Assembly (NCBI GenBank): GCA_002989075.1
Contig: PSQN01000005.1
Coordinates: forward strand, 248,001-312,000
Direction: 5' to 3'
DNA from: Arthonia radiata
Taxonomy: Eukaryota > Ascomycota > Arthoniomycetes > Arthoniales > Arthoniaceae
DNA length: 64,000 nt
The notes under the pieces were generated by a model that made no database searches, was not told the DNA's origin, and saw only the letters and a program-made list of their open reading frames with translations. This document shows, one piece after another, positions 1 to 64,000 of this stretch (position 1 is its first letter; the number at the start of each line of letters is the position of its first letter). Position numbers and translations under genes: made by a program.

Positions 1-881
1 TTGACCTTATGTCAAGCGCCGGACGCCATCCAACAGGAATAGAACACGCAATTCTATGACACTGGCACCAGCAGTGTTCTGACACTTATTGCGGTAATGA
101 CAGCGAGGTGCAGCTTGCAAGCAATCAATCTGGCGTGCGCGACCGCCAAGCAGCAGCAGAGAAATCTTAGGCCCATGACCTATAGATACTTCTAGAATCT
201 AGGGCATGCGCCACAATCAATCTCTGCACTAGTACAGATATAAGGATAGTATAATAATATTATCGATTGAGATATACGACTAAGCAGAAAAGCTAATGCA
301 CGCTAAAACACGCTATATCAAGACGCCCACTCAACTGCCCAACAGAGCCTAAGGCCAGTGTTCCAATGTGAATGTCTTGATCATTTTTCTGATTTTAATT
401 TTAATCTCTATCTCCGTCTGTCTACATAGTAGGCCCCCCTGAGGGACCGCCTGTCTAGCCGCTAAGAGTCACTTCTCGTGCACTTCCTGATCGGGCAACT
501 ATCCCTCACTTTCAACAGCCAGTGTCCTGTGCATCGGATAACCTCAAAACTTTGGGATGATGTTCTTTATTATTAGATCTCTTCGTCAGGTGCGCTAGGT
601 GTCTACGAGGCTTCTCGAGCCGTAACTAAACAGAGGTAAATGATAAGAGCTGTGATAGGTGGCCTAACAAAATAATCGACAGCTTAGTCAATCGGCGGTA
701 AATTTTGTTGCTAGTTAGCCTGTTTATAGAGCAGAAGTAGGAGAGCAATAATTCTTGACTACGTCCATAAAGACCTGCGACATAGGTACTTTTAACGTGT
801 ACATTGCAAACCCGGCTCGTGACGGAGGGTGGCTCGCGACGTAGGGATGGACGTTATAGAACATGAAAACATTCTAGGGCT
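1..881. other. Intergenic, no gene seen
   Basis: No open frame, tRNA-like fold or repeat that I can support. The stretch is fairly AT-rich with many short TA-rich runs and stops in all frames, as in a decayed non-coding segment. It lies upstream of an accessory gene cluster, so transposon debris is possible, but I see no terminal repeats. Confidence 0.5.
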
Positions 882-1690
882 CTAAGTGTTGTACCTCAAA
901 CGAGCTTGTGATCGCGTAACACGACGATCGACCTGCGGCGAGGCGTGAGGAGTACGCCGTCCCCGCGGACATGAAGACCCCTCATTCATCGACCCACCCC
1001 CCGTGGCCGTCCAGCCAGGCGTCGACGGACAAGTCACGAAGGCGCTTCTGGCAGACTGGGGCTCGTCCTGAGTCGCGCTGGTGAGCGCGAAGCCGGTTAA
1101 AGACGCTGATGCATGAGCCATTGTGTCCAGCCGAGCAGAGACCAGAGGCCGATACTGCACAAAGCTTCTTCCTGCACTTGGGCTCACCATCCGTGCCGAG
1201 CTGGACATCTGCGGTCGCACGGGCGCCATGCGAGAGTCGCTGCTCACCTCAGAGCCGTGACGTGAGTACAAACGGCGGTCGGCATTCGCGTTGGGGCGAA
1301 GCGCTGGGAACGAGGACATCCGCGCGAGCTCCTCCGCTGGCTCTCGAGTGACCTCTTCCGTGAAACGAGCATCCGCTCGCTCATGTCGAATTTGCTGCAG
1401 TCCCTGGAGGATCCTGAAAAGAGACTCCAGCACCCCAACGAAGGCGTCAATGTCCGTGTCTGAAGGCAGCAAATCTATGTGAAAGGTGTCGTCGGCGAGG
1501 AGGAAGATCAAAGCTTGGGCAGCAGCCTGCTGTTCGGCGACGGTCGTGATGACCTGCTCCTCGAGAGAGAGCGCGTACGAGGTGCGACTGGCGACGGATC
1601 CGGTCCGTGAGGGCGAGCTCTCTGGCTCGCATCGGCTAACCTCGGGAGGTTCTCGACTGTGGTGGGGCGCTGGAAAATCATTAGCTAACA
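882..1690 (-). CDS. Hypothetical protein (3' part firm, 5' end uncertain)
   Basis: Not recognised. The frame is open from about 1690 down to the stop at 882, longer than the ATG-initiated part, because it reads upstream through residues such as EEQVITTVAEQQAAAQALIF. The first half looks helical and amphipathic; the C-terminal half is rich in Ser, Arg and Pro and looks disordered. An in-frame stop just upstream of 1690 suggests that the 5' end is in another exon; a donor-like GTAAGC lies near 1713 on this strand. It is on the same strand as the RING and PLP genes. No function is assigned, and a chance frame in GC-rich sequence remains possible. Confidence 0.35.
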
Positions 1691-2925
1691 GCAGGGTCTC
1701 TTACATGTGGGAAGGCTTACCCATCAAAGGGAAGATGGGTGACTGAAAGAACAAGCGGTAGATTTTGAGCGCAAAAGGGAGGCGGTGGGAATGTGAGCTA
1801 TGATATAATGTTTGCGAGTTTGCGGCGTCGGGTTGCAGGCACTGAGGCGAGCGGCACAGCGTGTACGCGAACCTCATGCGCGACGCCTCATCCCGTCTTG
1901 GAAAATGAGCAGAGCCAATGGGTCTTGTATAATTGGTCGCCAAGGCGCTTCTGTGAGTGATTGACACACGTGCGTTCGGTTGATGAGGCAAAAGGGGACA
2001 GCGGTGAGGAGGAGGAGGAGGAGGAGGAAGAGGCAGAATCCACCTGCTTCGAGATCGCTATAAATAGAAATATAGAGTGCTCCTAGAAGCTAAAAAAAGA
2101 GGAGATCGAGGGGAAGCGCGGAACATTATACTCGATACGGGTTTTGAGCAGAGTCTTATGCTGAACAAAAAGGCGTACGAGCTAATCCCGATACAGAATT
2201 TGAGCAGAGGTAAAAGGCGAGATGCTCGGTAGACAGATTCGTATATTGAATAAAGACAGATGTGAAGGAATAAAGAAAGCTTTGAAATTATACACAGCAA
2301 GCTGGGTACAAGCAACGATGTCCCAACCTGACGATTTACGTGCCGCCAAATCTGAAGTTGTCGTCTTCTCGGTTCTCGAGCTGTTGATCCGTGAGGTCCA
2401 CCTCGACTTTTACATGGAGCTGGTGCTGGAGCTTATCTGCACCAGCTGCTGCATTCGCAAGGAGCTCCGACGTCTCGCTCTCTTGAAGCTTGAATTAGAC
2501 TGGAGCGAGCTGCAGATGATCGAGGTCGCGAAAGACTCGGCCATCTCGTCCCACGCTCAGTGTGCAATTTCTCGACAGAGGGCGGCGGCGCGCGTATGGA
2601 GTCGGCAAGAAGTCGATCTCAAGTCTCAGTCACACGCCTGGGGCGACCTTGTATTCAAGCTGCGTATAATACTGTTGAGAACCCAGACGCCGTGCTCTTG
2701 CCGTCTGTCGGAAGCGTGGGAAACGCGCATTGCACTGCTCGTCGGACAAGGCATTCCTTGACGGCTCAGTCCCAAGGCTCGGCGATCGGATGTGCGTAGC
2801 CGAGGATCATTGACGATCGGCAGAAGAGGGCGGCCGCTGTATCCTTCGCCGTACTCTTACATATGCGCGGGGCCCGATATAGTTTCGGGGAGGATAGCCA
2901 AGAGCAGCCGAGCCTGCTCGAAAAC
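1691..2925. other. Intergenic with a weak ORF and a GGA microsatellite
   Basis: The only sizeable frame is at 2222-2761 (+, 179 aa; a second Met at 2320 starts MSQPDDLRAAK). It contains a Leu/Glu-rich helical run but resembles no family I know, and I do not call it as a gene. The segment also holds a GGA tract at 2005-2034. Confidence 0.4.
2005..2034. repeat. GGA/GAA trinucleotide microsatellite
   Basis: About ten consecutive GGA units degrading into GAAGAGG. It lies in non-coding sequence between two minus-strand accessory genes. It is purine-only on the + strand, so it could form triplex-type structures, but no regulatory role can be read from it. Confidence 0.8.
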
Positions 2926-4347
2926 TCAGCATACGTTTTGATGTATGACGGGGTGTCGGATCTTACCGTCAGGTACTATGAATCTTGGAGGTCCTTGAGT
3001 TGTATGACTGGCTCGCCGAACGACTTGATAACGGCGCCGCGGCTGCTGGGCGAGCGGTCGAGCCGGCAATGGCGGGTTGACGCTCGAGGACGGTGGAGCG
3101 TTGACGCTGGAGGGCGGTGAAGGGCTGACGCTGGAGGGCGGCGGTGGCGTGGGTGTGGACTCTCGAACCAACTCTAGCGATGGGCGTCTCGAGGGTCTCG
3201 AGGGCTGGAGAGCGATTCCGGCGAATTCGACTGAATCCCGCTCCATGTCGTGTAGCGAGACTGAGAGCCTGAGTCTCTGTCTTGCTACATGGTCGGCGCG
3301 GGCCGCATTTGCTACGTAGTTCAAAAGTCTGCGTTGCCTGTCGTTCGCCCATGTCATGTCCATGCTTTCGATTGCGTCATCCAGCCTGTGCTGGTTTTGA
3401 TGGAGGTATTCTATGTCAGCGTCGAGGCGCGGATCAGCATTGCGATCGTCGACTCTCTCAGCAGAAGCAGCAGGATCGCCTGGCTCCCGCGCAGCTCCTC
3501 CCACCGCGGCTACGGTAAGAGTTCCAACGTACACAGGGCGCTCTACGCGTAGACTGGGCGGGAGATCCTGCGGAGGAAACCGCATAGCATCCCGGAGCAG
3601 GTCGTAAGCCTGACGTGCTCTTCGGGTGTCTCGAATGATCTGAAGGCGGAGGCCATGATCTTGCGTGCGGAAGACGTCCAAGTATGTTCTGGAAGTGAAG
3701 AGTTCCAGCTCCAGGCAAGTCGACATGAGGTAATCTATGTCCTCCGACGCACGGGCCACTACATCCAAAGACTCAGTGGCATCCACGCTTTGCCTGCTTA
3801 GGTGTTCATACAACTTTACCCACTTCCACAGACACACAAATCCCAAAAGAAGTCCTTCCACTACGGTTCCTCGAGGCAACGTTCTGGGCAATATCCATTC
3901 TGGCAGCCGCCCGTCGCGAGCTGCTGTATCCAGTCCAAAGCGTAGGCATTCGAAGCACACCGGTGCGAGTCGAGTGTCGGCGCCCTGCTGGTGCTGGAAG
4001 AGGAGCACTCGCACGCGGTCGAGGAGGCCATTGCTCGTGAACGTATGCGCAGGGCTCACACAGCGTGGATCAGACTGGTAAGGTCGACGGTACGGTCCAC
4101 GATCGAGCGGGTCTTGGGCTGAAAGCTCGTTGTGTATGCGGTACAACTCCCGGGCGGGTATGATCTCTCGACAGTACGTACATGTCTGACGTTCCTCAAT
4201 GATGTGCCACTGCAGGAAGCATTCTCTGCATAGAAGAGGGCATTGGGCACCACGACGTGGTCGATGTGGGACACGTATTTGACCCTGCGTGACGTAGCAG
4301 ATCGGGCAGATGGCCTCATCAGATGACGCAGCATTCTCAGCAGACAT
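2926..4347 (-). CDS. RING-finger protein, putative E3 ubiquitin ligase
   Basis: A 473-residue protein in one exon. An N-terminal RING-type zinc finger spans residues 14-59: CPIC at 14-17, Cys36, Cys40, Cys43, His48 and the final pair Cys56/Cys59. The order fits a C3HC4-like RING that binds an E2 enzyme. The middle (about 100-270) is helical with no recognised substrate domain. The C-terminal third is Pro/Ser-rich, with a run of PTPPPPSSVSPSPPSSV type, and is probably disordered. I chose the Met at 4347 rather than the in-frame one at 4407 because the RING follows it directly; the extra 20 residues look like leader. It sits 109 bp downstream of the PLP gene on the same strand, and that gene also has a Cys-rich knuckle, so a functional link is possible but unproven. 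E3 activity is inferred from the RING alone. Confidence 0.75.
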   Translation of the reverse strand: MSAENAASSDEAICPICYVTQGQIRVPHRPRRGAQCPLLCRECFLQWHIIEERQTCTYCREIIPARELYRIHNELSAQDPLDRGPYRRPYQSDPRCVSPAHTFTSNGLLDRVRVLLFQHQQGADTRLAPVCFECLRFGLDTAARDGRLPEWILPRTLPRGTVVEGLLLGFVCLWKWVKLYEHLSRQSVDATESLDVVARASEDIDYLMSTCLELELFTSRTYLDVFRTQDHGLRLQIIRDTRRARQAYDLLRDAMRFPPQDLPPSLRVERPVYVGTLTVAAVGGAAREPGDPAASAERVDDRNADPRLDADIEYLHQNQHRLDDAIESMDMTWANDRQRRLLNYVANAARADHVARQRLRLSVSLHDMERDSVEFAGIALQPSRPSRRPSLELVRESTPTPPPPSSVSPSPPSSVNAPPSSSVNPPLPARPLAQQPRRRYQVVRRASHTTQGPPRFIVPDGKIRHPVIHQNVC

Positions 4348-4456
4348 TGTGCATTGCAAAGGTTTGGTGGCTGCGATGATATCGTGGTTCTTGAGGAGAC
4401 CGAGCACGCTCTATGTTGTTTCTATTTACGAGACGCGTGTCACAAGCTATTTATAA

Positions 4457-7400
4457 TCATCCAATATCGTAGAAGCGCTTCTTCCGGGGACCAGGCGCCA
4501 GCTCCACAGCGTCGCGCTTCCGCTTCTTCACCACCAAGCCCGTGGGCACTCGGGGCTCACAGCAGCTCAGGCACTCGCCCGGCCGTCGAGACTCGCCATC
4601 AAAAGGCTCGTCCAGGCCCTGCTGATCGACGAACCACCGCAATGTTTGTGGGAATCCGCTGACGTTGCGGATGCCACGCTTTGGCGAGACTAATGCTATG
4701 GATAGGACCGTGTCGATGTCGCGGATCAGGATCTCAATCGGCTGACGAAACCTTGAGCACGACGAGCACGTGTGGCGCTGCAGTTCCAAGCTGTCCCCGT
4801 CCTCCGAGTCGATCCGAATGCGTACACCAGCGCCCACGAGCTCCTGCCACGCTCGCGCAATCTCCACAGTGTTACCACGACACCGCACCGATCCCATCAC
4901 TCGATAGGCTTGGACGTCGGCGATCCATTGGGGCTTCGATGACAGCTCCCAGTAGAAGCAGGAAGCAAGGAGCGCATAGCAGACGTCCACGACCTCGCCC
5001 TTTTCCGCTAGTTGACGAGCCGTAGTCTCTCTGAGGTAATCCATGCATCCCACATCGTCAATCTCGGGCTCCTGCCCATCGAGAAATAGATTGAATCGGA
5101 AGAATGCGTCACTTCGGTCCGCCTGTAAACGATTCTGTAGGTCCACCCATACCGATTCGCCATCGATTGATGTCATAAACGCGCGGTAGACCCGGGGCAA
5201 GAACGTATCCTGAAAATGATTGCGGGTGAGGGAGGCCTGTGGTGACATCAACGTGTTGCGAATATCGCTGCCAGTGCCCAGTGACAGCACCACGTCCGTT
5301 GCGGTCTTCTCCGGCCAGAGCGCCTGGGTCTCCCATAATGCGACGTTGATGGGATTGTTGTGACGTAATCCACCATCTTGGAAGGTCCCTACGCGTGGAA
5401 TAGTGGCCGGTTTCAAGAGCCTTGGCTGGTTAGTATTACGACAGCGAGCATCTCTTGGGCTTTGTGATCACTTACCATAGAGCGGCGGACGTTGCTCGGC
5501 CACTGTCGAGCGTGTAAGTTAGCCGATCAAGCATACCATGAATACGTCTATGAGCATCACTCACACTTCCCAGTTGAGGGGCTCGTCTTGGAAGTCCACC
5601 GCTCGAAAGTGTTTGTATCCTGGTCAAGTCAGCACGATCCAGGCTTCGCTCCTCTTCCTTGACTCACCCCGCGGTCGCTTCTCACGATGGGCGCCATTGT
5701 AGTTGGAAAACACGAATGACAGTGCGTTCGAGATCGTGGTGGCAATGACGGCGACTTTGGCACGCGAGATGCCGCTTCCAGGGTGGCCGAACAAGGTATT
5801 CGAGGTACCGAAGCTCTCTTGGAGGACACTCTCGAGGCCGGTCGCATCATAGCAGCCATCTGATATCAGGCCGCGCAGGTAGTGATTGATTCGCGACATC
5901 ATTGAACGACGATTCCCAGGCTCTTGACCAAAGCACCGTCCTGTCAAGGTGTAGAAGGCTTCCATCCCCTCCGCGACCGTCCATCCCTTGACGAAGAGAC
6001 CCAAGACGATTAACCCTCCTGCTCAGAGATCAGCCAATAGTGAAAAAACACACCTGCGGCTAGACCCACCTGCACTGGTGCCAAATGCCAGGTCGAAGAA
6101 ATCTTGAATTGGGCATCCTTTCCCAAGAACAGACTGGATCATGCGGAGCGATTCGAGAGGAACAATACCGCGGACTCCGCCTCCATCGACGCTCAAAATG
6201 CGAACGCCCGCCGTAGGGGGCTTTAGCTGAACGACGAGCTGGCATCGGTCCCTGCAGAGCATGCATTGGCGCATCTCGAAGCGGTGCTCGTCGCCTTGGT
6301 TGGGAACCCCAAACCCACGCACACAGCGGTCGCAGATTGAGTGCCCACAGGAGAGGATGTGCTCAGGCTTCGCCGCGATGCAAAAGAGACAGCATTGGCC
6401 GGTCTTAAGAAGACCGAAGGAACATCGGCGGCTTCGCACGTTTGCTGCGTGTATCTGGAGAGCAGAGCGCCCGCGCCCCAGCTCTCGGAACAAGGACACA
6501 AAGGCCGCTCTCACCTCGTTTTGACTCGCGATCAGAGCCGGGGAACCATCCAGGGCGTTCTTGAATGCAGTCTCGACGCTGTGTTCGTAGCACCTCTCGT
6601 ACACCAGTGAGGGATCGAATGCTGTACGGCGAATCAGCAAAGCGCCAGCCACTGTCAAGGATACTCACTATGCATATCGACCGGATAAGCCTCCATGATC
6701 AAGGAGGAAGCCAAAACACTGACAAGATCTGAGCAATGTAGCTGCTGCTTAAGCCCCAGGCGGAGAAACAGCGTCAAAAGTGCAGCATGGTCGGGAGGCG
6801 GTGGCCGTCTCAGGCGGCTTGCGGTGATGAAATCGAAGAGCGCGGCGGCAGATCGAGCGAACTCCGGCAAACGTCGCGCGAAGAACGCTGAGAGGTGTTT
6901 CGCGGAGAACAAACATCGCTCACGTACTCGCGTGTGGTGAAGCATGTCGCGTACTTGACCCAAATACCGCTGCAGAGGCCCGTACAGCACCGTGCTAGAC
7001 TTACTGTGGCGGAAGAGACGCACTATCTCGATGGGGCCAAAGCAAGCGCTCGCTATGCGGGATGAGACCACACTGTCGAGGCGGAGAGACTCGATAGCGA
7101 GCGGGCCCGGGCGCGATGGCAAGCCCGCGGCACGCTCGCTCGATGTCACAATCACTATGCGTGGCCGCACGGCGATTGGAAGCGTTGATGCACTGCCCTG
7201 GTTGATCCAGCGAGCAATGAGAGCGACGGTCTGCTCGAACGTGCCAATGTCCTCCGCGAAGACGCAGATGATGTCGGTGAAGAGGAAGACCAGCCGGGGA
7301 AATATCAGCTCTGATAGCTCACCAGGGGTGATATCCCAGCGGGCGTGGTGCCGTCGGCAAGGGTGACAGGTGTGATTGGGCGCCTTTGCCGGCACAGGGA

Positions 7401-7692
7401 CGTTCAGATTCGCGTCCACCACGAACAGCGGGTTGGTGTCGTTTTTTGTCCTGTCGTCCGAATAAATGTTTGCGAAATTGGTGTCATCCAGGTCGTCACT
7501 GGGTGTCCGCAAGTCAGTATACAACTGGTCTATCGCGGTTGTCTTCGCTTTGGAGCCGATGAAGGTTATGATGGATGGATGTTGCTGGTCAGGCCTGGGC
7601 AGAGACGCACTGAGCTGCTCCAGTCGAGTACTGTTCCCCAAACACAAGCTGGGCCTGCCGGAGACCTCGAACCATGCAGTGTGATCGCACAT
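4457..7692 (-). CDS. Patatin-like phospholipase with degenerate P-loop and RING-like domains
   Basis: Six exons (7692-6669, 6621-6070, 6018-5668, 5619-5565, 5502-5476, 5420-4457) joined by 47-62 nt GT-AG introns give 990 aa in a continuous frame. Residues 1-341 form an N-terminal module that in fungal relatives carries a P-loop NTPase; here the P-loop reads FIGSKAKTTA (44-53) and has lost the GxGKS core. A RING-like Cys/His cluster follows (CCLFC, CGHSICDRC, CMLC, about 418-464). The patatin domain starts near 481 with the oxyanion loop DGGGVRG (487-493), nucleophile elbow GTSAG (Ser524) and catalytic DGG (Asp685). The acyl hydrolase dyad is therefore intact; the expected reaction is release of fatty acid from phospholipid. 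Start chosen at MCDHTAWF. It neighbours a DUF3723 gene, a pairing known from Starship cargo. Family membership is firm; the biological role, perhaps in conflict or allorecognition as for other fungal PLPs, is inference. Confidence 0.88.
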
Positions 7693-7866
7693 ACTGTTCC
7701 TTTCGCGGCGTTGTCTGTGAATGCTGAAAGACCAGATAAATCCCAGCAACCCCCTTTAGAGATATAAATAGCTTTAATGCTATTGTGGTCACTCCTTTCT
7801 TTAGCTATATGAGCGCGTAAGCTCACAGGACGTCCACCCTGAGTCCAGCGGCTTGCGATTCGCGGC

Positions 7867-10489
7867 ATGCAATCAAACGCCCGCAGCATCGAGTGCGCCG
7901 AGCGCATAGGTTCCGTGAAGGTATCAATCGCACACCTGACCTTTCTCGATGAGATCGGGGGCCGCATGCTACGTCCCCTAGACGCGAATGCGGTTCACCG
8001 ACTCGCCGAAATCTTCCGCATGGTGAGGTTTGACCGTAGCAATCCCACTCATCACATCGCTGCCGTGGTCCCCTCCTCCAGCGTTGCCAATCAGGCGAGG
8101 GGCATACTCGCGACGTCAGCCGCGTCCTGCGTGCCCTTGCTTGATCTTGAGGGTGCCGAGCCTCTTCGGTGCCTCTATGGCCGTCATCGAATCGAGGCAG
8201 CGAAGCGCTGTCTGCCCCCCTCGGAACGATGGTGGGTGGTACTAGTCTACGATGAGAGTGAGCAACATCCACGTGCGAGACCCTTCCCATCCGCGAGCTC
8301 ACCAACGGCCAGACCTCAGCCTAGAGGCCCAGTGGACCATAGCCAACGAGAGGCCACACATGGAGAGCAATCCAGATGGCTTCGTCTTCCGCTGCTTGCG
8401 GATGAGCGAACGGAGCCACCGGCTCAATGAACGAGCTGTCTGGCTTAGCCGTTTGTCTGCTTCGAAGCAAAGAGATTATCGACAGCTCTGCTCACCATCC
8501 AACCATGCTCTACTCTCAGCTCTGGACCGCCTGCTACCGTTTACCGGCCTGTGGGCAACCTTCTTCCTGGGCACTTTTCATCGTCTACTGAGTCTACGTT
8601 GTCAGACGGTTAGTCCCCTTGTCGGCTCGTAACTGAAGCTACTGACCACCACACAGGAACTGGTCCACTATCTCGATCTCGTGTATAGCCAATGGAACAC
8701 CATCACCCTTGGTAGGGCAGAGATACAAAATCGTCTGGACGTCGATACGGTAGAGGCGCTCCAGCTCCTCTGCCCTCATCTAGCGAACCTCGACCGCGAG
8801 AGAATTCGAAACTTGATGTTCCACGCGAAAGCGTTCCCGACGGTGGAGGATGATGAGGTCCGTCAAGACATCAAGGCCCGGTTGCTGAGTGTGGCAATGC
8901 GGGTACCTTCTTTGGCCACTTTTTTTGAAGACGTCAAATTCTTGGAGCCGCCCGCGAAGCTGTTGCTATCTTTTTGCGCAGATGTCAAGCCGAAACGAGA
9001 ACTTTTCTACATGCTTCAGCGCCTGTATGAAGGGAGAGATGAGCACGACATGTTCCACGAGCATTACAGACGATTGTGGTTGCTGGCCGTCCGTTTCTAT
9101 CCTAGCGCCGGTGACATCGAGCCCCGTTTAGACAAGAAGCGCAGAAGAGTACGTCTGACATCGACGGAGAGGAATGCAGCTACGTGGTCGTTCTTTAAGG
9201 CTCGGGCATCCGCGCTGGACTTTGAGTCCACAAGCAGTGGGCCACAACAGCGTGGCACCAATTCTGGGCTAGAGCTTTTGGAGAACTTTGCGAGTGGCCG
9301 ACCACCATTTACAAACAGTCTGCTGGACGTGTCAACAAGTCATCGGTGGGGTCGCTCTTTTAAGAGTGATTTGGCGTTCTTTGCGCCTTGGTTCACTTAC
9401 GAGAACGTTTATGATGCGGATGAAATGCATCTCGAGAGCTATCTTACGCCGTTTAGCATAGCTCGAGACATTTTCTAGTCTTTTCTCGGGCTTGGTGGTG
9501 AGATTACGCAAGCTTACGACCAGATAGATCCTCCTCCTCCTCCAATGGATCATGCTCAGACCCGTCCCAGCTCCTTCTTACAGCTTACGACTGTATTAGC
9601 AGAAGTCGGCGGCGATCCTTCGCATGGAGAAGCACCAGAACCTGATGACGCGGATACCGTCACTACGCGGCCAGCAGGATCAGTACGAACGTGGTCATCT
9701 TTGACGACTGGTCCAGGTCTTGGAGATCGCCCTCGAGAGTCCCGAGCCAGCATCATTACGGATACGGACACTCACAGCGTGGGGCCTGTAGACGGGGCGG
9801 CACAATTTCCTCATATACCCGCGTCTGCATCGTCTATAAGCACGCGGTCCTCGCCGGTCGCTCCTGGGTCACGATCGAACCCATCCCTCCTCACCGTCAA
9901 CAGCGACATCCACAGCCAAATCCCACTTCAAGGCGCCGCGAGGTTTCCAGCGATAGCCGACGCGATTCGGCGTGCACCACCAGCTGCAGAAGACGGATCG
10001 TTAATCTCGGCACACTCTGAGTCGCCGCAGACGACGTCACAGGGTACGATTTCCGAGGAGCAGGGCGCAAGAGCGACTAAGAACTTTGTTGCCCTGATGT
10101 TAGATAGTGAACTCTGCTATATCTATGATTGCCACCTCCACCGGCTTTACGGTATCTAACGCGGGATCCTTCCGCGTCTTCTCCGCGTGTGGAGCCGGCG
10201 GCGACAGCGCTTGTGGTTCTTGGGCGAGCGTCTTGATTGGCGTACAGGTCAAGAAGAGCAAGACTATCGTAGGTACGGGGTTGGCTTTATTAAAGCGGAG
10301 AGGCCTTCGCTGTGGATTGACTATCTGTCGGGCTATAATTCGGGTGGTGACGTCGAAATGCCCTCACGCCTAACGCAGTTGCAGCTGAGACTTGCCCATT
10401 GCCTTCGGTACTACGGTCAATTTAGCGGCGCTCCTGCTCCTTGGGCTGAGCTCGAAATTGTAGCAGATCTTGAAGGTTTTGAACACTAA
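7867..10489 (+). pseudogene. DUF3723-family protein gene, interrupted
   Basis: Exons 7867-8257, 8313-8608 and 8657 onward, with introns 8258-8312 and 8609-8656, match the layout of fungal DUF3723 proteins. Supporting segments are CLYGRHRIEAAKRCLPPSE (about residues 99-117), ALDRLLPFTGLWATFFLGTF and the later KFLEPPAKLLLSF. The GRHRIEAA motif resembles the HR-containing nucleotide loop of ParB/Srx-like folds (inference). The frame meets TAG at 9476 and TAA at 10157, yet stays open in the same phase up to 10489, with a Pro-rich linker and then a conserved-looking C-terminal part (QRLWFLGERLDWRTGQEE). Both stops could arise from CAG or CAA by one C-to-T change. DUF3723 has no proven biochemistry but is a recurrent accessory gene of Starship transposons. 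A shorter functional product ending at 9478 is possible. Confidence 0.75.
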
Positions 10490-10723
10490 GAGATAGATAG
10501 CAACGAATCTTGTTTGCTATCACGAACACTTGCTCGCATCAGCACCTTGAGAGGCTAATATTATATCCTTGCGGGTCGCCGCCAATACTGCTGCCCTCTA
10601 CGGTCTAGCCTCATCTCGTGCCGCATTTCATGAAACGATATTTAGGGGAACCCCAGATACAAACCCTCCGGCCCATCCCCTCGTCGACTTCTCTATTACT
10701 TTAATTTAATATTCGTCTGCAGA

Positions 10724-12544
10724 ATGGATAGATCCTATTACTCCGCCGAACGTGGCGTTCAGTGGCAGCCCGATCTCGCTGCCGCTAATCGCCGCCTGAT
10801 GGTACATGAGTGGCTCATGGAGCGCTTCCCAAGATCATCTGAGTCCGCTACAGACAGTATGATCGCGTTTCGCAAATTCCGAGAGGAGATTATGCCACCG
10901 GGCGGTCCCTCTCTCTACGTTAACAAAGACTTTGTTAATCGACCTCTTACAAGCTGGTTCCCCATACATTCTAATGTCACTTCACGACTGATGTCTGAAG
11001 CGCTTGAAGCCCAAAGACAGCAAATTTGCGAGGAAGTTCGACAAAAGGAGCAAAGTTGCCAAATTGAGCTCCAGGCATGTTACAACGACCCTTCAAATAC
11101 AGCTGCTAGGGCCGTTCTGCTTGCCTCTTATCAGATGCTGCTAGATCTGAACTGCTGCTATTTTCTTGCATGTCAGCAGTTACAAACCCTACCAGGAAGC
11201 CGGCCACCAGCGACTGAGTACGAGATAACTTCCCAATTGTAGACACGCGCTATCTAGCCGCCTCTCGAACTTCTACAATCGCAGATGCCGACGTCTTTTA
11301 ACGAGCTTGAGAGTCTCTTGTACTCCTCCTACCGGCTGATAGCATTCCTCTTGGAGGTTCGTCTGTCATCCACAGACTCTTGGCTTCAATGTCTTGTCGC
11401 TCTGAGCCAGTTTATGATGGGACTCAAACTGCCAGAGTCGCCCGGGCATCAAGTTTGGAGGGCGAATGCTGTCGACTGGTACACGGCGCTAGCAAATCGT
11501 GCTCCGGGCGAAGGCCGCTTTCTGCGTTAGTACTTCCTCTGAAAGCTGCGAACTACACTTCTAATTAGTAATATAGACTGTATTGGAACACTTACCAAGG
11601 GCCAACCGCTGCGGAAGCTCTCCCTCTTGTGCGCGTCGGCGACTGCCGAGAAGCCTTCTCAAAAAGCACGCGCTGTTGTTCGAACTATGTCACAAAAACG
11701 CGGGGCTGCTCGGCGGCGCGATACCCACTCATTCCAGATCTGGTTTCACACGCTTCACGCTTACTTAGCGGCTCGTTCGGGTTCGGACGATGAGTTCGAG
11801 CATGCCGAAGCCAGCTTCTTGCGCGCTCTCGACCAAGGCTTTTGCAATCAGGACCCCATATTCCATGAATCTGCCGCGGATGTTGCGATCTGCAACGTCG
11901 CGGCCCTCCTACGATATGGGTGGTCAGAATCAAAAATTCTTTAGGAATTTTTACACCCTAAAGACTGCGCTAATTTCACCGCGAAGGATGTTAACGGCGA
12001 GGAGTGGGAGGTAGCACTCCACAGTCTCAACATCGCGCTTAGATATTACAACAAAACTACCATGCCCCTTATATACGTGATGCTTTTGTTCTTCTGGAAG
12101 ATAGCAGGCATAGGACATGGGATCCTCGTCCTTCGCGCTGTTAGCATCGCCTGGGATCGACTCGCGACTTATTTAAACGCAGGTGAGCGGGAACATCCTT
12201 TGTCGCTAGCGGCGGTAGAAGAAGGGGGGGACACTGCTCGCCAATTCTGGGTTGGACACCTCCCAGAAGACCAATTGCTTCGCAGTCAGAGCTGGGCCGC
12301 CGCGTGGTTCAGAAAGCATTGGGATGATGCCACATGGACATACTCAGGGACCTTTCATTCGCCACCGCAGATCGAGGTCAGGCAGTATGATCTCGTACGC
12401 GCCGCGCGGATCCAGTGGCTCGCGGAAAAGCTCGTGCTGTCTAGTAAGGCCGCAGGTGTAGGTTTGCCACTTCGTTGCTACCGTCTGTCAGGCGCAGTCT
12501 ACTTCAACCTCAGCCGCAAGCGGAAAGCTTCATTGACTTCTTAA
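10724..12544 (+). pseudogene. Est1/14-3-3-like DNA/RNA-binding-domain protein gene, interrupted
   Basis: Four open segments (10724-11242, 11285-11530, 11627-11944, 12062-12544) all lie in the same reading phase. Read in order they resemble fungal Est1-type proteins (telomerase-activating Est1 family, TPR/14-3-3-like helices). Hallmarks are the N-terminal FRKFREEIMPPGGP region, a basic helix, then NELESLLYSSYRLIAFLLE and DSWLQCLVALSQF followed by a Trp-Tyr helix ending in GRFLR. Stops separate the segments: some may be hidden in introns (donor GTTAGT near 11526, acceptor CCAAG near 11600), but TAG at 11942 cuts a frame that continues cleanly (KIL then EFLHPKDCANF). The gene is probably decayed, or needs splicing I cannot resolve. 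It directly follows the DUF3723 gene on the same strand. The family call comes from remembered fungal relatives and is moderate. Confidence 0.45.
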
Positions 12545-12639
12545 TCGTTACCAGACAGCTAGGGATAATTTCTTCATAGAAGGTAGCAGTAGAAACCGGG
12601 GAAAAGCAATTGTAGTGTTGTGTATCTTCTGCCTCTTCT

Positions 12640-13080
12640 TCTGTCCCAGGGCGTCTGCTGCCTTCTACCCAAGGGTCTTCTGCCCTAAGGGTCTTCTGCC
12701 CTCTGCCCAAGGGTCTGCCCAGGGGCGTCTTCTGCCTTCTGCCCCAGGGCGTCTTCTGCCTCCTGCCCAAGGGTCTTCTGCCCTCTGCTTAGGGGCGTCT
12801 TCTGCCTTCTGCCCAAGGGTCTTCTGCCCTCTGCTTAGGGGCGTCTTCTGCCTTCTGCCCAAGGGTCTTCTGCTCTCTGCTCAGGGGCGTCTTCTGCCTT
12901 CTGCCCAAGGGTCTTCTACCATCTGCCCAAGGGCGTCTTCTGCTTTCTGCCCATGGGGCGTATTCTGCCTTCTGCCCCAGGGCGTCTTCTGCCTCCTGCC
13001 CATGGGGCGTCTTCTGCCTCCTGCCCATGGGGCGTCTTCTGCCTCCTGCCCATGGGGCGTCTTCTGCCTTCTCCCCTCCA
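12640..13080. repeat. Minisatellite with CTTCTGCC core
   Basis: About 440 bp of tandem, imperfect units built on GGGCGTCTTCTGCCTTCTGC alternating with AAGGGTCTTCTGCCCTCTGC. Period is roughly 15-27 bp with higher-order pairing near 48 bp around 12775-12890. Both strands stay open (+ strand GVFCLLP-type, - strand GRRQKTP-type peptides), but this follows from the repeat and is not evidence of a gene. It marks the border between the accessory block and the housekeeping block. Confidence 0.9.
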
Positions 13081-13853
13081 AGCCGTAGACTTCGGAGACC
13101 GACGTACGTGAATGGCTGTGGCTAGCTCGGCGCCGTTGTCGGCAAGCTGCACGCTGTCCAATCCCGTCTCTTTCCCCCGCGCGCCGGTGGGAGGAATCTC
13201 GATGGAGGCGGCGGCGAGCCGCGAGCCGCGAGCCGCGCCGGCTGTTCGAGGAAGGTGGGAGGGCGACGTTGCACTGCAGCGTCGCACTGCGGCGCGGCCA
13301 GGCAGGCCGCGAGCGCCTGGGCGCGCCGGCGAGGGTATTAAGGGGAGGGTCGGCGGCGCGGTGGGAAAGAATGAGTGTCAGTATGGGCGGGCGGGCAGGG
13401 TGGGCGGCCGGCGCGCGACGGCCCCCGCTTTACCCGATCGGGCGGTCCACTTCGACACAGAGTACGGAATACGTAGGAGTAGGACAAGGCGAAAGGAGAA
13501 GGGCGCCTAATCGCCCGTAACTGAATCTCCGCCCTGGCGCTTGTTTAGCCGCCAGCTCGATCGGCCCCACCCGATGACATCGTCGCTCTCCAGCTTTCCC
13601 CAGGGGTTGTTTGCAGTGTTGATGTCAAGACGATCAAGATGCGGCCTCGTCTACCATTCTTGAGCAAGGGTGTAACAACCACCTACCGCTTCTGTGGAGC
13701 CAGCAGTTTGAACCGTCGAGCTTCCATCCGCATCGACTTTACTCCCAGATCTCCAAGCTTAGCTCGTTCCAGGGCTATGGCGACGAATTCCAATGACCCT
13801 CATCCATGTGCGTTCATCCCTCGCTCTTTCCTCCCTCTTCCCCCGACAATGAT
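13081..13853. promoter_or_regulatory. GC-rich strip and promoter region upstream of the GFA-domain gene
   Basis: 13,130-13,430 is extremely GC-rich, with repeated GAGCCGCGAGCCGCGAGCC and GGCGGGCGGGCAGGGTGGG tracts; open frames here follow from base composition. From about 13,560 the sequence becomes a pyrimidine-rich leader (CTTTCCTCCCTCTTCCCCCG at 13826-13845) typical of fungal 5' regions. An ORF starting at 13639 is short and not supported. Confidence 0.5.
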
Positions 13854-14802
13854 ATGCAGCGTGTGATCGGTCCTCAAGCATTGCGCTTCAACACTGCGGC
13901 TTCTCAGATCTTCACGCGCACCGCTCAAAGTTCTCGTGTTTGTTTGACAACGTCATCTCGCCCTTACCTCTCCAACCGCGTCTTCACCGCACCTTGTTCT
14001 CACAATCTCACAACCTCCCCCACATCTCATCAAGACACAGCCATGGCAGACATGGAGAAGCAGTTGCACAACAGCCCCAAGGGCGTCGAACCACCCCAGA
14101 CTAACGGCCTCCATCCAGCCAATCATCAGATTTCTGATTCTTCCGAGGGCAAGCATGATTGGAAGAAGCGGCCTCCTTACCGAGTTCACGACCCCGCTGA
14201 GCACTTTGAGGCCCGCTACGACGCCAGCTGCCATTGTGGGAAAGTGCAGTATCAATTGTCTCGAGAGGAGCCCCTAGACAGCAAGCTTTGTCACTGCACA
14301 ACTTGTCAATCTCAGCATGGTAAGCACTTTCAGTCCCCCTCCCGCCTTGGCCGTCCTCTTGAACAGTCCGACTTATGGCGCCGCAGCTGCACCCTTCCAG
14401 TGGGCAGCCATCTTCCACAAAGACGACATAAACTTCACAACCGGCCACCACCACCTTGAGTGGTATGATCCCACCAACAAGTCGATCGAGCATCAGCTTC
14501 CTTGCAAGGTTCGCTGCAGCTACTGCCACTCTCCGATCATGGACGAGGGCCGCAACATGATCCTGCTTTTCCCGACCTTGGTCAAGTTCAACAGCGAAGA
14601 CGACAGAGTAAAGTGGAGGCCGCGCTGCCACATGTTCTACGGTCAGCGCGTTATAGATATTCCGGATGGGTTGCCGAAGTGGACCGGCCTGAACCAAAGC
14701 AGCGATCTCATCGAAGACTCACCTCCAGACCTGATCAAAGAGGTTGCTCGCAGACAGGAGAAGGAGAGAAACGAGAGGTTCGAAAAGGGCGAGAACAAAT
14801 GA
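13854..14802 (+). CDS. GFA/CENP-V-type zinc-binding protein
   Basis: Two exons, 13854-14319 and 14387-14802, around a 67-nt intron (donor GTAAGC, acceptor CCGCAG). The GFA fold is shown by SCHCGKVQY, then CHCTTCQ just before the intron, and after it the conserved APFQWAAIFHKDDI segment, the distal pair CSYCHSP and RCHMFYGQR. GFA proteins bind two zinc ions; the founding member was described as a glutathione-dependent formaldehyde-activating enzyme, but most fungal members have no defined substrate. The Met at 13854 gives 293 aa with an Arg/Ser-rich, acid-poor N-terminus (MQRVIGPQALRF) that looks like a mitochondrial presequence. The Met at 14043 (MADMEKQ) would give a 230-residue cytosolic form, and both may be used. 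Family call firm; function open. Confidence 0.85.
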
Positions 14803-15314
14803 AGAGAATGATCGAGCTTGAGCAAGTTCACTGTCGTGTTGGTGATGCCAGTTCATCACCATCAGGCTGTCAGTGCACGTTACGGTGGCATTGCTGTGCT
14901 AGGTTAGGTCACTAGGAGTGATCTCGTGTATACGGGGAGGCCGCATGTCCCAACCCACAGATAAAAATTGACTCTCAATGACTACTAGCACGGCAGTTGA
15001 GTTCTTCAAAATACATAGACCAGAAATGTCTCGATAATATCTGCATAGGCTCCGCAGGGGTAGACTACTAAGCACATTTCGGATAAGCCAACCGACCGTG
15101 ATAGTGCTCTTGTTAAACGAAACGTCTGAATGGTGTTGGTATGTATGTAATTAAGAGTCCAAGCGTGCCACACTCTTCGTCGTGAGAACCTCGAGGGTCA
15201 CCTCGGCATCCGCTTCGATATGTGCCGAGGCCGTTGAACGTCGTCCATGCCATTATTGACCGTATGAAATCCATCCCTCTCCATCTGTTGCCGCTGCCAC
15301 CTTTCACCGGCAGT
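14803..15314. other. Intergenic between GFA gene and D2HGDH gene
   Basis: 3' region of the upstream gene followed by the promoter of the next. A short run of tandem Mets before 15315 gives an in-frame N-terminal extension from 15222, which I do not favour. No RNA gene or repeat is seen. Confidence 0.5.
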
Positions 15315-17120
15315 ATGGCTACTTCGAGATGTTGTAGGAGCAGCCTGGCCCAACCACTCCGTATCTCATGCACCCCACGTGTCGCCTGCCGTCCCTCGCG
15401 CGCATTCGCCACGACACAATCAAAACGGCTCTCTTTCGCACCTGCTCGATATCAAGGGCAGGCCGCGCAAGGAGCAGAAGTTCAGCACGATGATATAGCC
15501 AAGCACAATGTCAAAGCACCTGCTTTTACATCGGATGCGTATGCCACGGCCTGCAGGTTCAACTTCTGTCCCACTGCTAACGAACACCTGCGTAGCTACC
15601 CTAACCTGCAGCGGAATCCCGACTTTGCTCAGCTCAACAACAGCCACATCGATCACTTCCGCTCCCTCCTATCCGGCGAACCCGACTCCGCCATACTCCA
15701 TGACCCCTCTGGCGGCCACTCTGGCAGCGACATCGATCCGTACAATGCCGATTGGATGCGGAAATACCGAGGCCACTGCACGCTCGTTCTACGCCCGTCC
15801 ACAACGCAGCAGGTCTCTCAAATTCTAGCCTATTGTAATGATCAAAAGTTGGCGGTCGTTCCGCAGGGCGGCAACACCGGGCTCGTTGGAGGTAGCGTCC
15901 CTGTCTTCGATGAGATTGTGCTCAGTCTCAACCGGATGAACAAGATCCGGTCGTTTGACGGTACTTCGGGCATAATCGTTGCAGACGCAGGTGTGATCTT
16001 GGAGGTCGCGGACGGATACTTGGGCGAGCGTGGCCATATCTTTCCGCTGGATCTTGGTGCGAAGGGGAGCTGCATGCTGGGTGGCATCGTTGCGACGAAC
16101 GCTGGCGGCTTGCGGTTACTGCGGTACGGGAGTCTTCACGGCAACGTGCTGGGCATTGAAGCGGTCCTGCCCAATGGCACCATCGTCGATGATCTCAGCA
16201 CATTGAGGAAGAACAACACAGGCTACGACCTCAAACAGCTGTTCATCGGCGGCGAGGGAACGCTAGGGGTAGTGACAGGCATTTCAGTGCTATGTCCACA
16301 ACGATCCTCTTCAGTGAATGTTGCCGCCTTTGGCGTTTCGTCATTCGAGAACTGCCTTGAAACGTTCAAAGCTGCAAAGTCGCAGCTCGGTGAGATCATC
16401 AGCGCATTTGAGTTCACAGACAGAAAGTCACAGGAGCTACTACATACGGCGAAAGGTCTCAAGCTACCGCTGGAGGGCGAGCACCCGTTCTACGTTATTG
16501 TGGAAACAAGCGGAAGCAATGCCGACCATGATCAGGAGAAACTGGAAGGCTTCTTGAGTCATGTCATGGAGAAGGAGATCGTAAGTGATGGCGTGGTGGC
16601 GCAGGACGCGACACAAGCCGGCAATCTTTGGGGCTGCAGAGAAGGCGTGCCCGAAGCGCTGGGTCATTACGGCGGTGTCTACAAGTACGATCTGAGTCTG
16701 CCGCTCAATGAGCTTTATCAGCTTGTTGGTGAGACGAGAGAGCGCCTGAAAGGTATGAATCTCATTGGTGACAGCGATGAGTACCCTGTCGTTGATGCAG
16801 TGGGCTACGGTCATCTGGGCGACGGCAACTTGCATCTGAATGTGCCAACTCGAGGGTTTGATAAGAGAGTCGAGAAAGCGCTGGAGCCCTGGGTGTTTGA
16901 GTGGGTAGCGAAAAGAAAAGGCAGCATCAGTGCTGAGCATGGCCTCGGGCTAGCGAAGAAGCCATTTATCAATTATTCGAGGACAGACGGCATGGTCGAG
17001 TTGATGAAGGGCGTGAAGAATGCTTGGGATCCGGTGAGATTGAACCTCGACGAGAGTCTGAGCACTTTTGCTGACCACCTTTGACAGAACGGCATTATGA
17101 ATCCCTACAAATACATCTAA
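15315..17120 (+). CDS. DLD2: Mitochondrial D-2-hydroxyglutarate / D-lactate dehydrogenase (FAD-linked)
   Basis: Exon 1 is 15315-17033 and a tiny last exon is 17088-17120, after a 54-nt intron; the splice restores the family C-terminus WDPNGIMNPYKYI, giving 583 aa. Without the splice the protein would end in unrelated residues. The FAD-binding type-4 fold is shown by VVPQGGNTGLVGGSVPV and GGIVATNAGGLRLLRYGSL. The catalytic cap has GHLGDGNLHLN and SAEHGLGLAKK, the His/Glu motifs that place the metal and substrate in D2HGDH. The N-terminus (MATSRCCRSSLAQPLRIS) is basic and serine-rich, as in a mitochondrial presequence. The enzyme oxidises D-2-hydroxyglutarate to 2-oxoglutarate (or D-lactate to pyruvate), passing electrons onward. 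D2HGDH versus D-lactate specificity cannot be settled here; similarity to yeast Dld2/Dld3 is stronger than to Dld1. Confidence 0.9.
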
Positions 17121-17342
17121 GGCTCGAAAATCGAGTGATGTGCAAACTCATCTGCATTCAACCATTGCTTGCCAGCAGTTCTCCAGTCTGGCAACTTTAA
17201 GCTCTCACGTGACTGTGTACATCTTGCCTTTCACCTTTGGAATGTCTGAAATATATATATCTCAAGCTCAAGCTTCCAATGACAATTACAAACCATCAGC
17301 AACTGCAATTTTGCAAAGACGAAACCCACCTCCTTCAACAAG

Positions 17343-19048
17343 ATGCCGAACCCATACTTCACGTGCGGACACTCATCAATTCGTGATGCAGGCGAGGGCC
17401 TCTTCGCGCTCACGTCACTGCCCATGGGCCACGTCATCATTTCTGAGCAGCCCGCTATCACTCTGCAGGGCCACAGCGACGCCGACTTCGACAATGCGCT
17501 CAATGCGCTTGACGGCGAGTCGAAGGCACTCCTGGACAATTTCAATATTGGTACGGTTGCTGCGGCCACAGGGCTTGGGCTCATCAAACAGGCATCAAAC
17601 CCCGGACCTGAAGCGCCCCCTCCAGCACCGCGTAGTAAACAGATTGCCAGAAAGCATCACGGTGTCAGCCACGAACACCACATCTCAGCAGCCTCAACCC
17701 CAGCGACAACAGCTGCAAGCACATCAGCCAAGCGCCCCAAGCAGACAGCCAGGAAAATCCTCCCTATTGACCGGGACACTCCCGCAGAGTTTTCTCTGGA
17801 TTCCGCGAACGCGAAGCGCCCCTTGCAGACGGCGAGGAAGACGCACCATATTGACCCGGACACTCTTGCAGAATCTTCTACGGATCCTACGAGCTTCAAA
17901 CCCCATGTAAAATCTGCCCCAGGAGCCTCAAGTCTAGCGACAACAGCTGCGAGCACTTCAGCTAAGCGTCCTTTACAGACGGCGAGGAAAATGCACCGCA
18001 GTGACACCGACACTCCTGCAGAGTTTTCTCTAGATTTCGCGAACGCGAAGCGCCCCTTGCAGACGGCAAGGAAAACGCACCCCAGTGACCCCGACACGCT
18101 TGCAGAGTCTTTCACGACTCCCTCAAACGCGAAGCGCTCTCTGCAGACCGCAAGAAAAACGCACCCCATCGATCCCATCGACCCCGACACTTTTGCAGAG
18201 TCTTCCATGGATCTCCGCAGCCTCCACAACTTGACGACAAGCACCACTCAGACTTTCCCAATACGTTCTGCACTCCCCTCGTATTCATATCATCAAGGAG
18301 TCCACACATTCAATCCAAGTAGCGGTCAACGAAGGATCCGTACCGTGCAGAAAGCCCATGCTGACCGCGCCGCAATTTTCCGCACGCACAGCTTCCTCAT
18401 CCCTCGCTCGCGCGACACAGACGCTGACACACAAGTCCTCTACGAACACATCTCCGTGGTGAACCACTCTTGCTTTCCGAACACCGTCGTGCATCGCGAG
18501 GGCGGGACCGCCCATCTCATCGCCGTGAGCCACATCGAGCCTGGCGATGAACTGACGATCGACTATAATGCCGTCACTGATTGGTACACTTCTAAATCTT
18601 CTCGATGACGACTCAAGGCTAACAAGTACACAGGCCCGACACCCACACACGCCGTGCCGCCCTCTACGTAACCTACAAGTTCATCTGCACCTGCGAGATC
18701 TGCGTCGATCCCGCATATCCGCACGAGGTCTCAGGCACCGTGCGCCGCGCTAGGCTACAGGCCTTCCTTAAGGACACGCGCCCGAAGATGATCGCTAGCT
18801 TGAGCCATTTCAAGGTTGAGAGCCTGCGCTGGTACGTTCAGCAAGTGGAACTTGAGCTCGGAGGATTGAGGTTGACACCAGGCGTGGAGCTACCGAGTGG
18901 GCTGGATGCCAGACTCGCGGATGCATATGATTGGCTTGCGGAGGCTTTGGCGAATGACGCCAGAAATGGTGAGGCAGGAGTCTATGAGAAGAAGGCGAAG
19001 TTGGTGCGGGCACTCTTAAAGGGTGAGGGTTGGGGGTTTCAAATGTGA
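17343..19048 (+). CDS. SET-domain protein with internal tandem repeats
   Basis: Exons 17343-18583 and 18634-19048 (50-nt intron) give 551 aa. The N-terminus (PYFTCGHSSIRDAGEGLFA) is the start of a split SET domain. The C-terminal half has the core: NHSCFPNTV (the NHSC pseudoknot motif), then HIEPGDELTIDYN, and after the intron the post-SET cysteines in YKFICTCEICVD. Residues about 129-293 between the two SET halves are an insertion of five roughly 28-residue repeats starting AKRPLQTARKTH. SET enzymes transfer methyl from S-adenosylmethionine to lysine; this SET5/SMYD-like subgroup without a MYND finger has varied or unknown targets. It faces a second SET gene at 19648-20686 tail to tail, which suggests an old duplication. 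Activity is inferred from the intact motifs. Confidence 0.85.
17727..18220 (+). repeat. Coding tandem repeat inside SET gene, about 84-bp unit, five copies
   Basis: Five copies begin AKRPKQTARK, AKRPLQTARK (three times) and AKRSLQTARK. Two types alternate: type A ends DTPAEFSLD, type B ends DTLAES. The order is A, B, spacer, A, B, B. The spacer after the first B repeats the LATTAASTS segment that precedes the first A, so the array grew by duplication of an A-B block. Confidence 0.9.
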
Positions 19049-19647
19049 GTGCGGGAGGGGGCGGGGACGCGTGCTATTACCTAGCCACGCATTTGCGTCG
19101 AAGATGGAGCGTGGAGCGAGTGCAACATTGATTATGACCCTATGACCTGTCAAGATACGCTGGTCACGGCCTCGGCAAGCAAGCTTGTTGGACGCTGAAC
19201 GTTGAGCGACACTCATCTCCAGCGCTGTGTATACAGTGTGGCGCGCAAATGGCGAGGAACAAAGTGTACTTCCACATACACTGTAGTGCTAAAACCTTCC
19301 ACTGTTTTTCTTGTACATCAAAACCGCAAGATTGAGCTGGTACAAGAAACGGACAGTGCTGGCGACCAACGTAATGCCTGTCAAAGCACGATCGAGAAAG
19401 TGGCGAGCGTATGTCATTCGCTTTGACAGGATCCCTACTCCTCGATGTTCACAAGACGCAGTAGCAATTATCTCATATTCATTGGGAAGGGGAGACCTCA
19501 CGCGGTGTGATTTCTTCGGTAAGGAGCGGACGAGAGCATGCACTGCATGCTCTCAGATTCATTGGTGTTATTTCTTCAACAAGAACAGATTTGCAATCAT
19601 ACCTCTCTCAACCTTTTTGCGAAGTCATCTCCGTCACGTCTCGTCAA
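19049..19647. other. Intergenic between convergent SET genes; contains a 23-bp palindrome
   Basis: Shared 3' region of two convergent genes. At 19532-19554 lies a perfect inverted repeat with 11-nt arms (GAGAGCATGCA / TGCATGCTCTC) around one base. Open frames here are short and show no family resemblance. Confidence 0.6.
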
Positions 19648-20686
19648 TCAAGTTCCAATGGCCAGAGACATCATGTCCTCGAACAATTCGTCCTCCATAT
19701 CGTTCTCCTTGATGTCGCGATCCTTGGCACCGTAAAGAAGTCGCCGGATACCTTGAGCACTACGGAACAAATCAGGAGTCTCGCATTGCATCTGACACTC
19801 GCGGTATGCATCGTGCAACCATACCCAACTTGAGCTTGTTAGCAACGCATGTAGGGAAAGACTAGACCTGGAATACTTACGCCTCCGCGAGAAGAGGGCC
19901 CGCAAACCAACACAGCCTCTGACGTCCGCGGTCACATCTCCCGCCCATTTCTACTTCGACGTCTCGAACATAGGCCTCGATCATGGGCCCGTAGTCGCCC
20001 CAGCTGTACTGATCCTCCGCGGGCTTGACAACGTGCACGAAGTTCATCAAACGCTGCCGGCGTTCTTCGCGATCGCGACAATAACCCTGCTCGCAGATCT
20101 CGCATTCGCACTTGAAGCTGTAATTGCTGCGTAGATACTTCCGCCGCTCCTTTCTCTGTGCCTAAGGGTTTTGCTCTTCGTCGAGGTAGCTGACCGTGAT
20201 TTCCTCACCTTGAGGGATGTCTCGCGCAGCTCGGACAGACATGTAGTGATGGCGGTTGTCGTTCCGTGCATGATTGAAATCGTTGAAGCCAAAGAAAGCG
20301 TTTGGACGACAGGCATGGTTGATGAGACTAGTCCAGTTGAAGAGACCATAGTAGTTGTCACGATAGTTGCCGGGACACGACATTGCGTTGTTCTTGAAGA
20401 CGTTGATATCGTTCCTGGCCGAATTGCCGGGCGGATTGAAGCGGTTGTGCATGTAGTTCCGATCTCGGTTTCCAAGCGCGGCCAACGCTGCGCCAATGTT
20501 GTTGTAGTATTCGTTGGATGTGATCTCGAATCTTGGTCTTTCAGCGATGATCAGAGTACCTTGGCGAATATCGCGCTGAGCTTGGAGTCCACGGCCACTG
20601 CCGGGGATGTTGACTAGTTGGTATAAGCCTCCGGCAGGTCTGGGAGGGTTCAGTTTTTGGCTGCGACCGCGATTGTTGCGTGCCAT
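19648..20686 (-). CDS. SET-domain protein with an in-frame TAG before the post-SET region
   Basis: Exon 1 is 20686-19881 and exon 2 is 19834-19648 (46-nt intron, branch GCTAAC). The start MARNNRGRSQKL leads into a SET N-part (GSGRGLQAQRDIRQGTLII), then INHACRPNA and IPQGEEITVSYLDEE, the substrate and SAM motifs. A TAG at 20164-20162 follows DEEQNP, but the same frame continues through KERRKYLRSNYSFKCECEIC, the family's post-SET cysteine motif, to the natural end at 19648. So the frame is a normal gene with one amber codon, explicable by CAG to TAG. No canonical intron removes it. If real, the product ends at 174 aa and lacks the post-SET zinc site. A sequencing error or recent loss are both possible. 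It is a paralogue of the facing SET gene but lacks its repeats. Confidence 0.7.
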
Positions 20687-22059
20687 GACGAAACAATGAA
20701 AACTTCTGGGAGTGCACTGTGGATGATGGCGGCACCGAAAAGATCGAGAGAACAGAGCAACAAATAGTATTAATATGGCAGGCCGGCTGCGGAATGAAAA
20801 ATGTAAGATGAAAGTTAGGCCGCAAGATGGAATAGAGGGAGCATCTTGGCCTTAAGAACGCAGACCACAAGCGATCTACGATGAGACATCCTGGTACAGA
20901 GCGGTGCCGTGCAATCACATGACGTAAAATGCAAATGGTCGGTGCTAAGACACCAAACGATCTGGATCAAGACAAAGCACCATATCCTGAAGTATTCTAA
21001 TGGCGAGACTGTCAGAGCTCGTTTCTGAGTTTTGCGGAGCTTCCAAATTCAGAAGAACCAAGAGACACAAGGCATGTGGGTGGGATGCCTGCCTTTTGCG
21101 ATCCGCAAAGATTTTATGTCTGATGCTCGACGGAGAACCCCAGTCTGGGCTGTCTGAACAAACGTGCTGCGGCCTAACGCTCAGAGTGTCAATCGCGCAT
21201 CCGGGTGCTGTCTCAGAGCGCCGTTTGCAGGCGGGGAACGTTGAATGTACAGAGCTGAGGTGGAACGAAGTGCACAAGATCCCAATTGCTGTACCCACCG
21301 GAAGCCCGTTTGTTGATGTCCACTTCAATCGACATCGATGCAGCAGCAAAACGGAACATGAGCGGTTAATGATGTCTGTGGAAGGCGTCAACGGATGCAA
21401 AGATCATGTTGGGATTCACAAGCCTGGGATGTAGACCACCAAGCTAGGTGCGCCGATGGAAGTGGTGTCAAGCGCATTGATCATCAAGTCCGACGATATG
21501 GAATCATAGCGCTCGATAATCTTGCTGTTGCTGTGGCATTGCCATTAGCCGTTAGACGTTCCTGCTCATGCACAACGAATGCTGGAGATATTAGAGCCTG
21601 CTTTATTGAAATTCGACTGTTTCTTCAGCTTTATGAAAGTGAGATTGATCCTTTGTTATTTGATCGAAATCTCGAGGATAGAAAGACAAGGTGAGTATCT
21701 GCGACCAAGCGTTAGGGGCTAGGCGGGAGCTAAAAGCCTAGTGCAAATCTGCTTAAGATCTACGAAACCGCTCTTGTGGTTTCTGCAGCTACGCTGGCGA
21801 TTCAAATGCCCGAAACACGAAATCTTTGGCAGATTCTGGATTGATGCGGATGCCAGCGAAGTGATTGTACATTGTAGAAGTATGGTGAGGAGAAGATGCA
21901 GGTGCTTCAGACGGTGGTCGGTACCCAGCGCTACCGGTCTTAGCGCGCCAAGCCCTCACCTTCACAGCACAGATTGCCATGCGGTCCAAGTTTAAGATTC
22001 TAGATCGCTTGACCTGCGATTGTATGAATATGCTCAGGTTCACTGAGTCAACCTTGAAG
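20687..22059. other. Intergenic, 1.4 kb, no supported gene
   Basis: Upstream of both flanking genes (divergent). Frames at 21000-21434 (+) and 20945-21400 (-) overlap on opposite strands and show no domain, biased composition or splice pattern, so I do not call them. It probably holds the two promoters. Confidence 0.5.
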
Positions 22060-23919
22060 ATGGCAGAGACGCCGGTCACGGAAGCCCCAGAGCCAGCGGA
22101 ATCATTGTGGTCATTACGCCCACCCTTTCTCCCCACCTCTCCCACTTCTCAATCTGATGCAACTGCATTGCTTCACCTGCGCAGAGATAGCCTCGTTCCG
22201 ATCCACCTGAAGCGCTCTTCACCTGGTACCGAAGAATCGACAGGCTACGCTGAAGGCGCTGTGACAAACACACGCTTCGGCTCCTTCCCACACTCCACGC
22301 TGCTCGACGTACCGTGGGGAAGCCAAGTCCGCGCGAGCATAGTCGATACCGGAAGCAGAGGGCAGAAGAAGCGTAAGAAACAGAAGGATGTGGGGAAGAC
22401 TGAAAAGGGCGAAGAAGGCCCTGCGCGATCGACGACGTCCCCGGTGAAAGACCAACCAGCAATAGAAGCTCATCCGACCTCTCCACGCAAGCGCAATGCC
22501 GACACCGTTGCACCTTTGCAGCCGCCCAAGAAGAAGCTGCAGACGCAGCAAGAGCCACCAAAGCAGGCTGCGACTGGTTTCGCGCATTTGTTGCCGCTCA
22601 CACCTGAAGCTTGGACGATATCATTGCCGCATCGAACGCAAGTGGTCTATACGCCTGACTATAGCTATGTTATACAGCGACTGCGCATACGGCCCGGGAG
22701 CAGAGTGATCGAAGCCGGTGCAGGCAGTGGCAGCTTCACGCATGCGGCAGCGAGAGCGGTCTACAATGGCAGAGAGGGCGAGCAGGCAGGCAGAGTATTC
22801 AGTTACGAATATCACAAGCCTCGGGCAGAGCAGCTGAAGCAAGAGGTCAATGAGCATGGCTTGGGAGAGCTGGTGACAGTGACGCATCGGGATGTGTACA
22901 AAGGCGGCTTCCTCGTACTGCCAGAAGAAGACAGTGACGAAGATGTAGACCACAGCGGACCCAAAGAAAACATTCCCGACGACCAGCAATCCCCCAATGC
23001 TTTGCAAAGCACTCTTCAGCTAGAAACAACTTCTCGAAATCCCCGTACCAGTCCCATGGCCAACGCAATCTTCCTCGACCTCCCCGACCCCTCCCGCGCT
23101 CTCCCGAATCTCACCCACCAGCCACCGCACACCACCTCCACCCCACCACTCTCACCTCTCGATCCCGCACGCCCTGCCCACCTCTGCGCCTTCTTGCCCT
23201 GCATCGAACAAGCACAAACCTTCATCGCGGCCCTGCGCACCCACTCCTTCGTCGAAATCAGCATGTCCGAGCTCATGCACCGCCGACTGGAGGTGCGGCG
23301 CGAGCGCGTCGGGCTCGATCTGGAGGGCTTGAGAGGCGTGAATGCCATGGCAGCGAGTGTGAAGGAGAGTGTGGAGAGGTTGAAGGAAGTGCAGAGACGG
23401 GATCGAGAATTCCGGGAGGCGTCGGCTTTGCGGCCGGTTGGCGGTGCGGTCGCGAAGGAGGAGCTGAGTGATGAGATTAAGGTCGAGGGCGAGGACGGCG
23501 AGATTGACGACGTTAAGCGCGAGGACGACGAATTTAAGCGCGAGGAGAAGGAGGATGACGAGCCGGTGAGAGAGCCAGCAGAGACGCGGGCAGCGCGGTT
23601 GGAGCGCATCAAAGAGCAGCAGAAAGATCGGAAGCCGTGGAAGGAGGGACGGCTGGTTTGTAGGACCGAGCCAGAGTTGAAGAGCCATACGAGCTATCTT
23701 GTGTTTGCTGTGTTGCCACGAGAGTGGACGGAGGAGGATGAGAAGGCGGCTCGAGAGCGGTGGGGCAGCAAAGAAAGCGCTGGTGAGGCTAAGAAAGATG
23801 AAGCTAAGAGGATGAGCAAGAAGGAGAGGAAGGAGGCTAGGAAGCTGGAACAGGTGAAGAAGGAGGATGAACGGCCTCAGGTTGACGGTAGTAATGATGT
23901 CGATATGGCTGATGCGTAG
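22060..23919 (+). CDS. TRM61: tRNA (adenine-58-N1)-methyltransferase catalytic subunit Trm61/Gcd14
   Basis: A 619-residue protein in one exon from the Met at 22060 (MAETPVTEAPEP). An in-frame Met at 21979 exists, but the 22060 start suits the family better. The catalytic domain is marked by LPHRTQVVYTPDYSYVIQRL and the SAM-binding loop VIEAGAGSGSFTHAAARAV, followed by VFSYEYHKPRAEQL and VTVTHRDVYKGGF. With Trm6 it methylates A58 of the tRNA T-loop, including initiator tRNA-Met, in the nucleus. It is far longer than yeast Trm61 (383 aa) because of a basic linker near residue 110 (KKRKKQKDVGKTEKGEEG) and a long Glu/Lys/Asp-rich C-terminus after about residue 470. These extensions look disordered. 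It converges on the TAF6 gene. Confidence 0.92.
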   Translation: MAETPVTEAPEPAESLWSLRPPFLPTSPTSQSDATALLHLRRDSLVPIHLKRSSPGTEESTGYAEGAVTNTRFGSFPHSTLLDVPWGSQVRASIVDTGSRGQKKRKKQKDVGKTEKGEEGPARSTTSPVKDQPAIEAHPTSPRKRNADTVAPLQPPKKKLQTQQEPPKQAATGFAHLLPLTPEAWTISLPHRTQVVYTPDYSYVIQRLRIRPGSRVIEAGAGSGSFTHAAARAVYNGREGEQAGRVFSYEYHKPRAEQLKQEVNEHGLGELVTVTHRDVYKGGFLVLPEEDSDEDVDHSGPKENIPDDQQSPNALQSTLQLETTSRNPRTSPMANAIFLDLPDPSRALPNLTHQPPHTTSTPPLSPLDPARPAHLCAFLPCIEQAQTFIAALRTHSFVEISMSELMHRRLEVRRERVGLDLEGLRGVNAMAASVKESVERLKEVQRRDREFREASALRPVGGAVAKEELSDEIKVEGEDGEIDDVKREDDEFKREEKEDDEPVREPAETRAARLERIKEQQKDRKPWKEGRLVCRTEPELKSHTSYLVFAVLPREWTEEDEKAARERWGSKESAGEAKKDEAKRMSKKERKEARKLEQVKKEDERPQVDGSNDVDMADA

Positions 23920-24311
23920 ATTTGATGGTGACACGTCCACATGATATGGCCCACGCTGGCGGGTCAGGTATAATATCATGCCTTCTTTAGCTGAATAGTA
24001 GGCATGTATGCACTCAGTGGTGATGCATTCACCCTTCCAGCTTTCCAATTCCCAAGTGAATCTCGCGTCCGTGATAGACGGGGACTAGGAGATCTGCTTA
24101 AATCTGGCCCCACTCTCTCAGGGCTGCTGGTATCTAGACATTTTATAAAGCTCTTCGCATCTTGAACGTGCCAGAGACGACGTCTTGGGTGGCTGGAGCC
24201 TGCAGGCCTCCAAGTAAGCACATCAGCGTCTGCTGTCTCACGGCCGTTCATGCTCAGAGCTTTGGCGGGTCTTTCAAACTCGTAAATCGTTCAGTCAACG
24301 TTCATCACCTT
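23920..24311. other. Intergenic between convergent TRM61 and TAF6
   Basis: 392 bp of shared 3' region. No RNA gene, repeat or open frame of note. Confidence 0.6.
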
Positions 24312-25772
24312 TCAGTCTGGCAAGGGCACTTCACTCGCCCTCACGACCACTCTCGCCAATCCTGGCCCTCTCAAGTCCAACACGCCTTGTCCGACCAGCG
24401 AGCCTACCTTCTCAAACAGCTTTCCTTGCTCATCTTCGTTCATCTCCGCGACCTCTCTGCCTCCCATCACATCATCCCGCTCCAGCAGCACGAACGCCTC
24501 CACCGCTGCCTGCACCACCATCCGCAGCTCCATCTCCTTCTTCTCGCGCTCTTGTGGCGGCGTACTCTCATCACCTAGCGTATCCTGGAACATCTCATTG
24601 AGAGTGGCAAGATTCGGCAGAATGAGGACTCGCACTCCTTCTGAGCCGGCAATGACTGAAAGGCCTTTGATGGCGCCATAGTAGGTGCCTGCCGTTTGCG
24701 TCGTGGGCGCGAGCAGGTGCTTGAGCAGAGCGCGGAGAATGCGGGGTTTCAGGCTTGGTGTTGCGTCTGCGAACTTGGGCTGCGCGAGCTTCTGCAGAAG
24801 AGAGGCAGCGAGATCGCGGAGTGCGTAGTGCTGCGGTAGGCCTTCTTGGACGCTATTACCATGGCCATTTGTGAGGGTGGTGAGGAAGCTGTGGGATGTG
24901 GTGCCGATGCTCGGACCGAGCTTGCGGCCAACAAGGCAGGTGAGAACGGGCGGTGTCAGTTGGGCGATATAGGGTTGCATGTGGAGGTGTGGGTTCTCGA
25001 GGAGGGCGTCAACTAAGTTCAACATCTGGCTGAGAATGAAGAGCGATTTCATAGAATGTGTGACTTTCTCTGCGACGTAGTGAACGAAGTAGGGTACTAG
25101 CTGGTGAAGGCCTGGATCGTTTCGTAAAGAGCCTAACGCTGAAGCGCGGTATTCCGGATTGCCCTCGTCCAGTGTCGCGGCACACACGTGCTCGAAGTAC
25201 AGCTGGAGCTCTTTTGACAGCACATGCTTCACGAGTGGCTTCACGGTCAGATTGTCCGCCCCTGCCATTGCCGCAGCATGAGGATTTGCGCCAGGTCCTT
25301 TTGGTAACAGGTCTGACTGCCGCGCATCTGCGGGTGCTGGATTTGGTGGTATCGTCGGCTGTACACCCTCCACTGCCAGCCAATGCGCCGTGAATGTGAT
25401 CTCTCTTGGCACCTTCGGTAGCGGCGCATTAATCAGCTTCTCAAAGTCCACCTCTTCGTCTTCCAGGTAGAAGAGCGGTTGTCCTGGGCCTATACTTGCT
25501 TCGCCGAACCTGAGCGGTCGCGTGCTTTCGTAGCCATACAACGGTTCTTGATCGAGGATGCGCAGCGCTTGTGAGATGTCTTGCGTGAAGAGCGTGGTAC
25601 GTTTTGAGTGTCGCATGCATTTCAACGCTTCTTCAAGGACTTGGCCAATCCGGAACTCAACATCGCGTGTGAGGTGGTCCGCAGCGTCTATGGTGAGGGA
25701 GGAGATGCCGACAGATTCAGCAACGTCGCGGATGTTATCTGGATTCCAGACTGAGCCTGACGCGGCCGCCAT
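24312..25772 (-). CDS. TAF6: Transcription initiation factor TFIID/SAGA subunit TAF6
   Basis: A single exon of 486 aa. Residues 1-75 form the histone fold (VWNPDNIRDVAESVGISSL through QDISQALRIL), which pairs with TAF9 in TFIID and SAGA. The linker contains the family segment YGYESTRPLRFGEAS. From about residue 165 the HEAT-repeat TAF6C region begins (LSKELQLYFEHVCAATLDE, then LRNDPGLHQLVPYFVHYVAEK and the later PRILRALLKHLLAPTTQ). Length and order match the yeast and human proteins. It acts in the nucleus in preinitiation-complex assembly. Confidence 0.95.
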   Translation of the reverse strand: MAAASGSVWNPDNIRDVAESVGISSLTIDAADHLTRDVEFRIGQVLEEALKCMRHSKRTTLFTQDISQALRILDQEPLYGYESTRPLRFGEASIGPGQPLFYLEDEEVDFEKLINAPLPKVPREITFTAHWLAVEGVQPTIPPNPAPADARQSDLLPKGPGANPHAAAMAGADNLTVKPLVKHVLSKELQLYFEHVCAATLDEGNPEYRASALGSLRNDPGLHQLVPYFVHYVAEKVTHSMKSLFILSQMLNLVDALLENPHLHMQPYIAQLTPPVLTCLVGRKLGPSIGTTSHSFLTTLTNGHGNSVQEGLPQHYALRDLAASLLQKLAQPKFADATPSLKPRILRALLKHLLAPTTQTAGTYYGAIKGLSVIAGSEGVRVLILPNLATLNEMFQDTLGDESTPPQEREKKEMELRMVVQAAVEAFVLLERDDVMGGREVAEMNEDEQGKLFEKVGSLVGQGVLDLRGPGLARVVVRASEVPLPD

Positions 25773-26187
25773 GATGCAGGTGATGAGCTTGGGGAGCGCG
25801 ATATCTAGTGTAGGAGAGGCGGATTCATATGCCCAGTGCTAGCAATGGAGCATGGCGCATAAGTTCCAGTAGATCGCAATCCACAGTCTTCTTTTCCTTG
25901 CTCGCACGAAATGAGCGACGAACGTCGCTACGACGCTGTTACTGGAGGCACTCGACCTTGAGGTGAAGATGCAAGCAAGGCAGGTATCATGAAAACGAGA
26001 GCGAAGTATGTCGATCGAGAAAATCATGGCACAGTGATCTCCATTGAGGTAAGGGTTTGCCCTTACTCGCATCAAGCCATACTAGTTCCTCGACTGCAAG
26101 ACGCACGTCAAACGCTGTTCGCCGAGGACACTCTCACGCATGGGTTGAGCATTCACGTCTTGTCAAACGCATTCCAGATGCCTCGAT
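25773..26187. other. Intergenic, TAF6 promoter side
   Basis: 415 bp between the TAF6 start and the 3' end of the PQ-loop gene, both on the minus strand. The short frame at 25989-26261 (+) shows no coding character. Confidence 0.5.
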
Positions 26188-27005
26188 TCAGCCTCCGAAC
26201 ATGTAGTACTGCGATCCCAAATACATATCACATCCGAATTGAAATAGACCACACAATTTGAAGGCCCAGGTGATCGTAGACTGCGATAAAAAGAAGAAAC
26301 TCATCTTCATCACGTCGCCAATTAGCCAATTGATCAGCACACTCAGCCTGAAGCCCTTGCAAGACCGGCTGCGCTGGTTATTGAAGATCTGCGGGAGTGG
26401 CAGCGTCGCTTCTATGGCTAACGCCAGGTAACCAATGGTGTTGACATAAAGCTGTGAGCTGCCCAACACAACTTGGAAAACGAACAGACCGCCGGTTAGA
26501 TAGGCCAGGAAAAGCCAATATGGTCTCTCCTGCCTCCACTGCCAGAAGCCGTAGGGTCGTGGGCCTGAAAGGAGGCTCTGTGGTTTCTCGCTGGAGAAGG
26601 GTGTCGTGTCGGCGGTTGAGCGATTCTGCAGCGCGACGTGCAACAGTAGTAGCTGCACGTTGACCATCAAGACTGCTTGAATGAATAATGACTTGTCATA
26701 GTGTACGCCGAACCAGTAGAAGATCCTAGGGGCTCATTAGCACAACGGAGACCCTGTCATTGATACCTCCACACTCATGACATACTTGGTGATGGATGCT
26801 ACAAGCATAATGAGTGGTATGTCGAGCGAAAAGTTACCAATAGATCTTGACTTGTGCATTGAATAGATTTGGTCTGCATATGAGGTGATTGGGGATGTAA
26901 TGAGGCTGGCTTTAGTCAGCATCACTGCCGTCACGGTCTGTCAGATCTTGTCTATACTTACAATATGGGAGACACCCTCGTTATGAAGGCGCTGAGTAAA
27001 TTCAT
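26188..27005 (-). CDS. PQ-loop repeat membrane protein, Any1/SLC66A2-like
   Basis: Three exons, 27005-26962, 26905-26786 and 26725-26188, with 56- and 60-nt introns; all phases agree and give 233 aa. The two PQ-loop repeats are visible: the first near YADQIYSMHKSRSIGNFSLD, the second at ATLPLPQIFNNQRSRSCKGF. Several hydrophobic helices lie between (WLFLAYLTGGLFVFQVVLGS and others), as expected for a seven-helix PQ-loop protein. The layout matches yeast Any1/Cfs1 and human PQLC1, Golgi/endosomal proteins that oppose the flippase Neo1 and act in phospholipid asymmetry. Subfamily assignment rests on the SCKGFRLSVLINWLIGD segment and is fairly secure. Confidence 0.85.
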
Positions 27006-27546
27006 ATCGACTTTGCGAACTACAAACTCTTTGGCTTGGGGAAGGAGTGATGAGAGATGAGAGAATGACATTCCCCTCGCTTGATGCCGCTGAAGGGGGT
27101 CGAAAGAATGTTATTGCCTATAAGCCATGATCGAGATGCTTTTTACGTCACCAGCAAGATTTCATGGGAGTGTTGGTCGCACACCAGTGGCAGATGCTTC
27201 CCCTTTCCAAACTCGACCTTGTTCAGCTGCTCTGACAGGGAGATCCTTAATCCCTCATTATTCAGGCATTCAATAACTTGTCTCAGCCACAGTCGGGCCA
27301 GCCCCGCCCCCGCCTTTTCTGGCGTCGGAGATACGGCTCTCACCGGAAGTGTTCCGAGACAGCTCCTCACGCGACAGCTCTCCCGACCAGCTCCGAGCAC
27401 TTCGTCCAGTCTCTCGTCTTGTCTCTCATTCTTTACTCTTCAATATCTGCAGCACTCTGCATTCACTCACTCATACATAGATCACCATGCAATAGCATAG
27501 ACGTAGAATCATTGCATTCGCACGCAAAAGCATCACAGCCGGCATC
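27006..27546. promoter_or_regulatory. Divergent promoter region between PQ-loop and Ca3427-like genes
   Basis: 541 bp between divergently transcribed genes. The half nearest 27546 is CT-rich (CTCTCGTCTTGTCTCTCATT at 27410-27429), as in fungal core promoters. No TATA box is convincing. Confidence 0.5.
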
Positions 27547-28662
27547 ATGAACGCCCACACCCTCCGCACATCCCTCCGAACCCTTCCGCAGCTCTCACAC
27601 TCACGTCGAGCCTTCTCATCTTCCAGCATACGCTCGCAAGAAAAGCTCAGGATTGGCTATGTACCCGGTAAGTCTTGATACTCGCCTCGCCTCCCCCAAC
27701 ACCCTCCGCGAACCCCACTCCCTCAAATCGCATGCCTCTCTTCTGCCATTGCAACCACTGTTGCGGAGCATGTTCACTAACACCCACCAGAACACTTCGC
27801 CGCGCCCCTCCACTTCGCTCAGAACAACTTCGGCCTCTCAGACCATGCAACGCTCACACCCTTCCCTGCCGGCACCGGCTCCATGATCGAAGCCTTCCAC
27901 CGCGACAACATCGACGTGGGCGTCGGTCTGACCGAGTCCTGGGTCGCAGGCATGGCTCGCGACCACGCGCGCGCCCAGCTGTCCAACAAGAAAGAGTGGC
28001 AGCGCTTCCACATCGCCTCCTCTTACGTCGAGTCACCCCTCCGCTGGGCCCTCAGCACCGGCGCGAAGCGATCCGACATCAAAGACATCTCTAACTTACG
28101 CCACGGGTCAGTTGGCGTAAGTCGCATCGGGAGCGGCAGCCACATAATGAGCATGGTGCTCGCGGATCAGCAGCGGTGGTTTGACCCGCAGGGAGGTCCG
28201 CCCTTCCAAATTGTGATATGCGGCCCGTTCAAGGAACTGAGGGATGCCGTCAACAGAAAGAGCGCAGACTTCTTTATGTGGGAACACTACACATCTAAAC
28301 GCTTCTGGGAGAACGGCGAGCTCAAGCGCATTGGTGAGGTGCCGACGCCGTGGAATGGGTGGCACATCGCTGTGCGTGGGAGCACGGCGGATCCGAGGGT
28401 TGAAGAGTTTGTCTATCCTGCGTTGCAAAAGGGACTGGAGCACTTCAGGCAGGAGAAGGAGGATACCATGGACTTCATCACTTCGAACATGGAGTACAGC
28501 AGGGAAGACACAGAGGCGTGGTACAAGGAGGTGGTATATCCGAACGGATTCGGGCAGGTGAACAGGCAAGGCATCAGTGCAGCGATCAAGAGCTTGAGGA
28601 CGGCGGGCTTCATTCAGAGTGGCGAAGTTGCGCTGGAAGACTTCTTATGTGCTGAGTCGTAG
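27547..28662 (+). CDS. Ca3427-like periplasmic-binding-protein-fold protein (PBP2)
   Basis: Exons 27547-27667 and 27791-28662 around a 123-nt intron give 330 aa. The N-terminus (MNAHTLRTSLRTLPQLSHSR) is a likely mitochondrial presequence. The mature start, EKLRIGYVPEHFAAPLHFAQ, is the typical first strand of a type-2 periplasmic-binding fold. Further conserved pieces are DNIDVGVGLTESW, SRIGSGSHIMSMVLADQQ and the hinge-region DFFMWEHYTSK. This matches the fungal family typified by Candida albicans Ca3427, a solute-binding fold related to proteins for thiamine pyrimidine precursors. No transporter partner lies nearby. Ligand and role are unknown; a link to thiamine precursor metabolism is inference from the fold. 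Confidence 0.85.
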
Positions 28663-29074
28663 CAAGACAAGGGGCCTAATGAGGTGCATCCGGTTGCGAA
28701 TGGAGTTACTGAGGCCGTGTCGGCGTTGACAGGCATTCACTGCGGCGTCTAGAAAGACACTTGCATGGCATGGACGGGGCAATGAAGGCAATGGTTGACA
28801 TGCTACGCCGATGCACAACGAACATAGACAGTAGTAGAAGCTGAAAAAATAGTGTCAGTATTAATGGACAGCTGAATTGATGTGAAACGAGTGACTGGGT
28901 TGATTGCTACTTCATCTTCTTCAATTTGTTACTTCCTCCGCCATGCTGCTCGATCATTGTCCGCTTCCGTGCAAATTCTCTCATCCACCACCACTGCTTC
29001 TGCACAATTTCAAGAAGCTTCTCTCATGTTGATTTAGAAGAATCGTCACACTCAAAAGGACCACCAGCGATCTC
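28663..29074. other. Intergenic, convergent 3' ends
   Basis: 412 bp between convergent genes. No supported frame or repeat. Confidence 0.55.
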
Positions 29075-30105
29075 TTACACGTCCCAGACCTTGAACGTAT
29101 CCTTGTCCGTGTACTTACCCGCCTCAACATCACCGATGTACTGGTTCGGCGTTCGGTAGGACATGCTATTGGGCGTATTACCAACCTCACGGGATGGTCT
29201 ATCTTGAGTCAGTACGAGTTTTCGAATAGCGATTGCCTTACACGCTTACCGAAGATTGCGGACTCGTCCTGTAGTCTCCACCAACCCACGCGACAGTGCA
29301 ACTACAAATTGCTTGACGCTGCCAAATGCCGCAGATAGGTGGTCAAGGAAGGACCGACGCTGAGCAATCTTGATTTGGTGAGGCAGCTGGAGTGGCTGAA
29401 GTTCTTTGCCATCGAAGCGAGCAATTTCTGGGTTCGCATCAGCATAGACTTGGGTGCAGGAAAGTGGAAGCAAGACTCACGAGGTTTGGGTTGCGTGAAC
29501 GTCGAGGGCGAAGCCATCATAGAATTTGCTCGATGATGATTCCTGGTGATGTGAGACGTCTTGGGAAGTTGAAGGCTCTTTGGTCGTGGGGAGTCAAGAC
29601 GGTAGTAGCGGGTTCTCTTGCTGGCCGACTTGAGAAGATTGGGCGTTTCAGCAAAAGGCGACTTGGCCATGATGTTGGACAATTTATTAAGAGCTGGTGA
29701 AGTCGACTTGCTGCCTTCCTTCATTTGCTCATGCTTGCTGTCACTGAGACGGAGTCTGAACATGGCCGGTGAGGTGACGATGATAGGGGGCGACCGGCGC
29801 TCCGGGCGAGGTGGAAGGGGAGGGGGTTGAGCGCCTGCTAGGGTGCCCTGAACGGGTTTCTCGTTGACAGTAGGTACTCGCAAGCTGGCGGAGTGCAAAT
29901 TTGGCACCGTAGTGTTGTTCGTTTTGACTTTGTCGTATTTGGTGCCACGCACAGCGACGGTGTCTTTCTTCTTACCGCGTGCATGAGCACGACTGAGGTC
30001 GAGAGGAGTCGGTCCATGGCCTCTCTTAATGGCAAGACCAGAAGCACCTGTCAAAGGTGCGTTGGGGACGTCGAAGTCGAACATTTGAGCAAAAACGGCT
30101 GCCAT
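29075..30105 (-). CDS. Hypothetical fungal protein
   Basis: Not recognised. Three exons (30105-29481, 29427-29250, 29198-29075) with canonical donors GTGAGT and GTAAGC give 308 aa with matching phases, which supports a real gene. The N-terminus (MAAVFAQMFDFDVPNAPLTG) is followed by a basic, Pro/Ser-rich, probably disordered region with PPPLPPRPERRSPP. The C-terminal 80 residues look folded (RRSFLDHLSAAFGSVKQFVV) and end in GKYTDKDTFKVWDV. Several Ser-Pro and Thr-Pro sites suggest phosphorylation. It may be a dothideomycete-specific regulator; no function is claimed. Confidence 0.65.
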
Positions 30106-30472
30106 TATGCTCTGTTGACTGCTGTGCTGCGAGTCTGCTTCTGAGAAGGACGACCGGCGTCTAAGGTGAATGAGAACGATTGGAGATGCAGAAAGGAAGG
30201 GTGCAGAGAAGTATATGCAAAGGTATGTGGAAGAGGAGTGAAGGAGTAAAGTTATTGAAGGTTTCGAAGATGAGTATTGTAGAATGTTTTGTTGGTAGCT
30301 CCGGCAACCGTGTCGCGAGGCGTTCTGTGAGTGTCAACAACTGGTTGCCCTGGGAGATTGTTGTCTTGCCTTGAGTGTGGAAGAGGTGGGGTCTCAAAGA
30401 CCAGCGAAGAAGACGAAGTGCTGCTGGAGCGTTGAGCATTGCGTTCGGCCTCATTTGGCTTCTACATTATGC
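30106..30472. other. Short intergenic segment
   Basis: Promoter side of the 308-aa hypothetical gene. The minus-strand frame at 30161-30454 is open but has no coding signature. Confidence 0.45.
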
Positions 30473-30841
30473 TCACCTGGTCGTATCCGATGTCACCATA
30501 CCTGGGTTACCTTCAGTCCACTCTGGCCAAAATCTTTGTGATACGGGACGGCCTGAAGATACCGAACGTCTCCTCCCTCGTGGATATCTCGATCCTGACC
30601 TGGAGTGCCTTCGCCTCGAGCGTTGTCTTGAGCGATGGCGGCTTCGGCTCAACGACCAGTCGTCGTCATCATCATATCTGTAATCTCTTCGATTTTGGTT
30701 GTAGTCTCTATGGTCGTATGCGGACCTCGACCTTCGACTATTGTTCCTTGAGTTACGAGGTGGTGCCACATAAGCGTAATCAACCCACTTTGGAAGACAA
30801 AAGAATGCTAGAAGAGCCCCTGCTATGATAGGTAGAACCAT
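30473..30841 (-). CDS. Small membrane-anchored Arg/Ser-rich hypothetical protein
   Basis: 122 aa, not recognised. A hydrophobic N-terminal segment (VLPIIAGALLAFFCLPKWV) could be a signal anchor. The rest is strongly basic, with an Asp run (DDDDDW) followed by RSRHRSRQRSRRRHSRSGSR. This single-helix plus RS-like tail layout recurs in small fungal membrane proteins. The frame may continue in another exon, since GTGAGC follows near its 3' end. It lies between two minus-strand genes. Confidence 0.45.
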   Translation of the reverse strand: MVLPIIAGALLAFFCLPKWVDYAYVAPPRNSRNNSRRSRSAYDHRDYNQNRRDYRYDDDDDWSLSRSRHRSRQRSRRRHSRSGSRYPRGRRRSVSSGRPVSQRFWPEWTEGNPGMVTSDTTR

Positions 30842-30971
30842 TAGGAATAAAAGAGCATGTTTTGAATGGATATGACAGGTTCAAAAGGGGGAAGTGATTG
30901 GAGGCAATATCAGTGGTTTGACAATACGGTCGACAGAGCGTTGGACTTTCAGGAACCCTCAGCAGAGGAAG

Positions 30972-31865
30972 TCACGTCCCGGATGCCTTCCCGCTGGCGA
31001 GCAAATCCAGGAAGTTCTGCTTGCTCATCTCATCTACCCGCTTCTTCCGACTGTCCAAGCCGACAACATGCGTATTCTCACCTCGAGCTTCCCTCTCCGC
31101 CTGTAGACCGCCGACTTGAGCTGCTCGAACAGCGTTGAACAATTTCACCACACCCTTTTGAGCAGTACGCTTCAGTATCTTCTCCATCTCGATTACGTCT
31201 CCGGTGCTGACATCCTCTCGACTTAGTCCCAGAATGTCCTTCTCGCGCCCCTTTTCCTTCCCCGCTTTCTTCTCCGCACGAAGTTTTTGTCGTGCCGCCT
31301 TGTCTAATTTCTGTTCGGTCAGGGTCTTTGCGGCCTCTTGCGCTGCGGCACTGCGTGATAGAACAGGATCTGAGCGTTTACTGGTGGTAAGCTTCGAGGA
31401 AAGTATGCGCTGTATACTGTTGGCGAAAACGTCGGGGTCGTGACGTTTAGACTTCTTGCGTAGAGGTTTTGAGGGATCTGCAACTGACGCATCCTCTTGT
31501 GAGCCAGTTTGACTATCTTCTTCGTCCTCGTCAATGTCCGAGCCAAGCGAGGCGTCATCTGCATCTTCACCCTCGTCCTCCGCAGCGTCCTCTTCTTCTC
31601 GAATAATCTCTGCGCTATTCTTCTTCGCAGAGCTAGCTTCTTCAAGATTCGGCAGCTTCAAATCATCATGTGGGATCTCATCGCTTGCAGCGCCATTGCC
31701 TGTGACAAAAGCGACCTTCTTAGGAGTATCCTTGTTCTTCAATGGCTCGGCTTCATCTTCCGATGAGCTGCTGTGGTATGCTGCTGCCCGTCTCGACCTC
31801 TTGCTGCCCAGAGCCGGCTTTTGAAATGTACGCTTGCGCTTGCGCTCTTGTACTATTGTGCTCAT
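30972..31865 (-). CDS. RRP15: Ribosomal RNA-processing protein 15 (Rrp15)
   Basis: One exon, 297 aa. The N-terminal half is basic then very acidic (EEEDAAEDEGEDADDAS), as in many nucleolar proteins. The Rrp15 domain occupies residues about 140-297: FANSIQRILSSKL, then DPVLSRSAAAQEAA, KLRAEKKAGKEKGREKD and the C-terminal KGVVKLFNAVRAAQ with KRVDEMSKQNFLDLLASG. In yeast, Rrp15 is needed for 27S pre-rRNA processing and 60S subunit assembly. It is divergent from SRP54 with only 229 bp between starts, so a shared promoter is likely. Confidence 0.93.
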   Translation of the reverse strand: MSTIVQERKRKRTFQKPALGSKRSRRAAAYHSSSSEDEAEPLKNKDTPKKVAFVTGNGAASDEIPHDDLKLPNLEEASSAKKNSAEIIREEEDAAEDEGEDADDASLGSDIDEDEEDSQTGSQEDASVADPSKPLRKKSKRHDPDVFANSIQRILSSKLTTSKRSDPVLSRSAAAQEAAKTLTEQKLDKAARQKLRAEKKAGKEKGREKDILGLSREDVSTGDVIEMEKILKRTAQKGVVKLFNAVRAAQVGGLQAEREARGENTHVVGLDSRKKRVDEMSKQNFLDLLASGKASGT

Positions 31866-32094
31866 CTTCAGTGATGTTTTTCCGGTGAATGTGTCTGGGA
31901 CGGTTGCTTCAAAGCCACAAGGCCAAGATCAATTTATCCTGATATTGCCAAGATTACGTTATATCCGAATCTTATCGCCGGCCCGACCTGTGACCTCAAG
32001 TGGTGGGTGGCCCTCCCTCTATCACTTCCCATGAATACCATACTTACTCAAGGACCTCGCTCTTAAAGCAAATACAGCACACAACACCGCCAAA

Positions 32095-33769
32095 ATGGTA
32101 CTTCAGGATCTAGGTCGGCGTATCAATGCCGCGGTCTCAGACCTCACCCGCTCCAGCACCATGGACGAGAAGGCAAGCGTCTCCCCCACCCTGCAAATGC
32201 CACCAGTACTAACACCAACTGCGGTAGGCCTTCGAGGAAATGCTCAAGGAGATCAGTAATGCCCTCATGTCCGCGGACGTAAACATGCGTCTCGTCGCTA
32301 CACTCCGCAAGTCCCTCAAATCCACAGTCAACTTCAAAGACCTTCCACCCTCAGCCAACAAGAAGCGCATCATACAAAAGGCCGTGTTCGACGAGCTGGT
32401 TAAACTCGTGGACCCGCACAACGAACCTTACAAACCGAAGAAGGGCAAGAGCAATGTCATCATGTTCGTGGGCTTGCAAGGTGCCGGCAAGACGACAACG
32501 TGTACGAAGCTAGCGAGATGGTATGCCGCACGGGGCATGCGTGCGTGTCTTGTTTGTGCAGACACCTTTCGTGCTGGTGCTTTTGATCAGCTGAAGCAGA
32601 ATGCAACGAAAGCAAAGATACCGTACTATGGCTCACTTACCCAAACGGACCCTGCGGTCGTAGCGAAAGAGGGTGTGGACAAATTCAAGAAGGAGCGCTT
32701 CGAGGTCATCATCGTGGACACTTCTGGACGACATCGACAGGAAGCGGAGCTGTTTGCGGAAATGGTGCAGATTCAGAAGGCGGTGACGCCGGACCAGACG
32801 ATTATGGTGCTGGATGCAACGATCGGGCAGCAAGCGGAAGCGCAGGCACGGGCGTTCAAAGACAGTGCGGACTTTGGTGCCATCGTGATCACGAAAGCGG
32901 ACGGTGCAGCTGCGGGTGGAGGTGCGATCTCAGCTGTCGCGGCGACGCATACGCCCATTGTCTTTATTGGAACAGGTGAGCATATGCTGGATATGGAGCG
33001 GTTCGTACCGCAAAGCTTCGTGAGCAGACTGTTGGGCATGGGAGATATGCAAGGCTTGGTGGATCACGTCCAAAGCTTGAAGCTCGATCAAAAAGACACG
33101 ATGAAGCATATTGCATCGGGAGTGTTCACAGTGAGGGATCTAAGAGATCAGCTGAGCAATATTATGAAGATGGGCCCGTTGTCAAAGATGGCGGGCATGA
33201 TCCCCGGTCTGAGCGGAATGACAGGCGGCATGGACGACGAAGAAGGCGCGGCCAAGTTAAAGCGAATGATCTACATCTGCGATTCGATGACGCTGAAGGA
33301 GCTGGATGGTGATGGCAAGATCTTTGTTGAGCAGCCGACGCGGATGACGCGGGTTGCAAGAGGCTCAGGCACGTCAGTACGAGAAGTCGAGGAGCTTCTC
33401 ACCCAGCACCGGACGATGGCCGGCATGGCCAAGAAAGTGAAGGGCGGCATGGCAAACATGCAGAAGGCGCAAGGCATGATGGGTGGTGGCAACAAACAGC
33501 AGCAGATGGCAGCAATGCAAAAGCGGATGCAGAGCATGGGACGAGGCGGTGGTATGGCTGGCATGCCTGGTGGGGGCGGCGGTGGTGGTGGCATGCCGGA
33601 CTTGGCCTCAATGATGAAAATGATGGGAGGAGGTGGTGCTGGTGGTGGAGGCGGCGGTATGCCTGACATGAGCCAGCTGGCGAGCATGATGGGCGGCATG
33701 GGCGGTATGGGGGGCAAGCCCGGAATGGGTGGACAAGGCGGAGGTGCTGGACGAGGTCAGAGAAAATGA
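32095..33769 (+). CDS. SRP54: Signal recognition particle 54 kDa subunit (SRP54)
   Basis: Exon 1 is 32095-32172 and exon 2 is 32228-33769, giving 539 aa. The intron has a GC donor (see separate entry). N domain: [17 protein letters not shown] through [17 protein letters not shown] domain: P-loop [15 protein letters not shown], then [25 protein letters not shown] and [12 protein letters not shown] domain: Met-rich helices ([17 protein letters not shown]) that bind SRP RNA and signal peptides. The C-terminus is a long Gly/Met-rich tail ([20 protein letters not shown]), longer than in yeast and probably disordered. It is the GTPase that targets ribosomes making secretory proteins to the ER. Confidence 0.96.
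32173..32227 (+). other. GC-AG intron of SRP54
   Basis: 55-nt intron with donor AAG|GCAAGC, a perfect TACTAAC branch site near 32206 and acceptor GGTAG. The splice joins DEK to [13 protein letters not shown], exactly as SRP54 requires. No GT donor nearby keeps the frame. Confidence 0.85.
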
Positions 33770-34249
33770 TGGCCTTCGAAAACGGGTTCCGAATTTGCGA
33801 TTTAGCGAGGCGTTTGGGATGTTGGAAGGATTCAATGCCATGCGGCGTTCGCACATACGATTGCCTAGGTTTCAAAAAGATTCCGCCTCAGAGAAGCTCG
33901 AGACCGCTCGACAGTGGTAAGACGACAATACAAAAAGCAAGACCAAAATATCACGTCAATCCGTTCACCTCACCGCAGCGCTTCCGTCGAGATGGCAAAA
34001 CTGAGGGTAATTCAACCACTTCTTTCGTTCGCTAGCTGGACACCGCCTTTGTTGGGTGCTGCAAGTGATCAAGGACCTGCATCTAGGACTACTTATCAAA
34101 TGACGTATGTCAACCCTCAAGGGACACCTCTACATGACATCAACAAGTGTTGCTCGGCCAACTAATGAGAAGTGTCTACGCGTCTCGCCGACCTCTTCCC
34201 TCATCGCTGACAGACAGTCCATCCTACCCGGCACATCTATGCGTCCATC
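33770..34249. other. Intergenic
   Basis: 480 bp between SRP54 and the F-box-like gene. Overlapping short frames have no supporting signal. Confidence 0.5.
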
Positions 34250-35296
34250 ATGGCCAAATTCATGGACTTACCAAACGAGACGCGTCTCCAGATCATGGAA
34301 GCGACCGTTGCTGACGACTTCGAGAATCTTGCCCTCACATGCAAAGCGAACTACGCACTGGTGATGGAGCGCCATGTGAAGACGCACGCCTGGAACCGCG
34401 CGCGCCTCAGTTCTGTAACGCTGGACATCAACTGGGGCCTCTCGAGCCCCATCATCGCTCTTACCGACCACCTCGAGACCTTACTTATCATGGACGCTTT
34501 CCTCAGTCCCTACAACTCATACTATTTCGAGACTCCGTTCTTTGAAACCGACGACCGCTACTACGTCCGCTCCCTCGCACTCTGCATGCCACAATTGCAC
34601 TACTCATCTGATAGTATGCTCTCATACTACAACTTCATGACCTTCCTCCAGCGCTTCCAGGCTCTCACCAAAATCCCAATCGCCGGCGCCATTCCACTAA
34701 CCGAAGTCTCGCTCACCACGGAGGGCTTCAAATGGTTCTTCCGCGAGACGCTCTTTCGCGTCTTCCCCAACCTGACCACCCTCCTCTTCACCCCCGAGTC
34801 CCAAGACCTCTGCGGCTGGCAATACTGCGAGCGCGCCCCCTACATCGACAACACACTGAATACCACCACACTCTCCAGCTTGAAGCGCCTAATTCTAAAA
34901 CCCGCGCCGTGTACACCCCGCTTCGGCGGCCCGATGAGCGCAGATCTGCTGTTCGAGAAGCTGGTCTGGGTGTTGGAGCTGCCGTGCCTGGAGTACATGT
35001 ATCTGGGGGGCTTGTGCAACGGGCACCCCGGGTGCCTGCGGCGGTGTTTCCACCCGCAGACGGCGCTGCGTGAAGCGCAGCTGGACTTCCAAGAGGCGGC
35101 CGACACGAGGACTGTGGCGATGTTCCTGTCGCAGATGGTGGGACTTGAGAAATTTTGGCTGACGTCAGAGTATCGATCGGTGCGAAAGTCTTTGAAGAAG
35201 TACGGACGGGATATTGAATACCTCACTGAGCGGTACAGGAAGCAGACCCTGGAATGGATGGCGGAGAGGGCTGAGTATGATCGTGAACGCTGGTAG
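34250..35296 (+). CDS. F-box-like hypothetical protein
   Basis: 348 aa in one exon. The N-terminus FMDLPNETRLQIMEATVADD followed by LALTCKANYALVMER has the LP-ETR-I / L-L-CK pattern of fungal F-box-like motifs, usually a docking site for Skp1 in SCF ubiquitin ligases. The rest is leucine-rich but without clear LRR periodicity; such proteins are a large lineage-specific family in dothideomycetes. C-terminal residues (RYRKQTLEWMAERAEYDRER) form a charged helix. Substrate unknown; the F-box call itself is moderate because the motif is short. Confidence 0.6.
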   Translation: MAKFMDLPNETRLQIMEATVADDFENLALTCKANYALVMERHVKTHAWNRARLSSVTLDINWGLSSPIIALTDHLETLLIMDAFLSPYNSYYFETPFFETDDRYYVRSLALCMPQLHYSSDSMLSYYNFMTFLQRFQALTKIPIAGAIPLTEVSLTTEGFKWFFRETLFRVFPNLTTLLFTPESQDLCGWQYCERAPYIDNTLNTTTLSSLKRLILKPAPCTPRFGGPMSADLLFEKLVWVLELPCLEYMYLGGLCNGHPGCLRRCFHPQTALREAQLDFQEAADTRTVAMFLSQMVGLEKFWLTSEYRSVRKSLKKYGRDIEYLTERYRKQTLEWMAERAEYDRERW

Positions 35297-36310
35297 GGTG
35301 CAGACCTTGAAGTGGATGAGGAAGAAAGCTGAGCGTGGTCGAGGGAATTGGCAGCGTTTGGCCGAAGCGGAAGAGACTGCTGGGTGATGCTGCGATAAGA
35401 CACAACCCCTCTTGCGAGTAAGCCAAGCATGGGCTTTCTCTGTTGTTCTCGATCACGAATTGAAGAGGCCCACGCACCGAGAACGAACCAAGAAAGTTCC
35501 GAGCTTGATAGAATAGCTAGGACCACATCACCCATATATCAGAACGCTAGATAAGAGTAGTCCAAGCCTGCTCATCCCTAAACCCCTATATCAGACTCGC
35601 GCCGCATCTCCGCTAAATCCATGCTCAGAAACCCAAAACACATTACTGCCAGTGCTATTGTCTTCCGCTTGTCGGTATCCTGTAAATCTTAACGAGACAC
35701 CAGAAGCAGAATAAGATATATACAGTAGACTTACTGGCCTGATACGCTTAGTATAAAGCCAGCTTCGCACGGCCGAATCGCTCAGTAGTCCATTCTAAGT
35801 GGCATATGGCTGTATATTCCTTCTCGGAAGAGCTCGCCAAATAAGAGATCATGAGTTGATGCTGCCAGGGAGGCATCGAATATCAGTTCCAGAATTTCGA
35901 ACAGAAGACGCTCCTTGCGTGTATTGGGTGGCACAGCGGTGAGACTGGATCACAATAGCAGTGGGATGTGTGAGAGACATGGAAAGCACATTGCTGTATT
36001 CCCATCACCTTTTGGAATCTTCGATCTTAGCAGTCTGAGCAGTCTGACCGGTCCAAGCGTGGTCACTGTAGGGGGCTTGTTTTGGCCAAGGTGGGTTGAT
36101 TTGATTGGGTTATTCAGAAGCTAGAACGAGTGTCTGAAATAGCATTGCAATGACACGGGTACACTACTGCTCGGGCAGACCCCTTCGGTGCTTCCCTTCG
36201 TACTTTTAAACAGTGAATGAAACCATTATCTAACAAATGGTGCAGCCAGGGCAGCACAAGTCCGCATTCTCTTCTGTTTCCGGCGTCTCGAGAGAACCCA
36301 CGGTGTGACG
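35297..36310. other. Intergenic, 1 kb
   Basis: No supported gene. Just past the F-box-like stop a segment (35287-35340) re-reads as an imperfect copy of the gene's end, with GTGCAGACCTTGAAGTGGAT resembling the GCAGACCCTGGAATGGAT of the gene, so a short tail duplication is likely. The + frame at 35915-36124 is not convincing. Confidence 0.45.
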
Positions 36311-38511
36311 CTATCTTTGGGAACGCCTGCGTCGTATGGGCGGCGGCGCCGCCTCCGCCTCGCTATCGTCATCACCATCACTGACAAGATTCACAACTAA
36401 GTCGCTCCGTGAACGTGTAGGTCGAGGGATTGAGTGCGCTACCACCGGAGTTTGCTGCTGAGGAACGAAAGGCTGTGCTATAGCATTGAGTGCATGCATT
36501 CGGCTTGCAGTCTGGGAGGGCTGTGTCTGACTGGCTGGGAGTCGTGTGCCCTGCGATGGATTTCGCGCGTTCTGCGATTGAGGCACCCGATCTTGCAGTG
36601 AAGACAGCAGCGTCGGCGGTCGTGACTGTGGCTCAGTGTCCAATGTGCGGCTGAGCGAAGTTTGAAGTAAATATGGCTGTGGAGGCGGCAAACGTGGCCA
36701 CTGAGCCTCCAGTTGTCGCGCTTCTCGCAGTTGTCGCAACTGCTGTAATTGAGTATCTATCGCTCGCTCTCGAGCTTGTGCCTGCTCCCGAGCTTGTGCC
36801 TGCTCCCGAGCTTGTGCCTGCTCCTGTACGTTCTGCGATAAAGCTCGTAAATTTGGCCCCTGTCCGAAGGAAAATTGAGGACCTGGTACAGAACCAATCG
36901 CGCGCTGGGCCTCTCGTGGAGGTGCGTCTGGGAACAGGCGGTATGCCACTGGAGGCGGCGGGAGCTGTGTTTGACGCTGGTGGGCATCCACAGGCGCAAC
37001 TTCGCGAGCGGGCGCCGCGTTCGTGAAGAAGCCCACGTACTCTCTGTTTGCACGAGCATCGGCAAAGGCTGGGTCTGGTGGCGGGCGATTCTTGGGATGG
37101 TTGGGACAGTCCCCGGTATGACCATAATCACCCTAGAGCGCCACGTATCAGCATAATGCATTCTGAAACAGCACACAAGCAGGTGCGCTTTGCTTTCAGA
37201 ATGGGCCTTTCCAGACAGCGCCTCCATTTCAGCGACTGAAAAGCCGCCAAGAAACAACAGAATAAACAGTGTGGAGGCTGTAGACTTACCCGCTTACGAA
37301 TGATAGAGTAAAGGACCAAACACCTAGACTGTAAGGAACACGTCAGCGTTCGATTTATGTACAGCCATCAACCTAGTGAAACGAGACCGATGTCCAAGGT
37401 CTTTAGGGTAGCGCCAGTGGACCGGCCGCTGACGAGATAATAAGAGAGACCAGATCAGAGTGTGTGGAGGCTCAAGACTTACACAGAACTCTGTAAAACA
37501 CGTCGTACATGTCATATGACTGCGTGACAGTCAGTAAACAAAAGTGAAACATGTTGTGTTGAGGCGAAAGCTCACCTGCAGCCACCGTCTTGCTCAAATT
37601 TGACACCGCATTGGTTGTTGGGGCACGTCTTCACGCTCTTCTCGAATCTCTGGCTGGTCAGATGCTCGTCCTTGCCGTGCTTTCTCTGCTACTCGTTAGC
37701 TAAGTTTTGATGGCACTGGCTTCGGCGGCAGACTTACATGCTTGATTGCAGCATTCTGAGCGCATGTCTTCTTCAAATGCCAGGACCCTCCACATGAAAC
37801 GCAAGAGACGAAGGAGCAGGTCTTGCACTTCATTGGCTTTGATGGATCGCGGTGCGTTTGACCAGAATTGCAATCCGGACCTTGACAGAACCAATAGTCA
37901 GGTTGACGAGATAGCTCTGCTTGCTCCTTGATTCTCTTGTACTTCAGAAAGGTACCCTTATCGGCGTGCTTCTCGATGTCGGCTTGCGACATCTGTGATC
38001 TACACTGGGGGCACAGAATATGCTGGTCGGGTGTAGCCCAATTCTTGGAGTCGAGTTGGACCTCGCACCAGTGACGGAGGCATGGGACGCAGACGGCAAC
38101 AGTGACGTGACCGCATTTCCCACTGATTTTGGCATTTGGAAACGATGCGACCAGCTTCGAGTCGCTGCAAATCATACATTCTCTGCGCTCGACCTATGGC
38201 GACTTTTGTTAGCTGGGGGGTCGATGCACAGACTCCCACGTAGACCTGTGATCTACGCGTGTGCAAAACGTTGGGTTCGCCAATGTGTGAGCTTGTTGTC
38301 TGTCAGACTGGGCGGGCTTCTATCTGCTGCTTTGCTCCCTGTGCCGGAGAGGCAATGTCCATTGAGCGCACATGGCACGAACCAGAAGCATTTCATCAAA
38401 GGGGCAGTACATCGGCGCTGTATTTACCTTTTTCTTCTTAGGGGTGGGGGTTCTCTTCGACGTCAGAATCGACGCAGCTTTAGAGACCGGCTTTGACAGT
38501 GAAGTGCCCAT
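36311..38511 (-). CDS. RBR (RING-IBR-RING2-like) E3 ubiquitin ligase
   Basis: Multi-exon gene: 38511-38428, 38193-37738, 37685-37576, 37519-37483, about 37428-37374, a probable 31-nt exon near 37325-37295, and 37132-36311. Phases agree for all but the two small exons, which are tentative. RING1: CMICSDS through CGHVTVAVCVPCLRHWC and CPQC. IBR: CQGPDC, CKTCSFVSCVSCGGSWH. RING2-like: CPNNQCGVKFEQDGGC, then HMTCTTCFTEFC. RBR ligases pass ubiquitin through a RING2 cysteine; the probable one is in TCTTC. The start MGTSLSKP fits an N-myristoylation signal (Gly2, Ser6), suggesting membrane attachment. The C-terminus is Gln/Pro-rich with QAQARE hexapeptide repeats and no known domain. The last residues include SDGDDDSEAEA, possibly a SUMO-interacting motif. 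Confidence 0.8.
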
Positions 38512-39631
38512 GTCTGATGAGGGCTGTTGTGGTTGTTGCGAATGGTGACTTGCTCGAAGCGGCAGAACGACCCTGCCCTCTCTCCTACTGAAGACGACTA
38601 TCAGCACTTGACGGTGTTAGAACAAAGAGGCGGTTGTCATGGGTAACCTACGGGCGGAGCTGGCGATCTGACATGTCGGCTGCTGACGGGGATAACGAAT
38701 GTGGGGTGCGAACCACAGCTAGAAATGGAGTTGTGAGAAGGATGTGTTGGCGAAGCGAGCAATGGAATAAAGTTGAGGCTCAAGTTGCCAAAAGGGAAAG
38801 AGCAACACGTGAAGGGGAAGTGAGGCAACGACGTTGCCTGGCGGGCGAACGTGCCAGCAAACCAGGAACACAAGGCAAAGTCGTTTCTGTTATGCAATGG
38901 ACTGGAGTCGATCTGAAGCTGCTGTTTCAGTTCTGTACAAATTGCTGGAGACTGAGTTGCAGAAGATTATCATCACCGCGGTGCAGCTTTTATAAAGAGG
39001 AGTGACTCCACATCAATCTAACCGCGCATGCACATAGCCGATCGGGCTCAAACGAGCTGCATCTCTTCACCTGAGCCAAGCGCGAACTTTTTGAAGCCTA
39101 GGATGCCTCCGTTTGCGCAAGGTCGTTGATGCCTCGACGCCCATGCTTCTCTGGCAGTGCTGGAACCCCTGGGCTGACTTGGCGCTGGAGTCGTCCGCGC
39201 CCGGGATTAGGTCAGCAAGACCGACTGGGTAGGGTTGTATGCTTCTGAAGCCAAAACGCGTCGACGATCAGCTATTGATTGCGAGTGCCGCAGGGACGAG
39301 ATGAGGATGTCGCGTCGAGGACGCGCTTGATGACCGACGGTAAAGTCACGTGATTTGCATGTGAAGATGCCGAGATGAGATGGGATCACATGCTGGGATT
39401 CTGCGGTCAGACCTCCTCAGCAATTACTTCCTCTCTTCAAAGCTCCCCATCTCACTCCCCGCCTCCGTCGGCGATTTAAACTACATCGCAACATCTGTTT
39501 CTCACGCTCATGTGATCGATTACCCCACGGTTCCTCCTATCTTATTCTTTTGAACACCACTGTGCCCATGCGGTGACCACAAGGGTCAGCCTCCTTTCCT
39601 CCACATCCCAACTTCTTGCAAGGACATCGTA
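38512..39631. promoter_or_regulatory. Divergent promoter region between RBR ligase and OPI1
   Basis: 1.1 kb between divergent genes, with no supported frame. CT-rich leader sequence (TTCCTCTCTTCAAAGCTCCC) lies near 39428-39447. A CACGTGA element at 39347-39353 fits a bHLH-type E-box, which is notable beside OPI1, but one copy proves nothing. Confidence 0.4.
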
Positions 39632-41265
39632 ATGGAGCAAGAGAGACCGCCGCCATATGCTGTTGACACGAGGCCATTGAAACTACCAGATCCTCCAACG
39701 AACACTCTTCCTCCTCTACAGCCATTGACGTCTTCTGAGCCGCAATCGCAGAAACTTCCAGATCGGGCAGCTGCTGCTCACGGACGATCCTCGAGTCCTC
39801 AGATATCACCACGCAGCAGAAGCAACATTGAAACACAAGATGGAAGATACAAAACCCTACCTCTTGTCCCGTCCCACGACCCAGGCGCCCCGCTTCCTGT
39901 GATCGAGCATGCCCACCCCACGCGAGACACAAGCGCGACCCTCTCAGATACCGATGACAGAACGGCTGCCGAAGCATTGCTAGGTCTCGGAAAGGCTCAG
40001 CAGCAAAAGCCACAGAGGCAAGGTTCGTACTCCATGCCTTCAAGCAATCCTGTCCTCACACCTATGCAGAACCTCCAGCGCAATCTCCGCCAAAGCTCAC
40101 GGGCTTTGAAACGCCTCTTCAATACTATCCCATTGGCATCGAACATACCTCACCTGGCTCTTCGTCCCAGCCAGAACCACTACTCGCCCTTTTGACATCC
40201 TCACACCCATGGCTGGGTGGCACATTGTCAGCATCGTCAACGGCATACAGCGCCTCTAAATCGTACACCCCACGACTAGTCCAATACGGTGCCAATCTCG
40301 TCGAGAATACAGTTGGCTCCGTGGGCCGTAAGACCGGCGTCGAAGGCAGCATAAGGCGCTATCTAGACGCACGCCAGCCACCCAGCTCAACCACTGACCC
40401 CACAAAACGCATTGACACCAAGATTGTGGATCCCGAAACAGCGCGAGGCCTCACTTTCGCGCAACCCCTTCGCAAAGCAAGCGGTACTAGCATCGACAGC
40501 CTGCCTCTCTACGACGAGAACCGCTCCCCCGCCTACGAAGAAAGCACAACACCAACCCAACACTCCGAACTTACCGCGCGCCCGCGCGTCCCGCCGCGCT
40601 CATGGAGCACCCAACTCATGATAAGCACATCCGGCCTGGGCGCGGCTCTTAATGAAAACGCGCTCCGCTCCCTCAAGTTCTGCCTTAGTATTCTTAACGG
40701 CGCAAATAGACACGTCCGCTATCTCATCGAAGCGCTCAAGCGTCTGTTGCATGACTACAGCTCCTCCTCGCAGCAGCATCTCGAAGAAGGGCGCGAGCGC
40801 GACGAAAAGACCGCAGATGGCGACACAACCATGACGGACGCACCGCCTCCCAGAGATCAGCCCGCCATCATCGCTGAGCGCATCAAGCAGCTGAACGCGG
40901 AGATCTGGAGCACGCTTAAGAACGTGGTGAACTCAGTCTCGCAATACACAGGCGGTGCGCTCCCTGAGAACGCAAGCGTGGTGGTGAGGTGGCAGTTGAT
41001 GAGTGTGCCGCAGCGATGGCAGCGGGCTGTGACGCGGACCGGGGGAAATGAGAAAGGAGGCGATGAGGATGCGGTGGGTGCGGGGAACCGTATGGTGGAG
41101 TTCGCGGTCGAGGGGTTGGATATGATGGACCAAGTGGGAGGTGTGGTGGAGAGCACAATCTGTAGTGCGGAGAGGTGGCTGGATAGTATGGGGCGGAGGA
41201 GGGAGGGACAGGGTGAACAGAGTGGTGAGGCAGAGGAGAAAAACGACGGGTCGCGGCAGCAGTAG
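39632..41265 (+). CDS. OPI1: Opi1-family transcriptional repressor of phospholipid genes
   Basis: Exons 39632-40022 and 40070-41265 with a 47-nt intron (GTTCGT donor) give 528 aa. The splice is needed to join EALLGLGKAQQQ to YYPIGIEHTSPGSSS and the Opi1 domain. Domain hallmarks: PLLALLTSSHPWLGGTLS, SKSYTPRLVQYGANLVE, then LRSLKFCLSILNGANRHVRY and KQLNAEIWSTLKNVVNSVSQ with YTGGALPENA. Yeast Opi1 senses phosphatidic acid at the ER and enters the nucleus when inositol is high, repressing INO genes. In Neurospora the homologue is ccg-8, a clock-linked regulator. The first 130 residues are Pro/Ser-rich and lack a leucine zipper, as usual in filamentous fungi. Confidence 0.9.
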
Positions 41266-41687
41266 ATTTTTGTGTAGGAAGTCGAGTGAGGAGGCGGAAG
41301 TGGTCGTGTACATTCATTTGATTTGTACTGGAGGCTCCGCGTTCAATGAGCAGCAACAATAACGGCAAACAACATCAGAGAGCGAGGCGATGTCGGCGTC
41401 TGGAGGGCTTGTCAATATAGCAGGCGGTGCTCTTAAGCAGAAAATCGTTGTAGAATAGGGCAAATCATGTCATTTTCAAGCCACCGCATGCATGGCCGAT
41501 ATATTGAGTCTTCTACATATGACAAATTCTGCCGAGATCGATACATCTATAACATTTCCGCAGCACGACCGTCTTCTGTTACACATCTCCTCTCGCTTTT
41601 CAAGGTGCTCAGTTCACACCTTATACACCTCCGCCCCTGCTGAGCAACGCAAATCAGACCCCAAAGTCAAAGATAACGGCGGAATCC
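41266..41687. other. Intergenic, convergent 3' ends
   Basis: 422 bp between OPI1 (+) and the CID gene (-). No further feature. Confidence 0.6.
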
Positions 41688-43259
41688 CTAATGCCACCGT
41701 CCCCTACTTCTAGGCCCTCTTGGCGCGCCGTATCCCCTTGGTCCCGCAGGCGCTCCACCAGCCGGCGGAGGAGGCGGAGGAGGAAGACCGTTGCCCCAGC
41801 CAGGCGGAGGAGGAGGAGGCGGAGGAGGAGGAGGCGGAGGCGGTGGTGATACGAAGCCTGGATTTGACGCTGGTGAATAGTGCGAAGGCTGTTGAAAATG
41901 CTGCGGTTGCTGAAAGCCCTGCTGCGAATAACTCGACGCCTGCTGAAACCCTCCTCGCTGAAAACCGCCTACACCCCTGCCGCGCATACTGTCGTCAAAA
42001 CCACCGCGCGTGCTCGGAGGCTTATTGAAGCTAACACTGTTACTGCCGAACCCGCCTCTACCGCTCGGATAGTCCGTGACCAGAGCCCTCGGCGGCGACC
42101 GCACACGCACAGGCGGTTTGTGCTCCCGCAACCACGCCGGCGCATCCGCACTCACCACGTCCTTGCCTTCTTTCCGCACGCCTAGCGCCCAGCGCGCGTA
42201 CTCGGGGGACCAGCCGTAGTAGCCACCGCGCGTTTTCAGTTCCTTCTTCCCACTCTCTGACCTGTCGCCCTCGTCGAGGAACAACGCACCGCCCAGCTCG
42301 TCGAAATCAGCCACTTTACTAAGATCAAAGTCAATGCCCGCATAATCGTCTTCGACGTCCTTGATCAGCTTTCGCACGGTCTTGACCGTGTCGTCGTCCG
42401 CTGGGCCGGGCGTTAACGGAACGGGCACGATATCACGTGGGTTCAGCGGGGTCTTCACGCCGGGCGTGATGGCGTTGATGATCGCGCCGGCGGGCTGGTC
42501 GTACCACGGCGTGCTTGGAGCGCCGTGCAGGAGCGGCATGATCCAGGGGGCTTCGAGGGCTGTTTGCGTGGTGGAGTTCGGCGTTGCGTCGGCGGCGGCT
42601 GTGGCGTTTGCGTGGCGGAGTTGGAGGGTCAATGGTTCGGGGAGGGTGAGGGTGCTGGACCAGTGCGTGAGAAGAGCGGTGAGTTTTGAGTGATGGGTGG
42701 GAAATGTGGTGGTGGAGAATGAGGACGCGAGTGAGATGAGTTGGAGGAGGGAGGGCTCGAGGTTTGTGAGCACGGTCGAAAAGAAGCTGTGGGAATGGGA
42801 TAGGATGTCTGAAATCAAGTAGAGGAGGTGGAGACGGCGGCGTTTGAGCGAGGGAGGTTTGCTGATGGTGCTGAAGGCACTTGCTCCTGAAGCAGGGGCG
42901 GACATTTTGGAGAAGCTGGAGCTTCCGGCACCGGTCTTAGGTGGCTCGGCCTTCTCACCTGTTGATGATAGTGCAACAAGAAACTTGCCAAGTGCTTGAA
43001 CCCGCTTGGTGGAGTGAAGTAGGCGTTTTTGAAGCCATGATCTGCACGCCTTTTCCGGGACGGGACTTTAGTTCAGGGTGGTGGATGCATGGAGATGAGG
43101 AGGTCAAACCTGGATGTTTTGGGGAGAGCATTCAAGGACTGCTTTATCGAGGAGCTGATGCAATGCGAGGAAGTCCTCCCGTGGTATGGAAGTCGGGTCC
43201 GGCTTGACGAGGGAGGCCTCGAAGATGGCGCGTGGCATGGTAATGGGGTTGGAAGTCAT
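41688..43259 (-). CDS. CID-domain protein, likely pre-mRNA processing factor (CHERP-like)
   Basis: Exons 43259-43110 and 43049-41688 with a 60-nt intron give 503 aa; a second Met at 43238 is possible. The CTD-interacting domain fills residues 1-150: PTSIPREDFLALHQLLDKAV, then NIQACRSWLQKRLLHSTKRV, ALGKFLVALSS and RRRLHLLYLISDILSH. CID domains bind the phosphorylated RNA polymerase II tail. After it comes the Trp/Tyr segment EAPWIMPLLHGAPSTPWYDQ, typical of CHERP-like proteins, an acidic stretch and RGG-type repeats (RGGFDDSMRGRGVGG). The tail has two poly-proline tracts, the longer with 15 Pro in a row. A role in splicing or 3'-end formation is inferred from the architecture. Confidence 0.82.
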
Positions 43260-43653
43260 CTTGAAGCCACTGACGGGTAGACCCCGGCCGGTGACTTGCG
43301 CTCTTGGCTGCTTCCTAGACTTTACGTTGCCTCAGATGCCGATATCTCATTCGCAAGCCAGTGGAGATACTGTTGCAGACTAGGGGACTCAGGCTTTGTG
43401 CTCTCGCACTGTTGTAAGAGTGTCAGTCAATGAAATATGTACTCAAGCATGCACGTCGCTGAAGAAAAACAAGAAAAGCAATGGGATTTGATATAATCTG
43501 AAAGAGTAAGGATGTAGTCGTATCAGAGGGGATGAAGTGCTTCAATACTGATCACGTGTCAGACTGACTCGTGCGCTTGACCATGTTGAAGTAACTTCAA
43601 ATTGCTTCTATCTTCCGTCTTAGAAGTTCCAGCATAAGTTTCAACAGCCCACT
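43260..43653. promoter_or_regulatory. Divergent promoter region between CID gene and SNW gene
   Basis: 394 bp between divergent starts of two RNA-processing genes, which may be co-regulated. No clear motif. Confidence 0.45.
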
Positions 43654-45471
43654 ATGACGACAATAGGAAGCTCCTTAGCCACTGCGCTGCCAAAGCCAAA
43701 GTACACTGGAGAAAATGAAGCTCTACCCACGCATACTCAATCCAAAGGCCCAAAGGTTGTCAGTGCTGAGTCAATTGACAGCTCGCAAGTCGTGCTGAAG
43801 GTAAGCTTGTCGTGCTTCTCTGCATAATCTCAAGCTGATGTCCTACAGAGGAGCGGTCCACCCTCATATGGTAGCCGATCAGGATGGCGGCCTCGAGCAC
43901 CAGAAGATTTTGGCGATGGTGGGGCGTTTCCAGAAGTGCCTGTCGCGCAGTATCCGCTGAACATGGGTCGTAAGAACACTGGCAGCTCGAACGCACTCGC
44001 TCTGCAGTTGAATGAAGAGGGCAAAGTCAAGTACGATGCTATTGCGCGACAAGGCCACGGCGAGAATCGGATCATTCACAGCGAGTTCAAGGACTTGATC
44101 CCTCTGCGACAACAAGCGAACTCGGGCGATATATCACTTGCACGGCCATCACAAGAAGAGGCTGAGCAGACAAGACAGCGAACACAGCTGGCGCTTGAGA
44201 AGTTGGTGAATGGTGCAGTCGCCGCACAGAAGCCGAAGAATGTCAAGGGCACAACGAGGGCAGCACCGACTTACGTCAGCTACACTCCGAATAATCAAAT
44301 GGGTGATAAGAGTAGTGGAAACAAGACTCGTATCATCAAGATCGTCGAGAAGCAGCAAGATCCTCTTGAACCTCCGAAACACAAGCACAAGAAAATTCCT
44401 CGAGGACCGCCATCACCGCCCGCACCCATCATGCACTCACCTCCTCGCAAACTCACAGCCGAAGACCAAGAAATGTGGAGGATACCACCCCCCGTCTCGA
44501 ATTGGAAGAATCCAAAGGGCTACACAATAGCGCTGGACAAGCGTCTCGCAGCAGACGGACGAGGCATGCAGGACGTCTCAATCAATGATAAGTTTGCGCA
44601 ATTTTCAGAGGCGCTACAAACGGCAGACCGACATGCTCGCGAGGAAGTCAAGCAGCGAGCACTCATGCAGCAAAAGCTAGCAGAGAAGCAAAAGATGCGA
44701 CAAGAAGAGAATCTGCGAGCACTGGCGCAAAAAGCGAGAGAGGATCGCCAAGCTGCCGGCACAAGGCGACGCTCTTCTGGTGGCGATCGGTCACCGAGCT
44801 ACAGCAGAAGTCCAAGTCGAAGCCGAAGCCTTCGTCGCCGGCGCAGTGACTCTTACGACTCTCGAACAGACTCCGTGGAGGAAGCACAACGTGAGCGAGA
44901 GCGGATGCGTCAAGAACGAAAGCAGGAAAACGAGCGACAAATGCGAATGTCAAGGATGGGTCAAGAACGTCGCATGCAGCAAATGGCTCGCGAGCAGAAC
45001 CGCGATATCTCAGAGAAGGTGGCGCTGGGATTGGCAAAGCCAACACAGTCTGGCGAAGCGATGTACGATTCGCGACTCTTCAATCAGTCGTCGGGCTTCG
45101 ACGCTGGATTCAACGAAGACCAACACTACGATAAGCCGCTGTTCGCAGATCGAGACGCAGTCAACCACATTTACCGGCCCAATATGAATGATGATGACGG
45201 CGAAGATGGTGGGGAGGCGATGGACAAAATCAGCAAGTCTAATCGCTTCGATGTGCTGGGGAAGGCTGGGAAGGGCTTTAAGGGTGCTGCGGACACCGAG
45301 GCACGCGATGGGCCTGTGCAATTTGAGAAGGATGATCCGTTTGGCGTGGACCAGATGATCAAAGAGTCTATGGCTGGAGCTGCAGGTGCAGGAGGAAGTG
45401 GAGGGAAGAGATATGGTATGCAAGACGATGCGAGGCCGTCTAAAAAAGCCAGAGTCGATGACGATGATTGA
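43654..45471 (+). CDS. PRP45: SNW/SKIP-domain pre-mRNA-processing protein 45 (Prp45)
   Basis: Exons 43654-43800 and 43849-45471 with a 48-nt intron give 589 aa. The SNW domain holds EDFGDGGAFPEVPVAQYPL, SYTPNNQMGD, then the name-giving VSNWKNPKGYTIALDKRLAA and GRGMQDVSINDKFAQFSEAL. A long charged helix follows (EVKQRALMQQKLAEKQKMRQ), then an RS-like segment (RSPSYSRSPSRSRSLRRRRS). The C-terminal part has the conserved ISEKVALGLAKPTQSGEAMY and DKPLFADRDAVNHIYRPN. It is a component of the activated spliceosome (NTC-related) that runs through the catalytic core, and a transcription co-regulator in animals. Confidence 0.95.
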
Positions 45472-45706
45472 ATTAGTTGTTCGAGAGAATCGCAGCGCTT
45501 GGAGTGTGAATACCAGTGACTCTGGTCGTCAATTGTTTGCCTTACTGGTCGCTTGCAGTAGAATCCTCATAGACCGCAATCTTCTCGCAAACTCATTGCT
45601 CGTCAGATATGTCGAGCACAGAACTGTACAGACTAGACCTCTTCATATTATACAACGTCTATGCTATCGTAATCATTACCACCTGTACAGTCTATGCTTC
45701 ACCTAA

Positions 45707-46321
45707 TCATTGATCCCCATCCACCCTACTCGCATACCCCACCGCCAATCTCCTCATCATCGCATCCCTTGCGCCCTCCACGCCCCCCTCACCCCCGCCC
45801 TCCGCCAAATCCACACCCATAATCCGTGCAATCTCCTCCCTCTTGAACATCCCGGCACACTCAACCGCATTCGGCTGTCCCGCCTCCTTATCCGCCCCAG
45901 CCTCCACCAACACCCTCACCACCTCCGTATAGTCCTTGAACACCGCGCCCGCCAGCGGACTCTGGCCCTTGCCATTCACGCTGTTCACATCTGCGCTTGA
46001 ATCCACAAGCGCTTTTACCGCGTCGGCGTGTCCGTAGTAGGATGCTAGCATGAGGAGGCTGTCGCCCGAAGAATTTGTGAGATTTGGAGGGATGCCCGCG
46101 GAGAGGTATTGGCGCAGGAGGGTGGTATTGCCGGAGCGTGCGGCGTCGAAGAGCTTTGAGGCGAGATCGAGGGCGGCGGGAGGGAGTTGGTCGGCTGTTT
46201 GTGGGGGGTTGGAGGAGGAGCCTGTGGTAGTTGGTTGGGACGAGGAGGGCTGGTCGTTGGGTTTCGAGTCGGCGGAGGATGGAGGTGCGGTGGTGGAGTC
46301 TGGTTGCTGGGGAATACCCAT
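45707..46321 (-). CDS. Ankyrin-repeat protein
   Basis: 204 aa, one exon. After a Ser/Thr/Pro-rich leader, residues 50-165 hold three ankyrin repeats: LFDAARSGNTTLLRQYLSAG, then GDSLLMLASYYGHADAVKAL and GQSPLAGAVFKDYTEVVRVL. The C-terminus is short, with a Gly/Glu loop. Ankyrin repeats mediate protein binding; no enzymatic part is present. Similar small ankyrin proteins occur singly in many ascomycetes. It is the last conserved gene before an accessory block. Confidence 0.85.
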   Translation of the reverse strand: MGIPQQPDSTTAPPSSADSKPNDQPSSSQPTTTGSSSNPPQTADQLPPAALDLASKLFDAARSGNTTLLRQYLSAGIPPNLTNSSGDSLLMLASYYGHADAVKALVDSSADVNSVNGKGQSPLAGAVFKDYTEVVRVLVEAGADKEAGQPNAVECAGMFKREEIARIMGVDLAEGGGEGGVEGARDAMMRRLAVGYASRVDGDQ

Positions 46322-47186
46322 AGTGAACTCAGTGATCTGGGAGATGAAAATGTATTCAGATGCTTACCCCTTCCTAATCGTGCAAGGAGAAATTGAGGAA
46401 TTGTAGAGTTCAATGGCGATGATCTCATCGTCAGAGAGTCGTCGGAGTGTGCTCCGAGCGGCAAGGACCAAATCCATTCCTGGAGTGGTAGGGCGCAGCT
46501 TCACTTTCCTCCTTCTCTTCATCCGCAGAGAGCGTACTATAAACATTATGATTGCTGTGATCGGCTTACTGGTATCGCCACGCGCATCGTGGGTGCAATA
46601 TGTATTCGGGCAGACGGAGTGAACGCGTCTGCAAGCCTCAATTTCCACATCAGAGGAGGTGATACCATATCAGAAAGGGCTGCGGTGGCTGTTAATGCGC
46701 TTCTACTCCACGCGTCGCATCGAACATGCTCACTCAATAACATGACAACATGCTGATGACTTAACCCACATATTTCGGCAAAAACTCGTCGACCCAATGA
46801 AACACCAAGCAAAGCTTGTGCTATTCAATACGGACGAGTACAAGGATGTGGACATCGACCCCAAAAATTGCATCAATGGACATCTGGTCTCAGATCATCG
46901 TCCGGGTCTCACAATTCATATGGCAGTGACGGATGGAGATGGCAGGCGACGGAATTCAGGGCGATGTTACTAGTTTGGGTCGCGCCTACCTGGACGTCTG
47001 TGACCTGGCGCCGGTTATTCCTTTCCTAGTCCAGCTCGGACGTGTTTCGAGCATGACCTTTGATTTGCCCTCTGTTTCCTCATCGTTCGTTTTTTCTCTC
47101 GTTTATACCACCATGTCTTTCCCTTGTTCGCACGTTCTCTCTACACGTTCGCTGACTGCTAGTCCTATTGTCTTTGTTCTAGCAAG
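46322..47186. other. Intergenic, entry to second accessory block; one small ORF
   Basis: At 46797-46973 (+) a 58-codon frame reads MKHQAKLVLFNTDEYKDVDI onward. Its composition looks protein-like, but it has no homology I recognise. From 47040 to 47186 the sequence is a pyrimidine-rich leader (TTTCTCTCGTTTATACCACC) that could be a promoter for the next gene. Confidence 0.35.
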
Positions 47187-50100
47187 ATGCTACTTGAGTC
47201 TGCCAATGAACGATGGTTCAGCTCATGTGGGCTAGTGAGTTTCAAAAGCACAGACCTGCGTCAAGCCGCAGAAATAATTTTCAGAATTGCCCCAGAGCCT
47301 CAAAACCTTAAACCAGAGCTGCCTCGGTCTTGTGCGGAGGCACACGAGGGTAACGACGAGCGAGTGAGGTTGCGTTTGACTCACTGCCAACTTGTTCGGG
47401 CTGGAGGCAGATCTACCGCAACCATTACATACGAGCCCGTGTTGAGAGCGCGCCCTTCGTGGCCAATGCCACCCAGCAAGCAATATCGGAAGTGCGAGCT
47501 GGGGTTCTCGAGAGCGGGATCACCTTAGACTTACTGTCACGAGGACCGAGGGAGTTGTGGCAACGAGCCTTTCGGCACTCAATGACTTGAAACTGGGCCT
47601 GCATAGAAATACCGCGGACCTGAAGTGCATCCCATTTTGGACCAATGCACAGAGCTCATTGCTTCACCCATAGGACAAAAGATACAAGAGGAGCAAGAGG
47701 AGAAGCAAATCAGTGGCGAGCACAGGAGCCTCGAGCGCAAAGCCAGTGACCTCGAGGGAGCACAAAGAGAGGTCGACCAAGACGGTGTTGCTACAGCGTG
47801 AACGACATGAGGTGTTGCAGCGGGACGATGAGGTTCTTACGCACGACAAGGCGGACCTAGTCAAGAGCGGCGAATACCTCGAAGGCGCGAGGGCGAGGGG
47901 CCCCCCTGCAGTCAGTACTAACAGCGTACACATCACCGGCAGCCCGGCCGGCTCATCTGAGAATCAAGGTGAATTCTGTGGGCTCCAAACGTCTCTGGAT
48001 TCTAGTTGCTATTGCTCTCTGCTATTACGTCTCTAATCTAGATTGGACTACTGACACAGACACACAAGCCCGCTTTGCTGCCAAGTCAGACGAGGTCGAA
48101 CAAGCATTCAAAACGTACAGCGACGTCTACCAGCAGATCTTCACCGAACTCAAAAGCTTCTCCGATCGCGCCGAGGAGGCTCGCCAGAGGATCGACAAGC
48201 AATTGTCTATGTTGTCCATTGTTCGGTGTCCAATACATTGACGAGTTGACAACTTTCTTCTTGACGCACAGAAATAGCTTGCAGCATACCCAAAGGCTTG
48301 CAAGCGTGCTCTCTCTTACGTTGCGGCACTGGATAAAAACCTGAGGAAGTTCACCCAGACTTTACGCCACCGCGCCGACGAGGTCGCCGAGCTCCGGGCC
48401 CTGCACTCGACCCTTGCCCAATACGAAGAGACCAATCGGTACCGGCTTGGGGTCTTCTGGAGCCTGATCGCGATCCTCGCCGCACTGCTGAAGGGCCTCG
48501 ATTACTCCCTAGAGCGGTACAGAGACCAGCAGGTGCACATGGTAGAGATGGTCGGCGCGGTGGCGCAGGAGCCGCTACGGCAGATCCAGGACCGACTGCA
48601 GGACATCCCCACCACCGTAGAGCGGATCGAGACTGACCTCGGTGGCCGACTCGCTACCCACTTCAAAGCTCTCAAGAAGGTCGTCCTCGATGATTGGCGC
48701 GTCGAGATCCAACAACACTACAAAGATGCCGCTAACCTGCGCAACCACCTCCTCAAGACACAGGGCATGCTGCTGAAGAAGAACGGAGAGAGCGAGAGCA
48801 AGAGATGTCAGACATGGGCCGCCGCGCTCAACGACGCCTTCGCCGCCGCCATGCAGCCCCACGTCGACGCGCTCGGGGAGCTCGGTCGGAAAACGGCGGG
48901 GCTGTTCGATCAACTCCAGCGCACCGACCAAGCGCGAGGCGAGCGTGAGGTGGAGGCCAAAGCATTCTTCGAGGAGTGCCTTAGCAAGATCAACACGGCG
49001 ATCCAGGGGGTTCTCGGCGCCAACCAAGATGCCAACGCTGCGTACCGGCGGGATGTCAGGGCCACCATGATCCAACATGACGGGCTCAGTAATCGCCGCG
49101 TACAGCAGATGGTCGCGACCACCCAGCTCGAAGGCAGGGACACTCGCAAACGACTAGGCGACCGCCTCGGGGACCTACAGCAGCGCCTGGACGCCATCCT
49201 ATAGATGGCCGGCGGCCTTAATGAGCTGCGACGCCAGCACCTGGCCTCGACTACCTCGCCGCAGGGACTCTACGCCCGCGCGGTGCAGCACTGGAACACC
49301 GTCGAGGCCGGCATGGGGGTGGAAGCTGACACGTACCTATTGCGCCTGGACGAGGACCGGCGCGCAGAGAAGGCGGCGCGGGACGAAGATGCGGCCGAGC
49401 GCATGCGCCTGTTCTCCGAGCGGCTCGATGAATGGGGGCACCGCCTACTGCGGACATGGGAACGATGGCCAAGGACCAGCGCAAGACCCGTGAGAGCCAC
49501 ACCTCGGCCACAAATCAGCTCAACCTCGACATGTCCAGCCTCAACGTGCAGCACCAGCGCCACCTATCTGCATTGGATCAGACGCGGCAGAGCACGAGCG
49601 ACGCGATGGCCGGCATCAAGCGCAACTTCGACGTCGTAGCCGAGCGCGACCGGTGCCGCGAGAAGCAAGCGCACGACGAGCGTACGGAAGTCAACGTCAA
49701 TGTTGCCGATTTCAAAAGGGGCTGTCCTCGACTACAAGGCGCAGCACACCGAGGTCGTGAACATTACGCGCGGCGTTGTCGAGTGCCAAAAGCAGACACA
49801 AGAGGGCACCGAGAGGCTTCGCCTCGAGTTGGGGGCGCTCCACCAGCAGGTCACGGAGCTGAAGACGGAGGACAGCCGACTGATGGAGGCGCACACGGCA
49901 CACACGAGCGCCGGCACGTACGTGGCCGAGGAGATCCGCCTGCTCCGGCTAACCCTCGTGGGCCCGTGGGCTGCCCCGACCACCGGCACTGATCCAGCCG
50001 CGACGTCGAACCGCGCCTCTCGATCCGTGCTTGGGGAGATCGCGGACTTCAAACAGGAAACGGGGGAGGTCAAGCGCGCTCTTCCCTCGGTGCAAGCCAT

Positions 50101-51597
50101 CGGCACCCACGTCGGGAAGGACGCGTGCACGCAGCTTACACAGAGGCTCGACTCGCTCTACTTGGGTCGTCAAGAAGCCACCGTCCACGTCACTGCCACA
50201 CTGGACGGCCTCGAGGACGTCGTCGCCGAGAACAACGCCACCGTGGCGCGTACAGTCGTCGACGCCGTCGATCGCCGGCTCGCTACACTGGTTCCACGGG
50301 CCCCACTAGCTCCGGTCGAGCTCGCGCGAAGCCCCAGCGCGCCCACGCACGCGTCGACCACGGACGAGAACGACCTCGAGCGGAGGTCGGCCCGGCCGTC
50401 GCCCACCCCACCACCGAGTCTTGTGGAAGAGCGCCCGAGCGTCGCGGAGCACACCCCAGATCCGTTCGTCGTCTAGAAGCCAAGTGCAACACAGGCTCAT
50501 TCGTCGCAGCATCGAGGGTTAACAGCCACGGCGCTGCCGTCCACCCACGCGCCACCGAGGCTACGGGAGCGAGAGCGGTCCGACATTGTACTCTCGCCGG
50601 CCAGGTCTAAGATTCCAGTGGCGTCACCCAAGGACCGCAAGCGCAAGGCAGTTACAGCCGCTTCGCCCGTTCGATCTGGCCACCCTCCCGCCGCCGAGGC
50701 GCGCACCGGTACCGCCGCCCCACCGAAGCGGAGCCGTAATTCCTCGATCCTCTTGCCTTGCCTCTCCCTCCCTTTCTGGCATGCTCGCCTATCTACGGAC
50801 ACTAACAGAGCACGCGGCAGGCCTCCTCCGCGTCCCCGGGCGCGCCAGTTACGTGACACCGGCACCGGCCGCGGCGCACGCATCCTCGCAGAGTCTGCCC
50901 CGAGTCGACAAGCTTCGGCGCGTGAAGTCCACCAAGGCCGCCCCTGCCGATGACGCTCCCTACGACGGCAAGCCAGTACAGGCCGGTCGCCTGCACTTGC
51001 GGCTCGTGAGCTCGGAGCCGCGAGCTGCCGCGATAGCACCAACGGCAGATGCCACAGGCTTAGCCAGCGGCGTCGTCAATGCTCCCGTTGCCAACCACCG
51101 AGGCGACCCAGTCTCCCGACCGCCGCAGTCCAATGCGCCTCTCCAACAGTCTCATGCGCTTCCGCAGCACGGCAACACCTTCTCGCGCTACGTCGAATAT
51201 GGGTCTAGGGTAGCGGACAGAGTGGTGAGACGCGCCCCTCTCCCGCTCAGGGCTTCGCTCGGCCACGCTCTCCTAACGTACACCACAGGCCGAAATCTCC
51301 GACCGTGATCATGCGGACATTGACAGCAACCTGAGCAGCTACGCTCGCAAGAAGTGGCCAATGTGGGTGTCAGGTACGAAGGGCTGCGGCCACAACGAGA
51401 CAGTCTGTGCCACCGCACGCTCCTTCCGGGTATCTGCCACTTTCACGGTGGACGGCTATGCCTGCGACTGGTGTGTAAAGAACAAGCAGTGTTGTTGCCA
51501 GGTTCGTTGTGGGGGGCCCCACCAGCTCTGTCCGCTGCGACCAAGCCTGCGTAGTACGACAGACCCAGGCAAGCCTGGCTTCTATATTCGAGGCTAG
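47187..51597 (+). pseudogene. Large GC-rich coiled-coil membrane-protein gene, broken
   Basis: A chain of open segments encodes one long, mostly coiled-coil protein. Best parts: 47969-48210 (a membrane helix, LWILVAIALCYYV, then a coil), 48278-49204 (second membrane helix, LGVFWSLIAILAALL, then long heptad coils), 49205-50476 (more coil, e.g. LRLELGALHQQVTELKTEDS) and a Pro-rich basic part with PKDRKRKAV. The end is a Cys-rich domain (GCGHNETVC, CDWCVKNKQCCCQ) reached by a credible intron at 51225-51288 with CTAAC branch and CACAG acceptor. In between, the frame is interrupted about four or five times, so the copy looks decayed. GC content is visibly higher than in neighbours. Family not recognised; heptads suggest a structural or tethering protein. 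Transfer from elsewhere is possible but unproven. Confidence 0.5.
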
Positions 51598-51767
51598 CAA
51601 TCAGCAGGGAGCCCGTTGCACGGGCGTAGGGGGAGCCACTCCAGAAGTATATGAGCACAATGAGTCGATCTTGTGAATAGTATTATGACTAAGCTTCTCC
51701 TCTGATTAATTTATACAAACTGTAGCTTATTGGAGCTTCTCTGATATTCTGAATTTTGAAAACCGCA

Positions 51768-52157
51768 TCAAGACAAACTATGTGATCGAAGCTGGCGGGG
51801 ACGCGATGCCACTGAGATTTTTCCTACGCACTTGGTGTCGGCGCTTTTCATACCGCTTGGCACGTAGGCGCCAACGTTCGTCCGATGCGGAGGGTCGAAG
51901 AAGCGAAACAGCTTCGAGAAGGCCGCATCCGTGGCATATCGGAGGGGGACGTCACGCAGAATGATGGCATCGATGACGCGGATTTCGACGGCGCCGAGAA
52001 TCTTGAGGCCTCGCTTGACGAACGACGTTTCGTCGTTCCTGAAGCCGGTGATGATCTGTGACGCGTGTTCTCGCCTTGGGTGGACGATACTCTCAATATT
52101 GTAGATGGCCACCAGCAGTGCGTAGTGGCCTCGCTCGATCTCCGTACCCTGTGCCAT
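51768..52157 (-). CDS. Hypothetical protein or gene fragment
   Basis: 129 aa, not recognised. The middle (RGLKILGAVEIRVIDAIILR, then YATDAAFSKLFRFFDPPHR) looks like folded coding sequence, but there is no clear start context and the frame ends in a basic tail. It may be the remnant of a larger gene. It lies between the broken coiled-coil gene and the methyltransferase, on the opposite strand. Confidence 0.35.
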   Translation of the reverse strand: MAQGTEIERGHYALLVAIYNIESIVHPRREHASQIITGFRNDETSFVKRGLKILGAVEIRVIDAIILRDVPLRYATDAAFSKLFRFFDPPHRTNVGAYVPSGMKSADTKCVGKISVASRPRQLRSHSLS

Positions 52158-52747
52158 CCACTCCGTGAAGAGGCATTGTTGGTGGTGGCCTTGTTGGACT
52201 CGCTGCGCCTTTGGTGGCGCTGGCAGATGCTTGTCGACGTGAGGCTAGCGAGAAGTTGGGCTAGGTGAAGATCTAACGGAAAGTTTGACGAGGTTGGTCA
52301 ACGACGAATGGTGGGATTTACGCCTTGGTGTCGATCGCGACTGTGCAGGAGCTATGACCCTCGAGGGGCGATTGCAATGCGAGGTGAAATGATGAGGAGC
52401 TCTGCATAATATATTGATTGTACTACAGTAAAAACCTTTGGAAAATGTATTAGCTTGTTAGGTGAGTTTCTCATTCATTGAACAGAGAGCGTATGCAGCC
52501 TTAGATGGCAGCTGTAGCAAGAGTGATAGAGTGTCTGTATAGATTGGCGAAGCCGAGTTTCTTTGGGTTTTCACTTTGTTTGTTTGGCGTTTCACTCTAT
52601 TTGTTTGGCTCTTCACCTTATTCAATTGAGCCTTCACTTTGTTTAGCAGAGGAATCTTTCGAATAGTTATGGTAGGCTTTTAATAAAAGTATAACCTTCA
52701 CTATCTTCTGCTACAAATCCAAAGACTTTTCATTGTAGACATAGGTT
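52158..52747. promoter_or_regulatory. AT-rich promoter region of the methyltransferase gene
   Basis: Low-GC leader in contrast to the coding region. It contains a degenerate tandem repeat at 52569-52647 and an AT-rich run up to the start codon (TTTTAATAAAAGTATAACC near 52678-52696). Confidence 0.5.
52569..52647 (+). repeat. Degenerate 20-22 bp tandem repeat in methyltransferase promoter
   Basis: Four imperfect units begin TTTCACTTTGTTTGTTTGGC, GTTTCACTCTATTTGTTTGG, TCTTCACCTTATTCAATTGA and CTTCACTTTGTTTAGC. The common core is TTCACTTTGTTTGTTTGG. They end 100 bp before the ATG, so they could be repeated binding sites. Confidence 0.7.
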
Positions 52748-54379
52748 ATGGAGGCTATCTACTCACATGAGGTTTATCGTTCCAGCGCAGATCTACTTCC
52801 CGGCTACTTGCAGGTTCCGAGCGTAACTTACCACTGGACTTCAGTGGAAGTAGGAGATTTCCTTGAGATCAGAAACCCAGACGACCAAGATGACACAAGC
52901 TTTCTCTGGATGCAGGAGATCCTTAAGCACCCAAGAACTGGACACATCAAATTTCGAGGATGGCTTTTGAAAAGAGTTGAAGATCTGGGCGGCCTTATCT
53001 CTCATGACCTCAACGAGGTCTGCCTCATTGCACCCAACAGCGCTCTAGACACGACGGACATTCATGCGGCCCTCGAATCGGCTTTCTACGACATCGATTG
53101 TGAGCTAGTCGCGCGCTGTAACAATGACGAAATAATCTGCAGAGACGTTATAGTTACCAACATCGACTGCAAAGACTTCTGCAGTCGCGGAGAAGAAGGA
53201 TGGAGTCCAGTGGGCGCAGATTTCATGAGAAGACAGAGAGAAGGCAGTCTGTATCTCCGTTGGATCTACGCCACAGAACCAGAGAACCGAAGTGGACGAG
53301 AACATAAACCGCACAAGAACGGCGAAATCTTCAAGATTCCGGAAGCCTTCTGTGAGGAACGATTCACCAGACAGCGGTATGGTCATCAAAAACAGTATGG
53401 TACTGCCAGAACCGGGAACCAGCCCTACACCTCTGCCGATATTTGTTGTGGCGCTGGTGGCGCCAGCAAGGGAATCCACAATGCCGGTTTCAGCATCAAG
53501 TTCGCTGTTGATAGCGACAGTGATGCGTGTTGCGCTTATCAGCTCAACTTTCCCGAGACAGAAGTGTTCGAGGACACTATAGAGGAATTTCTCACCGTAG
53601 CAGAGACGGACTCAGACAGCTATCGAGTCGACCACTTGCATTTCTCACCGCCATGTCAAGCTTACTCCTCCGTAAACGTGCATGCAGACCAACGAGACCC
53701 GACCACCTCAGGTGGCATGAGAGACGAAGCGAACCAAGCAACGTCGTTTTGCGTTGAGAGATTGCTCTCGGTGTGCCAGCCACGAGTCATAACCGTCGAG
53801 CAAACCTCGGGTTTTATCACACACCAGCAGGGGTCCAGATACTTTCCCGCATTCATCGAACAGTTCACGGCCATGGGGTACAGCATCAGATGGGGTGTCC
53901 CATCCCTGGACGAGTACGGTCATGTTCAGCCACGGAAACGCTTCATCATGATCGCTACTTGCCCGGGAACACCACTTATAACCCTTCCACCTCCCCTCTA
54001 CGGAGAAAACAGGCTCCTCCCTCTGACAACTATCAACCAATGTCTCAATCTGTACGACTTTGAGACTCTTGAACGTCACCGCCCGGATGAAGTTGATACC
54101 AGCGATGCTTCGGCGTTTGGCAATGGTGACGTTCCACTGCCCCATCTGATTACGACAAAAGGCTCGACGAGTTTGCATCCGGGGGGTCAGAGAAAGTACA
54201 CATGGGTTGAGTGTGGGGCTCTCATGGGTTTGGGGAAGTTTCAATTTCCGCCTCATCTCAGCGACGCTAAAATAATGCGGTTGGTCGGAAATATGGTACC
54301 AGTCTGTTTCATGGAGACGCTGATGGAATGTGTATCGAGTGAAATTTATGCGCAAGAAGTCAAAGGTGCGCTCGAATAG
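52748..54379 (+). CDS. RID/Masc1/DmtA-type C5-cytosine DNA methyltransferase
   Basis: 543 aa in one exon without breaks. Residues about 33-95 look like a BAH-type module (VEVGDFLEIRNPDDQDDTSF, HIKFRGWLLKR). Methyltransferase motifs in order: I, DICCGAGGASKGI (231-243), binds SAM; IV, FSPPCQAYSS with catalytic Cys303; VI, TVEQTSG (349-355), with Glu351; VIII, QPRKRFIMIA (394-403); X, RLVGNMVPV near the end. Motif VI reads EQT in place of the usual ENV, a mark of Neurospora RID and Ascobolus Masc1. Length fits Masc1 (about 540 aa). RID is needed for repeat-induced point mutation; Masc1 for methylation induced premeiotically; DmtA for development in Aspergillus. Expected to act in the nucleus before or during sex. 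Activity is inferred. Confidence 0.9.
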   Translation: MEAIYSHEVYRSSADLLPGYLQVPSVTYHWTSVEVGDFLEIRNPDDQDDTSFLWMQEILKHPRTGHIKFRGWLLKRVEDLGGLISHDLNEVCLIAPNSALDTTDIHAALESAFYDIDCELVARCNNDEIICRDVIVTNIDCKDFCSRGEEGWSPVGADFMRRQREGSLYLRWIYATEPENRSGREHKPHKNGEIFKIPEAFCEERFTRQRYGHQKQYGTARTGNQPYTSADICCGAGGASKGIHNAGFSIKFAVDSDSDACCAYQLNFPETEVFEDTIEEFLTVAETDSDSYRVDHLHFSPPCQAYSSVNVHADQRDPTTSGGMRDEANQATSFCVERLLSVCQPRVITVEQTSGFITHQQGSRYFPAFIEQFTAMGYSIRWGVPSLDEYGHVQPRKRFIMIATCPGTPLITLPPPLYGENRLLPLTTINQCLNLYDFETLERHRPDEVDTSDASAFGNGDVPLPHLITTKGSTSLHPGGQRKYTWVECGALMGLGKFQFPPHLSDAKIMRLVGNMVPVCFMETLMECVSSEIYAQEVKGALE

Positions 54380-55440
54380 GAAATATGGTCATTTGATGAG
54401 TCGAAGACCTTCATGTATCATCTTGAGACTTCTCCCAATATCAGACGCACTGATGATAGATTCCTTACGAGACTGAACGTTGGATCTGTGCAGTACCTCT
54501 CTGATCTAAATGCCCGTGCCATTACTAGCTATTGATGTTAGATTTACAAACATTTTGCACGGAATCCTGAGGATATCAGGGACGGCTGTCGATCTTAAGA
54601 TCTTGAAATCTTGTTCTCCGGTCTGTAACGCTGATTGTGGTGCATCAGAGTAAGGTATGTTCATTGACCGCTTTACTTGCGATTCGTCATACCGCTCACT
54701 TTTGCTCGAGTACACCAGACAACGGGCTGCTGCCGTCTTTACAGAGTCTTTTTGGCACTGACTGTCCCAAGTACGGTGACTGAGAGCAGTATACTATGCA
54801 CTCCGCAACCTTGACAGCAGACATTCGAGATCACCTCCGCTTGACTGAACAAATTTACAATTATGCAGTCCAACGGAGGACTGCTGATGCTCAGGACGAG
54901 GCACAATCACGAACGCAACGGTACAGGCCAGATCTTCCTTCTGCGTGGTGTGCGAGTGGTTGACCATCTGTTTCCCGCTGCTCTCCTGGTGGTCGCCGGT
55001 ACACGCTTCAGCGAACGCTCGCCCGCTGTCCTTCAGAATCTTTGCAGCAGCTTGAGCATGCTTCTTCACATCACTGATGACCTGAGGCGGCAAGGGGAGG
55101 CATACGCACCTTTCTCCTCTGTCCCCAGCGAGATGCATCACCTGACCTTGATCGCCCGATTGCCGGCGTCACATGATTCTGCTGCCTAGAATGAGGGAGC
55201 GTGGAGCGGGAAATCGTGGCATAAGGGGTGGGACAGAGGCATGAAGGTCAGCTCGAAGTGTGGGCAAAATTTGGTGGGCGCTCAAGCTGGTGCTCACACT
55301 TCCCACCTGCGACGCGTCTCCCATTTCCACGCCCAGCGACGGCGCTAGCACGGACCACCCAAACATGATAAAACTCTGCTCGCGCTCCGCTTCCTCCTTC
55401 CTTCCTTCCTCTCCCTCCACGACTCCGAAGCTCAGTCGAC
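54380..55440. other. Intergenic, no supported gene
   Basis: The minus frame at 54794-55141 (115 aa) has a helical stretch (VISDVKKHAQAAAKILKDSG) but no homology or splice support. It could be a small gene; I leave it uncalled. Confidence 0.4.
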
Positions 55441-55665
55441 CTTCTTCATCTTTGCTCTTCCTCACGTCTTTGGAGTCTAGTAAACGTCCTTCATCTTTTG
55501 TTCTGCCTCAAGTCCCCCGACTTCGATCAACGTCCTTCATCTTTTGTTCTGCCTCAAGTCCCCCGACTTATCAACGTTCTTCACCTTTTGTTTTGTCTGA
55601 AGTCCCCAACGTCACACACCATTCTTCATCTCTCGTGGGGACTTCAATCGACACTCAACGAGAAT
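55441..55665 (+). repeat. Tandem repeat of about 45 bp, three clear and two degenerate units
   Basis: Clear units start CGTCCTTCATCTTTTGTTCT and run through TGCCTCAAGTCCCCCGACTT, at about 55484-55529, 55530-55573 and 55574-55612 (the last more diverged). Degenerate units flank them on both sides. It is pyrimidine-rich on the + strand. The encoded SSFVLPQVPRL peptides follow from the repeat. Confidence 0.85.
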
Positions 55666-55689
55666 GATCTCCTTGTTTTGTAAAGAGCA

Positions 55690-55960
55690 AGGACCAGTCC
55701 GATGAAGCATCCCTGAACCTGGCAACCCTTTGTGACACTCCGCCCCGGCGTGACTCACAGATCATGGGTCGTGAAGGTGCACATAGTGCATCTTCGAGGA
55801 CAAAGGAGAGGGTGCGGCACCAACTTGTCACGGTGTTCGCGTACAATCTTGCTGAGGTCTGGTTGTCAACGATCTTCGACTGCCCATCAGCACTCGCTGA
55901 GGAAGACTGAGACTTGGCTCGACAGTCCAGTGACCGACACCTCGACAACCTTATATCGAC
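55690..55960. repeat. Left copy of a diverged direct repeat flanking the CGAC satellite
   Basis: Shares blocks with 56,410-56,740: GCACATAGTGC, and GACTTGGCTCGACAGTCCAG against GACTTGACTCGACAGTCCGG, each followed by a CGAC-rich stretch. Divergence is high. Confidence 0.5.
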
Positions 55961-55964
55961 GCGT

Positions 55965-56365
55965 CGACATGAAGACCGACACATCGACATGAGTACCGAC
56001 ACATCGACATGAGTACCGACACATCGACAAGAAGACCGACATATCAACACCGATACATCAACTTCAGCAAACACGTCGACATGCAGACCGATACATCGAT
56101 ACCAACACATCAACGCATCGACACCGACACATCGACACCGACACATCGACACCGACACATCGACACCGACACATCGACACCGACACATCGACACCGACAC
56201 ATCGACACCGACACATCGACACCAACACATCGACACCAGCACATCGACACCGACATATCGACACCAACACATCGACACCACACTTTCAACAACTCCGACG
56301 ACTCCGACGACTTGACGACTTGACGACCTTCGACGACATCGACACACGACACTCGACATTCGACA
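55965..56365 (+). repeat. CGAC-rich minisatellite: 20-bp units, then 14-bp units
   Basis: 55965-56035 holds about three 20-bp units (CGACATGAGTACCGACACAT). 56115-56280 holds about eleven 14-bp units (CGACACCGACACAT), several perfect. 56285-56365 decays to CGACTT and CGACGACTT pieces. Because 14 is not a multiple of three, all frames cycle, giving 14-residue peptide repeats of DTDTSTPTHRHRHI type that should not be read as a gene. Confidence 0.92.
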
Positions 56366-56409
56366 GCGGTCTTCGCGTGACAAACAAGTCTGGTGGACCC
56401 ACCCCTGTC

Positions 56410-56740
56410 TGGCTTAGGAAGAAGGTGTGGGGACTGGCTGAGGACGCAAGCCGTTCGCCTCCTTGTGGCTCTCCGTTCCGGCGGTATTCCACAGATGCGG
56501 GTGAGGGTTGGGCACATAGTGCTTCGTCCGATGATCCCAGAACGGTGGTGACCCTACGGGAGTTGCTTCTTAAATCTGCTGAGGCCAGACCTGGTCTCTC
56601 GCGACGCCTTGCGCAGAGCTTGAGTCGCGGGTGATTGCACTCTTCGAATCCACTGGTGGCTACCGGTGAAGACCGGACTTGACTCGACAGTCCGGTGCGG
56701 ACGACACACGACACATCGACAATACGACCTTCGATACTCT
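56410..56740. repeat. Right copy of the diverged direct repeat flanking the CGAC satellite
   Basis: Partner of 55,690-55,960 in the same orientation (GCACATAGTGCTTCGTCCGA, then GACTTGACTCGACAGTCCGG). It also contains a partly open frame on both strands without coding support. Confidence 0.5.
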
Positions 56741-57522
56741 ACACAGACCGCTTTCAAGATGGGCATCTATTGGCAGTGGCAGTGGCAGCGGCTTCAAAGG
56801 TACGGCGTCTTAGGGCCCGCTCAACCTGTTGTACAAGTGAGTTGCCCCTATATCTACCGCTGAGCACAAGCTAACATCTCGCAGACCTTGTTAGGGAGCA
56901 GTGAAGCCTCGGCTGATCTGTCCCCATTGTTGGCGTCAGTGAAGCTTCGGCTGATCTGTCGCTATGTGCCTCTTTTTGGCTGCTTCAACCAATATGGCCT
57001 CCGGGTCGGTTGGGAATTTTTGGAACTCTCCAAGCTTTGCTTTTTAAGCAACCTTGTTTTTTCATCAACCGACTGGCCTTCGAAGCCGGCGCTTGAGGAA
57101 GAAACTCATTGCTCGTGAATCTCACGGTCCCTATAATTTATGAGAACGCGGGATTACTACTGGCCTTGGAAATGTGCATGGAATGTGAGGATCACAGAGT
57201 CGATGACAGAGCAACGCACGCAGTGGGAACAAGGGACGACTATCAAAGCTCGCAAAAGAGAACGCAGCATGCCAGAAAGCAAGCGTGCGTGCGTGAGAGA
57301 GAAGAGGAGGTGAGGTCGAAAGACACGAGAAGGGGTGCCTGACTAGAAGCCAGCCGCGTTCTCACCTTGCCCAAAGCGACCTGATGTGGCGAGCATTTAC
57401 TGCCTTGGGTCATTGTGATGCAAAAAAGGGCGCGCTAGATTCATGCGCCGCGTCTGACACTTAGACCCTCACAGTCCAGTCCTCATCCCATCCTGACATC
57501 TACGCGGCCAAGTTCGCCGACC
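56741..57522. other. Intergenic before RTT109; small direct repeat
   Basis: A 24-bp near-perfect direct repeat, CAGTGAAGCCTCGGCTGATC and following, at 56899-56922 and 56937-56960 (one mismatch). The rest is promoter-side sequence of RTT109, with no supported frame. Confidence 0.6.
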
Positions 57523-59232
57523 TTGAAAGCTATCATGAGATCCAGCTCAGACCTGAAGGACGGAATATCACAGTATCTACCTTCAGGTCATGTCTTCGAC
57601 TTCCACCATGTCTCGACACCTCCCACCCTCACTTGCGCCCTCTACACCCCTCCCTCTGGCACCGCCCCGGAGAAGACCTATTGCGAGTCACACCTCCTAC
57701 TAGTATCGCACGTACAGCAAAAGGAACAGTTTGCGGCCGTTTTTGCTATTGAGCTCCTTATCTATACGACCGCTCGGCTCACTACCATCTTCGTCTCCAA
57801 AGCCGACTCCACCGGCTTCGCAGCAAACCTTCCTCCGACGGGCTCCTCACTCCTCCGTTCCCTCACCTCAGCTTTCGTATCGCATATTGTCGAGCAAAGA
57901 CACCGCCCCGATAGACGGCTCGTCATCTCTCTGTTCGCTCGATCCCAAGACCAATACCTCTTTCCTGGCAGCGCTGAGAACAAGACCAAACACATCCTCA
58001 ATGACCGTCAGCTCGTTCGCTGGTGGTGTCGCACTCTCGATCCCGTGTTACGTGAATACGAAAATGAAGAGTTTCCTCACGACATACACACCCAGTCCAA
58101 AGCCCATCTCATAGTTCCTGGCCACAACCCCCGCGAAACAGCCGCCTTCTTCCCTTCGTCTGCACGGTCCGATCCCTCCAACTCCAAGCGTTGGCATAAT
58201 TCACATCCGCTCCGCAAAATTGCTCCATATCCTCCATACACCACTGCTCCTCGCAGCTTGATCCCACACTTTCCTGACGACCCAAAATCCCGCTTCCTCC
58301 TCGATCTTGACGAGGAGATATCCGATGCGCCGATTGTACAGTCACAAACGCATGGGAGCGAGCAGCCGAGTCCTAGTAAGCGCGGTACAGGCATGTGGAA
58401 GAGCGTGAAAAGTATCGAGCTGTTCTGGGAAATGATGGCCTGGCGGCAGGAGTGTGCCAGTGGGCGCTTGGTGGGATTCTTATGGATTACATTTACCCCT
58501 GGCTCCCTTGTGGGTACACAGTCTTCGGAGCAAAAGAAGGTTCATAGCCCGCCCACTTCACCCAGCTTGAGACCTGTGAAGCGAAAGAGAGCCGCAGCGG
58601 AAGAAGACAGCACAGTCAATAAGCCAGCGAAGAGGAAAAAGATCGCACTCAAGCGACCCAGAAGACTGCAAGGCGTCATCAGACCACGAGCACCACGAGC
58701 TAAAACCGCTTCTGCGATAGTCAGCAATGTGCCGGAGAAGACCAAGCACTACTACTGGCCCATGAGAAGTCGAGGAGACGTGATCCTGAGCGAGAAAGCA
58801 TATCAGCGTGTCCATGAGATTCTCTTGCGCTTGGACTTCGCAGGCATAGAGACAGCACGAGCTAGCACTGCGAAATGGGTTGGCGAGGTGGCCATCATCG
58901 CCGGACGAGATCAAAACGACGGTTGGGGCGTGCGCATTGACGGCAGCGCACACGTCGTGGCTCCAGCAGCAAAATCACCCGCGGCTAGCGCAGTCAACAC
59001 GCTGGACACGAGCATGGTGCGAAAGAAGCAGGCAAGTGAGGTGCCGGCTGTAGCCGAAGCACCGGCTTCTGACCCTCAATACTCACCTGCTAGTGTTAAT
59101 GATTTGGGTGCGACAACAGTGCGGAAAATGCCAAAACAAACCACAGCGCCCAGTCAGTGCGTGGTTGACAAGCCAAAAGAAAACGTGAACATGCTTGGCG
59201 CAGGTTTCATGCGGAAGAAGGCGAAGACGTAA
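57523..59232 (+). CDS. RTT109: Histone H3-K56 acetyltransferase Rtt109
   Basis: 569 aa, one exon (an internal Met at 57535 is also possible). The HAT domain fills residues 1-330: FDFHHVSTPPTLTCALYTPP, TYCESHLLLVSH, ELLIYTTARLTTIFVSKADS and SLFARSQDQYLFPGSAENKT, with RWWCRTLDPVLREY just after. Rtt109 acetylates H3 K56 (and K9/K27) with the chaperones Asf1 and Vps75, supporting replication-coupled nucleosome assembly and genome stability. The middle carries a basic linker (KRKRAAAEEDSTVNKPAKRK) that is a likely nuclear signal. The C-terminus has three short repeats ending in a [MT][VFR]RK-type motif (DTSMVRKK, ATTVRKMP, GAGFMRKK), a fungal extension absent from the yeast core. Confidence 0.93.
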   Translation: MKAIMRSSSDLKDGISQYLPSGHVFDFHHVSTPPTLTCALYTPPSGTAPEKTYCESHLLLVSHVQQKEQFAAVFAIELLIYTTARLTTIFVSKADSTGFAANLPPTGSSLLRSLTSAFVSHIVEQRHRPDRRLVISLFARSQDQYLFPGSAENKTKHILNDRQLVRWWCRTLDPVLREYENEEFPHDIHTQSKAHLIVPGHNPRETAAFFPSSARSDPSNSKRWHNSHPLRKIAPYPPYTTAPRSLIPHFPDDPKSRFLLDLDEEISDAPIVQSQTHGSEQPSPSKRGTGMWKSVKSIELFWEMMAWRQECASGRLVGFLWITFTPGSLVGTQSSEQKKVHSPPTSPSLRPVKRKRAAAEEDSTVNKPAKRKKIALKRPRRLQGVIRPRAPRAKTASAIVSNVPEKTKHYYWPMRSRGDVILSEKAYQRVHEILLRLDFAGIETARASTAKWVGEVAIIAGRDQNDGWGVRIDGSAHVVAPAAKSPAASAVNTLDTSMVRKKQASEVPAVAEAPASDPQYSPASVNDLGATTVRKMPKQTTAPSQCVVDKPKENVNMLGAGFMRKKAKT

Positions 59233-59731
59233 CATTTAGGAACGTTATGACTCTTCTAAGTCTTCATGACTGAATCTATAGCGAGCAGTTGGTAGGAATC
59301 TTTGGGTAGTTGGCTAATGACAACTTCAGTGATTCGGTACGGCGAGGAAAACGCATACCTTTCCGTATCAATTAGGCCTCGTCCAGATGTGCTCATCTCC
59401 TTTTGATGACATTCGTCGATCTTCAAATCACGTCTCTCATTAACATGACCGTGAAGCCTTGCTTGCGCGGTTCATACGTGAACATGGAAAAATTACTACA
59501 AAGCTAACCAATTGACGCTTGAGAAAGGCAAAATGGGTGAGTCTTCAGACGCGCGGCTCTGTGCATTCCTCGTAGATACGTTAGTCTCGCGAAATCTTCA
59601 CTACCCTTCATCAACTTCGCAGACGCCAAGTATGGTATTGCAAATCATGTGCAACGTTGCGCCTGTATACTCATTGTTCGCTGAGTAAGAAAAGCTTCAG
59701 ATGTGTGACGCCATCCAACGCCCACCAAAAT
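59233..59731. other. Intergenic, RTT109 3' / GH47 promoter
   Basis: About 500 bp. An in-frame extension of the GH47 gene begins at 59657, but its residues (MRLYTHCSLSKKSF) precede a better start, so I treat it as leader. No other feature. Confidence 0.5.
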
Positions 59732-62014
59732 ATGACCGGGAAGCTCAAAGCAAGGGCAAGGTATTACTGGAAGACAGAAAGACCCCTGATACTCATCACG
59801 TTCATAGTCGTACTGACCTTCTGGCTTTGGACCACCGAGTTCAATGCGCCGCTGAAAGGTGACCTTCCTGACGCCGGCTCTTTTTGGGCCACGTTTCCTC
59901 GAAAGTATCCTGTAGCGTCTATCGAGGACGTTCCGATCGGCGACCCAGCATCACTGCCTCGAATTCAAGCGTCGTTTCAGCACAAGACGGCATCTGAACG
60001 CAACATCCAGCGCAAACGCCTCGCCGTTATCAAGAGCAATTTCACTCATGCTTGGAACTCTTACAAGCAGCACGCATGGTTGTATGACGAAGTACGTCCC
60101 CTTGATGGAGGGACTAGGGATTCCTTTGGAGGGTGGGGTGTGACGCTGGTTGACAGTCTGGACACCCTGTGGATCATGGGCTTGAGGGACGAGTTCGAAG
60201 AGGCGGTGGAGGCGGTAGCTGAGATCGACTTCGGCATCCCGTACATTGACTTTGTTGAGCTGAACGTCTTTGAGACGACCAGACGATATCTCGGTGGCCT
60301 TCTTGCTGCATATGAGCTTTCTGACGGCCAGTATCCAGTGCTTCTGGAGAAGGCTACAGAGCTGGGATACTTGCTGTATCATGCATTTGACACGCCAAAT
60401 CGTATGCCTTTGATGCGATGGCAACCGCGCCATACTCTGGAGGGTCAAAATCAAGAAGCATCGGATTCCGCGAGTTTGGCCGAGATCAGCGGCCTGTCTC
60501 TGGAGTTCACACGCTTAAGCCAACTCACCGGAGATGCGCGGTGGTATGATGCTACTCAGCGTATCACCGACATGCTCTACACGCAGCAAAACGAAACCTC
60601 ACTTCCAGGCATGTGGCCGACCACCATCAATGCACGAGAAACAGACGCAAGGCCCAACAACGACTACACCGCCAACAACGCATACGACCACCTCTACAAG
60701 ACCCACCTCCTCCTCGGCGGCGCCTTCGCCCAACACCACGAAATGCACACCGCCTTCACCACACCCCTCAAGCAAAAGCTCCTCTTCCGCCCTAACCCCC
60801 CTTCGTCATACCCCTCCCCCATCCTCTTCACCTACGCCTCTCTCCAAGTCTCCCCCGAAACCCTCGACCTCCTCCCCGCTAAAGCAACAACAAACCACCA
60901 CTCCTGCGCCCTCGGCGGTACCCTCGCCCTCGCCGCCCGTGTCTTCCCTTCAGAACCCAACACCGACGCCTACAGCCCCGACGCCGACGACCTCACCACC
61001 GCCTCAGCGCTCGCAACCGGCTGCGCAGCCCTCTACGCCGCGATGTCGCACGGCCTCATGCCCTCGTCCATAACACTCACCGCGTGCCCTGACCGCCCTT
61101 CCTGCACCTGGAACGAAAACGCCTACCTCGAGAGCATCGGCTGCTTCATCGAGGGGTGGCCCGAGGCGGTCGAAAGCTGCGTCGAGCAGCTACACGTGCC
61201 GCGGGGTATCCGTTCGATACCCGACCGTACGTACAATCTTGGTCCAGAGGCGATCCAGAGTCTGTTTGTGCTGTACCGCGTCACGGGCGACAAGATCTGG
61301 CAGGAGAAAGCCTGGGAAATGTTTGAAGCGGTGGTGAGTAAGACGACGGCGAAATACGGGCATGCAAGACTGGCGGATTGTATTGGGGATTATGTGGAGC
61401 CGGATGAGCTGGCGTGGATAAAGGACGGGATGGAGATTCCGAAGGATGCGGTCATTCCGCGACATGACGGAGGGGGGACTGTGGGGCCGGCGAAGCACAG
61501 GTTGTTGAAGAAGCGGTCGGATGATGGAGATGGTGACGAGGGAGGCAATGACGACGAGGGAGACGATGACGATGAAGTCGGCGATAGGGAGGGAGACCAA
61601 GATGATGAAGTCGGCGATAGCGAAGGCGTCGATATTAAAGAAACCGTAAAGGAAGGACCCATTAGAGAAGGAGCGGGCAAGGGCCGAGATCAAAGCAACC
61701 ACAACGCACCAGATCCCCCTGGGCTTACAGGCATCGAAGTAAGCCCCGACGACCCACTCTTTGGTATCGAGATCGTGGCCCCGGGATCATCGCCGAACCG
61801 AACGGGTTACCACCTAGTCACGCTCAAGCGGAGTCGGATCCGTGAGCAGGTGGTGCAGAAAGGGCGCATGGAAAGCTACTGGCTCGCGGCGACGCTGAAG
61901 TACTTTTTCCTAATCTTTGCAGACGAGGATGTAGTCAGTTTGGATGAGTGGGTGTTGACCTCGGAGGCGCACCCGTTTCGATGGAGGGAGAGGGAGGACG
62001 TGCCGGAGACGTGA
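59732..62014 (+). CDS. GH47 alpha-1,2-mannosidase homologue with altered active-site motifs
   Basis: 760 aa from MTGKLKARARYYW, one exon. A type II membrane anchor (LILITFIVVLTFWLW) precedes the GH47 domain: SFGGWGVTLVDSLDTLWIMG, DFVELNVFETTRRYLGGLLA, EISGLSLEFTRLSQLTGD and ESYWLA-like C-terminal helices. GH47 enzymes trim mannose from N-glycans in the ER/Golgi. Several family motifs are changed: DS-YEYL reads NNAYDHL (about 60676-60696), TGI-PE reads HGLMPSS (61049-61069), RPEAIES reads GPEAIQS (61241-61261) and WLAETLKY reads WLAATLKY (61882-61905). The distal Ca-site segment is SEAHPF. It also has an acidic Asp/Glu repeat insertion (61521-61630). It may be a pseudoenzyme or lectin-like glycoprotein binder. 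Fold firm; activity doubtful. Confidence 0.85.
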   Translation: MTGKLKARARYYWKTERPLILITFIVVLTFWLWTTEFNAPLKGDLPDAGSFWATFPRKYPVASIEDVPIGDPASLPRIQASFQHKTASERNIQRKRLAVIKSNFTHAWNSYKQHAWLYDEVRPLDGGTRDSFGGWGVTLVDSLDTLWIMGLRDEFEEAVEAVAEIDFGIPYIDFVELNVFETTRRYLGGLLAAYELSDGQYPVLLEKATELGYLLYHAFDTPNRMPLMRWQPRHTLEGQNQEASDSASLAEISGLSLEFTRLSQLTGDARWYDATQRITDMLYTQQNETSLPGMWPTTINARETDARPNNDYTANNAYDHLYKTHLLLGGAFAQHHEMHTAFTTPLKQKLLFRPNPPSSYPSPILFTYASLQVSPETLDLLPAKATTNHHSCALGGTLALAARVFPSEPNTDAYSPDADDLTTASALATGCAALYAAMSHGLMPSSITLTACPDRPSCTWNENAYLESIGCFIEGWPEAVESCVEQLHVPRGIRSIPDRTYNLGPEAIQSLFVLYRVTGDKIWQEKAWEMFEAVVSKTTAKYGHARLADCIGDYVEPDELAWIKDGMEIPKDAVIPRHDGGGTVGPAKHRLLKKRSDDGDGDEGGNDDEGDDDDEVGDREGDQDDEVGDSEGVDIKETVKEGPIREGAGKGRDQSNHNAPDPPGLTGIEVSPDDPLFGIEIVAPGSSPNRTGYHLVTLKRSRIREQVVQKGRMESYWLAATLKYFFLIFADEDVVSLDEWVLTSEAHPFRWREREDVPET

Positions 62015-62095
62015 GGGTGTGGCATGTAATTGCGTGTCATGGTTACGCGCGTCTATGATTCGTATGAATGGTTTAGCATACTTGGTGCTCGGTCA

Positions 62096-64000
62096 TTACG
62101 CTTTTGTCTCAACGCCCAGCCGTCCTCGAATATCGCGCATCAACGCCTTTGCATCTTCCACTTCCCAGCCGTCTTGACAAAGCTCGTTGGCCAGCTCGAG
62201 CGCCCGTCCCAATGCCTGCTTACCGCCCTTCTCCATCTCTAGCTTGCACAGCAGGTGCCTGGCTCTGCACGTCGTTGCCGTCACTCCCACGCCTCCTGTA
62301 CTTGCGCTCTGAATATTCGCTGCCGCCGTACCCGCGGAAGCGACGCTGCTCCTCAAGAAGCGCTCTTCAGGGCTCTCACCCTCCGGGCTATCACCTCTGC
62401 CGCGATCTTGAGAAGCTGACCCTTCTTCTTGATCAAGGACCAGCTCAAGATACGCTTGCATCTCCGCCGTGTTATTCTGCTCGTAATAAATCATGGCGAT
62501 TGCGTAGAGCACATCCGGGTCCAGTACCACATGGCCTTGCCCGCCTCCTGCCTTTCCACTCGCCGCAGCCGTAGCTTGACTGCCGAAGCTGCTTCCAGCG
62601 TTGCTTCCTTCGTAGTACGATCCAACCTGTAATGCACGTTTGTACGCGCCCACAGCCTGCTCTGCTCGTCCCATCTTCCCAAGACAGGCTCCCACGGCAG
62701 TCCACATCTTCGCGTCGTACGGGCACAACGCCGCTGCGCGCTGATAGTACCATAGAGCGTACAGATGCATGTCAAGCACCTCGTATGTCTGACCAAGACC
62801 ATACCACGCGCGGTAATCCTTGCGGTTCGCATCGACAGCGCGCCGGTAACATTCGATGGCTGCCTGTGTGTTCTTGAGCTCCACGTACTCGTGACCCATG
62901 AGCGTCCAGGCGGAGAGGAAGCTCCGGTCGAGGGTCAACGCGCGGCGAAAGTATACGATGGCTTTCTCATGCTCGGACTTGAGAGCGTAGTAGTTTCCAA
63001 CCACACAAGCGGACTCGGGGCGGAAGCGGTCGACTGCGGTCACTAGGTGCGCAAGATGTGCGAGCTGTGGGCGAGATTCCATGACGTAGAGAATGTTGGA
63101 GTAGGCATCGAGGTCGTCGAGGCGGTAGGGGTCGTGCGCGAGGATCTTGGCAAACACGTTGGATGCTCGATCGAAGTCTTTGCCATGGTAGAGGAGTAGT
63201 GCCTTCTGCGTCTTCAAGAACGAGGACGTGGGGAAGAACACTTTGAGCTGTTTCAGTAGTTTGAGCGCGTCAGGGTCAGCTTGAAAGAGTGATTGCAATG
63301 CGTGGACATTGAAGATGAGGGTGAGAAGATTCTGAGGTAAGGATAGGAGCGTTTCCCGGAGATCATCCACCGAAGTCAGCAGAAGCGTAAGCTCCGACCA
63401 GGCAGACCAGTTGAAAGAGTAGGCTTTAATGGAGCGGACCAAATAGACCTTTGCGAGCTCAAGGTTCTTAGACTTGGCCAGACTGATCGCGTAAAGATAT
63501 GATAGAAAAGACTGGGAGACGGTGCCTGGCTTCTCAGGGGAGGTGTCGAGCCGGGCTTTCAGTATCGCCATGACAGCGGGAAGCTCTTTGTTGGTCGTGC
63601 CGGCGGTGTCGGCGGGACCAAGAATCGTTTCAGTATCTTCGTCTTTACGTTTCTCTCCGGATAGGTATTTAGCGTACAGTGCCAGGAAAAGAGCCTTCTC
63701 GCTGAGGTGTGGAAGGCTTGTTGATGCATCTTCGTCCGCTCGATGGGCCTCTCCATTTGTAGGTGCTGGCAGCTTGCCCTTGGCTTTTGCCGACTTTGCA
63801 GCTTTGGGCGAATGTCCGGCGTTCAGTTGGCCCTTAGGCAACGTATCCGGCAAGAAGACAGCTGCGCAACGATCATATTCTCTGCAGTCAAAATACATCT
63901 TCGCCATCAAATACTTCGGTACCTCACTAGTCTCCATTCTTGCTTCTCTAGGGTCATCATTCTGTGATATCACACCGCTTGGGACTGGAGGCGCTTCGTT
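62096..64000 (-). CDS. CDC23: Anaphase-promoting complex subunit Cdc23/Apc8 (5' end outside window)
   Basis: Frame open from the window edge to the stop at 62096, more than 630 residues; the N-terminus is missing. TPR repeats fill the protein: FNWSAWSELTLLL, ESACVVGNYYALKSEHEKAI, SAWTLMGHEYVELKNTQAAI, YRAWYGLGQTYEVLDMHLYA and AKMWTAVGACLGKMGRAEQA. The spacing and the LYALWYYQRAAALCPYDAKM helix pair are typical of Apc8. Fungal features include an inserted basic linker (KAAKSAKAKGKLPAP). Apc8 is a scaffold TPR dimer that helps dock co-activators and the Doc/Apc10 module for cyclin and securin ubiquitination. C-terminal part complete. Confidence 0.92.
   Translation of the reverse strand, partial: NEAPPVPSGVISQNDDPREARMETSEVPKYLMAKMYFDCREYDRCAAVFLPDTLPKGQLNAGHSPKAAKSAKAKGKLPAPTNGEAHRADEDASTSLPHLSEKALFLALYAKYLSGEKRKDEDTETILGPADTAGTTNKELPAVMAILKARLDTSPEKPGTVSQSFLSYLYAISLAKSKNLELAKVYLVRSIKAYSFNWSAWSELTLLLTSVDDLRETLLSLPQNLLTLIFNVHALQSLFQADPDALKLLKQLKVFFPTSSFLKTQKALLLYHGKDFDRASNVFAKILAHDPYRLDDLDAYSNILYVMESRPQLAHLAHLVTAVDRFRPESACVVGNYYALKSEHEKAIVYFRRALTLDRSFLSAWTLMGHEYVELKNTQAAIECYRRAVDANRKDYRAWYGLGQTYEVLDMHLYALWYYQRAAALCPYDAKMWTAVGACLGKMGRAEQAVGAYKRALQVGSYYEGSNAGSSFGSQATAAASGKAGGGQGHVVLDPDVLYAIAMIYYEQNNTAEMQAYLELVLDQEEGSASQDRGRGDSPEGESPEERFLRSSVASAGTAAANIQSASTGGVGVTATTCRARHLLCKLEMEKGGKQALGRALELANELCQDGWEVEDAKALMRDIRGRLGVETKA

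Follow-up and report, generated by a model that had tools for sequence, protein, structure and literature searches.

Fungal NLRs govern non-self recognition and programmed cell death. The carrier named for their turnover is the Starship (PMC9815663, citing Gluck-Thaler 2022), whose accessory genes include patatin-like phospholipases (PLP), DUF3723 genes and NLRs (PMC12506042, PMC10175614); these papers, like the others cited here, are represented by excerpts. In Pyrenophora tritici-repentis, 'Icarus' is described as one putative element of 294 kb that has no captain, contains DDE endonucleases and carries NLR-HET or DUF3723/phospholipase genes depending on the isolate; in the excerpt, the authors are undecided whether the DDE genes introgressed (PMC9594970). 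HET genes have also been reported near transposable elements on the basis of proximity (PMC6034849), and amyloid-NLR gene clusters include Het-eN/SESA/SESB (sigma) and PNT1/HELLP (PMC5485727). Among the literature matches listed, no paper, as judged by title and the start of the abstract, reports pogo or Tc1-mariner elements that contain NLR genes.

We analysed a window of 64,000 nucleotides from contig PSQN01000005.1 (C11) of Arthonia radiata. Window position 1 is position 248,001 of the contig, and C11:248854 is window 854. We conclude that the first 13 kb of the window probably form the right side of an accessory island, in which a PLP gene and a DUF3723 gene make up a captain-less divergent pair, and that it was probably two pogo-like DDE_1 transposons (A and B), not a Starship, that brought in the two NLR genes of the island. 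The evidence supports a PLP/DUF3723 neighbourhood that is accessory and partly mobile.

The divergent PLP/DUF3723 pair

A sequence-only reading of the window had placed a patatin gene 175 bp from a divergently transcribed DUF3723 gene. Profile matches and gene models confirm both genes, with a shared upstream stretch of 174 bp between their start codons (window 7693..7866). The PLP gene (4457..7692, minus strand) has five predicted introns and a predicted product of 990 aa, for which profile matches, gene model and predicted fold point to a GBP-like N-terminal domain, a RING and a patatin domain. The exon ORF at window 6023-6658 (minus) scores 22.2 bits with Patatin and 20 bits with RING in hmmscan, both under the Pfam cut-offs. 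In the genome profile search the same exon scores 23.6 bits with Patatin, and 35.2 bits, above the cut-off, when joined with its frame neighbours. The 990-aa model contains DGGGVRG, GTSAGG, RATSAA and DGG, which we take to fill the motif roles that a patatin reading ascribes to them. It is 36-37% identical to P0124, P0127 and P0133 across about 970 residues, and it is a member of a widespread family combining a predicted GBP-like domain, a RING and a patatin domain. The N-terminus is predicted to adopt a GTPase fold. The difference from GBP/atlastin/RNF112 GTPases and CapV/iPLA2 patatin lipases is that the consensus of the family, FxGxxxKxxALRxLF, does not show the usual P-loop when compared with the canonical GTP-binding motif; G48 is invariant and K52 nearly so. 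Among the structure matches listed, no solved structure joins GBP-like and patatin parts with a RING. With its GBP-like domain, RING and CapV/iPLA2-like patatin, the PLP would be an immune-type lipase, and the DUF3723 protein may act as its partner. The PLP gene adjoins a 493-aa ORF (2926..4407, minus strand) that opens with a part which, by eye, is Cys-rich and RING-like, and that has no Pfam match.

The DUF3723 gene (7867..9478, plus strand) has two predicted introns and a predicted product of 502 aa. Its two exon ORFs score 50.3 and 102.2 bits in hmmscan. The genome profile search gives them 49.6 and 165.7 bits, and these exons of one gene are its sole matches. The frame is terminated by a TAG at 9476-9478. 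The sequence-only reading had let the gene run to 10489, counting in the open stretches behind the TAG (9479..10489, plus strand), for which no similarity was found: the ORFs 9545-10159 and 10187-10489 have no Pfam match and a 226-aa open stretch past the TAG has no BLAST match among the relatives tested. The recognisable gene therefore ends at 9478. Of three relatives found, two have lengths of 743 and 775 aa, versus 502 aa here, and both read through the stretch aligned at the TAG; as far as the alignment tells, the Arthonia gene is therefore possibly broken at this point. Identity to the nearest relatives found is just 31-37%. For one relative (P0121) the predicted structure has a mean pLDDT of 45 and was not used; its N-terminus shows, by eye, a G+HR motif which we take to be reminiscent of ParB. 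A DUF3723 gene seems to adjoin a PLP relative in a lichen fungus too, since in Squamulea a PLP relative and a DUF3723 gene (the pair P0122, P0180) have neighbouring locus tags. In Lecanora helva, the contig of the DUF3723 match differs in length from those of the two PLP matches.

Borders of the island and the Starship question

The accessory island covers about C11:222-261 kb, with blocks of ordinary genes on either side; its left border is uncertain. Rightward, the first ordinary genes are a GFA-domain gene and an FAD-linked oxidase (13806..17084, plus strand). The element edge formerly proposed near 13.1 kb comes down to a minisatellite (12639..13076). No ferric reductase was found in the island, and the 9 NAD_binding_6 matches in the genome are all elsewhere; an FAD_binding_8 protein lies at C11:220.5-221.9 kb, with its NAD_binding_6 below cut-off.

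The search for a DUF3435 captain to the left, suggested by the sequence-only reading, does yield a captain-like gene at C11:170.85-172.8 kb, 77 kb from the window and oriented toward it. However, at least four core-type genes (an HtrA-like protease, Rot1, a Mur-ligase-domain protein and SKN1/KRE6) intervene between this gene and the pair, and on their account we reject a Starship running from the 171-kb captain. We give almost no credence to an intact or nearly intact Starship reaching from C11:171 kb to about C11:261 kb: the captain-like gene is at the far end and correctly oriented, but the core-type genes would all have to be cargo and the right edge was not found. Nor do the genome search and tblastn find any DUF3435 match in C11:221-264 kb, and tblastn with fragments taken from the 171-kb gene and from eight DUF3435 loci, looking for a hidden captain in the island, returns only TPR-repeat and weak matches. 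The proposal that the first 13 kb belong to a Starship thus survives in part. The accessory set is here (PLP, DUF3723 and, close by, two NLRs), as is a DUF3435 gene less than 100 kb away, but this set is not exclusive to Starships, core-type genes stand in between and the island has no captain.

The pair may instead have been delivered, perhaps with more of the island, by a fossil Starship whose captain and edges have since been lost, the NLR transposons landing in it or beside it. We consider this possible but rather unlikely. Both genes of the pair are of a type published as accessory (PMC12506042, PMC10175614, as excerpted), DUF3723 is single in the genome, other DUF3435 genes of the genome are near NLRs (C9; C11:944 kb), and captain-less or derelict cases are on record in the excerpts of PMC9594970 and PMC11623301. 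But C11:221-264 kb lacks even a captain remnant, and in a partial test for edge repeats none of the exact inverted repeats of at least 12 bp listed for C11:248.9-263.5 kb is convincing as an element edge. GC3 gives no signal of foreign origin either (0.59-0.68 in PLP and DUF3723 exons versus 0.54-0.69 in three core genes), and the closest DUF3723 relatives found are as distant as given above.

NLR genes inside DDE_1 transposons

The two NLR genes of the island sit within DDE_1 transposons of ~7 kb that have inverted ends and TA target duplications. Transposon A (C11:241140-248854) has its right end at window 854 and the TA target duplication at window 855-856; the 5' end of its DDE_1 gene falls immediately outside the left edge of the window, and its part in the window (1..854) goes on to the right inverted arm (133-856). 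Together with a third element, C, we take A and B to be pogo-like (Tc1/mariner superfamily, DDE_1 with HTH_Tnp_Tc5). DDE_1 matches A at 7.9e-27 and C at 1.8e-25, B carrying stops; HTH_Tnp_Tc5 matches A at 3.1e-4 and C at 0.0016, both slightly below the curated cut-off. The DDE regions of A, B and C are 67-73% identical to one another. Against three ordinary loci in this genome the identity is 28-34%, and two of these loci are in elements of about 2.0-2.1 kb.

The family has a common TIR tip, TAAYGTCCATCCC. Genome-wide, the tip pattern has 9 matches, which form four convergent pairs and one orphan end (C12:748.5 kb, with no partner within the fetched 10 kb), while the reversed control pattern has 0 and 1; a wider tip pattern gives no further convergent pair in the genome. 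All four complete copies have TA flanks and hold a DDE_1 region and an NB-ARC/TPR NLR, a non-blind count given that the pattern was derived from these elements, and one that members with other ends would escape. The survey spans a single genome, in which three element types are independent of one another. B was copied whole to a second site: it and its copy on C9 align over 6,875 bp with 37 mismatches and no gaps, their flanks differ, and each has TA on both sides. For C there is an empty site: when its two flanks are joined, they match a retroelement family at 40 scored places and at 84-89%, with the match spanning the junction in every one of the 40 (two were inspected). A and B share their tip and lie 8 kb apart, which would suit a composite element whose two outer ends, the left one of B and the right one of A, move the 22.8 kb of C11:226-249 kb as one. 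Yet each retains both its own ends, B moved alone to C9, and the PLP/DUF3723 pair is outside this segment; we regard the composite as highly improbable.

The NLRs of A, B and C all have an NB-ARC with a P-loop (split by a predicted intron in B), a TPR array and an N-terminal effector or motif. The effector is an alpha/beta hydrolase in A, resting on DUF676 barely above its cut-off with other hydrolase models below theirs, a PNP_UDP in B, and a separate SesA gene in C (E 6.8e-21). SesA and the NLR N-terminus of C have a motif in common, with a local alignment score of 104 versus 53 for the best of 2000 shuffles. Four NLR loci, three of them independent, neighbour a DDE_1 match, where a chance model placing 25 DDE_1 and 10 NLR loci uniformly, ignoring clustering and NACHT NLRs, gives a mean of 0.07 and never more than 2 in 20,000 trials; the 10 loci are 8 NB-ARC search matches plus the two B copies, which are absent from the output of that search. 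A fourth NB-ARC locus (C9:1572167) is 9.2 kb from a DDE_1 match and outside any complete element. None of the 32 NACHT NLR matches is within 23 kb of any of the 25 DDE_1 matches.

Every one of the four copies lacks a complete-looking transposase. In A, one in-frame stop separates the DNA-binding and DDE parts, C ends about 200 residues short of its relatives, and both copies of B keep open NLR exons next to a DDE region whose best frame contains 8 stops. A transposase of this family would bind the inverted ends and move the whole segment, NLR included; for B it would act in trans, as neither copy of B has an unbroken frame of its own. If the NLRs act as is usual in fungi, the NB-ARC switch would be triggered through the TPR array and would switch on the attached or paired effector (the hydrolase of A, the PNP_UDP of B, or SesA through the common motif in C), so that the cell is killed or disabled.

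Comparison with known systems

We tentatively propose, as a possibility short of an even chance, that these elements are a fungal family of pogo-like transposons in which an NLR cell-death module is the regular cargo, its effector being exchangeable (alpha/beta hydrolase, PNP_UDP, SesA pair), that this module serves the element for defence or addiction, and that the elements offer a second route besides Starships for the spread and reshuffling of NLR repertoires. If true, they would be a eukaryotic counterpart of bacterial transposons bearing defence systems. A small TIR transposon carrying an entire NLR, and in one instance both receptor and effector, offers a simple and testable route for NLR turnover. 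As NLRs can come with other transposons, PLP, NLR and DUF3723 genes side by side are no proof of a Starship on their own.

Ordinary pogo-like elements resemble A, B and C in their transposase domains, inverted ends and TA target duplication. They differ in being ~2 kb long with the transposase alone, whereas A, B and C are 6-8 kb with an NLR gene and have inverted arms that extend about 260-720 bp inward (discontinuously in B). A search by C's transposase confirmed no related locus in viral and genome contig collections. The sigma and PNT1/HELLP clusters, as excerpted, are like C in that the NLR adjoins a SesA gene and a short motif links the NLR N-terminus with the SesA C-terminus; the pair of C, in contrast, is enclosed in a transposon, where the two genes could move together, its motif being likened from sequence. 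The likeness to Starships lies in PLP, DUF3723 and NLR genes together in one accessory region. Unlike in a Starship, the island is without a captain, the nearest DUF3435 gene is beyond core-type genes, and the NLRs ride TIR/DDE_1 elements with TA duplications. With 'Icarus', going by its excerpt, the island shares a captain-less region with DDE genes, NLR and DUF3723/phospholipase; here, however, the DDE elements resolve into units of 6-8 kb, each with ends of its own and an NLR as cargo.

The patatin and DUF3723 genes

The patatin-like (PLP) gene (window 4457-7692, minus strand) and the divergently transcribed DUF3723 gene (window 7867-9478, plus strand), noticed side by side in the sequence-only reading, are both real, with a start-to-start gap of 174 bp. 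In Pfam searches, DUF3723 matches two exon ORFs, at window 7867-8430 (50.3 bits) and 8681-9478 (102.2 bits), and the exon ORF at window 6023-6658 (minus strand) matches Patatin and RING, both below cut-offs. The genome profile search finds both Patatin and DUF3723 above cut-off at the pair, Patatin only with in-frame neighbours counted. Across the genome (33.5 Mb, 16 contigs) there are 18 Patatin matches and two DUF3723 exon matches, both in the single gene at the pair and at no other locus. After removal of predicted introns, the patatin gene encodes 990 aa, and its product aligns nearly full length (~970 residues) with three related proteins (P0124, P0127 and P0133) at 36-37% identity. Its best named relatives are from ascomycetes, several of them Dothideomycetes or lichen fungi, which makes it probable that the genome is that of a Pezizomycotina species. 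The DUF3723 gene, treated likewise, encodes 502 aa before its frame meets a TAG at window 9476-9478. Relatives of 743 aa (37% identity across 374 residues of this protein) and 775 aa (31% across 410) continue past the TAG position, so this copy may be broken there; the 226-aa open stretch 3’ of the TAG gives no BLAST match to these DUF3723 relatives. Between DUF3723 and a minisatellite, several ORFs (window 10724-12544, plus strand) have no Pfam match and are perhaps a single split gene.

Captain genes and the Starship proposal

The same reading proposed that the first 13 kb of the window may be part of a Starship, intact or fossil. A captain-like gene is indeed present within 100-300 kb. DUF3435 matches the genome 18 times, several matches being fragments of one gene, and one DUF3435 gene, at C11:170.85-172.8 kb (C11 being the contig of the window), is oriented towards the window from 77 kb to its left. 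A single Starship spanning this gene and the pair is nevertheless improbable, because between them lie an HtrA-like protease gene (C11:188-191 kb), Rot1 (C11:197.4 kb), a Mur-ligase-domain gene (C11:203.9 kb) and SKN1/KRE6 (C11:218-220 kb), all of which presumably serve core functions. Nearer the pair, a search of C11:221-264 kb found neither a captain nor captain fragments. That a Starship once brought the pair and has since lost its captain we consider unlikely; such a fossil has published parallels, according to excerpts of the respective papers, in the captain-less “Icarus” (PMC9594970) and in derelict regions (PMC11623301).

The captain-like gene itself (C11:170854-172783; L015:854-2783) may represent a solitary captain or else a small Starship. 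Its exons are largely open, it starts ~0.27 kb after an inositol-phosphatase-like gene, and its frame ends before a Cys/His-rich stretch that remains open in another frame. Behind it, minisatellites were seen by eye at C11:176660-176975 and 174100-174260 (L015). Another DUF3435 match (C11:944693) lies ~28 kb from adjoining patatin and NB-ARC matches (C11:972574-974396); adjoining Patatin and NB-ARC matches at C1:829064-831050 and C16:1158756-1160701 are candidate PLP-1-type NLRs.

A family of pogo-like transposons with NLR genes

Self-comparison of C11:110-312 kb reveals two blocks with inverted arms, the pogo-like transposons A (C11:241138-248856, TA included; right end at window 856) and B (C11:226089-232963). 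In transposon A, a DDE_1 gene (E 7.9e-27) accompanies an NLR that has NB-ARC and TPR domains. The region before the NB-ARC, with two predicted introns removed, has weak alpha/beta hydrolase matches (DUF676 barely above cut-off, four other hydrolase-type models below). The TPR array of this NLR (C11:241692-242447, L022) is built from 126-bp units. Comparing neighbouring units gives five pairs, four of them identical at 113-123 of 126 positions and the last at 75, a pattern like that of fast-changing recognition repeats.

Transposon B combines a DDE_1 region with exons for PNP_UDP, NB-ARC and TPR; its NB-ARC scores 24.2 bits by hmmscan and is absent from the genome-wide NB-ARC matches. A second copy, at C9:1576077-1582951 (6,875 bp), differs by 37 mismatches and no gap; the flanks of the two copies differ, and both have TA on each side. 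In both copies the NLR exons are open, whereas 8 stops interrupt the best frame of the DDE region, so the last move would have required a transposase from elsewhere, or another route. On C9:1569229-1582951 (L029, L030), a DUF3435 gene with stops is followed by a close PNP/NB-ARC/TPR NLR and then by this second copy, so a stretch of 14 kb holds all three: captain, NLR and NLR-carrying transposon.

A third element type, transposon C (C11:677663-683550), is surrounded by AT-rich retroelement sequence and contains a DDE_1 gene, a 723-aa NLR (NB-ARC, TPR) and a SesA gene of 205 aa (E 6.8e-21). When its two flanks are fused around a single TA, the resulting sequence matches at 84-89% at 40 scored places (of 360 candidates), and all 40 matches cross the junction. 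Two were inspected: L035 has a single TA at the junction and is ungapped there, and L036 is ungapped through the junction, with TG instead of TA.

Genome-wide, the tip pattern GTCCATCCCKRYRT has nine occurrences. Eight form four convergent pairs, one each for A, C, B and the copy of B on C9, and the ninth is an orphan end on C12; the reversed form of the pattern, used as a control, has 0 and 1. A wider pattern, blind to A because that tip differs at the last base, finds ten places, against 2 and 0 for its controls: six are the paired ends of B, its C9 copy and C, one is the orphan, and three others are unpaired. The orphan (C12:748492, L032) is a left end with AT-rich DNA behind it and no partner end in the fetched stretch. 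All four complete members found contain an NLR, the tip pattern being derived from these same four, so that members with other ends would escape it. The eight genome-wide NB-ARC matches differ in their distance to a DDE_1 match: those in C and A are 2.3 and 3.5 kb from one, a third, on C9 and outside any complete element, is 9.2 kb away, and five are more than 100 kb off. For NACHT, with 32 matches, the shortest such distance is 23 kb.

Among themselves, the DDE regions of A, B and C share 67-73% identity; with three ordinary DDE_1 loci (C1:728 kb, C13:432-434 kb), two of which are inside 2.0-2.1 kb elements with inverted ends of 137-138 bp, they share 28-34%. The transposase itself is common, since 1,238 relatives match that of C at E <=1e-10 (up to 80% identity among the 120 matches listed). 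In no copy of the four does the transposase look complete (A has one in-frame stop, B is broken, and C is ~200 residues short), which counts against present activity by the copies’ own enzyme.

Proposed working and known systems

For this family, the ends with their TA flanks, the existence of B as two nearly identical whole copies, the insertion of C and the NLR content are shown. We infer that a transposase of the family would move the elements in trans, with the NLR modules as cargo kept by the host. PLP would be a lipase effector under the control of its own N-terminal domain, and DUF3723 its possible partner.

In excerpts of the open-licence papers searched, we found no description of NLRs inside pogo-like elements; Starships carrying NLRs are already known, as an excerpt of PMC9815663 reports. 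In transposon C, the N-terminus of the NLR and the C-terminus of SesA have a motif in common (score 104, against 53 for the best of 2000 shuffles). Such sharing is, in the part of PMC5485727 that describes it, a feature of amyloid-signalling pairs.
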